The notes: a model not told the origin generated them from the sequence alone. DNA of 36,506 nucleotides from Candidatus Thalassarchaeaceae archaeon (GCA_029942125.1 JAPYUB010000005.1:1-36506), one strand, 5' to 3'; shown: positions 1-36,506, numbered from the stretch's first letter. Translations and numbers: made by a program.

Positions 1-229
1 TCTCAGGATTGCACTTCGAGATGCTTTGTTGATGGCGGCAGCAGACGGTCACTACGATGCACGAGAGATGGATGTTGTCAAACAATTGGCGAAGAAGGCA
101 TCCTTTTCAGATGAGGATCTAGAGAATCTCTACGATTGGATTGACGAAGGCTGGAAATGGATGAAGCACGGACGTCGGGTACTATCTCTGCCTGAAGAAG
201 TGCACCACTGGGGCACCGTATACGAGTGA
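1..229 (+). CDS. TerB-like domain protein, C-terminal part (5' truncated by window)
   Basis: The reading frame is open from base 2 at the window edge and ends with TGA at 227-229, so the gene begins upstream. The visible 75 or so residues begin with a helix containing ALLMAAADGHYDAREMD, followed by KQLAKKASFSDEDLENL. A hydrophobic helix, an acidic turn (DGHYD) and a second helix are the pattern of TerB/DjlA-N helical domains, in which the acidic turn may bind metal. The last 25 residues (from GWKWMKHGRR) lie beyond the domain. The precise role is unknown. The stop codon directly abuts the stop codon of the convergent lpdV gene with no base between. A second TerB-like protein occurs at 22991-23443. 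The family call rests on pattern only. Confidence 0.6.
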   Translation, partial: LRIALRDALLMAAADGHYDAREMDVVKQLAKKASFSDEDLENLYDWIDEGWKWMKHGRRVLSLPEEVHHWGTVYE

Positions 230-1648
230 TTACGCAGTATGAATCGCGTGTCCCAAGGTCTTGAGCACACCTTCATGGAAGGCTTCCGACATTGTTGGAT
301 GTGCATGAATCGTGCCGGAGATATCTTCGAGGACGGCACCCATTTCTAGTGCCAGAGTGAATTCTCCAGATAATTCACTGACGTGACTGCCGGTGGCCTG
401 GATGCCCAGAATCACATGGTCACTCTCGCGCGCGACCACACGCACGAATCCCCCCGTCTTCTCAGCCTCCATCGTCAGAGCACGACCATTCGCTGCTAGC
501 GGGAATTTTCCGATGATGATTTCTTCGCCCGCTTCCTTGGCTTCATCCGGCGTGAGTCCTACACAGACGATTTCGGGTTCGGTGAATACGATGGCTGGTA
601 TGGCCACTGGATCAAAGGTACGCTTGTGGCCAGCGATGATCTCTGCCACCATCTCTCCTTGGGCGCTCGCGCGGTGCGCAAGCATCGGCTCGCCAGAAAC
701 ATCGCCAATCGCATAGACACCTCGCATCGAGGTCTTGCATTGATTGTCGATACGGATGAATCGTTCATCAGCATCCATTCGCAGCCCCATCTTCTCCAAT
801 CCCCAGCCTTGAGTGTTGGGTTTTCGTCCAACCGTGACCAGAACTTTGTCGAAGGTCTCCAATTGTATCTCACCGCTTCCATCTTTCCAAGTAAGTTCTA
901 CCTCACTTCCCGTGATTTCGGCACCTTGAGCCAGACAATTGACATGTGTTGTGACTCTATTCTTGCGCAACCAAGTTGTCAAGGGTCGACGCAATTCATC
1001 ATCGAAGATTGCCAGAACTTTGTCTAAACCCTCAATCACCGTAACCTCGGAACCAAGTCGCCGCAGAGCTATTCCGAGTTCAAGTCCGATGTAGCCACCA
1101 CCAATGATGGCCACTTTCTCCGGTAGAGTGTCCAAGTCTAGAGCACCAGTAGAGGAACAGATGTACTCCTCATCGAATTTCATGAACGGCAATTCAATTG
1201 GTGCCGATCCAGTGGCCAGAATGACGTTCTCTGCTTCGATGCTGACTGTCCCATCTTTGGTTTTCACAGTACAATGCTTGGCATCACTGAATGTGGCCCA
1301 GCCTGCAATCAGTTTGGCCCCTGCATTCTTCAGTAAATGTTCAACACCCTTGTTGAGTTTGGTGACAATCTCATCCTTCCATGATACGAGTTCTTTCATG
1401 TTGAGAGAAACCGAACCATCAATTTTCATTCCCATGTGGCCATCCATGTGTTGTCCCAGATTGTGCATTCGTTCGGAAGCATGAATCAGAGCCTTGGAGG
1501 GGATACAGCCACGAATCAGACAGGTGCCACCGGCCTTGTCACCTTCGACGATGACAGTATCAAGTCCGAGTTGTGCAGCACGGATGGCCGCAACATAACC
1601 GCCCGGACCCGCACCGATGACCAATACCTGACATGAGATGTCATCCAT
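230..1648 (-). CDS. lpdV: Dihydrolipoyl dehydrogenase (E3) of the branched-chain 2-oxoacid dehydrogenase complex
   Basis: FAD-dependent E3 reoxidises the dihydrolipoyl arm of E2 and passes electrons to NAD. The N-terminal FAD dinucleotide-binding motif (VLVIGAGPGG) is followed by the redox-active disulfide motif GGTCLIRGCIPSK, a second Rossmann motif for NAD (VAIIGGGYIGLELG), the FAD motif ending YAIGDV, and the C-terminal catalytic pair in HAHPTMSEA. At about 472 residues the length is normal. It is the last gene of the lipA-bkd operon, 10 nt after bkdB. Start choice: a GTG at 1657 is possible, but that GTG is part of a strong ribosome-binding sequence, GAGGTGA (1654-1660), so the ATG at 1648 (5 nt spacing) or 1651 is more likely. 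The gene converges stop-to-stop with the TerB-like gene. Assignment as the bkd-specific E3 comes from its position; it may serve other complexes too. Confidence 0.95.
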   Translation of the reverse strand: MDDISCQVLVIGAGPGGYVAAIRAAQLGLDTVIVEGDKAGGTCLIRGCIPSKALIHASERMHNLGQHMDGHMGMKIDGSVSLNMKELVSWKDEIVTKLNKGVEHLLKNAGAKLIAGWATFSDAKHCTVKTKDGTVSIEAENVILATGSAPIELPFMKFDEEYICSSTGALDLDTLPEKVAIIGGGYIGLELGIALRRLGSEVTVIEGLDKVLAIFDDELRRPLTTWLRKNRVTTHVNCLAQGAEITGSEVELTWKDGSGEIQLETFDKVLVTVGRKPNTQGWGLEKMGLRMDADERFIRIDNQCKTSMRGVYAIGDVSGEPMLAHRASAQGEMVAEIIAGHKRTFDPVAIPAIVFTEPEIVCVGLTPDEAKEAGEEIIIGKFPLAANGRALTMEAEKTGGFVRVVARESDHVILGIQATGSHVSELSGEFTLALEMGAVLEDISGTIHAHPTMSEAFHEGVLKTLGHAIHTA

Positions 1649-1658
1649 CATATTCACC

Positions 1659-2906
1659 TCAGAGAATCGAGATTGGGTGCTCGAGAAGTTGTTTCAGCGC
1701 CTGTACGAGAGCGGCTCCATTGGCTCCATCGACTACACGGTGGTCCCAGGATGATGAGAGATTCATCATTTTGCGTATGGTGATTTTTCCATCGACCACC
1801 ACAGGTCTGTCGATTGCCTTGTGTACACCGAGAATTCCAACCTCAGGATGGTTGATGATGGGCGTTGCACCCAATCCTCCATCTCTACCCAAGCTGGTGA
1901 TTGTGAAGGTCGACCCGGTCAGATCATCCAGCGAAGCACTTCCTTCCCGGGCTGCGCTTGAGACTCGAATGAGTTCAACACCCGCCTCCCAGATGGTCTT
2001 GCCTTCCACATGCTTGACGACCGGCACATAGAGTCCGCGATCCGTGGTCGTGGCAATGCCAATGTTCACCGCTTCATGAAGGGTCAGCACCTCTTTCTCA
2101 TCATCGTAGGTAGCATTGCAACCTTCATGCCCATTTTGGAACAATTTGACCAGAGCCTGCATAATGAAGGCGAGATAGGTCAACTTAGGCTGTTCATCGG
2201 TACGATTGGAATTCATCCATTGTCGCAACGCCTCCAGATCGGTCACATCGACTTCTTCAAAGTAAGAGAAGTGTGGAATGGTAGTGTAAGACTTGGTCAT
2301 CTGTTCGGCAATCTTTCTTCGCAGTCCGATGATTGGAACCTCGGTCACACCGGAGCGTTCCACTCCGGCCTTTGGAATCGGTAGGCCACCCACAGTATCC
2401 CCTCCGCTCAGATATGAATCTAAATCAGCGTGAGTGATTCGACCCGCAGGCCCTGAACCACTTACTTGTGGGAGTGAAACTCCTTCTTCTTTCGCACGCC
2501 GACGGACGGCTGGTGAAGCGAGTGGCCGGCCAGAGGTGCTGGCACCTGGGGATGGTGTTGGTTCAGGAGTTGCGACAGGTACTGGTTCAGGGGTTGCGAC
2601 AGGTGCCGGTTCAGGTTCAGGTTCGGGTTCTGGCTCCGGTTCACTTGCGGTTGCATCCCCATCTCCTTCAACCTCGAATTCGATGAGAGGACCACCTACA
2701 GCAATCATATCGCCGATGTTTCCATGCAGTTTGGTGACCTTGCCATCGACCGTACTACCAATCCCCACGGTCGCCTTATCGGTCATGATTTCGACCATAT
2801 CCTGGTCCTCGACCACAAAATCACCCACAGCGACATGCCAAGCGGTAATTTCCCCCTCGACCACACCTTCACCGATGTCGGGCATTTTGAACACATTTGT
2901 ACCCAT
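1659..2906 (-). CDS. bkdB: Dihydrolipoamide acyltransferase E2 core of the branched-chain 2-oxoacid dehydrogenase complex
   Basis: E2 carries the acyl group on a lipoyl arm and transfers it to CoA. Domains in order: one lipoyl domain (residues 1-80) with the lipoylated lysine K44 in EIMTDKATV; a flexible Pro/Glu/Ala/Thr-rich linker (about 85-125) with Glu-Pro repeats; a peripheral subunit-binding domain (about 127-167, LASPAVRRRAKEEG); a second short linker; and a CAT-like catalytic domain (about 190-415) ending in the active-site motif DHRVVDG (H389, D393). Total 415 residues, typical of E2 with a single lipoyl domain. The ATG at 2906 follows GGAGG inside the end of bkdA2, so translation is probably coupled. 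The Glu-Pro linker is coded by a near-repetitive DNA stretch around 2560-2650, prone to length variation. Lipoylation would depend on LipA, encoded in the same operon. Confidence 0.94.
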   Translation of the reverse strand: MGTNVFKMPDIGEGVVEGEITAWHVAVGDFVVEDQDMVEIMTDKATVGIGSTVDGKVTKLHGNIGDMIAVGGPLIEFEVEGDGDATASEPEPEPEPEPEPAPVATPEPVPVATPEPTPSPGASTSGRPLASPAVRRRAKEEGVSLPQVSGSGPAGRITHADLDSYLSGGDTVGGLPIPKAGVERSGVTEVPIIGLRRKIAEQMTKSYTTIPHFSYFEEVDVTDLEALRQWMNSNRTDEQPKLTYLAFIMQALVKLFQNGHEGCNATYDDEKEVLTLHEAVNIGIATTTDRGLYVPVVKHVEGKTIWEAGVELIRVSSAAREGSASLDDLTGSTFTITSLGRDGGLGATPIINHPEVGILGVHKAIDRPVVVDGKITIRKMMNLSSSWDHRVVDGANGAALVQALKQLLEHPISIL

Positions 2907-2908
2907 TT

Positions 2909-3922
2909 TCAGTCCTCCATGGTGGCTTTAATCGCTTCTGTAATCCTAGCCTGACTCGGGAAGTAATCCCATTCTAGGCTGTGCGGATAGGGGGTGTCCC
3001 ATCCGGTGACTCTCTGAACGGGTCCTTCTAGATGCCAGAAGCAACGTTCCTGAACAAGAGATATCAATTCAGCCCCGAAACCGGATGTTTTCGGCGCTTC
3101 ATGAACGATGACACATCGGCCTGTTTTCTTTACAGAATTCTCGATTGCATCAATGTCGATTGGCACCAGAGTTCTAAGGTCGATAATCTCGGCATCAATT
3201 CCACTGTTCTCAACGGCAGCACTGGCGACATGAACCATGGTGCCGTAGCAGAGGATGGTCACATCCTTGCCGGGCCTGACAATCTCCGCCTTGCCTAGTG
3301 GTATGTTGTAGTAATCTTCTGGAACCTCACCCTTTGGGTGATTATCCCATTTCACCATCGCTGCTGTGTGGTCCCCATCGAACGGACCGTTGTAGAGTCG
3401 CTTTGGCTCAAAGAAGATAACGGGGTCGTTGCATTCTATTGCGGATATGAGTAGACCCTTCGCATCGTATGGATTTGAACATATGACGACTTTTAGTCCC
3501 GGCGTATGGGTGAAATATGCTTCTGGAGATTGACTGTGATAGTGTCCACCTTTGATGCCACCTCCGCAAGGTGTGCGAACAGTGACGGGTGCACTGTATT
3601 CTCCACCTGAACGATAGCGAAGTTTGGCCAATTCATTGGTAATCTGATCGAATCCAGGGAATATGTAATCGGCGAACTGAATTTCTGCAACGGGACGCAG
3701 TCCATTCATGCCCATGCCTATGGCAATCCCCATGATTCCCCCTTCAGCCAGTGGGGTGTCGAAGGCCCGATGCTTGCCGAATTTTTCCTGTAGGCCCGAT
3801 GTACAGCGAAACACGCCGCCGTAAAACCCAGCATCTTCGCCAAATGAGACCACCGTCTCGTCACGCTCAAACATCGTATGCATCGCGGAATTAACCGCTT
3901 GAATGATGTTCATCTGTGCCAT
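2909..3922 (-). CDS. bkdA2: Branched-chain 2-oxoacid dehydrogenase E1 beta subunit
   Basis: The beta subunit of the thiamine-diphosphate-dependent E1 decarboxylates branched-chain 2-oxoacids together with BkdA1. The sequence has the family signatures FGEDAGFYGGVFRCTSGLQ near the N terminus, VAEIQFADY, the PCGGGIKGG loop, and the transketolase C-terminal domain with EVIDLRTLVPID-like and IVHEA segments. As I recall it, the sequence resembles Pseudomonas BkdA2 closely, including SNPYDAKGLLI, EPKRLYNGPFDG and RVTGWDTPYPH. The frame could begin at 3961, but the ATG at 3922 shares its A with the TAA stop of bkdA1 (TAATG) and lies 5 nt after a GGAGAGGTGG-type ribosome-binding sequence, so I start there (337 residues). 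The one-base overlap suggests translational coupling and equal amounts of the two E1 chains. Confidence 0.94.
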   Translation of the reverse strand: MAQMNIIQAVNSAMHTMFERDETVVSFGEDAGFYGGVFRCTSGLQEKFGKHRAFDTPLAEGGIMGIAIGMGMNGLRPVAEIQFADYIFPGFDQITNELAKLRYRSGGEYSAPVTVRTPCGGGIKGGHYHSQSPEAYFTHTPGLKVVICSNPYDAKGLLISAIECNDPVIFFEPKRLYNGPFDGDHTAAMVKWDNHPKGEVPEDYYNIPLGKAEIVRPGKDVTILCYGTMVHVASAAVENSGIDAEIIDLRTLVPIDIDAIENSVKKTGRCVIVHEAPKTSGFGAELISLVQERCFWHLEGPVQRVTGWDTPYPHSLEWDYFPSQARITEAIKATMED

Positions 3923-5148
3923 TAGATCCCCACCTCTCCACGTTGTTCTAGAAGGTGCCATGGCTCCTTCTCATACACATCTTCAAACAGAGTCGAAACC
4001 GGTGGGAATGGGCCATCCTTGAGAGTTCCATGCGTTTCTGCTTCCTTGTAGGCCGCAATGATTTCTTCTTTGCATTGAGTTTCAAGTGCAGTATGTTTCT
4101 CATCATCCCACTCACCCAATTTAACAAGGTGTGCCTTCAGGCGATCGACGGGATCTCCCAACGGCCAAGAATCATATTCGTCTCCAGGTCGGTAGATGCT
4201 GGGGTCATCAGAGGAAGAGTGACTGTCACCGCGATAGGTGTACATCTCCAAGAGGGTCGGTCCGTGACCGGCACGCGCCCTTTCAGTGGCCCACTTGTGC
4301 GCCGCATATACGGCGAGGAAATCCTGCCCATCCACTCGCATCGATGCAACGTCATACGGGATGCCTCTAGCTGCAAACGAAGGACCACCGTGTGCCAGAT
4401 TCCTGTGGGTTGAAATCGCCCATTGATTGTTGACGACAACCAGAACACATGGGGCTTTGTAGACCGAAGCAAAATTGAGGCCATAATGGAAATCACCCTG
4501 CGCTGAAGTTCCTTCACCCAACCATGAGCAAGCGATACTATCTTCGCCACGATATGCGAAGGCCATTGCGGCCCCGACGGCTTGGGGGAATTGAGTTCCA
4601 ACCGGACTGGAAATAGATACGAAATTCCCCTCTTTCCAAGAATAATGGACGGGCATCTGACGGCCCTTGACATTGTCATTGGAATTGGTGATACAGTGAC
4701 TGATCATATCGACCAGATTGCGACCACGAACAAAGAGAAGCCCCTGTTGTCGATATGATGGAATGACGATATCTCTGTTTTCCATTGCCATTGCCGCGCC
4801 GACACTGACAGCCTCTTCACCGAGACATTTCATGTAGAACGAAAGTCGGCCTTGACGTTGCATCTTCATCATGCGATCGTCGTAAGCACGAATTCGAACC
4901 ATATGTTCCAAGGCTTGTCGAAGTGTATCCGCATCCAGTCCAGGGTTCCAAGCACCCACGGCTTCATCTTCATCATTGAGAACGCGAAGTAGGCCATAGG
5001 CGATTTCTCTTGTTTGAGAACCCCTACAATCGATATCGGGCTTTTCATGATGCCCTGCTGCTATTTCATGAGGGGATGGAAAGGACGTCCCTCCTTCTCG
5101 ATGAGGAGGCACAGGTACGTGCAGATTCGAGTTCTCATTTTCTCCCAT
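3922..5148 (-). CDS. bkdA1: Branched-chain 2-oxoacid dehydrogenase E1 alpha subunit
   Basis: The alpha subunit binds thiamine diphosphate and performs oxidative decarboxylation. The TPP motif starts at GEGTSAQGDFHYGLNFA and ends at VVVNNQWA; IPSYRQQG, KGRQMPVHY and the late segment SHSSSDDPSIYRPGDE mark branched-chain E1 rather than pyruvate E1. The 408-residue length and the roughly 75-residue N-terminal region (LHVPVP, GLLRVLNDEDEAVGAWNPGLD) match Pseudomonas BkdA1 as I remember it, through to EDVY.KEPWHLLEQRGEVG at the end. This points to a bacterial lineage for the enzyme. The gene lies 23 nt downstream of lipA and overlaps bkdA2 by one base. The ATG at 5148 is the only good start. The substrate choice (leucine, isoleucine and valine keto acids) is inferred from family resemblance. 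Confidence 0.94.
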   Translation of the reverse strand: MGENENSNLHVPVPPHREGGTSFPSPHEIAAGHHEKPDIDCRGSQTREIAYGLLRVLNDEDEAVGAWNPGLDADTLRQALEHMVRIRAYDDRMMKMQRQGRLSFYMKCLGEEAVSVGAAMAMENRDIVIPSYRQQGLLFVRGRNLVDMISHCITNSNDNVKGRQMPVHYSWKEGNFVSISSPVGTQFPQAVGAAMAFAYRGEDSIACSWLGEGTSAQGDFHYGLNFASVYKAPCVLVVVNNQWAISTHRNLAHGGPSFAARGIPYDVASMRVDGQDFLAVYAAHKWATERARAGHGPTLLEMYTYRGDSHSSSDDPSIYRPGDEYDSWPLGDPVDRLKAHLVKLGEWDDEKHTALETQCKEEIIAAYKEAETHGTLKDGPFPPVSTLFEDVYEKEPWHLLEQRGEVGI

Positions 5149-5171
5149 AATTCACACCAATACAAAGTCGC

Positions 5172-6197
5172 TCATAGCGTTTCGCCGTTTGTTGATTCAC
5201 CATAGGTGAACGTCACAGCCCCACCTTTCGCCTCCTCATAGAGGAGACCGGCGCGATAGGATGAGCGTACCAAGGGCCCACAGGCCACTGCTTTGAATCC
5301 CAATTCTCTCGCGGTTTGATCCCATTTGTTGAAAACATCAGGTTCAGGGAATCGATCTACAGTAAGATGTCTTGGAGATGGCGCCAAATATTGTCCAATC
5401 GTCAACAGGTCGACATCTACTTCACGGAGAAGACGCATGGCCTCTACTACCTCTTCGTCGGTTTCCCCAACGCCAACCATGATGCTGGATTTGGTCAGAA
5501 TATCTGGGCGCAGGCGTTTGGCTTCTCGTAGAATTTTCAGCGACTGGTCGAACGAAGCACGGTGATCTCTAACCATCGAATCAAGACGGGGGACACATTC
5601 CACATTATGTGCAAAAACACGCAACTCCAATCCATTCAACAAGACCGCCAATGCTTCTAGATTTCCATCGAGGTCTGAAGACAGAAATTCTAATCCGATA
5701 TCCGGGCGACGTGCATGCACAGCCTCCAAGCATGCTCGGTAATGAAAGGCTCCACCATCGTACAATTCGTCTCGATTTACGCAAGTGATAACCGCGTGTG
5801 TTACGCCCATCAAATCTACGGCTTCAGCCAAATTATCTGGCTCGTTTTCATCCAGAGGGGGCGGGTCTTTAACAGTGCCAACAGCACAGAATCTGCATGC
5901 GCGTGTACATTCTTCACCTGCGATCATGAAAGTGGCTGTCCCTCGGCCCCAACAGTCGTGAATATTGGGGCACTGTGCCTGCTGACAGACCGTATTCAGT
6001 TGATGTTTCAGTACATTTCCTCGAACGTCATTGAATGCTATTTGGGCCTCTCCTGTTGGTAGGTGGGTCTTGAACCAAGATGGCAATCTCTTCCGCACCA
6101 CTTTCCGACGCTCAATCGCAGTGAGTGGCTTTGTTCCATTAGACATTGGTAGTTGCTTTCTAACCATCCACCCCACTCCTGTTTCGCTTGTCATCAT
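5172..6197 (-). CDS. lipA: Lipoyl synthase (radical SAM)
   Basis: LipA inserts two sulfurs into octanoyl groups bound to lipoyl-domain lysines, here most probably on BkdB. Both cluster motifs are intact: CX4CX5C (C-QQAQ-C-PNIHD-C), which holds the auxiliary sacrificial 4Fe-4S cluster, and the radical SAM CX3CX2C (CTRACRFC). The family's C-terminal RSSY motif is present (VRSSYRAG). The 341-residue frame is usual for LipA. The start is uncertain: the first ATGs (6197, 6194) lack a clear ribosome-binding site, and 6167 or 6146 (MSNGTK) would also leave the conserved core intact. It is the first gene of the minus-strand operon, 23 nt before bkdA1. No LipB, LipM or LplA partner is visible in the window, so the octanoyl donor step must be encoded elsewhere. 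Confidence 0.95.
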   Translation of the reverse strand: MMTSETGVGWMVRKQLPMSNGTKPLTAIERRKVVRKRLPSWFKTHLPTGEAQIAFNDVRGNVLKHQLNTVCQQAQCPNIHDCWGRGTATFMIAGEECTRACRFCAVGTVKDPPPLDENEPDNLAEAVDLMGVTHAVITCVNRDELYDGGAFHYRACLEAVHARRPDIGLEFLSSDLDGNLEALAVLLNGLELRVFAHNVECVPRLDSMVRDHRASFDQSLKILREAKRLRPDILTKSSIMVGVGETDEEVVEAMRLLREVDVDLLTIGQYLAPSPRHLTVDRFPEPDVFNKWDQTARELGFKAVACGPLVRSSYRAGLLYEEAKGGAVTFTYGESTNGETL

Positions 6198-6220
6198 CGG
6201 ACTCGGTTAATCCTTTGTTT

Positions 6221-6238
6221 CCCGACCCTAGTGTCGGG
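6221..6238. promoter_or_regulatory. Inverted repeat in the divergent lipA / SDR promoter region
   Basis: A perfect 6-bp inverted repeat (cccgac / gtcggg) with a 6-nt centre sits in the roughly 80-nt space between divergently transcribed lipA and the SDR gene. It could be an operator for one or both genes or simply a small hairpin. No clear TATA box could be assigned to either side. Confidence 0.35.
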
Positions 6239-6276
6239 CTCGGAGTGTTGAAGTCTGAGAGGCCAGTCCAAGTGAT

Positions 6277-7029
6277 ATGGCCGGAGCCTTGGAGGACCGA
6301 GTCGCATTGGTGACGGGTGGCGCTGCTCGTCTCGGAGCTGAAATCTGTCGAACACTGGCCAATGCCGGTGCTATCGTTGCCGTACATTGTCATCGTAGCC
6401 TAGCTGCTGCTGAGGATTTGGTTAACGAAATTGAGGCCGATGGAGGCGAAGCATTCGTCGTTCGTGGAGATCTAGCGCAAGACGAGGGTCGAAGCGGTTT
6501 GGTTGATGCAGTCATTGATCGCGCAGGCCGCCTTGACATCTTAGTGAATAATGCCTCTATATTCGAACGTATCCCGCTAGAAGAGATGACTTCAGACGCT
6601 GCGAATATGATGTGGAAGGTCAATGCTGAAGCACCTTTGATGTTGATTAAACACGCTACTCCTCACCTCCGACTCGAAGGTGTCGATAAACCGGGTTCAG
6701 TCATCAATATCATCGACAATGCCAGTGGTCGAAACGATTGGCCCAATCACAGTCATTATTGTGCTTCAAAGGCGGCTCTACTTTCCATCACACGTAGTCT
6801 TGCGCAAGAACTTGCACCCTCGATCCGAATCAATGCTGTCGGCCCGGGGGCCATTCTATTCCAAGATTGGGAATCTGACGAGAGGAAGTCCGCAGTCCTC
6901 TCGTCTATACCGATGAAAAGATTGGGGGATATCGGCGAAATAGCACAGACTGTGTTGTTCTTAGTAGCCGGCCCAACATACATCACCGGCCAGATTATCG
7001 ATGTCGATGGTGGCTGGTCTCTGTCGTAG
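6277..7029 (+). CDS. Short-chain dehydrogenase, pteridine-reductase-like
   Basis: A classical SDR of 250 residues: the nucleotide-binding motif TGGAARLG (T13-G20), the LVNNAS segment, catalytic Tyr161 and Lys165 in HYCASK, and the late VGPGAIL and DVDGGWSL segments. The arginine in TGxxxRxG and the VGPGAIL loop are features of pteridine reductases (PTR1/FolM type), which reduce dihydropterins or dihydrofolate with NADPH; other SDRs usually have TGxxxGxG. Substrate assignment is therefore an inference. It is transcribed away from lipA and followed 32 nt later by tRNA-Leu, so it appears to be a single-gene unit. The ATG at 6277 is the natural start; no strong ribosome-binding sequence precedes it. 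Another SDR reductase, for example acting on a quinone or acyl substrate, cannot be excluded. Confidence 0.85.
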   Translation: MAGALEDRVALVTGGAARLGAEICRTLANAGAIVAVHCHRSLAAAEDLVNEIEADGGEAFVVRGDLAQDEGRSGLVDAVIDRAGRLDILVNNASIFERIPLEEMTSDAANMMWKVNAEAPLMLIKHATPHLRLEGVDKPGSVINIIDNASGRNDWPNHSHYCASKAALLSITRSLAQELAPSIRINAVGPGAILFQDWESDERKSAVLSSIPMKRLGDIGEIAQTVLFLVAGPTYITGQIIDVDGGWSLS

Positions 7030-7061
7030 TGTTCAAAGCCCTAGACCGATTCAACCAGCCT

Positions 7062-7145
7062 GCAGGGGTAGCCAAGCTCGGCCAACGGCACCGGACTTAA
7101 GCTCCGGGGGCAATGCCTTCGTGGGTTCGAATCCCATCTCCTGCA
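7062..7145 (+). tRNA. tRNA-Leu (anticodon TAA)
   Basis: An 84-nt class II tRNA. Acceptor stem gcagggg/ctcctgc with one G-U pair, discriminator A, D-stem gcc/ggc, anticodon stem ccgga/tccgg with loop cttaagc (anticodon TAA), a long variable arm, and T-arm gtggg-ttcgaat-cccat. CCA is not encoded. No intron. A T-rich stretch (7146-7152) follows directly and may be the terminator. Confidence 0.95.
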
Positions 7146-7217
7146 TTATTTTGCAACTTCTTGCATCTACGATGCAGCATTCAGGAGTGATGTGCGAATC
7201 AAGCGAATCTTCCAATG

Positions 7218-7258
7218 GTTTAATGGCTTCAAGGTCGCGGGTCACCATAGGTGAGTGA
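7218..7258 (+). promoter_or_regulatory. Possible promoter and ribosome-binding site of the 979-residue surface protein
   Basis: A TATA-like gtttaatgg (7218-7226) lies about 35-40 nt before the ATG at 7259, and aggtgag (7250-7256) stands just before the start. A small hairpin (tgcat-ctacg-atgca, 7162-7176) lies further upstream between the tRNA and this site. The TATA assignment is weak; the ribosome-binding site is convincing. Confidence 0.3.
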
Positions 7259-10198
7259 ATGCTAGGTGTGTCTCGGGGCAAGACTTCTGTGGCCATTCTA
7301 TTGGTCACAATCATGTTGACGTCACTTTCCGCGACCATGGTCTCAGTGCCTCAATCTCTGGACGCCGAACCCATCCGAAATGATTCCAATACAGTGAGTT
7401 ACGATCTCTACTTCGCATCTGCACCGGGTGGCCACCCTACAGATGGACGAATCACAACCGAGAGACCGGATAGCGGCGGCCAAGAGGAGGAATCCGCCTC
7501 GGGAACCAATGTCGAATTCTCTACCGATCAGATGCTTTCTGATTTGATGGTTACTGGAACTCCAAACGGCAACCAATACGAATTGGAAATCGTCCTATTT
7601 TTGAAGGCCACTGGACAAGAAGGTTCCACGGTCGATTGGACCGTATCTGTCATCGCTGGAACCTCCATCATCGGCACTGAAGATTGGACTACAGATGCCT
7701 GTACGCCATCACTAGTGGGTGGCAACAGTTGTGGATTCGATGAGCGATATTTCCATCCTAGTTGGGGTGGAAACCCCGATTTCGACGTTGAAGCCAACGA
7801 ACGCCTCAAGGTAGTTGTCTCCGCAGATATGAATTGTGATTCGGGCAGCGGGGGCACCGATCCACCCAACGGCACAGGAGATGATACCAGTGGTCGCCAA
7901 TGGGGCTCAGTCGATTGTGATGCATGGGTTGCATGGAATGAGATTGATACCGCATCGGGTCGCTTCTCAAAGATTGAAGTTGAGACACAACCCTTGACCG
8001 GTTCTCAGGTCAAAGTACAGCGTCCGGGGAGTGTTTGGACTGACGATGAAGTCGATACTTGGTTCCCCAATGACTCACCTGACATGCGCATCATGCAATT
8101 CAATCTAGAGTTGCGCAACGCCTTCGGTCGCGAAGATATCGATGAAGTAACTCTGGTGATGATCAAACCTGATACAACGATTGCATTCACACACACATTC
8201 GATGATGAAGAATTGGTGACCGACAACAACGCCCTTCGTGCTCAGTACAACTGGACCTATCCAGGTGGACTTGAATCAGGCGATTACGAACTTGACTTGG
8301 ACGTTGAGAATATCCAAGGGAAATCATTCACCATCGATCATCCGACGGTTCGAATGAGCGACTATGGCGTTGCACTGACACATGGAAGCGGACGCGTCGT
8401 CGAATATATAGCTCCAAGTTCGACCACCCCTGTGAACCTTGACTTGCGGCACGTCGGTGCCAGTGGGAGCGAATACGATCTCACAGTCGAGTTGGCCGTA
8501 TTGACAAACTTGGGATCAAATTGGATTGTTGAATTTGATCGTGCAGATCGCATCTACAGTCTCTCGGGAGGTGGCCAAGTTGCTCACCCCACTCTTCTGC
8601 TGACCGCACCTGATGATTTGTCTGGCTCACCCAATAATCTGGATATTCGCGCTGTTGCATATGACTCGGAGTCTGTGATGGTTCACCAGACAACATTGCA
8701 GTTGGATTTGGAGAAACTTGACACTTACGCTCCACCCATGGTCAGTCTGTGGCCCGAGGCCCATGACAATCAGTATGCGAACAGTACAGGGGCGCTTAAC
8801 ATAGACGAAAACATCCATCGTTACGTTGAGGACGGCGTATTCACTACGTTTTATCTTGAGATTTTCAATACTGGATTCGACACTGATCAGTTCAGAATCG
8901 ATGTTAAGCAGGATTCCAATGCGAATCTACGATTTTGGGATAACGATACCGGCCAGCGTATCGACGAGGATGAAGGCGATGGTACTTTCCACACTAGCAG
9001 TCTAGACCGCCACACAACGCAGACCATCCGTTTGCAGGTTAAACCCTCAACATCCCGCGATGACCCCGACAGTGGACTCATCGAATTAGAAATCATCAGT
9101 ATGGGTAATTCTACCCAGCAGGCACGTATTGCATTCACCATTCAGCGCACCTACGGCATTCAAGCGCAGGTTGTATACGATTGCGATGCGACACCGTTCG
9201 GTCACGTCGATGCAGACATCTGCCTCAACAGTGCAACGAAGATTGCATTCGATATCGAAGTGACGAATACGATGACTGAGGGTGACACGGTCACTGATTG
9301 GCTCCTTGTCAACCCCAAGGACCTCGATCGCAATACTGACGATGACTTGTATTCCGAAGCTAACCCCAAGTATGGACTGTGGCAATATGATATCACCGAC
9401 AACAATGGCGACCCATCACCCAGGGTTCAATTGGCCCCTGGTGATACCGAAATGGTGAATCTAGACATAACACTAACAAGTCAGGTTTCCGAAGGCAATC
9501 ACACAATTTATCTCCGCGTGCGTGAGGACATTTCTGATCTCTCGATTGCCCGATATTTCGATCTGCCTCTGACGATTCTAATTGGCAAGGACAACCCTCA
9601 ACTTTCGATTCATCAAATTACACCAGTTCATGCTGCTAAACCAGGTGATATACTTGAAATCAGAATGAAGGTCAAGAACGATGGCAATAGCGATACCATG
9701 GTCCTCTTGGGGGCGGATGCAAGCAATGATTGGTCTGCATCTGCAGCCAATTATACATCGGGCGCCCAACTCGTCTCTGTACCTGCTTTCAGTGAAGTTG
9801 AATTTGAGGTTAGAATCATTGTTGGTGATGACTCGATGAATGGCGACGATGTACCTGTTGTCGTGACCGCGCAACCGCTCGCGGAGGACGATTCATGGCC
9901 TGACGAATATACTGCGAAAAAGACCATCATCGTTCAGGTTACAATCAATGATCCCATAGGTATCATTCTCAATGAAGTGCAGAACCCTCGTCCCGCTACT
10001 ATTGCCATTGCATTGGGTGTGGTCATACTGCTCGTTGCGGCAGTTACCGGACGCAAAAATCGCATTGAGTACATCGATGTCTGGGTTGACGATGATGAAA
10101 TTGATGGTGAAGAAGAAATGGAATTACCAGACTTGGTCAGTGGCGAAGACGATGACTCATATGATGATGATGATATCGAACTCGTAGACCTCGATTGA
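7259..10198 (+). CDS. Large secreted surface protein with C-terminal membrane anchor and acidic tail
   Basis: This 979-residue protein has no function I recognise. It starts with a signal peptide (residues 1-36: basic MLGVSRGKT, then a hydrophobic stretch ending near SLDAEP). The body is beta-rich, with segments such as FYLEIFNTGFDTDQF and RMKVKNDGNSDTMVLL, typical of CARDB/NEW3-like Ig folds found in archaeal surface proteins; two pairs of cysteines in the first 230 residues (DACTPS..NSCGFD and MNCDSG..VDCDAW) could form disulfides. Near the C terminus is one membrane helix (about residues 915-932, PATIAIALGVVILLVAAV), then a basic stop-transfer and a strongly acidic cytoplasmic tail (DDDEIDGEEEMELPDL... 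DDDDIELVDLD). Many N-X-S/T sites suggest glycosylation. It lies just upstream of the giant transglutaminase-like protein on the same strand, with a hairpin between, and may be its partner or substrate (inference). Confidence 0.85.
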   Translation: MLGVSRGKTSVAILLVTIMLTSLSATMVSVPQSLDAEPIRNDSNTVSYDLYFASAPGGHPTDGRITTERPDSGGQEEESASGTNVEFSTDQMLSDLMVTGTPNGNQYELEIVLFLKATGQEGSTVDWTVSVIAGTSIIGTEDWTTDACTPSLVGGNSCGFDERYFHPSWGGNPDFDVEANERLKVVVSADMNCDSGSGGTDPPNGTGDDTSGRQWGSVDCDAWVAWNEIDTASGRFSKIEVETQPLTGSQVKVQRPGSVWTDDEVDTWFPNDSPDMRIMQFNLELRNAFGREDIDEVTLVMIKPDTTIAFTHTFDDEELVTDNNALRAQYNWTYPGGLESGDYELDLDVENIQGKSFTIDHPTVRMSDYGVALTHGSGRVVEYIAPSSTTPVNLDLRHVGASGSEYDLTVELAVLTNLGSNWIVEFDRADRIYSLSGGGQVAHPTLLLTAPDDLSGSPNNLDIRAVAYDSESVMVHQTTLQLDLEKLDTYAPPMVSLWPEAHDNQYANSTGALNIDENIHRYVEDGVFTTFYLEIFNTGFDTDQFRIDVKQDSNANLRFWDNDTGQRIDEDEGDGTFHTSSLDRHTTQTIRLQVKPSTSRDDPDSGLIELEIISMGNSTQQARIAFTIQRTYGIQAQVVYDCDATPFGHVDADICLNSATKIAFDIEVTNTMTEGDTVTDWLLVNPKDLDRNTDDDLYSEANPKYGLWQYDITDNNGDPSPRVQLAPGDTEMVNLDITLTSQVSEGNHTIYLRVREDISDLSIARYFDLPLTILIGKDNPQLSIHQITPVHAAKPGDILEIRMKVKNDGNSDTMVLLGADASNDWSASAANYTSGAQLVSVPAFSEVEFEVRIIVGDDSMNGDDVPVVVTAQPLAEDDSWPDEYTAKKTIIVQVTINDPIGIILNEVQNPRPATIAIALGVVILLVAAVTGRKNRIEYIDVWVDDDEIDGEEEMELPDLVSGEDDDSYDDDDIELVDLD

Positions 10199-10213
10199 AC
10201 TGTTTTGGTGCAA

Positions 10214-10232
10214 GACCCTCCTTAGGAGGGTC
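10214..10232 (+). terminator. Terminator-like hairpin after the 979-residue surface protein
   Basis: A perfect stem gaccctcc/ggagggtc with a 3-nt loop (tta) lies 16 nt after the stop codon. Only a weak T-content follows (gtattctg), so it may be an RNA end or stability hairpin rather than a classic terminator. Confidence 0.45.
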
Positions 10233-10301
10233 GTATTCTGTCCGAACGTCGCTCCATTTGTCTTAATACCCTGATGGGCACGGAGAAGATTAGGTTCAGC
10301 C

Positions 10302-13300
10302 ATGTCTACGCACGTATCTTCCACCACGGCCGCCGCCGAATTCCCTTTGCGAATGCAACGATTCCGAGCCGTAGGATTGACATTGCTAATGATTTTCTCC
10401 AGTCTGGCGGCTTTCGAATATGCAGCTTGGGAGGCAGCAGCAACCAATGACCAAGATGGCGATGGACTTACGATGGGACTTGAGTTTCTGCTCAACACAC
10501 AGCCACAAGATTGGGACAGCGACAATGACGGTCTGCCGGATGGTTGGGAATACCAGTATGGCTTAGATCCGCTCGACGCGTCCAGTCTAGGCAATGATGG
10601 TGCATCGGGAGATCCCGACGGTGATGGATTAACCAACTTGCAGGAATATTCCTACCTAGAACCCTCAAGTTGGGATTTGGCCAGCACGACTAGCCTTCTC
10701 GATAACGGAGTCTGGTGGAATGGAACCGTGCCCGTTCGAAATTGGGATGAGGAAACCGCAATGCAAGCTATCCCTGGACAAGGTTCCGATGGAACTGATG
10801 AAGATCCGATGGGTGACATGTGCAACGACAACATCGACAATGACTACGATGGCCTTGTTGATTCGGCAGACCCTGACAATGACGGCGATACAAATTGTGG
10901 GAGTGATGATGACGATGGTGACGGCTTAATCGATGAGGATCCCGATGGCTGGGATACCGATAACGATGGCATGTCCGATGGTTGGGAAGTGGCCAACAAT
11001 CTGAATGCGACCAGCGCATCTAACGACGATGGTATGTTTGGAGACCCCGACGGCGACGGTCTTGTCAACATTTACGAATACATGAATCCGTCTTGGGACA
11101 CCAGTTCGAACGGTGTCGATTATTTCCAACCTGGTCCAGCAGGAAGTGGCCGAACAGAGACTATCTCTCCCTGTAACCCCGTCCTTGCGATTGGACCCGG
11201 TGGCTGTCTCACATTGACGGCAGAGGTTGATGGCGTCTTGTCCACAAACCCCATGCAAGCCGATACCGATGGTGACGGACTAAACGATTCATACGAAGCC
11301 TTGGTTCTGCTAACTGACCCGACTGATATCGACACAGATAGTGATGGCATCAACGATGGTGTTGAGGTTGGGGGCATGTATGGAAATCCACCCCAGGCCA
11401 GCGATCCTCGAGACAACAACACCGATGACGATTTGTTAGACGATGGCGATGAGGACAAGGATGGCAACGGTCAGATCGATGCCAACGAAACAGATCCAAC
11501 ACGCCGTGAAGATGCTGGTGATTTCGACAATGATGGTATTGAGAATTGGGAAGAGAATCTTACCTGTACCAACTGGAATGTGTACGACACTGATTTCGGT
11601 GGCATCGGTGATGGTGATGAGCGCAATTGGTCACATGGCACAGATCCCTGTGATTCCATGATAGACTACTCCACACTGATTGTATCCTACAGCAGCTCAT
11701 TGCAGCGCCTCACGATTTCCAATGCTTCGGGCTTTAATCCGAACGGAGGAACTGGATTTTACAACGATTCAAGTGGCCAGCATACTTCATTCGCATTCGC
11801 ATCTTCTCAGTCGAATATTCTCTTCGGGGTAGCTTTGCCTCCGCCGCCTGGCACAACCGATGTTGTCAGTCGAAATGGGTCTTGGTGCCACTACGATGCT
11901 ATCAATACCGGGACAATAGGTACCACTCAGCGTCATTGTGATGATGATTATGAGGATACGGATGGCGATGGCCTTGCGGACTGGCAAGAATTGCTAGGCA
12001 CCTTCGGTTTCACATCTCTACCTACTCAAGTGGATTCCGATGGCGATGGTGTCAATGATTACGACGAAGTCATGGGTGGTACTGACCCCATGGAGCCCTG
12101 TGATAACAATCTGGACACGGATGGCGACCTGTTGAATGATTATTTTGAAAACAATACAGGTTGTCCTTTGGATTTCATCCCCGGAATCATTGGTAATGGT
12201 AGTGCCGATACATATGTCACAAATTATCTCAATCCTGATACGGATGCTGGTGGTGTTTGGGACGGTCAAGAATATCTCGATGGAACCGATCCAGCAAATA
12301 ACCCGGGGGATGATCAGAATCCCATCGATACCGATGGCGATGGCATCCCTGACAGTGTTGAGAACATCACAGGTACGGATTGGAGAGATCCCGATACCGA
12401 TGGTGGCGGAATGATTGATGGCGAGGAATGCCCCCCTCCGATGTGGATTTTCGGCTGCATGGGGGGGAATTTCAATCCGTGGGACCCTACCGACGATGTC
12501 ATTCAGAACGAGATTGTATTTTATGCTAACAATACAACCATGGGGACCGTCGACAACACACTCGATCGCTACTGGCGTGTGCATACCTATGACGCCTACA
12601 CAGGGGCTGCCTATGGAAAGAATGCATCCACTCAAATCTGGACGCCGATGTCTCAAGGTTTCATCGATGACCAGTGGATTGCGAACAACAGTTTCCACAA
12701 TTCAACTGAGTTTTGGGATATCATGTTCATGAATCCAGTCACCCGTGCTAACCTTGCGCACCCCTATGCGACCACTGGCGTCATGAGTTGGGCCGACACG
12801 TTAGCCAATCTGAGCCACGGCAATATTACACACGACATCAAGGTTGAAGATGCGAGTGTAATCGGTTTCTTTGCCCAGGCCCCTGAGATATGGTATGAAA
12901 TTGCTGAGTTGGCGAATTCCATTCCCTACGCGGGCGCGGGCACGTATGCGCTTGACGTTCCAGCTGAATTCACCGATTTGGCTCACCCCTACTCAGAGGT
13001 ACTTAACATCACATTGGACGTTATCAGTCAGGCGGCATGTGCTCCGACGTGCAGTGCATATGACAAGGCGATTGCCTTGCAAGATTTCCTCGTCAATGGC
13101 AACGCCACCATTGAATATCTACGCAATCACGATGGCAGTGGATTACCCATGGAAGAGGATTTGACGAATCATTTGATTATTGCCAGTAAGGAAGGTAGTT
13201 GCACAGAATTCGCGACTGCATTCACCACCATGCTCCGTCTGGCCGGATTGCCGGCTCGAAAGGTCACTGGATATCACGGCGGATATTGGAATGGAGAAGG

Positions 13301-16300
13301 CTACACCGTCGCCGGCGCACATTCATCCTCATGGTCTGAAGTGCACCTACAAACCAACCCTGCAGGGAATTCCTTGGATATGGGATGGATTCCTCTGGAT
13401 CCCTGCCCAGCCGCTGCACCCACCCAAATCGTCAATGAGACCTGGGGGCCATTCACTGCTCATCGTGATCACTTGACGGGAAATATCTGGCTCAACGGAA
13501 CATTGGAGTTCACCGATAACAACACAGCCATCGAAAATCACACGGTTCGCCTCTATCTTTTGCCTCCGGCAATAGCTACTACGAATCCAAGCCTTGGGGC
13601 CTCTGGTGTTCGTCAATTGGGTAGTGATATGACAGGATCACTCGGCAACTTTTCTCTCCGCGGAATCCCTGCTGAGATTGTTGAACCCGGCTACGGCTCT
13701 TTGGTCGTTGAAGTTCAACAGGGTGGTTATGTCGAACATTCGTACAAGACATTCGCTTGGACCATAAATATCACGGACTCTCTCAACATCACTCAAGATT
13801 CACCGTCTATACCGGGTGAGCCCATTGTTGGTGCAGGTACCACGACATTGATTTCGGGCCATGTTCGCTGGGAGAACATCCCATTCTTGGATCCAAGCGA
13901 TGCAGGTCCCCTTGTTTTGTTCATGAATTACACGAGTTCTGTCGATGGGGCCGTTTCCCTCCAGACTCTTGTTGGAGAAGATGGCTACTACGAATTCAAC
14001 GTCACTCTACATGAGAATGAAGCCGTCGGTCTTTTGCCAGCGACCATTGAATTCCCTGGTTGGCATGTTGATAGCCTTCACTTGATTACACCACCGACTT
14101 ACCACGCTTTGCCCGGTGCTTACAATCTGAATTTCAACATCAGCGCAGCTCCGAATCTCACAGCGACATTGGAAGGTCCGTATACCAACGCCTCCTTGTT
14201 GTCAATCGATGACCTTGTATGGATTAACGGCTCCATTCTGAGCAGAGGCCAAAACATAGTGCCAATGGAAGGTACACTGTGGTTACAGATGCGAATGAAC
14301 GGTTCCACCGGTCCGATGGAGAACATCACTTCTTGGGTACTCAATGCATCCACATGGTCTTCAAGCCCGGGCAATTTTAGTATCGTCTGGACCTTCTTCG
14401 CGACCTATGCGCAGGGTCTTGACCCTGGATATATCGATGTTGAACTACTCTTTGTTCCCGACACACTTGGGGCCACCGACAAAGCCAACCTCTCCGCGGA
14501 TTATGGACTACAGTCCATTCTAAACATCGAATACAACATCGGACCTTTACAGCGTGGCCAAGATGCCACCTCGAACATTGGTTTGACCGATCATCGTGGA
14601 AACTATGTATTGCCAGCCAACGGGACTTACGAATCCACATTCAATGGCCTTCTCATCGCCACAAACAACTCTGCTGATGCAGAATTCGGTAGCATCAGCA
14701 TCGATTGGATTCCCGACGCCAATACACCGGTCGGTGATTATGTGTGGTACACCAACTACACAAACTCGACACAATGGTACAAATCCAACAACAGCCAAGG
14801 CAGTGTTCGCATAATGGGTTTCATCATTATCAGTTCAACCCTTGCAGATGATTGGGTGCATATTGGCAATTCAAGTTACATCACAGGCGATATTCGTGAT
14901 GACCTGACCAATAACCCAATCATAGGAAATCAAACATCACTAATCTTTGAGTTTGAATTCCCTGGTGTTGGCCCCAATGATCCGATGGGTAACCCGCCCC
15001 CTCCAATTTACATTCCAATTGGCACGACTGCGGTCAATGCGACCACTGGTTTGTACAACATTTCGTTCACAATGCCCACTTATTTCCCCGGTGGAATTTG
15101 GGGCATCATTGTCTCTGCTGATTTTGCAGCCGGTGCACCCGTGGGTGGAGCTTACTACGCGCTAGACACCTCTCCTCAGTTTGATATCGGAACCGAATCT
15201 GAAGCCGCGCTGTTCCTGAACGCCTCAAACGTGCTTGTAGAGGTGAACAACCAACTGATTCTCGAAGTAGATGTTCACGACGTCGCCGCGTACTTCTCAA
15301 TGGCCCCTCCTGGTCAAGAGGGCTTGGCCAATATATCGAATGCTGCTGTAGAATTCTTCTGGGATGCCAATGGCGCCAATACGTCACTGGGGGTCTTTAC
15401 CACCGGCTCTAATGGCCGCGTCACACTGACTTGGACCGTCCCACTAGAACAAGATCCAGGATATTACGACGTATGGGCTGTGATGTACAACGATCAATCC
15501 GATTCGTTGTCGACAAACAACGGCGCTCGATACACTGGGAATGACACGTTGGCCAATATCACAGTTCAAGTGCAGAGTTCAGTGATTATCGATACAGCGG
15601 TACCCAACACAGTGGTTGCCGGCACCAGTTTCCAACTCTCTGGGGTTGTGCAAGATTCTGTCAATTCCACGCGTCCATTCTCAGGCCCAGTTCGAATCGA
15701 TGTATTCTGGCTTGATGACACTGAGGAATTGATGGCTGCCGGCCATACGACTTCTGTCAATGGTACATTCAATCTGACTGTGGATACGGATCCAGTCAAC
15801 GATGGCATCGTCAGCGGAAACCACACATTGGTAGTCTCTGTCATAGATGGTTCAAATCCATTCTATCTCACTGCCACCGGTACGAAAGATATCCTGGTTA
15901 TGGGCGTTACCGACTTTGAAAATCTCTACCCGCTTTCGGGCATAGTCGTCACGCGAGGTGACTCAGTCGACTTTGGCGGTAAACTAGTCGAAACGACCGA
16001 CTTTAACTGCAGCACATGCAATGGTGCGCCTCGAATCATCAATTTCACATCGGTTGCAGCTCAATTTCACGATACTTGGTTGCCAGAGAATACCACTGAT
16101 GTTACGGGTAGTGTTGGATTCACATACAATATTCCTACGACGCAGCCCCTGGGTCCAATCATCATCACTCTGTACTACAATGGAACGTGGCATATGCTCC
16201 CAGATGCTAGCCCAATAACCACTGTGACAGTTCGTTCGATTACCGTTCTCGTGGTCGACCCTATTGTCGACAACCCGATTGCAGGCGGTGGATTCAACGT

Positions 16301-19300
16301 CACTGGGACCTTGGTCTCAGACAATGGTTCAGCTATCATTACGCGCGATGGAACACCGATGTTACCAACCATGACTTTTGACATTGATGGATTTACTACG
16401 ACATTCACTGTCGCCAACGGTACAGCACAAGGCGACACGACTTGGTGGGCGTGGGTCACACTCAATGCCGACTTCCCTCGCGGAACACACACGATTACTG
16501 CAGAATACACCCCTACGGTCAATTTCTATGCATTCAGTTCAGCGAACAATACCTTCGACAGCCGAGGATATTCCGTGCTAACAATCACCAATCCATTAGA
16601 TCTCAATCTTGACGATCGAACCGTTAGAGGTGAGAATTTCACCGTGAACATTTCACTCATCGATAACGCCGGAAACCCGATTGATAATGCGACCGTCTCC
16701 ATCGACCCCGTGGGCATGAACATTCCCGTGTTCGTGACCACTGATTCCAATGGCTTGGGTTCAGTTGAGATTACGGTTCTGAATACGACCGTACAAGGCC
16801 CTCATTGGATTGATGCGAGTTTCGCAGGCATCAACGGTACAACAGGCGTTATTGGAGATGCCATGAGTACCCACATCATCATTCTTGCACCGACTATTTT
16901 GACTGTTGACAGTGTCGAAGGTGTTCTCATCGCTGGACAGACACTAATCGTCAATGGTACACTTCTTGATGAATGGGGTCAACCATTGCTAGATTCTGAT
17001 GGCAATGCATCTGGCGGCGTCATCCACTTATTTGTGGATGGCAATGATATTGGAGGAACATGGGCAACCATCTCCAACGGCTCCACAGGCACATATTCAC
17101 TTACCTACACTTTGCCTCAGAACACACTTGCGGGTACGCACAGCCTAGAGGTTCGCTTCCTTGGCGGCTATCTATGGGTAGACCCAGTTGGTGCTGGAGA
17201 TTCAGTCAATCCTGAATACTACTTGCCTTCGAATTCATCTGCCGCCTTCAACGCAACCCAGCCCACCCATATCACCATCATGGCTGGTGGCGGACCAATC
17301 GACCGCGAGCAACTCATTTCCATCTCTGGAGTCCTCTTGGATTCCGTTGATCGTCCAGTTGTCAATATGACCATCAGCATCTATCTTGATGGCGTGTTCC
17401 TAACCAATGTTACAACCAACGGAAATGGCACCTTCGACGTATTTTACCCGGTGCCCTCCGACATGACTCTTGGTCCGGTGACCATGGATGTGGAATATGC
17501 TGGCGCAGCCTTCTATCTATCTTCGAGTGCCAACGTTGACTGGCTGGTTTACAGTTCGGTCAATGTAGAAATCAATTCACCAGATGCTGTGGCCATCGGT
17601 GACACAGTGGCAATAACTGGCACCGTCCGCGACAATCTTCCAGCGGGCTGGATTCCGGGTCACAATGTCGACATCAGAATAGATGGAATGCTCATTGGCA
17701 ACGCATCAACCGATGACAATGGAATATGGTCATTGAATTGGACCATCCCATCTTCGATGACATTGGGCAGCCACTCCATTGACGTATACGCACCCGAGCA
17801 AGGCTGGTATCGTAGTGGTGAGGCCAATGAAACACTCTGGGTGGCTCACCACTCATCCATTACACTCAGTGCAGCAAACGGAGGAGATGCAACTCGCCAA
17901 TTCGATTGGGAGATTACAGGCCGATTGTATGACAGCGATGTCGTTGGCCTACCTGGCATCGAGGGTGCCACGGTGCAAGTCGCCCTAGATGGTGCATCGA
18001 TTGCAACTCTGACCACTGATGAAAATGGAAACTTCAGCCTCTCCATCTCCGTCGATTTATCGAGTACGCGAGGGGATCATATCGTCACTGTTCTTTACAC
18101 AGGGGATTCCTCATGGTTAGGTAGCGATCGCAATATCACCGTGACCACTTGGGCCGATGTGAACATCCAGATTACCTTTGTCTCAGACAATGCAATACGC
18201 AGTGATTCAACACATCCAGTTCGAATTGAAGGACGTATTGACGAAGTCGGTGGAAGTGGAAATTCACTCACCGATTTGACTCTGGTCTTGATGAGTGGAA
18301 ATACAACCTTGCCCACATCCAATTTGGTCTGGGACAATCAGACTGGTGGTTTTGTCATCGAATTCACTGCAGATCGATACATCCTCCCTGGATCTCTAAT
18401 AATTGAACTTAGTAGCGAGCAAGATAATGTTAGATATCTCAATTCGGGTAATTCCAGTACGGAGTTGTTCCTACGGGTCCGTGCGATCTTCGATATGGAG
18501 TACGACACCGTTGCTTGGGGTGGACACACCATCAATGGTAGTGTCACAGTGAGAGATTATTACACCAGTCAAATCATTCCAGATATTGCGATTGAGGCCC
18601 ATTTGCGCAATGAATCACAAATCGATCCTTTCGAAATGTATCTCTCTGGATTCACCAATGCTGGTGGAATTTGGGAGTTTGAATTCTCCGTCCCTGAAAT
18701 TCTACCACCACTCTCGGATCAAGGCCACTGGGGTACATTGCATCTGCAATTCAACAGCTCATCGGCTGAACTTTCCGAAGATAGTCGCCAAAATCTTGCG
18801 CGTGACCTGTATGCGTTGGATTACGAGTCACAAAGCCAAATCGATGACAGTGTCTCATACTGGGTCTATGCCGGTGTCGCTGCAATCATCGCAGCAGCAG
18901 CCGCTGGTGCTTGGATTCTCTATGTGCGACGCCGTGAGACGATTGATGAATTGGCTGAAATCTTCTCATATACAGCAGAATTACTGGCTGCAGGTGACTC
19001 GATTAGAGAAGCCATTTTCCATTGCTACGAGGATCTCTGTGCAACCCTGATGTCGCACGGCCATCTACGCCGTGACTTTGAAACCGTCCGTGAATTCGAG
19101 ATGGCGATTCGAAAGGCGATGCCAACCATCAGTGATGAGGCATTGACCGCACTTGACAATATGTTTGAGATTGCGCGTTACAGCCGCCACGAACTAGGGG
19201 ATACACACCGAAATCAAGCGGTTGCTGCACTACAGCGAGCCATTGCTGAGATTCAGAATGCATCACAGATGCCAGCAGCAGCGGCACCACCGCTAGCCTG

Positions 19301-19301
19301 A
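10302..19301 (+). CDS. Giant surface protein: Ca-binding repeats, transglutaminase-like domain, Ig-like repeats, DUF4129-like tail
   Basis: A single 2999-residue frame. Residues 1-45 form a signal peptide (core VGLTLLMIFSSLAAF; an alternative Met is at residue 18). Residues about 49-728 hold many thrombospondin-type-3/dockerin-like calcium loops (DxDxDGxxD, e.g. DWDSDNDGLPDGWE). Residues about 880-1040 form a transglutaminase-like cysteine protease-fold domain with the expected triad Cys967 (EGSCTEFATAF), His1007 (GAHSSSW) and Asp1033 (GWIPLDPCP). From about 1110 to 2840 I count about 15 Ig-like modules with the pattern 'v.G.v.D....p....v.i.ldG....t.t..nGtf', rich in N-X-S/T. One membrane helix (about 2854-2877, ending YVRRRE) leads to a cytoplasmic helical domain (about 2885-2985, TVREFEMAIRK..., EIARYSRHELG) resembling DUF4129, the partner of transglutaminase domains in bacterial TgpA-type proteins. 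Likely outside role: cleaving or cross-linking surface or environmental proteins, or adhesion (inference). Confidence 0.9.
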   Translation: MSTHVSSTTAAAEFPLRMQRFRAVGLTLLMIFSSLAAFEYAAWEAAATNDQDGDGLTMGLEFLLNTQPQDWDSDNDGLPDGWEYQYGLDPLDASSLGNDGASGDPDGDGLTNLQEYSYLEPSSWDLASTTSLLDNGVWWNGTVPVRNWDEETAMQAIPGQGSDGTDEDPMGDMCNDNIDNDYDGLVDSADPDNDGDTNCGSDDDDGDGLIDEDPDGWDTDNDGMSDGWEVANNLNATSASNDDGMFGDPDGDGLVNIYEYMNPSWDTSSNGVDYFQPGPAGSGRTETISPCNPVLAIGPGGCLTLTAEVDGVLSTNPMQADTDGDGLNDSYEALVLLTDPTDIDTDSDGINDGVEVGGMYGNPPQASDPRDNNTDDDLLDDGDEDKDGNGQIDANETDPTRREDAGDFDNDGIENWEENLTCTNWNVYDTDFGGIGDGDERNWSHGTDPCDSMIDYSTLIVSYSSSLQRLTISNASGFNPNGGTGFYNDSSGQHTSFAFASSQSNILFGVALPPPPGTTDVVSRNGSWCHYDAINTGTIGTTQRHCDDDYEDTDGDGLADWQELLGTFGFTSLPTQVDSDGDGVNDYDEVMGGTDPMEPCDNNLDTDGDLLNDYFENNTGCPLDFIPGIIGNGSADTYVTNYLNPDTDAGGVWDGQEYLDGTDPANNPGDDQNPIDTDGDGIPDSVENITGTDWRDPDTDGGGMIDGEECPPPMWIFGCMGGNFNPWDPTDDVIQNEIVFYANNTTMGTVDNTLDRYWRVHTYDAYTGAAYGKNASTQIWTPMSQGFIDDQWIANNSFHNSTEFWDIMFMNPVTRANLAHPYATTGVMSWADTLANLSHGNITHDIKVEDASVIGFFAQAPEIWYEIAELANSIPYAGAGTYALDVPAEFTDLAHPYSEVLNITLDVISQAACAPTCSAYDKAIALQDFLVNGNATIEYLRNHDGSGLPMEEDLTNHLIIASKEGSCTEFATAFTTMLRLAGLPARKVTGYHGGYWNGEGYTVAGAHSSSWSEVHLQTNPAGNSLDMGWIPLDPCPAAAPTQIVNETWGPFTAHRDHLTGNIWLNGTLEFTDNNTAIENHTVRLYLLPPAIATTNPSLGASGVRQLGSDMTGSLGNFSLRGIPAEIVEPGYGSLVVEVQQGGYVEHSYKTFAWTINITDSLNITQDSPSIPGEPIVGAGTTTLISGHVRWENIPFLDPSDAGPLVLFMNYTSSVDGAVSLQTLVGEDGYYEFNVTLHENEAVGLLPATIEFPGWHVDSLHLITPPTYHALPGAYNLNFNISAAPNLTATLEGPYTNASLLSIDDLVWINGSILSRGQNIVPMEGTLWLQMRMNGSTGPMENITSWVLNASTWSSSPGNFSIVWTFFATYAQGLDPGYIDVELLFVPDTLGATDKANLSADYGLQSILNIEYNIGPLQRGQDATSNIGLTDHRGNYVLPANGTYESTFNGLLIATNNSADAEFGSISIDWIPDANTPVGDYVWYTNYTNSTQWYKSNNSQGSVRIMGFIIISSTLADDWVHIGNSSYITGDIRDDLTNNPIIGNQTSLIFEFEFPGVGPNDPMGNPPPPIYIPIGTTAVNATTGLYNISFTMPTYFPGGIWGIIVSADFAAGAPVGGAYYALDTSPQFDIGTESEAALFLNASNVLVEVNNQLILEVDVHDVAAYFSMAPPGQEGLANISNAAVEFFWDANGANTSLGVFTTGSNGRVTLTWTVPLEQDPGYYDVWAVMYNDQSDSLSTNNGARYTGNDTLANITVQVQSSVIIDTAVPNTVVAGTSFQLSGVVQDSVNSTRPFSGPVRIDVFWLDDTEELMAAGHTTSVNGTFNLTVDTDPVNDGIVSGNHTLVVSVIDGSNPFYLTATGTKDILVMGVTDFENLYPLSGIVVTRGDSVDFGGKLVETTDFNCSTCNGAPRIINFTSVAAQFHDTWLPENTTDVTGSVGFTYNIPTTQPLGPIIITLYYNGTWHMLPDASPITTVTVRSITVLVVDPIVDNPIAGGGFNVTGTLVSDNGSAIITRDGTPMLPTMTFDIDGFTTTFTVANGTAQGDTTWWAWVTLNADFPRGTHTITAEYTPTVNFYAFSSANNTFDSRGYSVLTITNPLDLNLDDRTVRGENFTVNISLIDNAGNPIDNATVSIDPVGMNIPVFVTTDSNGLGSVEITVLNTTVQGPHWIDASFAGINGTTGVIGDAMSTHIIILAPTILTVDSVEGVLIAGQTLIVNGTLLDEWGQPLLDSDGNASGGVIHLFVDGNDIGGTWATISNGSTGTYSLTYTLPQNTLAGTHSLEVRFLGGYLWVDPVGAGDSVNPEYYLPSNSSAAFNATQPTHITIMAGGGPIDREQLISISGVLLDSVDRPVVNMTISIYLDGVFLTNVTTNGNGTFDVFYPVPSDMTLGPVTMDVEYAGAAFYLSSSANVDWLVYSSVNVEINSPDAVAIGDTVAITGTVRDNLPAGWIPGHNVDIRIDGMLIGNASTDDNGIWSLNWTIPSSMTLGSHSIDVYAPEQGWYRSGEANETLWVAHHSSITLSAANGGDATRQFDWEITGRLYDSDVVGLPGIEGATVQVALDGASIATLTTDENGNFSLSISVDLSSTRGDHIVTVLYTGDSSWLGSDRNITVTTWADVNIQITFVSDNAIRSDSTHPVRIEGRIDEVGGSGNSLTDLTLVLMSGNTTLPTSNLVWDNQTGGFVIEFTADRYILPGSLIIELSSEQDNVRYLNSGNSSTELFLRVRAIFDMEYDTVAWGGHTINGSVTVRDYYTSQIIPDIAIEAHLRNESQIDPFEMYLSGFTNAGGIWEFEFSVPEILPPLSDQGHWGTLHLQFNSSSAELSEDSRQNLARDLYALDYESQSQIDDSVSYWVYAGVAAIIAAAAAGAWILYVRRRETIDELAEIFSYTAELLAAGDSIREAIFHCYEDLCATLMSHGHLRRDFETVREFEMAIRKAMPTISDEALTALDNMFEIARYSRHELGDTHRNQAVAALQRAIAEIQNASQMPAAAAPPLA

Positions 19302-19303
19302 CG

Positions 19304-19828
19304 TCAATTGCGAATCAAATCGATAATAAACTCGTCTCCACGCCATCCGGCGCGTGCGAGTTCGGTCCCAACAGGCAGTGTGAACGTTCGGGTGAAACTC
19401 ACTCCTCCCTCGCCTTCAGCATTGAGTCGTAGGGTCTTTCCATCCCCTTGCCCACCCATCTCAAGTTGCACCCGTTCATGGATTGCACCAGACAGTGGGA
19501 GAACCAATGCATCACCTTCACGGAAGCCGCCGAGATTTGCGATTGCTACCTCTGCGGTTTGGGTCGAGTGAATCTCAGCAAAGTGTGCCTCTACACCTCG
19601 GCCAGCTGTTTCCAGTACACTGGTATGTGCGGCTTGTGCCTCAGCGAGGTGCGGGATGTCGGATAGGAATGCATCGTGTAGGTCGGAAGGTGCCGCCACA
19701 AGTCCCGCGAGAATTGGCTCGGGTTTCGCCTTCTGTTCATCCTCTGGGATGGAAACGAGTTCGATTTTCTCCCAATCCAATCTCTTTCCCCCTATGATTC
19801 GGGCAACATCGGGCGCCCTTGAACCCAT
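19304..19828 (-). CDS. Hypothetical protein downstream of the XPD-like helicase
   Basis: About 174 residues, not recognised. The N-terminal third (PDVARIIGGKRLDWEKIELVSI) looks globular; the middle (DAFLSDIPHLAEAQAAH) is helical; the C-terminal half is beta-rich with a regular alternating pattern (REGDALVLPLSGAIHERVQL, GVSFTRTFTLP) ending in EFIIDLIRN, suggesting a small beta-sandwich. No signal peptide or membrane helix. The frame could start at a TTG at 19870 inside the helicase gene, but the ATG at 19828 has AGGAGAGG just before it and lies 7 nt after the helicase stop, so I start there. It is probably co-transcribed with and coupled to the helicase. Its stop is 2 nt from the stop of the giant surface protein on the other strand. 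Confidence 0.7.
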   Translation of the reverse strand: MGSRAPDVARIIGGKRLDWEKIELVSIPEDEQKAKPEPILAGLVAAPSDLHDAFLSDIPHLAEAQAAHTSVLETAGRGVEAHFAEIHSTQTAEVAIANLGGFREGDALVLPLSGAIHERVQLEMGGQGDGKTLRLNAEGEGGVSFTRTFTLPVGTELARAGWRGDEFIIDLIRN

Positions 19829-19835
19829 CCCTCTC

Positions 19836-21824
19836 CTATTGGCCCTTAGCTGGGTCAGGGAAGCGTTCAAAGAATTGCTTCACTCTTCGTCCGGTTCGTT
19901 TAGAATTATCTGCGGTGAAGGTGTGTAGTGTGGGCGGTAGGCAGGTTCGATATTGACCATTGAGCAATCGGTTGTCCAAGAGGAGGATGAAAGCGCGATC
20001 CTCGACCTTGCGAATGGCTCTGCCCATCCCTTGCAGCACACTGTTGACGGCAGGTTGGATGGCGCCATACTTCCATCCCTTGCCTGACCCATGCTTCTTC
20101 TCGATATATTCGCGAAGTGCTTTTTGTGGAACTGATTGTGGAGCGATTGGAATTCCTACACAGATGACAGCATCGAGAATATTTCCTGCATAGTCAATTC
20201 CTTCTGAAAGGCGACCTCCAAATACCCCTGCGAGGAGAACTTTCATGCCACCATCTCTTTTGTCATACAAATCACGAATTTGATTATCGACAATTCTCTT
20301 GGTCCATGTTCTTTCTTCGATCATTTCTCTTCGACCAGACCAAAAATCGTCGCCAATAATTGTTTGCAACATTTGGTATGACTGACAAAATACTGCTACG
20401 TGACCGGGGGTATTCTGTAGAACGGCGTTGATATGGGCTCTAATCCGCTTCGTATTTTCGGGCCCTCTCGCAGTGAATTTTGAAGTCACATCTGCGGCAA
20501 TCATCACCGGTCTACGATCTTCAAGGAAAGGGGATGGATAGGAATTGAATGAACATCTATTGGGGTGGATTCCCAATGTTTCTGCATACATTTCTGGGGG
20601 CGTCAATGTGCCAGACATCAATACACCACCAATCACTATATCGAAAATATCCTTGCTAACGATTCCAGGGTCCAGCAAGTGAGTAGTGATACGATGATCA
20701 TCTGCCTGTGAATTGAAGACTATACACAAAGCAGAATCAAGTTCATATTTGCTCAGTATCGAGAGGAAAATTCCAACACGGTGCGCATCGAGTTCTTCGT
20801 CATCATCATCATCTTCTTGATCCAGTTCATCTTGATCAACAAGCATCAGTTGATTGATTAGTGTCTTCAACTCCAGATTTTTTTTCGTCAACTCCTTACG
20901 GAGCATTGCCAGTATCTGCCCAGCATCCACTTTTTCTTCAATTTTCTTTGCAATGTCATCTGAGTCTGTGGATGCCCGCCGCATCTTCTTAGTCCACTGA
21001 GAAAATTGTTTCCTGAATTTTTCCAACACGATTTCACAATCACGACCTATGGAAATAATTCCAGCCCCCTCACCTTTCTTTTCCATTTCATCCCAATACT
21101 CCCGCAAGTTGTCAATGCCATGACCAAGCATTATGAATGTCAAGTTTCGATTAAGACTGCGCCGAATACGATTGGGGAGATTGTGGGCTTCGTCTACAAT
21201 AACAATCACATTGTCAAGTTCGATACCCATCGAGGGCAAAGATGCTTTCCGCACGCTTTCAAGAAACACGTGATTGTAATCACAAACCAATATGTCAGCA
21301 TCGGATGCAGCTTCACGTGCTGCAGCCCACGCACAAATACTTCTTTTCCCCGCGTATTCAATTGAATATTCAACATGTTGGGGCTCATTAAGAATCTCAT
21401 TGATGAGCCCAAATCTTTTGTTTGAACGCTCGCTTTCAGATGTCCCTTGTTCACATGAGCACTTCCCCGTCTTACGGTCAACATTTTTGCACATCGATTC
21501 TCGACCAATGATGTCGACCAAAGTCACATCTCTCCCGTCGTCTTTGATTCTCTCATTGATTCTACGGACGGTGTCGACAACGATTCTGTGTTGGGATTGC
21601 CGTCCCGTTAGGAATAGCACTCGCGCCCCTGTTCTTGATCTGGCCACTGTGAGGGCTGCAGCAAGTGCTGCCGCAGTTTTACCGATTCCAGTCGGAGCAT
21701 TGGCAAGAAGAAAACCACCCTCTGACATGACCTTGAGGCCATCATTGATCATGTCAATCTGACCCTCACGAAGAGAATCATGCGCGAGAAATCGCGCCTC
21801 TGTGACAGTCTCCTCCGGAGGCAT
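19836..21824 (-). CDS. XPD/DinG-type superfamily 2 helicase with Fe-S cluster motif
   Basis: A 662-residue Rad3-family 5'-3' DNA helicase. Walker A is APTGIGKT (43-50) and the Walker B box is DEAH (211-214, in VIVDEAHNLPNRIR). Four cysteines (C112, C122, C124, C164) lie between them in the place where XPD and DinG bind a 4Fe-4S cluster, although the middle pair is spaced CxC. The motor domain 2 motifs SGTLTPPEMYAETLG and LQGMGRAIR (motif VI arginines) are intact. An acidic run (EDDDDDEEL, about 335-343) sits in the region between the motor halves. Start ATG 21824 follows AGGAGG with 7-nt spacing. Role is probably DNA repair or replication-linked unwinding. Parts of the gene are noticeably richer in A+T than the flanking genes. 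XPD versus DinG cannot be settled by eye. Confidence 0.88.
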   Translation of the reverse strand: MPPEETVTEARFLAHDSLREGQIDMINDGLKVMSEGGFLLANAPTGIGKTAAALAAALTVARSRTGARVLFLTGRQSQHRIVVDTVRRINERIKDDGRDVTLVDIIGRESMCKNVDRKTGKCSCEQGTSESERSNKRFGLINEILNEPQHVEYSIEYAGKRSICAWAAAREAASDADILVCDYNHVFLESVRKASLPSMGIELDNVIVIVDEAHNLPNRIRRSLNRNLTFIMLGHGIDNLREYWDEMEKKGEGAGIISIGRDCEIVLEKFRKQFSQWTKKMRRASTDSDDIAKKIEEKVDAGQILAMLRKELTKKNLELKTLINQLMLVDQDELDQEDDDDDEELDAHRVGIFLSILSKYELDSALCIVFNSQADDHRITTHLLDPGIVSKDIFDIVIGGVLMSGTLTPPEMYAETLGIHPNRCSFNSYPSPFLEDRRPVMIAADVTSKFTARGPENTKRIRAHINAVLQNTPGHVAVFCQSYQMLQTIIGDDFWSGRREMIEERTWTKRIVDNQIRDLYDKRDGGMKVLLAGVFGGRLSEGIDYAGNILDAVICVGIPIAPQSVPQKALREYIEKKHGSGKGWKYGAIQPAVNSVLQGMGRAIRKVEDRAFILLLDNRLLNGQYRTCLPPTLHTFTADNSKRTGRRVKQFFERFPDPAKGQ

Positions 21825-21908
21825 GGAAGTCCTCCTGTCACTCGGCCCCCCTTGAAGATTGCACTTCGAACTTTCGAAACTGTCGTCCTACTCGACCAGT
21901 AGGGGGGT

Positions 21909-21926
21909 CCCCGCCCGAAGGCGGGG
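21909..21926 (-). terminator. Stable GC-rich hairpin with a UUCG loop on the minus strand
   Basis: Stem ccccgcc/ggcgggg, extendable by one A-T pair, with loop cgaa on the plus strand, i.e. a C(UUCG)G tetraloop on minus-strand RNA. It lies 16 nt beyond the end of the doubtful ORF at 21943-22293 and upstream of the helicase gene, so it could end a transcript coming from the ribbon-helix-helix gene. No T-run follows. Confidence 0.45.
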
Positions 21927-21942
21927 AGGGGTATGACGAATG

Positions 21943-22293
21943 TCAAGCATCGTCGAGGAAGGGGGCCCCCGATGTTCGGGGGCGGGGTGTTTGTGAGCGG
22001 AAGAATGCCTTCATTGCCTCGTTGGCTCGAAAGCGAAGTTTGGATAGACCCAAGGTGAATACAGCCTCACCCGCGTCGTCCATCAAGCCGACTCCACGGC
22101 TGTGTGTAGACTTCGCACGAGCTCGGAGCCCTGCGAAGCCAGGAGAAGTTGCGGAGGGGCTTTCAGGCCCCCCCGCGTGGTGCATCCCATCATTGTACGT
22201 TGCCACGTCTCTCGCCCCTGGTTGGTGCATCTGCCTAAGCAGTATGATCCTCATGTGGTTGCGTCTTATCGCGCATTTCAGCCACGCGTGCAT
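21943..22293 (-). CDS. Doubtful ORF downstream of the ribbon-helix-helix gene
   Basis: An open frame of 116 codons overlapping the end of the RHH gene by 59 nt; later Met codons (for example at 22254) are possible. The first half (GGPESPSATSPGFAGLRAR) looks low-complexity, while the second (GLMDDAGEAVFTLGLSKL, RFRANEAMKAFF) could be a real helical segment. No family is recognised and no ribosome-binding site is obvious. A GC-rich hairpin (cccccga-tgt-tcggggg, 21966-21982) overlaps its 3' end. It could be a small gene, a decayed one, or chance coding in a GC-rich leader. Between 21825 and 22234 this ORF and the two hairpins are all I can see. Confidence 0.3.
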   Translation of the reverse strand: MHAWLKCAIRRNHMRIILLRQMHQPGARDVATYNDGMHHAGGPESPSATSPGFAGLRARAKSTHSRGVGLMDDAGEAVFTLGLSKLRFRANEAMKAFFRSQTPRPRTSGAPFLDDA

Positions 22294-22606
22294 CTAGCTG
22301 CATGCTGAGTGTTTGTGCATCCGCCAGTGACTGGCGCATGTAGAGTTCAAGGCCCGCACGGGCCGCTTCTGAAGGTGAAATCCCTTGCAATTCGTAGAGA
22401 TCCCCTAGAAGTTTCTGAGTTTGCGTCCCTATGTGGAACTTCACTGTACTCACGAGTGCGTGCGAAGGTGTGGACTCGAGGTAGGAGTGAATCGCAGCAC
22501 GGATGACGTCGGAGCGGTTTCGCAAACCATCGAATCCCACTCTCTGATCGAGTAACATGAGGTGGTCCTCAGGGACTCGAAGGCTCGTCATTTGGCTGGG
22601 TGGCAT
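22235..22606 (-). CDS. Tandem ribbon-helix-helix DNA-binding protein
   Basis: 123 residues. The first half (MTSLRVPEDHLMLLDQRVG, then RNRSDVIRAAIHSYL) fits a CopG/NikR-type ribbon-helix-helix: a beta strand with a basic residue, a helix, the turn RNRSD and a second helix. The second half (STVKFHIGTQTQKLLGDLY, then GISPSEAARAGLELYMRQ) repeats the same strand-helix-turn-helix layout, so the protein may be a fused RHH pair that folds as a pseudo-dimer. The C-terminal 30 residues (LADAQTLSMQLDARVAEMRD) are helical. It is probably a transcription regulator; its target is unknown. ATG 22606 has GGTG about 7 nt upstream; ATG 22591 is possible. It lies next to an AT-rich stretch that contains its likely promoter. 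Confidence 0.75.
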   Translation of the reverse strand: MPPSQMTSLRVPEDHLMLLDQRVGFDGLRNRSDVIRAAIHSYLESTPSHALVSTVKFHIGTQTQKLLGDLYELQGISPSEAARAGLELYMRQSLADAQTLSMQLDARVAEMRDKTQPHEDHTA

Positions 22607-22649
22607 GGCTATTCACCGTCTCTCGACGAATCTTCCAACCCACATCAGG

Positions 22650-22657
22650 TATATAAT
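22650..22657 (-). promoter_or_regulatory. TATA-box-like element for the ribbon-helix-helix gene
   Basis: On the minus strand the sequence reads ATTATATA, 44 nt before the ATG at 22606. With the usual archaeal spacing of about 25 nt this would give a short leader of some 15-20 nt. The surrounding 22607-22812 stretch is AT-rich and otherwise without a gene. Confidence 0.45.
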
Positions 22658-22782
22658 GCAATACGTTTGAAATACAAATTGAATTATGTTGCTTTGTCGA
22701 ATAGACCCTAACTATATCTTGCGTAGTGCGCCTATTAGGGCAATTAATCACAGAAAAATCACAAATTTAGCTGATTTCTTTG

Positions 22783-22805
22783 AATGCATTAGTAATGCAT
22801 TTTTT
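22783..22805 (+). terminator. AT-rich palindromic hairpin followed by T-run
   Basis: The 8-nt palindrome aatgcatt occurs twice, separated by agt, and is followed directly by a T-run (22800-22805). On plus-strand RNA this would be a stem-loop plus U-tract, like an intrinsic terminator; on the minus strand it lies 8 nt beyond the 3' end of tRNA-Leu(CAG). The paired aatgcatt sites could instead be a repressor operator. Confidence 0.35.
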
Positions 22806-22812
22806 ATTGGAA

Positions 22813-22896
22813 TACAGAGGGTAGGATTTGAACCTGCGAACCACTGAGGACTGCGACCTGAACGCAGCGCTGTTGACCAAGCTTGGCAACCTCTGC
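22813..22896 (-). tRNA. tRNA-Leu (anticodon CAG), with imperfect stems
   Basis: An 84-nt class II tRNA on the minus strand: acceptor gcagagg/cctctgt, discriminator A, anticodon stem ctgcg/cgcag with loop ttcaggt (anticodon CAG), long variable region, and T-loop ttcaaat. The stems have defects: G1-U72 at the acceptor end, a C-A mismatch in the D-stem (gcc/agc) and a C-A mismatch in the T-stem (gcagg/cctac). CCA is not encoded. It may be a working but unusual tRNA or a decaying copy; the intact anticodon arm and length favour function. Confidence 0.75.
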
Positions 22897-22937
22897 CTAT
22901 TCTTGGAGTCTTTACATCCCTATTTGAGAGAAACGTA

Positions 22938-22970
22938 GTGTATGCCGTCGATGGCATTCGGCTTATACAC
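22938..22970. promoter_or_regulatory. Nested inverted repeats upstream of the double TerB-like gene
   Basis: An outer perfect repeat gtgtat (22938-22943) / atacac (22965-22970) encloses an inner repeat atgcc-gtcgat-ggcat. It lies 20 nt before the ATG at 22991, between that gene and the divergent tRNA-Leu. This suits an operator or a leader hairpin; no ribosome-binding site is visible, so a leaderless message is possible. Confidence 0.35.
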
Positions 22971-22990
22971 ACGAACCGGGTCGACCGGCC

Positions 22991-23443
22991 ATGGCGCTAT
23001 CAGGAACCCGTGGACTTCACCTCTATCTGCGCACGCTTGAGGCTGCAGTTGAGGATGACATCGTGACCGACGATGAGATGTCGATTCTGTCAGTTATGGC
23101 TCAAGCGTTTGCTCTCCCTAGGGATGTGATGGGTGAAGCATGGGATGTTCTTCGCGATCAGATTGACAATCCAGTGTCTCCTTCAGATGTATACGCGTAC
23201 GAGAAGAGACAGATTGGAGATGCCACGACTTACCAAACGGCATTGATTGCGGCGCTCGTGGATGAGGTCATCACTGAGGATGAATGGGCGATACTCGATG
23301 TCATGCGCCGAGTGATGGGGATTCAGCCGGAGGAACATGCCCTGATTGAAGAAGCCGTTCGAGGGATGGCTACCAATGTCGAGGATGGCGATTCCTTCGT
23401 TTCACGCTTGGATAGATACGTCACCCTTCATCCCTATCGATGA
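22991..23443 (+). CDS. Double TerB-like domain protein
   Basis: 150 residues, apparently two similar helical units. Unit 1 (about 10-60) has LEAAVEDDIVTDDEMSILSV and unit 2 (about 78-130) has LIAALVDEVITEDEWAILDV; both share 'aa..D..it.dE...l..m', the acidic turn pattern of TerB/DjlA-like domains, which can bind metal through the acidic residues. Function is unknown; TerB-like proteins are often linked to membrane stress or tellurite resistance. No signal peptide or membrane helix, so it is cytoplasmic. The ATG at 22991 has no ribosome-binding site, so the message may be leaderless. The stop codon is followed at once by a perfect hairpin. The truncated gene at 1-229 is of the same kind. Confidence 0.65.
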   Translation: MALSGTRGLHLYLRTLEAAVEDDIVTDDEMSILSVMAQAFALPRDVMGEAWDVLRDQIDNPVSPSDVYAYEKRQIGDATTYQTALIAALVDEVITEDEWAILDVMRRVMGIQPEEHALIEEAVRGMATNVEDGDSFVSRLDRYVTLHPYR

Positions 23444-23444
23444 A

Positions 23445-23463
23445 CGCATCCCTATGGGATGCG
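23445..23463 (+). terminator. Terminator-like hairpin after the double TerB-like gene
   Basis: A perfect 8-bp stem cgcatccc/gggatgcg with a 3-nt loop (tat), 1 nt after the stop codon. No U-tract follows. It is of the same short-loop type as the hairpins at 10214 and 32039. Confidence 0.5.
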
Positions 23464-23501
23464 CAGAAATGCTCTTGATGGGTGAGTCCTGTCGATGAGC
23501 G

Positions 23502-25682
23502 ATGCGCCCCCGCCTTGTCGCCTTTCTTCTCGTCGGTTTGATGTTGATTGCCCCCGCAATTGGCTTGTCAGAATCTTTGCTTGAGGAAGACAAGATTTCC
23601 GAAAGTTCCGCCCGCTCGACGAACAACGCCCTACTCTGGGGCGCTCACGTTGCAGGTTCAGGTAGTACGGATTCCGTTATGAGCATCGAAATGGATGCAA
23701 TGGGCCGCACCTATGTCTGTGGTTATTTCTACAACACTGCAACATTTGGCAACATCACCTTGAGTTCTTACGGGAGTTACGACATATTTGTTGGGCGCTT
23801 GACCAATGGAGCTTGGGATTGGGTTCAGAAAGCGGGTGGAACCAATAGTGATCAATGCCATGACATCGCTGTGGATGATGGTGGAAACATCACCATTACG
23901 GGATACTATTACTCTTCGAGTACGGCGAATTTTGGCTCACAATCGATGTCAGGCCAAGGTAGCAATGACATCTTCATTTCCCGTCTTGATACCAATGGAA
24001 ATTGGATATGGTCGAAATCAGCTGGCGGTTCTAGTGCCGATTATGGATATGGCGTAGCAATGGATAATTCAGGTAACGCTTACATCACCGGCGCCTACTA
24101 CAACACTGGATATTTCGGGTCTATCACCTTGAGTGCCTACAGTTATGATGAGGCTTTCTTGGCGAAATTGGACAACACTGGAAATTTCGTCTGGGCCAAG
24201 CGATTCTATGGTTCGTACTATCAGCGAGGCCGGGATGTCGATGTCAATGCCAATGGCGATATCGCCGTAACGGGTGAGTTCAGTTATCGAATCAATTTCG
24301 CTGACGTCGGTGGTCCCGAATTGATTCCTAGTTATGCATCAAGCAGTTACTATCGCGTCTGGGTCGCGAAATTCACCAATTCAGGACAATTGACCTGGGC
24401 TAGGATGGCTGGATACCTTCAGTCCTCGTACAGTTCCTATGGCCATGGGGTAGCCATCGACGACTCTGGAAATGTTGCTTCCTCTGGCCGCTTCCAATAT
24501 TTGATGGATTTCAATTCCAATAATAATCATCGAATGTATGCATACCAAAACTCCAATAATTGGGATTGCTTTGTGGCTAAATGGAATGCCAATGGGACCT
24601 ATCAATGGGCTCAGAATGCTGGTGGGTCAAGCACTGATTACTGTTATGATTTGGATATGGACAAGACGTCAGGTAATATCACAATCTCAGGTATGTTCAA
24701 CGGTAACGCGTGGTTTGGGAACAGTCAATTATCATCCTCTGGGTCCTATGATGCCTTCATAGCACACGTTCCATCAACAGGCGGTTGGGATTGGATGAAG
24801 AAGTTCGGCGGCTCGAGTTCCGAGTATGGTTACTCGGTCGCTATGCGAAATGGTATGTTTGCCTTTGGCGGATATTTCAACGGCATGGCCACCGATGGTT
24901 CGGGACAAATATCCTACAACGCTGTGTCGGGTGCCGATGGGTTCGTCATAATGTACGGTTCAGATCAAGATGGCGATGGAATTGGTGACCAAGTCGATGA
25001 TTTCCCTTGGGAATCTTCGCAGTGGCTGGATACAGATGGCGATGGCTATGGCGACAATCTCGATGGTTGGCAAGGAGATAGTTGCCCAACCGTGTATGCT
25101 ACATCCACACTTGATCGCTTTGGTTGTCCCGATGCAGATGGCGATGGTTGGTCTGATGAAGGTGATGATTTGCCTTACGAACCCACGCAATGGATAGATG
25201 CAGATGGCGATGGATTTGGAGAAAATTCCAATGGAGTAACACCTGATGCTTGTCCAAATGAATGGGGTGATTCTTGGAGAGACCGTTTGGGATGTCGCGA
25301 TTTGGATTCAGACGGTCAATCGGATTTGAACGATTTTTTCATGAACAATCCAACTCAATGGTCGGATTCCGACAGCGATGGTTTGGGTGACAATTGGGGT
25401 GATGGTACGTGGAACGTTTCACGGGCTGAGCATTGGCCAGGGATGTGGATTGAGAACGCCACCGCCTCTGATCCAACTCCTCTCGATTTCGATGGTGATG
25501 GATTTGAAGATTTGAGTGCCGGTGGGCCTTGGGGGCCATACGATGACTGCGTATACGAATTTGGAACTTCAACTCGTGATCTCATCGGGTGCCCTGATAG
25601 CGATGGTGATGGTTGGTCCAACGACGGCGATGCTGTCGATGACAATCCCACTCAATGGGAAGATCAGGACGGAGATGGCTAG
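23502..25682 (+). CDS. Beta-propeller / Ca-repeat surface protein, part before an in-frame amber codon
   Basis: The signal peptide (residues 1-22, MRPRLVAFLLVGLMLIAP) is followed by about seven repeats (about 40-485) of a blade-like pattern: 'W..aGGs..D.g..va.d..Gn.yitG.f....fG...l.s.g..D.fva.l...G'. This fits the SBBP (seven-bladed beta-propeller) repeat. From residue 486 come thrombospondin-type-3-like calcium repeats (DQDGDGIGDQ, DTDGDGYGDN, DADGDGWSDEG), with paired cysteines in the later units. The frame stops at TAG 25680-25682 in the middle of a repeat, but the same frame continues open to 26945 with more repeats and the membrane anchor. The product ended here would be secreted but not anchored. 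In parallel repeats the stop position is Tyr or Phe (e.g. DGDGYGDN), so a tat-to-tag change explains it. No strong ribosome-binding site at ATG 23502. Confidence 0.8.
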   Translation: MRPRLVAFLLVGLMLIAPAIGLSESLLEEDKISESSARSTNNALLWGAHVAGSGSTDSVMSIEMDAMGRTYVCGYFYNTATFGNITLSSYGSYDIFVGRLTNGAWDWVQKAGGTNSDQCHDIAVDDGGNITITGYYYSSSTANFGSQSMSGQGSNDIFISRLDTNGNWIWSKSAGGSSADYGYGVAMDNSGNAYITGAYYNTGYFGSITLSAYSYDEAFLAKLDNTGNFVWAKRFYGSYYQRGRDVDVNANGDIAVTGEFSYRINFADVGGPELIPSYASSSYYRVWVAKFTNSGQLTWARMAGYLQSSYSSYGHGVAIDDSGNVASSGRFQYLMDFNSNNNHRMYAYQNSNNWDCFVAKWNANGTYQWAQNAGGSSTDYCYDLDMDKTSGNITISGMFNGNAWFGNSQLSSSGSYDAFIAHVPSTGGWDWMKKFGGSSSEYGYSVAMRNGMFAFGGYFNGMATDGSGQISYNAVSGADGFVIMYGSDQDGDGIGDQVDDFPWESSQWLDTDGDGYGDNLDGWQGDSCPTVYATSTLDRFGCPDADGDGWSDEGDDLPYEPTQWIDADGDGFGENSNGVTPDACPNEWGDSWRDRLGCRDLDSDGQSDLNDFFMNNPTQWSDSDSDGLGDNWGDGTWNVSRAEHWPGMWIENATASDPTPLDFDGDGFEDLSAGGPWGPYDDCVYEFGTSTRDLIGCPDSDGDGWSNDGDAVDDNPTQWEDQDGDG

Positions 25683-26945
25683 GGTGACAATGAATTTGGC
25701 ACAGAATGGGATGCCTGCACCGATAGACCGGGAACCTCGACCCGTGATCGGTACGGCTGTCCAGACAATGATGGCGATGGATGGTCCAACGACAACGATG
25801 AATGTCCATCATTGGCGAGTCTATTGGACAATGGTTGCCCCGACAGCGATGGCGATGGATGGGTCGACGATGGGCTCCCTGGTCAAGTCGATGATTGTCC
25901 TGAAGACTGGGGAACCTCTACAATTGATCGAAATGGCTGCCCTGACGCAGATAGCGATGGCACTTCAGATGACAATGACCCCTTCCATTTAGATCCGACA
26001 CAATGGTCTGATGAAGATGACGACGGCTATGGTGATGAACCCGGTGGCAATCAAGCGGATGATTGCTTGAATTGGGCTGGTACCTCCAATCAGGATGGAG
26101 TGTACGGGTGTGCAGATGGTGATGGCGATGGATGGGCCGATCAAATCGACCTATGGAACACCGACCCTAACCTATGGTCAGATACAGATTTAGATGGATA
26201 TGCTAACCAACGCGGAGACCCAGAGTTGTCCGACGACTGTCCTGATGATTATGGCACAAGTACCCGCTTTTACCTTGGTTGCCCAGATATGGATGGTGAT
26301 GGATGGCCTGACATGAAGGATTCAGATACCGATGGCGATGGATACTCGGACATCACCGAATTGAGTGCAGACCCTCAATCCGACCCTCTAGATCCGCTTT
26401 CTACTCCTGCCGATGATGATGGAGATTTTGTTGCCAACCATGAGGAACCCATAGAGACATCGACGGTTGATGACCCTGTCATTCAGGGCGTCATTGCTGT
26501 TCTTGCAAGCGGTCTACTCATCACATTCATCATGGCATGGACATTGTTTGCATCTGGAAAGGGAAAGCGCCGAGAATACGAAGGGATGCTGTTGATGGTT
26601 GAGCAAGCTGAAGGATTCTCTGGATTGGCTGCTGTTGAAAAGGAACTTGACGAGATGCTTGAATCCAATCGACTTGGTGCGGGACAGGGCTTGCTCCTCA
26701 AGGATCGGCTTGAATCCCGTAGATTTACTTTTGAGGACGACATTTCGGGTGCGGGTTCTCATCCAGGCCAAGGGACAGATTCCAGTTCAGATACTGATAT
26801 GGCCATGATTGAAGAACACGGGACGGTCACCTCATGGAGTGATGATCAGTCGCAATGGAGCGCAGAACAGCAGGCGTGGTACGAAGAGGCCAAACAATGG
26901 GGTGGATACTACGATGCAGATGGCAATTGGATACCACTTCAGTAA
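25683..26945 (+). CDS. Continuation of the surface protein after the amber codon: Ca repeats and membrane anchor
   Basis: Same frame as the preceding gene part, with no further stop. If translated on its own, the first usable start is a TTG at 25812, which has no signal peptide, so the extracellular repeats would be stranded in the cytoplasm. It therefore makes sense only as the C-terminal half of one protein of about 1147 codons. It holds further Ca-binding repeats (DNDGDGWSND, DSDGDGWVDD, DSDTDGDGYSD), a membrane helix (about codons 993-1017 of the whole, VIAVLASGLLITFIMAW), a basic stop-transfer (GKGKRREYE), a helical cytoplasmic stretch (KELDEMLESNRLG) and an aromatic C-terminal motif, QQAWYEEAKQWGGYYDADGN. 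Nonsense mutation, read-through, strain variation or sequencing error are all possible. Confidence 0.7.
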   Translation, partial: GDNEFGTEWDACTDRPGTSTRDRYGCPDNDGDGWSNDNDECPSLASLLDNGCPDSDGDGWVDDGLPGQVDDCPEDWGTSTIDRNGCPDADSDGTSDDNDPFHLDPTQWSDEDDDGYGDEPGGNQADDCLNWAGTSNQDGVYGCADGDGDGWADQIDLWNTDPNLWSDTDLDGYANQRGDPELSDDCPDDYGTSTRFYLGCPDMDGDGWPDMKDSDTDGDGYSDITELSADPQSDPLDPLSTPADDDGDFVANHEEPIETSTVDDPVIQGVIAVLASGLLITFIMAWTLFASGKGKRREYEGMLLMVEQAEGFSGLAAVEKELDEMLESNRLGAGQGLLLKDRLESRRFTFEDDISGAGSHPGQGTDSSSDTDMAMIEEHGTVTSWSDDQSQWSAEQQAWYEEAKQWGGYYDADGNWIPLQ

Positions 26946-26962
26946 GCGGTGTTAATAATACA

Positions 26963-27060
26963 CCTACTTGTGTAGGGAAAACGCATCACTGCGAGCATAC
27001 AATTGAAAACAAACCCCTCTGGGTTTGGGGCTGTGATGCGGACCCTTCAAAAGGGGGTCT
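26963..27060 (+). ncRNA. Candidate structured leader or small RNA upstream of gdhA
   Basis: Several perfect stems lie in the 173-nt gap before gdhA. Stem A: cctac-ttgt-gtagg (26963-26976). Stem B: cgcatcac (26982-26989) pairs with gtgatgcg (27033-27040). Inside B is stem C: caaaccc-ctct-gggtttg (27010-27027). Then stem D: ccctt-caa-aaggg (27043-27055). The gene starts 60-80 nt further on after aggtg. The layout suggests a regulatory leader (riboswitch-like or attenuator) or a separate small RNA. I recognise no known RNA family, and the stems were found by eye only. Confidence 0.35.
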
Positions 27061-27118
27061 GGGGTCGCCGGCATAACCGAAGTGGTGGTTAGAACCCCCT
27101 CGGAATCCTGCAGGTGAA

Positions 27119-28483
27119 ATGAAAATGCACCCTGAAATGAAGGTAATTTACGACAAGGTCGTTGCTAGAGATCCGAACCAACCTGAGTTCCATCAGGCGT
27201 GCCTTGAGGTCCTTGAGACCCTAGGGCCAGCGATTGACGCTCATCCAGAGTACATTCCAATTGTTGAACGCATCTGCGAACCAGAGCGAATCATTCAATT
27301 CCGTGTCACATGGGTGGATGATGAAGGCAAGCAGCAAGTCAACCGAGGTTTCCGTATTCAATATAATGGCGCGATTGGCCCCTACAAAGGTGGTCTCCGA
27401 TTCCACCCCAGTGTGAATGAGAGCATCCTCAAGTTCCTTGCGTTCGAGCAGATTTTCAAAAACAGTCTGACTGGTCTGCCTTTAGGAGGCGGAAAAGGTG
27501 GTTCAGATTTTAACCCAAAGGGCAAATCAGATTCTGAAGTCATGCGATTCTGTCAAGCCTTCATGCTTGAATTGTGGCGACACATAGGACACAACCTCGA
27601 CGTTCCTGCCGGTGACATAGGAGTTGGTGGGCGGGAAATTGGCTACCTGTTCGGGATGTACAAGCGTCTTCGAAACGACTTCGAGGGTGGCGTTCTAACT
27701 GGAAAGGGACGTTCATACGGAGGTTCTCTGATTCGGCCAGAAGCGACCGGCTACGGTCTAGTTTACTTCGCGCGCGAGATGCTGGCCACCCAGGACAAAT
27801 CGTTCAAGGGATCTACCGTTGCCATCAGTGGTTCGGGGAACGTCGCACAATTCGCTTGTGAGAAGGTCCTCGATCTCGAAGGTAAACCCGTGACTATGAG
27901 TGATTCCAGTGGTTGGATTCATGATCCGGCCGGCATCGATCGAGAGAAGTTGGCTTGGATTATGGATTTGAAGAACAATCGTCGAGGGAGAATTAGCGAA
28001 TACGCGGATAATTTCGATGGTGTGACCTACACCAAATCACAACCAGACCCCTCAGTCAATGGCCTATGGGCCGTTCATGTGGATGTCGCACTACCTTGTG
28101 CGACCCAGAATGAAATCAATGGCAAAGAGGCGCAAGCACTGGTCGATGGCGGTTGTACAGCTGTCGCGGAAGGCGCCAACATGCCTTGCACACCTGAGGC
28201 TGTAGAAATATTCCAAGCAAACGGGGTCTTATTCTCTCCCGGCAAAGCGAGCAATGCAGGCGGCGTCTCCACCTCAGGTCTTGAGATGAGTCAGAACAGC
28301 CTCCGCATGAGTTGGACTCGCGAGCGAGTCGATGGTGAACTTGAGAACATCATGATTAGAATTCATCAGAACGCTTATGAGACTGCTGAGAAGTACGGCC
28401 AACCGGGAAATTACGTGTTCGGTGCGAACATTGCTGGCTTCCTCAAGGTAGCTGAGGCAATGCTGGCTCAGGGCGTCGTTTGA
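27119..28483 (+). CDS. gdhA: NADP-type glutamate dehydrogenase (bacterial hexameric class)
   Basis: 454 residues, the size of bacterial small hexameric GDH (E. coli GdhA has 447). It converts 2-oxoglutarate plus ammonium to glutamate with NADPH, or the reverse. Visible signatures: GPYKGGLRFHPSVN, the active-site lysine K126 in PLGGGKGGSDFNPKG, catalytic Asp166 in DVPAGDIGVGGREIG, the Rossmann motif VAISGSGNVAQFA and MSDSSG at the end of the second strand, which favours NADPH over NADH. The sequence is of the bacterial type rather than the shorter (about 420-residue) archaeal GDHs. A ribosome-binding sequence aggtg precedes ATG 27119; ATG 27125 is also possible. Its stop abuts the stop of the convergent membrane-protein gene. 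The structured region upstream may regulate it. Confidence 0.95.
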   Translation: MKMHPEMKVIYDKVVARDPNQPEFHQACLEVLETLGPAIDAHPEYIPIVERICEPERIIQFRVTWVDDEGKQQVNRGFRIQYNGAIGPYKGGLRFHPSVNESILKFLAFEQIFKNSLTGLPLGGGKGGSDFNPKGKSDSEVMRFCQAFMLELWRHIGHNLDVPAGDIGVGGREIGYLFGMYKRLRNDFEGGVLTGKGRSYGGSLIRPEATGYGLVYFAREMLATQDKSFKGSTVAISGSGNVAQFACEKVLDLEGKPVTMSDSSGWIHDPAGIDREKLAWIMDLKNNRRGRISEYADNFDGVTYTKSQPDPSVNGLWAVHVDVALPCATQNEINGKEAQALVDGGCTAVAEGANMPCTPEAVEIFQANGVLFSPGKASNAGGVSTSGLEMSQNSLRMSWTRERVDGELENIMIRIHQNAYETAEKYGQPGNYVFGANIAGFLKVAEAMLAQGVV

Positions 28484-28945
28484 TTAGAATAAATATTCAG
28501 GGCCTATCAAATACAGCAAGGCTATTCCAAAGGCCAAAACGGCGAAAATTATGTCTGCAATCATGCCGATTGTAGTCCCACTTGTATCAGCACCAGTTTG
28601 CTGTTGCCAACTCGATTTTCCACTGTAATAGATAGCATCTAGGGCACAAGCAATCCCGACTGCACCACAGCACATTGAATTTCCCAATCTGTATGCTATT
28701 TCTGATCCCATTCCTGAAATGAAAGAAAATAATAGGGAAAGAACAATTCCAATACCCAATACTAGATACGAGATATGTCTGTAATTTGGGCTTGGCTTGA
28801 ATGCAGGTGCCTGAACATAGATGACTTGTGTAGTCGCTGGAATTCCTGCTATTGTTTGAGGTTGTGGTTGTGGTTGTGGTTGTGGTACACCAATTGTCAC
28901 TTGGCCGGGTTGCTGCCCTCCACCCCATGGGGCCTGTGCTTCCAT
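28484..28945 (-). CDS. Small membrane protein with Pro-Gln-rich N terminus
   Basis: 153 residues, not recognised. The N-terminal 50 residues are rich in Pro, Gln and Gly (APWGGGQQPG and a run of Pro-Gln pairs coded by four copies of the hexamer ggttgt on the plus strand around 28860-28885). Three hydrophobic helices follow: about 60-78 (ISYLVLGIGIVLSLLFSF), about 86-106 (LGNSMCCGAVGIACALDAI) and about 126-146 (IGMIADIIFAVLAFGIALL). The last residues are PEYLF. A proline-rich cytoplasmic arm on a small bundle is common among archaeal small membrane proteins of unknown role. It is convergent with gdhA with no intergenic base. A TATA-like box 27 nt before the ATG suggests a leaderless transcript. 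Confidence 0.7.
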   Translation of the reverse strand: MEAQAPWGGGQQPGQVTIGVPQPQPQPQPQTIAGIPATTQVIYVQAPAFKPSPNYRHISYLVLGIGIVLSLLFSFISGMGSEIAYRLGNSMCCGAVGIACALDAIYYSGKSSWQQQTGADTSGTTIGMIADIIFAVLAFGIALLYLIGPEYLF

Positions 28946-28967
28946 GCCCTAGAAAAACCGCCTTAGG

Positions 28968-28976
28968 TCATAAATG
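28968..28976 (-). promoter_or_regulatory. TATA-like element at about -27 of the Pro-Gln membrane protein
   Basis: The minus strand reads CATTTATGA, centred about 27 nt before the ATG at 28945. That is the spacing between an archaeal TATA box and the transcription start, so the message would be leaderless; there is no ribosome-binding site. The rest of 28946-29051 shows no gene. Confidence 0.35.
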
Positions 28977-29051
28977 TGGGTTCATCAGATTCTGAACATG
29001 ATTTGTACACAACCAACCCTCATGAATACAGACGAAAGTTCAACGCATGAT

Positions 29052-29474
29052 TTAGATCTGTAACGAAGTAAGTAATTTCCAAACAATGAATGCAATGAAA
29101 CAAAGTCCCAATATGAGGAAAAGCATGTTGAGCATACCTTTCTGAAACACCTCTTTTTTTGTTGTCTGTCCGGTTTTTATTCTGAACATAGTTTCTTTTG
29201 ACCAATAACTCATTTCCATAATTAATCCAATGGGCACAAATACAAACGGAACTCCGAAGAGCAGTCCACCAAGAACACCAAACACCATCATTAATCTTGC
29301 ATTTTTGAGCATCTTTTCATTTGGTGCTTCCTTCAATAATTGCTCCAATTCACCCCCAATTCGGGGGGTGCCGGTGAGGAATTGTGGCCCTTCTAACCGG
29401 TGTAGTATCAAAGGTGAATTTGAGTTTTCATTTACAACATCAGCTTTCTCTGACCATGGATTATTTGTCTGCAC
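29052..29474 (-). CDS. Small membrane protein, two helices
   Basis: 140 residues, unknown function. The first 60 residues are hydrophilic (ILHRLEGPQFLTGTPRIGGE, LEQLLKEAPNEKML). Two membrane helices follow: about 61-84 (MMVFGVLGGLLFGVPFVFVPIG) and about 116-135 (MLNMLFLILGLCFIAFIVW), with a basic loop between (KTGQTTKKEVFQKG). It probably starts at a GTG (29474) preceded by AGGTGAG, only 8 nt after the stop of the small gene upstream, so the two appear co-transcribed. The coding sequence is richer in A+T than the surrounding metabolic genes. Confidence 0.65.
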   Translation of the reverse strand: MQTNNPWSEKADVVNENSNSPLILHRLEGPQFLTGTPRIGGELEQLLKEAPNEKMLKNARLMMVFGVLGGLLFGVPFVFVPIGLIMEMSYWSKETMFRIKTGQTTKKEVFQKGMLNMLFLILGLCFIAFIVWKLLTSLQI

Positions 29475-29482
29475 ATACTCAC

Positions 29483-29728
29483 CTAGATTGCAGTGGGTGC
29501 AACGTGATCATCGTCCTTGTCATCTGGGGTGCGAACACGATTCCAGACCCCTGACATCAGGTCTCCATTTTGTTTCTCAAAATAGTGAACGCGACGGTAG
29601 GCTTCTCGGAATGAATAGGCCTTCTTCCCAGTTGCAACGAGATATCCTTCAGGAGAGAGGCGCGAGACTGTTGTACCGTCGGCATCACAACCGGGATAAT
29701 CACAACGTGGAATTGAATCTCCTGACAT
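29483..29728 (-). CDS. Small hypothetical protein with CxxxxC motif
   Basis: 81 residues from ATG 29728, which follows GAGGGGGAT at a good spacing; a GTG at 29740 is less likely. The N terminus RCDYPGCDADGTTVSRLSPE has two cysteines that could form half of a metal site or a redox pair. The middle (GKKAYSFREAYRRVHYFEKQNGD) is basic and aromatic, and the end is acidic (DDKDDD). It is cytoplasmic with no known family. It sits 18 nt downstream of the biotin carrier gene on the same strand, so it may be read through from the carboxylase operon, but a direct role in carboxylation is not shown. Confidence 0.6.
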   Translation of the reverse strand: MSGDSIPRCDYPGCDADGTTVSRLSPEGYLVATGKKAYSFREAYRRVHYFEKQNGDLMSGVWNRVRTPDDKDDDHVAPTAI

Positions 29729-29746
29729 TATCCCCCTCACTCCTCT

Positions 29747-30151
29747 TCAATCCTCTTCCGGCACTGCCGGTTCAATCACAACTAGGGGGACGTTCGCCTG
29801 GACATTCATCCCATCTTCACAGTGGACGGCACTGACCCGGCCAGAAATCGGAGCTGCCACCTCATTCTGCATTTTCATCGCTTCTAGAATTAAAACGGTC
29901 TGCCCTTCTTCAACTGAATCTCCAACACTCACTTCTACAGTGACCACTTTGCCAGGCATACTGGCGCTGACTGTACCACTTCGCTTTCGACTTCCACCCC
30001 CGCCTCTCTTTCGGAGTGAACTGGTTTTGGATTCAGGAATGAGAAATTCAAAGGTCTGCCCTTCAATCGTTGCCCGATAAGCTTCCCCCTTGATTTCGAC
30101 ATCGACTTCAAACTCCTCACCATCGATGATGACTTTTCTAATCACGCCCAC
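29747..30151 (-). CDS. Biotin carboxyl carrier protein of an acyl-CoA carboxylase
   Basis: 134 residues. The biotinyl domain (about 60-130) carries the biotin acceptor Lys93 in EAMKMQNEV and the usual preceding segment SASMPGKVVTVEVSVGDSV. The first 45 residues (RKVIIDGEEFEVDVE, YRATIEGQTFEFLIP) form a small beta domain like the N-terminal part of decarboxylase/carboxylase gamma chains; a Gly/Arg/Lys hinge (SLRKRGGGGSRKRSG) joins the two. A GTG at 30151 preceded by GGAGATGA is the probable start. It lies 4 nt after the small accessory gene in an operon with the carboxyltransferase. It carries carboxybiotin between a biotin carboxylase, which is not in the window, and the carboxyltransferase. 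Confidence 0.92.
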   Translation of the reverse strand: MGVIRKVIIDGEEFEVDVEIKGEAYRATIEGQTFEFLIPESKTSSLRKRGGGGSRKRSGTVSASMPGKVVTVEVSVGDSVEEGQTVLILEAMKMQNEVAAPISGRVSAVHCEDGMNVQANVPLVVIEPAVPEED

Positions 30152-30155
30152 AAAA

Positions 30156-30434
30156 TCATCTCCACGTTGCGCGTTTCTGGCGCGATTCCATTAGATTCGA
30201 AGCCCCCATGTGGACTCTACGGTTATCTTGGCTCCAAGCCGAGCCCAACTGTCGTCCTAGGGAAGCACGTTCATCAACAGATTCAATCATTGACAAGACA
30301 GCCACAAGAGCCGCCGCCCTCAGCAAGTGTTCACGAGAATCGACCTCTTTGGGCTCTTCTTTTTTCGCTGGTTCGATGTCCCGAGCCGCTTTGAGAACCC
30401 CTTCAAGGGATTCTGCATAGGATTCGGACGACAT
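30156..30434 (-). CDS. Small accessory subunit of the acyl-CoA carboxylase (delta/epsilon-like), putative
   Basis: 92 residues from ATG 30434 (GAGGT 7 nt upstream; a TTG at 30437 is less likely). It sits between the carboxyltransferase and the biotin carrier, with 9-nt and 4-nt gaps. The N-terminal half is acidic/basic and helical (PAKKEEPKEVDSREHLL); then AAALVAVLSMI and a C-terminal segment SAWSQDNRRVHM...ESRQKRATWR. The 'AA..AAL....SAW...RR..M..R' arrangement recalls the small delta/epsilon chains of biotin-dependent decarboxylases and acyl-CoA carboxylases (OadG- or AccE-like), which help assemble the complex. There is no convincing membrane helix, so sodium-pump membrane anchoring is not supported. 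The family link is from memory and weak; the position supports it better than the sequence. Confidence 0.6.
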   Translation of the reverse strand: MSSESYAESLEGVLKAARDIEPAKKEEPKEVDSREHLLRAAALVAVLSMIESVDERASLGRQLGSAWSQDNRRVHMGASNLMESRQKRATWR

Positions 30435-30443
30435 CAATGAACC

Positions 30444-31997
30444 TCACAAGGGGATATTTCCATGCTTCCGAGAGGGTCGAGTTTCCTCTTTGTCCAGTAG
30501 CATTCCAAGAGCTTTGATGAGACGACGACGTGTATCGCTCGGCTCGATGACATCATCGATGTACCCCATCGCTGCTGCTTGATACGGATTGGCAAAGCGT
30601 TCGGTGTATTCGTCTACCAGTCGTTGCCGTTCTTCATCTGGATTTCCGGCTGCCTCAATGCGCCGGCGATGAATGATCTGGACAGCTCCATCTGCGCCCA
30701 TGACTGCCAATTCTGCTGTTGGCCACGCCACGTTGTAATCTGCACGAATGTGCTTGGAACACATCACATCGTAGGCGCCACCGTAGGCTTTTCTCATTAT
30801 CACAGTCATCTTGGGGACCGTTGCTTCTGAATAGGCGTACAGAAGTTTGGCACCATGTCTAATGATCCCCCCCCATTCTTGATTGGCGCCCGGTAGGAAC
30901 CCAGGGACATCGACCAGCGTCATCAGAGGGATTCCAAAGGCATCACAGAATCTGACGAAGCGTGCGGCCTTGGTTGAAGCATCAATGTCTAAACAACCGG
31001 CGAGAACTTTGGGTTGATTGGCCACGACGCCAACTGTTGTACCATCGAGACGCCCAAATCCAATTACGATATTTCCAGCGTAGTCGGCTTGAACCTCCAA
31101 AAATGCGCCAGCGTCTAGAATGGTCTCTATCACGTCGTTGACATTGTACGGCTTGTTTCGGTCCGCTGGAATAATTGAATCCAGTTCTAGGCACAATCGT
31201 TCCGCTGAATCTCCAAGTGACTTGTTTGGCACACCTGAAAGGTTGTTGGATGGCAATAGGCCAATCAAATCGCGGGTGAGTCCAAGCGCCTCTTCATCGG
31301 AACCTGCAGTGAAGTGAGTGACCCCTGACTTACTTCCGTGGGTGTTCGCACCTCCTAAATCTTCGAATGAAACCTCTTCGTTCGTGACCGTTTTGATGAC
31401 TTCAGGTCCGGTGATGAACATATGTGCGGTCTGGTCAACCATGACAATAAAATCGGTGATTGCGGGGCTGTAAACTGCACCTCCTGCACATGGTCCCATG
31501 ATGACACTGATCTGCGGAATCACTCCACTAGCCCTGACATTGCGGAAGAAAATTTCAGCATAAGATCCCAAACTGGCCACACCTTCTTGGATTCGAGCAC
31601 CACCAGAATCGTTCAAACCAATGACTGGGGTGCCTGCCTTCATTGCCATATCGAGAATTTTGCAAATCTTAAGGCCGTGCATCTCACCCAGGCTGCCTCC
31701 ATACACTGTGAAATCCTGAGCGAAACAGTGGACGGCCTTACCATCAATCAGCCCATGGCCGCAAATCACACCATCTCCCGGGATGATGTCGCCTTCCATG
31801 CCGAAATCGGTACATCTGTGTTCAACTAGAGCATCGACCTCTTGGAATGTATCCTCGTCAAGCAGCATCTCAAGTCGCTCTCGAGCAGTCATTTTGCCAC
31901 GATTGTGCTGTGCATCGACGCGTTGAGAGCCACCTCCAGCCTCTGATTGAGCCTTGCGACGACGCAGTTCGTCCAGCCGCTCGTCTGCAGTTTTCAT
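30444..31997 (-). CDS. Acyl-CoA (propionyl-CoA) carboxylase, carboxyltransferase subunit
   Basis: 517 residues from ATG 31997; the longer frame to 32066 is not supported, as the family begins near [15 protein letters not shown]. Carboxyltransferase signatures: [20 protein letters not shown], the acyl-CoA pocket loop [35 protein letters not shown] near the second oxyanion hole, [12 protein letters not shown] and the typical C terminus KHGNIPL. It transfers the carboxyl group from biotin to propionyl-CoA (making methylmalonyl-CoA) or acts as a decarboxylase in the opposite direction. It is the first gene of a minus-strand operon (carboxyltransferase, small subunit, biotin carrier) and is divergent from the B12-binding mutase subunit, which favours a methylmalonyl-CoA role. 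Acetyl-CoA as a second substrate is possible. Confidence 0.94.
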
Positions 31998-32038
31998 GGC
32001 CCTCAAACCCCTCGTTATCACAGTCCGCCCTTGAAGAT

Positions 32039-32060
32039 AGCCCCCTATGGGGGCTCTTTT
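32039..32060 (+). promoter_or_regulatory. Hairpin with T-run in the divergent carboxylase / mutase promoter region
   Basis: A perfect 7-bp stem agccccc/gggggct with loop tat is followed by ctttt on the plus strand, 44 nt before the ATG of the B12-binding subunit. In that direction it looks like an attenuator or intrinsic-terminator structure within the leader; as double-stranded DNA it could be an operator shared by both divergent genes. Confidence 0.4.
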
Positions 32061-32103
32061 GGCCATCCGTGGGGTTCAAGGGGACTCCACGGCTCGACCA
32101 ATT

Positions 32104-32496
32104 ATGGCAACCCCATTGCGAATCGTCATCGCCAAGCCCGGTCTTGACGGACATGATCGGGGCGCAAAGGTGGTTGCTCGAGCTCTCCGCGACGCTGGAC
32201 ACGAGGTGATTTACACCGGCCTCCGTCGAACCCCCGAGCAAATCGTGCGAATCGCGATGGATGAAGATGCACAGGTAGTCGGGCTTTCCTCCCTTTCTGG
32301 TGCGCACGGCTTCCTGTTCCCAAAAGTGTGTGAATTGCTCCGTGAAGCCGGTTTGCAAGATATTGTTGTATTCGGTGGCGGCATCATTCCAGAGCGAGAC
32401 CGACCCCAATTGTACGAAGCAGGTGTGACTGCAATATTTGGACCCGGAACTACATCAACTGAGATGGTTGATTTCCTTGAGGGATTGGAGGCCTGA
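32104..32496 (+). CDS. Methylmalonyl-CoA mutase, cobalamin-binding (small) subunit
   Basis: 130 residues from ATG 32104, just before the conserved start of the domain; an earlier frame start at 32047 would add 19 unsupported residues. It has the base-off/His-on B12 motif DGHDRG (D15, H17 as lower axial ligand, G20), then GLSSLSGAH and FGGGIIP, the three signatures of the stand-alone mutase C-terminal domain in archaea. It works with a large catalytic subunit, not in this window, to interconvert methylmalonyl-CoA and succinyl-CoA. No clear ribosome-binding site. meaB follows 2 nt after its stop. It is divergent from the carboxylase operon, the preceding step of propionyl-CoA use. Confidence 0.93.
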
Positions 32497-32498
32497 GC

Positions 32499-33323
32499 AT
32501 GGATAGGCGCGAACTCGCGCGTGCTTTGTCTTCAGCAGAGATGATTACGGCCCCTGCACGGCAACGAGAACCTTGGCTTGTCCTAGGCGTAACCGGTTCA
32601 CCTGGTGTTGGGAAATCCTGTCTGGTCGACCGAATTGTATCCAATTGGTTGAACAGAGGTGAAAGAGTAGCAATTTTGGCCATTGACCCCTCATCTCCCG
32701 TGACAGGAGGTGCCCTTCTGGGGGATCGAATGCGAATGGCCTCAGTCGATGCAGGGGATAACGTATTCTTCCGTTCTATAGCAACAAGAAACTTACCCGG
32801 AGGCCTCCCAGCCCGACTGAATAGCATGGTCGACCTTCTGGTTCACGAAGGCTGGTCCCGAATCATCATCGAAACCGTAGGTTCGGGGCAATCAGAGATT
32901 CGAATAGTTGCGGTTGCGGATCGTTTGCTTCTGGTCGAAGGCCCAGCAAGAGGGGATGTGATTCAAGCGGAAAAGGCGGGTGTCCTCGAATTGGCCGATC
33001 TCATTGTAGTCAACAAGAGTGACCTTGAAGGTTCAGACCGAGTTGCCGATGAAATCCGTATGTCGCTCAATTTATCTGAAAATGAACCGGCCCCTGTCAT
33101 TCTTTGCTCAGCCGAAACGGGCGATGGTATTGAGTCACTCATTTCCACGCTAGATTCTCTTCCGTCCGCCAGAGGCCCCGCCATCGCTCGAGCCCGCGAA
33201 CGGCTGTTGGCCGCCCATCAAGAATCTCTGCTCTTACACCCCGGATTCGCCGATGTACTCAAGTCCTTGAGCCAAGGCGATATGTCCATTGAAGATGCAC
33301 TTAACATTCTTCAGGGGGTTTAG
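32499..33323 (+). CDS. meaB: MeaB/ArgK-type GTPase, methylmalonyl-CoA mutase chaperone
   Basis: 274 residues, shorter than bacterial MeaB (about 320-330), with reduced N- and C-terminal extensions. P-loop GSPGVGKS (33-40), switch region IDPSSPVTGGALLGDRMRM (62-80), ETVGSGQSE (125-133; most relatives have ETVGVGQSE) and the guanine motif NKSD (172-175). G3E-family MeaB gates cofactor loading and protects B12-dependent mutases. Odd point: the segment after ETVG (LLLVEGPARGDVIQAEKAG) departs from the usual LLLLPGAGDELQGIKKG pattern. The gene starts 2 nt after the stop of the B12 subunit, which fits a mutase-specific chaperone. The earlier name ArgK (arginine transport kinase) is not supported by context. 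Confidence 0.93.
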   Translation: MDRRELARALSSAEMITAPARQREPWLVLGVTGSPGVGKSCLVDRIVSNWLNRGERVAILAIDPSSPVTGGALLGDRMRMASVDAGDNVFFRSIATRNLPGGLPARLNSMVDLLVHEGWSRIIIETVGSGQSEIRIVAVADRLLLVEGPARGDVIQAEKAGVLELADLIVVNKSDLEGSDRVADEIRMSLNLSENEPAPVILCSAETGDGIESLISTLDSLPSARGPAIARARERLLAAHQESLLLHPGFADVLKSLSQGDMSIEDALNILQGV

Positions 33324-33326
33324 AAA

Positions 33327-33968
33327 ATGTCAGAAATTGAATATGAAGTTGATCATGTTAAACACAGTGTTGGGGGTCGTTCGGGGCATATTTTCCGGCG
33401 CTTTTTCCACATAAGTATGGCAGCGATTCCATGGTTGTATTATGTTCATGGCGAGGCGCTTGCGAATATCGCTTCACTGACTCCAATTCAATTCGTCTCC
33501 TTGTTTGGTGTAGCTGCCATTATCTTGGAAATATTTCGAATGAAATTCGGTATTCTCATTGTCGGCCAGCGGGAATACGAAAAACACCAGACCAGCGCAT
33601 TGGCTTGGGGTACCGTATCGATTGCCTTGACCCTCATTGCATTGTCTCCTTGGGAAGGGTCAGGTGACACCCACGCGGGGTGGTTGACCATCCCAATCAT
33701 TCTCTCGCTTACGTTCGGTGATCCAGCCATGGGGGAAGCAAGAAGAATGGGGATGGATAATCGCCTGGTATATGCAATAGGCACCATTATATGCGGATTG
33801 ATTTGGCTTGGTTGTGGATATTTCTTGGGCACTCCATACTGGATGGCTCTGCTCATGGGTCCATTGACAATGGCTGCTGAACTACCGAAATTGAAGTGGA
33901 TTGATGATAATGCTACTATGCTTCTGATTCCAGTGGCAGCCGTACTCATGATTGCACCGTTCCTGTGA
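33327..33968 (+). CDS. Membrane protein of the dolichol kinase / CTP-transferase type, putative
   Basis: 213 residues with about six membrane helices. Features shared with dolichol-kinase/phytol-kinase-like proteins: a basic HIFRRFFHISMAAIPWLYY near the first helix, a charged EIFRMKFG after the second, and a GDPAMGEARRMGMDN loop, the place where the family has GD.A....G. The C-terminal half has two further hydrophobic segments (IGTIICGLIWLGCGYFLG, MLLIPVAAVLMIAPFL). It could phosphorylate a polyprenol (dolichol) carrier for N-glycosylation or phytol-like alcohols for lipid synthesis; assignment is by weak motif similarity. It lies 3 nt after the stop of meaB, so probably co-transcribed, though functionally unrelated. 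Confidence 0.55.
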   Translation: MSEIEYEVDHVKHSVGGRSGHIFRRFFHISMAAIPWLYYVHGEALANIASLTPIQFVSLFGVAAIILEIFRMKFGILIVGQREYEKHQTSALAWGTVSIALTLIALSPWEGSGDTHAGWLTIPIILSLTFGDPAMGEARRMGMDNRLVYAIGTIICGLIWLGCGYFLGTPYWMALLMGPLTMAAELPKLKWIDDNATMLLIPVAAVLMIAPFL

Positions 33969-34020
33969 ATGCTCTCCTTCCTCACGCTACGTTTACAAAG
34001 TGAATTCTTGTGGCCTAACC

Positions 34021-34134
34021 ATGTCCGAAGAGGCCGAACCTCTTACTGATGACGCTCCCGGTCAAGGACTGTACATCTTTGCGTACCTATTTTCCATGCT
34101 TGCCTTGGCTGTGACGATGGTTCTCTACACGTAA
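34021..34134 (+). CDS. 37-residue single-pass membrane peptide
   Basis: ATG 34021 to TAA 34134. An acidic N terminus (MSEEAEPLTDDAPGQG) is followed by one strongly hydrophobic helix (YIFAYLFSMLALAVTMVLY) reaching the C terminus. The pattern of a short charged head plus a tail anchor is typical of real archaeal small membrane proteins and unlikely by chance. It lies 52 nt after the dolichol-kinase-like gene and 53 nt before asparagine synthetase. No ribosome-binding site is evident, and the role is unknown. Confidence 0.5.
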   Translation: MSEEAEPLTDDAPGQGLYIFAYLFSMLALAVTMVLYT

Positions 34135-34187
34135 TTGCTGAAAATCATCTCAGCGCCTTGAAATGAATTGAACCTACCCCCTACATC

Positions 34188-35948
34188 ATGTGCGGCATCT
34201 CAGGGTTGTTTGGCCCGGACGGGGATGATGCCCGAATCGCTCATTCGATGGCATCATTGTTGGAACACAGAGGTCCCGATGGCACTCGCTCTTGGTCTAC
34301 GCCGTGTCGCCACGGTGGAATTGGCTTCGGTCACACGCGACTTTCAATTGTCGATATTATCGGTTCTGACCAACCGTTGTCTTCAGACAATGGTTGTGTG
34401 TTGATTGTCAATGGGGAAATCTACAATCACAAAGAGATTCGGGCAACATCCCGCTACTATCCTTGGCGAACAAAGGGTGACGGCGAGGCCATACTCGCAG
34501 CGTATGCATCTCGTGGAGATTCTGTCGATTGGCTGAATAGCATAGATGGAATTTGGGGATTTGCACTGTGGGATCCCAATATCGAGCGCCTCATTTTGTC
34601 GCGAGATCCCTTGGGTGTCAAACCATTGGTTCGAACGTTAACTCAGGAGGGAACCCTCTTGTTTGCTTCTGAAACCAAGGCACTTCGTGCACATCCTCAA
34701 CATACTCCAGCCTTGGATGAAGAGGCACTAGTCGCCCGTTTAGCCTTTGAATATCCGTTGGACGATACGACGTTGTTGAAAGATGTTCATCAAGTTCGGC
34801 CTGGCACGGTGGAAGTTTGGATGTTGAACGAAAATGGCGCTCAACTTCAATCAGTGACATCCTATTCTCAAGATGTCGTGGCCCCGTCCAAGCATTGGGA
34901 CATTACGAAGGCCCCTGCTCTATTGGAATCGCTAACCAGCAGTTTGGCAGATCGACTGATGTCTGATGTTCCCCTTGGTATTGTCTTGAGCGGCGGTCTT
35001 GATTCTGCGATGGTTGCTGCCCTTGCCCACGAAGCTGCTGAACGTACAGGGTATCCCGTCCCTGCATGTTGGACGGTTGCTGAATCGGAAGACAATCCCG
35101 ATTGGATGGCCGCTGTAGAGGTTTGTAAGGCGCTTGATTTGGAACATCACCAACACATTCTGGCAGAAGATGCTTTTTCCAGCGCGCTTCCTGATTTGAC
35201 ATGGTTCGGTGAAGATCTCGATTTCACTGTATTGTTTTTTCAACCGTTGTTCAAGCATATGTCTGAAGCGGTGACTGTCGGTCTCTGTGGTCAGGGCTCT
35301 GACGAACTCCATGGCGGATATTCTCGGTATCAGAACTTGACGAATCATCGAAATATCATCCGTACTCGACTTGAGAATTCTCAACATCCATTTGCTAACA
35401 AACTCCTCAATACAACCATCGAACAGCCGGGTTGGACCGGTGCATCTCACCATCCAGACGTGGTATTTGCAGATTTGACCCATACACTCCAGTACGAACT
35501 AGACCATGGTCAGTTAACGAATTTTCAATTGCGCTTGGTCGACCGTCATTCGATGGCCCATGGACTTGAAGTGCGGGTGCCTTTCTTGGGGTCTGCACAT
35601 CGGAATTCTGCTCACAAATTGCCCCTAGATTGGCGCCTCAGCGCCTTACGTGAGAAGATTGCATTACGGGCTGCTGCTGATCAAACCTCTCTCCCTAAAT
35701 CGATTGTCAACCGACCCAAATTACCAGCAGGCCGCGCTACTTCTCCGACAATGATTGACAACCTTCTTACAGAATTGGATGGACATGCAAGACAATATGC
35801 AAACGACATCCCCTCAATGTCAAAGATGTTTGATGATCAACCCGAAATTAGCCTCGGACTTCGCCTATTTCGGTCAATGCACATTACCGATGGCGGCCTC
35901 GGCCGACATGGAAAGAATTTGATGACCCTGCTGGAGGATGTTGACTGA
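34188..35948 (+). CDS. asnB: Asparagine synthetase (glutamine-hydrolysing)
   Basis: 586 residues. The mature N terminus is MCGISGLFG, with Cys2 as the glutaminase nucleophile after Met removal. The Ntn domain (1-210) has LEHRGPDGT, GHTRLSIVD and NGEIYNH; the synthetase domain contains the PP-loop SGGLDS (268-273) after VPLGIVL, and GLCGQGSDELHGGYSRY. It makes asparagine from aspartate, ATP and glutamine. In the second half (around 430-500) the catalytic region RLVDRHSMAHGLEVRVPFL is intact. The length is slightly above the 554 of E. coli AsnB. ATG 34188 is set by the Cys2 requirement. Its TGA overlaps the ATG of the next gene by one base (TGATG), so the two are coupled. AsnB-like enzymes may use other acceptors, so asparagine is likely but not proven. 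Confidence 0.92.
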   Translation: MCGISGLFGPDGDDARIAHSMASLLEHRGPDGTRSWSTPCRHGGIGFGHTRLSIVDIIGSDQPLSSDNGCVLIVNGEIYNHKEIRATSRYYPWRTKGDGEAILAAYASRGDSVDWLNSIDGIWGFALWDPNIERLILSRDPLGVKPLVRTLTQEGTLLFASETKALRAHPQHTPALDEEALVARLAFEYPLDDTTLLKDVHQVRPGTVEVWMLNENGAQLQSVTSYSQDVVAPSKHWDITKAPALLESLTSSLADRLMSDVPLGIVLSGGLDSAMVAALAHEAAERTGYPVPACWTVAESEDNPDWMAAVEVCKALDLEHHQHILAEDAFSSALPDLTWFGEDLDFTVLFFQPLFKHMSEAVTVGLCGQGSDELHGGYSRYQNLTNHRNIIRTRLENSQHPFANKLLNTTIEQPGWTGASHHPDVVFADLTHTLQYELDHGQLTNFQLRLVDRHSMAHGLEVRVPFLGSAHRNSAHKLPLDWRLSALREKIALRAAADQTSLPKSIVNRPKLPAGRATSPTMIDNLLTELDGHARQYANDIPSMSKMFDDQPEISLGLRLFRSMHITDGGLGRHGKNLMTLLEDVD

Positions 35949-36506
35949 TGTCGTATCATGGCCCAGACATTCTCGCTGAACTAGAAGCGAAAATCATCGA
36001 AAAACAAGATGATTTGAAGGCTTGGTTCGCCTCTAAACGTGCCGAACTCAACATGCCAATCTACGGTTCTGTGGACATTCGTGATGCTCATTGGAAGGTC
36101 GCAGTCGTCGATGCCAATCAATATCCAGCCGGATTCAACAATCTCAGCGATGGAGATATCGGTGCCCATCTCCGTGCAGCCATAGGTAATCTACGGCACG
36201 TCCATATTTGGCCGGAATCACATACAAGAAATCCCGCCTATCAAGAGAATATCGACACCTTGTCGACACTCCTCGAAAACGAAGGATATGCTGTTACACA
36301 GGGAATTCTTGAGATAAAACCAGGGTCAACTGTATCTCACCAAGGTGCGGTACCAGATCTTATTCTCCTCAACAATGACCTTTCCGATGGTCCCCTGCCA
36401 AATCTGGGCGTCCCCGTCTTACCGCCACCCGAGATGGGGTGGTATCAACGTCGTAAATCCGGTCATTTCAGTGCTGCACAACCATTTCTGAATGAAATTG
36501 CTGCAT
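35948..36506 (+). CDS. gshA: Glutamate-cysteine ligase of the GshA (T. ferrooxidans) type, N-terminal part
   Basis: Open frame from the ATG that overlaps the asnB stop (TGATG) to the window edge; 186 codons are visible, so the 3' part is missing. Residues about 35-70 read AELNMPIYGSVDIRDAHWKV then AVVDANQYPAGFNNL. The combination 'P.Y.SVDIR....K.A.VD.N.FPAGFNNL' is what I remember from the GshA family of Acidithiobacillus/Nitrosomonas (PF08886 type), which forms gamma-glutamylcysteine and differs from both the E. coli and plant-type GCLs. Later segments (RHVHIWPESHTRNPAYQENI, PDLILLNNDLSDG) also fit that memory. The gene is coupled to asnB. The function implies low-molecular-weight thiol synthesis; the whole gene is needed to confirm the ATP-binding part. 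Confidence 0.72.
   Translation, partial: MSYHGPDILAELEAKIIEKQDDLKAWFASKRAELNMPIYGSVDIRDAHWKVAVVDANQYPAGFNNLSDGDIGAHLRAAIGNLRHVHIWPESHTRNPAYQENIDTLSTLLENEGYAVTQGILEIKPGSTVSHQGAVPDLILLNNDLSDGPLPNLGVPVLPPPEMGWYQRRKSGHFSAAQPFLNEIAA

Follow-up and report, generated by a model that had tools for sequence, protein, structure and literature searches.

Does a giant surface protein of Marine Group II, the uncultured archaea that are the most abundant ones in the surface ocean, act as an enzyme on extracellular protein, or does it serve to hold on to something? This question is raised by a single long reading frame in the DNA analysed here (the window), a stretch of 36,506 nucleotides from a genome of 1.83 Mb that belongs to the order Poseidoniales (Marine Group II). 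A sequence-only reading of the locus had proposed an enzyme on the cell surface whose intact Cys967-His1007-Asp1033 triad would process or cross-link extracellular protein. Below, we present the evidence for a different reading, namely that the giant is probably an adhesion or receptor tether of fixed length that works with a MoxR-DUF58 complex, and not a cross-linking enzyme. The giant thereby bears on the question of how Marine Group II cells adhere to one another or to particles.

Architecture, occurrence and constancy of the giant

The features of the giant are collected in Table 1.

Table 1. Features of the giant and of its upstream neighbour (positions in the window; residues numbered in the giant)
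Feature	Position	Strand	Basis
Giant surface protein P0001, 2999 aa	10302..19301	+	single uninterrupted 2999-codon ORF
Probable signal peptide, N-terminal hydrophobic stretch, residues 23-41	10368..10424	+	hydropathy
TSP3-type Ca-binding rod, residues 46-734	10437..12503	+	Pfam TSP3_bac, D-x-D/N-x-D-G/N loop motifs
TgpA-like ectodomain, transglutaminase fold, residues 735-1050	12504..13451	+	AF2, Foldseek, hmmsearch
Transglut_core, catalytically degenerate, residues 920-1034	13059..13403	+	Pfam, alignments
Cys967, catalytic-Cys equivalent, probable disulfide partner of Cys1035	13200..13202	+	orthologue cores
His1007, D/H/N in orthologues, off the catalytic position	13320..13322	+	alignments, orthologue cores
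Ser1009, true catalytic-His position	13326..13328	+	alignments, 0/126 His
Cys1035, invariant second Cys, 2 residues past degenerate Asp1033	13404..13406	+	orthologue sets
Stalk of 16 homologous Ig-like modules, residues 1059-2803	13476..18710	+	iterated profile; Pfam Big_3_5, CarboxypepD_reg, MG2/MG4
Membrane helix, residues 2851-2876 (about)	18852..18929	+	hydropathy; AF2 helix
Cytoplasmic tail, helical, DUF4129 at 2908-2978, motif LRRDFETVREFE	18930..19298	+	Pfam, AF2
979-aa secreted protein, single anchor, acidic tail, candidate partner	7259..10198	+	103 bp upstream of the giant

Pfam matches above the curated cut-offs were obtained for TSP3_bac (42.2 bits versus 25), Transglut_core (1.8e-12), Big_3_5 and DUF4129 (4.3e-6; 27.1 bits versus 24.8), which bears out the calcium-binding repeats and the DUF4129-like tail described earlier. 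The calcium-loop motif D-x-D/N-x-D-G/N has 18 starts, some of them overlapping, and the TSP3 rod carries six conserved pairs of neighbouring cysteines. A module profile seeded with one Ig-like module and iterated across 41 orthologues delimited 16 modules, close to the previous estimate of about 15. Based on hydropathy, that is, the N-terminal hydrophobic stretch and the membrane helix, the DUF4129 tail is intracellular; the topology proposed from the sequence, with the transglutaminase domain outside, one membrane helix and DUF4129 inside, thus holds.

Orthologues of the giant are present in 297 of the 340 genomes of the class, family f3 giving weak matches only, and in 135 of the 148 genomes of the family to which the window belongs, nearly always in one copy per genome; these figures were obtained with the transglutaminase region as the query. 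The giant is therefore near-universal and single-copy in the Poseidoniales, and its absence from some genomes means little because metagenome-assembled genomes are incomplete. Repeat numbers in repeat-rich adhesins usually shift readily. The giant, unlike these, holds the length of its repeat array nearly fixed: the 42 full-length Poseidoniales proteins that were aligned measure 2994 +/- 17 residues, and the distance between the columns of C174 and C2913 is 2720 +/- 13. Length is thus kept even though the sequence has diverged, mean pairwise identity in the Ig array being 41%. All 41 aligned orthologues have the transglutaminase domain, and all 43 aligned tails match DUF4129. Being single-copy, found nearly throughout the order and of nearly constant length, the giant is a prime candidate for the main envelope or contact protein of these archaea, as well as a usable marker.

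Of 41 Poseidoniales loci, 40 have the gene of the 979-residue protein upstream of the giant; the exception lies at a contig end. This gene belongs to an order of genes that is conserved in most loci of both families, in which it is preceded by what we take, from the sequences, to be lipA and an SDR gene, while the giant is followed by a presumed DinG-like helicase gene. PADLOC returned no match to a defence system.

The transglutaminase domain and its active-site positions

The AF2 model of residues 735-1145 (pLDDT 91.9, pTM 0.90) has a transglutaminase fold, as the sequence-only reading had anticipated, and the top match of the domain in the PDB is TgpA (6g49; Foldseek E=4.3e-13), to which hmmsearch also aligned it (E=2e-9). 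Because the structural match covers most of the periplasmic domain of TgpA, we conclude that the giant has a TgpA-type ectodomain that extends beyond the bare transglutaminase core. The region 'YWR..T.D.YTG' upstream of the core likewise aligns with TgpA, though with a score of only 1.6 bits on its own. The polytopic TgpA_N (DUF3488) region was not found in the giant, which gave no match to PF11992 and has just one N-terminal hydrophobic stretch. Altogether, the link to TgpA/DUF4129 proteins drawn previously is upheld by Pfam, Foldseek, hmmsearch and AF2.

The intact triad is a different matter. In the profile alignment to 6g49, the TgpA segment 'VHQFDAHAWVE' and the giant-family segment 'evygkdltsWvE' are aligned without gaps, which places the catalytic His of the TgpA 'HAW' on Ser1009 and aligns His1007 with the Asp of 'DAHAW'. 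An identical register was obtained with the intact transglutaminase domain of L080, a protein from the sister order (GNAHAW), and with L036, a small transglutaminase from the same genome (EPHAW). In none of the 126 distinct orthologue cores is there a His at position 1009 (T51 A20 S19 R17 D9 G7 N3); position 1007 is variable (D55 H47 N23 A1), and Asp is present at position 1033 in only 65 (E42 N8 Q7 and others). Moreover, His1007 is replaced by Asp already in L038, an orthologue from the same genus. Thus, of the residues proposed, Cys967 was correctly placed as the equivalent of the catalytic Cys and is invariant, but the Cys-His-Asp triad of TgpA-type transglutaminases is lacking across these cores; loss in close orthologues is the outcome that the sequence-only reading had itself named as refuting it, and the proposal of an enzyme acting on extracellular protein is not supported.

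Loss of the canonical His alone is not proof of inactivity, since papain-like enzymes can relocate the catalytic base within this fold (PMC10318531). Positions 1007 and 1015 were rejected as sites of a relocated base because neither is conserved in the orthologue cores (position 1015: H73 R47). Furthermore, conservation across the order is highest in the tail (residues 2890-2982; mean pairwise identity of 68%) and in the TSP3 rod (65%), and averages 41% in the transglutaminase domain and Ig array; one would expect an active site to be better conserved than this, and the low rank counts against an enzyme. The domain thus appears to be a TgpA-derived fold that has lost its catalytic machinery.

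What, then, keeps Cys967 in place? It is present in all 125 cores with a residue at that position. Cys1035 is equally invariant, in 62 of 62 sequences of the sets unselected for this residue and in 126 of 126 of the wider set, which includes 80 loci gathered with a pattern containing Cys1035 that are evidence for the missing His and unusable for the invariance of this Cys. The other ectodomain cysteines all fall into neighbouring pairs (174/199, 291/302, 422/450, 529/546, 600/621 and 710/719), and the pairs 913/917 and 1903/1906 are each gained or lost jointly among orthologues, which leaves Cys967 and Cys1035 as the sole invariant cysteines that remain. Given this parity and conservation, the two probably form a disulfide that locks a pseudo-transglutaminase; by their place in the fold, both should sit near the old active site. 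Such a bond, if present, would permanently block the former nucleophile. That Cys967 is invariant is also what one would expect of a nucleophile still in use.

The DUF4129 tail and the MoxR-DUF58 operons

The strong conservation of the tail is not shared by its surroundings: identity drops to 22% for the membrane helix and to 27% for the stretch close to the membrane. This difference makes it likely that the tail has a specific cytoplasmic partner. Searches by sequence found no solved relatives of the tail, and a fold search gave weak four-helix-type matches only.

Gene neighbourhoods point to a candidate partner. In a survey of 118 genomes of the phylum from 77 genera, whose counts treat genomes as independent, DUF58 was located within 7 kb of 47 of the 61 DUF4129 matches outside the Poseidoniales, always downstream and in 46 cases on the same strand; we estimate the chance of such proximity at about 1-2% per DUF4129 match. 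DUF58 was also present in 62 of the 63 DUF4129-bearing genomes. Within the Poseidoniales, on the other hand, none of 55 DUF4129 genes adjoins MoxR or DUF58, or has DUF58 within 50 kb, so that a functional link between tail and MoxR-DUF58 in this order rests on ancestry and copy number. With regard to the latter, exactly two DUF58 genes are present in 29 of 29 Poseidoniales genomes, and 26 of these have two DUF4129 matches. The genome of the window follows this pattern, having two DUF58 operons (L092 and L093) with weak, sub-cut-off matches to DUF4350, one of them, L093, with MoxR (3203-4336), and two DUF4129 giants, the present one and L035; the possible MoxR and DUF58 partners are thus encoded in the same genome. 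A one-to-one pairing of giants and operons by sequence failed to resolve, the two DUF58 proteins of the Poseidoniales being most closely related to one another and the deep branches of the tail tree being weak. The idea that a signal, as suggested earlier, or a force passes through the tail is strengthened both by how well the tail is conserved and by the linkage of DUF4129 to MoxR-DUF58 genes.

Possible function and comparison with known systems

Based on the above, we suggest that the giant is a core cell-surface tether or receptor of Marine Group II, built from outside to inside of a calcium-stabilised TSP3 rod, a pseudo-transglutaminase, a stalk of 16 Ig modules, a membrane helix and a helical DUF4129 tail. 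The pseudo-enzyme would bind partners rather than modify them, and together with the distal rod it may engage a neighbour, be it a particle, a second cell or the envelope of the same cell. The tail would dock in trans onto a membrane complex of MoxR, DUF58 and DUF4350, and the ATPase of this complex may control assembly, turnover or signalling. In a more specific version, which we put forward tentatively, the giant would be a transmembrane receptor: its disulfide-locked pseudo-transglutaminase, borne on the stalk of fixed length, would sense an extracellular partner or take hold of it, and the event would be relayed via DUF4129 to a MoxR-DUF58 ATPase complex encoded elsewhere. If true, the giant would be the archaeal surface half of a MoxR-DUF58 machine.

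How do other explanations compare with the tether? An active surface transglutaminase or cysteine protease that uses Cys967, His1007 and Asp1033 would account for the invariant Cys967 and for the Pfam and fold matches to an enzyme family, but it is very improbable in view of the misplaced His1007, the missing canonical His, the inconstant Asp1033 and the invariant Cys1035 beside the old active site. Relocated bases being known in this fold, the invariant Cys could instead belong to an enzyme with a relocated base, or to one under redox control, whose Cys967-Cys1035 bond opens and exposes the nucleophile. We regard this as improbable, as there is no invariant His near the site, and the invariant acids D953 and E1013 are, from our reading of TgpA-like alignments, structural positions throughout the family. 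A plain structural giant, such as an S-layer-like protein or spacer with the DUF4129 tail as a mere anchor and no MoxR-DUF58 link in this order, agrees with the constant length, the heavy load of sequons, the universality and the separation of the gene from DUF58. The tail, as conserved as the rod and next to a poorly conserved helix, suggests a specific cytoplasmic partner, however, which makes this explanation rather unlikely.

Returning to the tether, its most economical history would have two steps. A TgpA/DUF4129 protein would have gained TSP3 and Ig modules inside a MoxR-DUF58 operon, a state kept in family f3; in the Poseidoniales, the gene would then have left the operon and lost the catalytic His, the fold being kept as a binding or structural module. 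The giant would thus offer a clear-cut example of how an enzyme fold came to serve as a structural or binding domain, one that is probably locked by a disulfide.

A C-terminal DUF4129 follows in many members of the TgpA family. To our knowledge, no experiment has been done on any of these archaeal proteins; our literature searches found no papers naming DUF4129 together with transglutaminase, or joining Marine Group II, transglutaminase and euryarchaeota. TgpA of Pseudomonas aeruginosa itself combines PF11992 and PF01841 (structure 6g49; PMC3507681). The giant shares with it the fold of the ectodomain, together with the upstream 'YWR..T.D.YTG' segment, and the outside location of the transglutaminase domain, but differs in lacking the polytopic TgpA_N and the canonical His, in its second invariant Cys, in the TSP3 rod in front and the Ig modules between the transglutaminase domain and the membrane helix, and in size (3000 versus 668 residues). 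L080 (2660 aa) and L081 (2015 aa) of family f3, from the sister order within the class Poseidoniia, resemble the giant in calcium-type (TSP3-like) repeats, Ig modules, membrane helix, DUF4129 and size. L080 consists of part of TgpA_N, an intact transglutaminase domain that precedes most of its 25 TSP3 repeats, Ig, membrane helix and DUF4129. Both proteins keep the catalytic Cys and His (HAW in L080), and each directly heads a DUF4350-MoxR-DUF58 operon, which the giant does not. The paralogous giant of the same genome, L035 (2563 aa), also has TSP3-like repeats, Ig modules, one membrane helix and a DUF4129 tail, but no transglutaminase domain was detected in it and its gene adjoins ribosomal protein genes. 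TSP3-type proteins of this order were earlier interpreted as adhesion genes (PMC6461757). Finally, the bifidobacterial PFNA cluster, pkb2-fn3-MoxR-DUF58-tgm (PMC8430577), likewise unites MoxR and DUF58 with a large multidomain adhesin and with a transglutaminase-like protein of the membrane. There, adhesin and transglutaminase are separate genes of one kinase-controlled cluster, whereas in the giant an adhesin-like stalk and a pseudo-transglutaminase are fused and unlinked to MoxR-DUF58. Taken together, the comparisons offer a testable role for DUF4129, which may be the part by which large surface proteins dock, on the cytoplasmic side, to the MoxR-DUF58-DUF4350 proteins that serve them.

Relatives of the giant

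Besides the giant, the sole match to Transglut_core in the window's genome is a small protein combining zinc-ribbon, membrane and transglutaminase (TG) parts, in which both the catalytic Cys and His are retained (RGDC...PHAW); the genes around it look like TrkA/TrkH potassium transport genes. The paralogous giant of the same genome has a single membrane helix and a DUF4129 tail; it also carries TSP3-like repeats and an Ig-like domain, but no TG domain was found in it. Its gene adjoins ribosomal protein genes, which look like L18e/L13/S9, and its order-wide relatives measure ~2600-2740 aa. An orthologue of the archaeal giant is present in CALDQY010000118.1 (L148), from a public MAG labelled Rhodobiaceae, probably a mislabelled or mixed bin.

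Positions of the additional features
Feature	Position	Contig	Length
Paralogous giant	L035:2804-10495	C29	2563 aa
Small TG protein	L036:1691-3259	C86	522 aa
Single-anchored protein, acidic tail	window 7259-10198		979 aa
Propeller/TSP3 surface protein, two ORFs	window 23502-26945		
DUF58 operon	L092:3238-10014		

Other window genes and a DUF58 operon

The gene of the single-anchored protein, in which no Pfam family scored above cut-off, lies upstream of the giant in the order Poseidoniales. The propeller/TSP3 surface protein is divided between two ORFs (726 and 377 aa) that differ in frame, reflecting a frameshift, a sequencing error or a decayed gene.

The DUF58 operon at L092 contains no MoxR gene; directly upstream of its DUF4350-like gene lies what looks like a Cdc48/VCP gene, which perhaps substitutes for MoxR.
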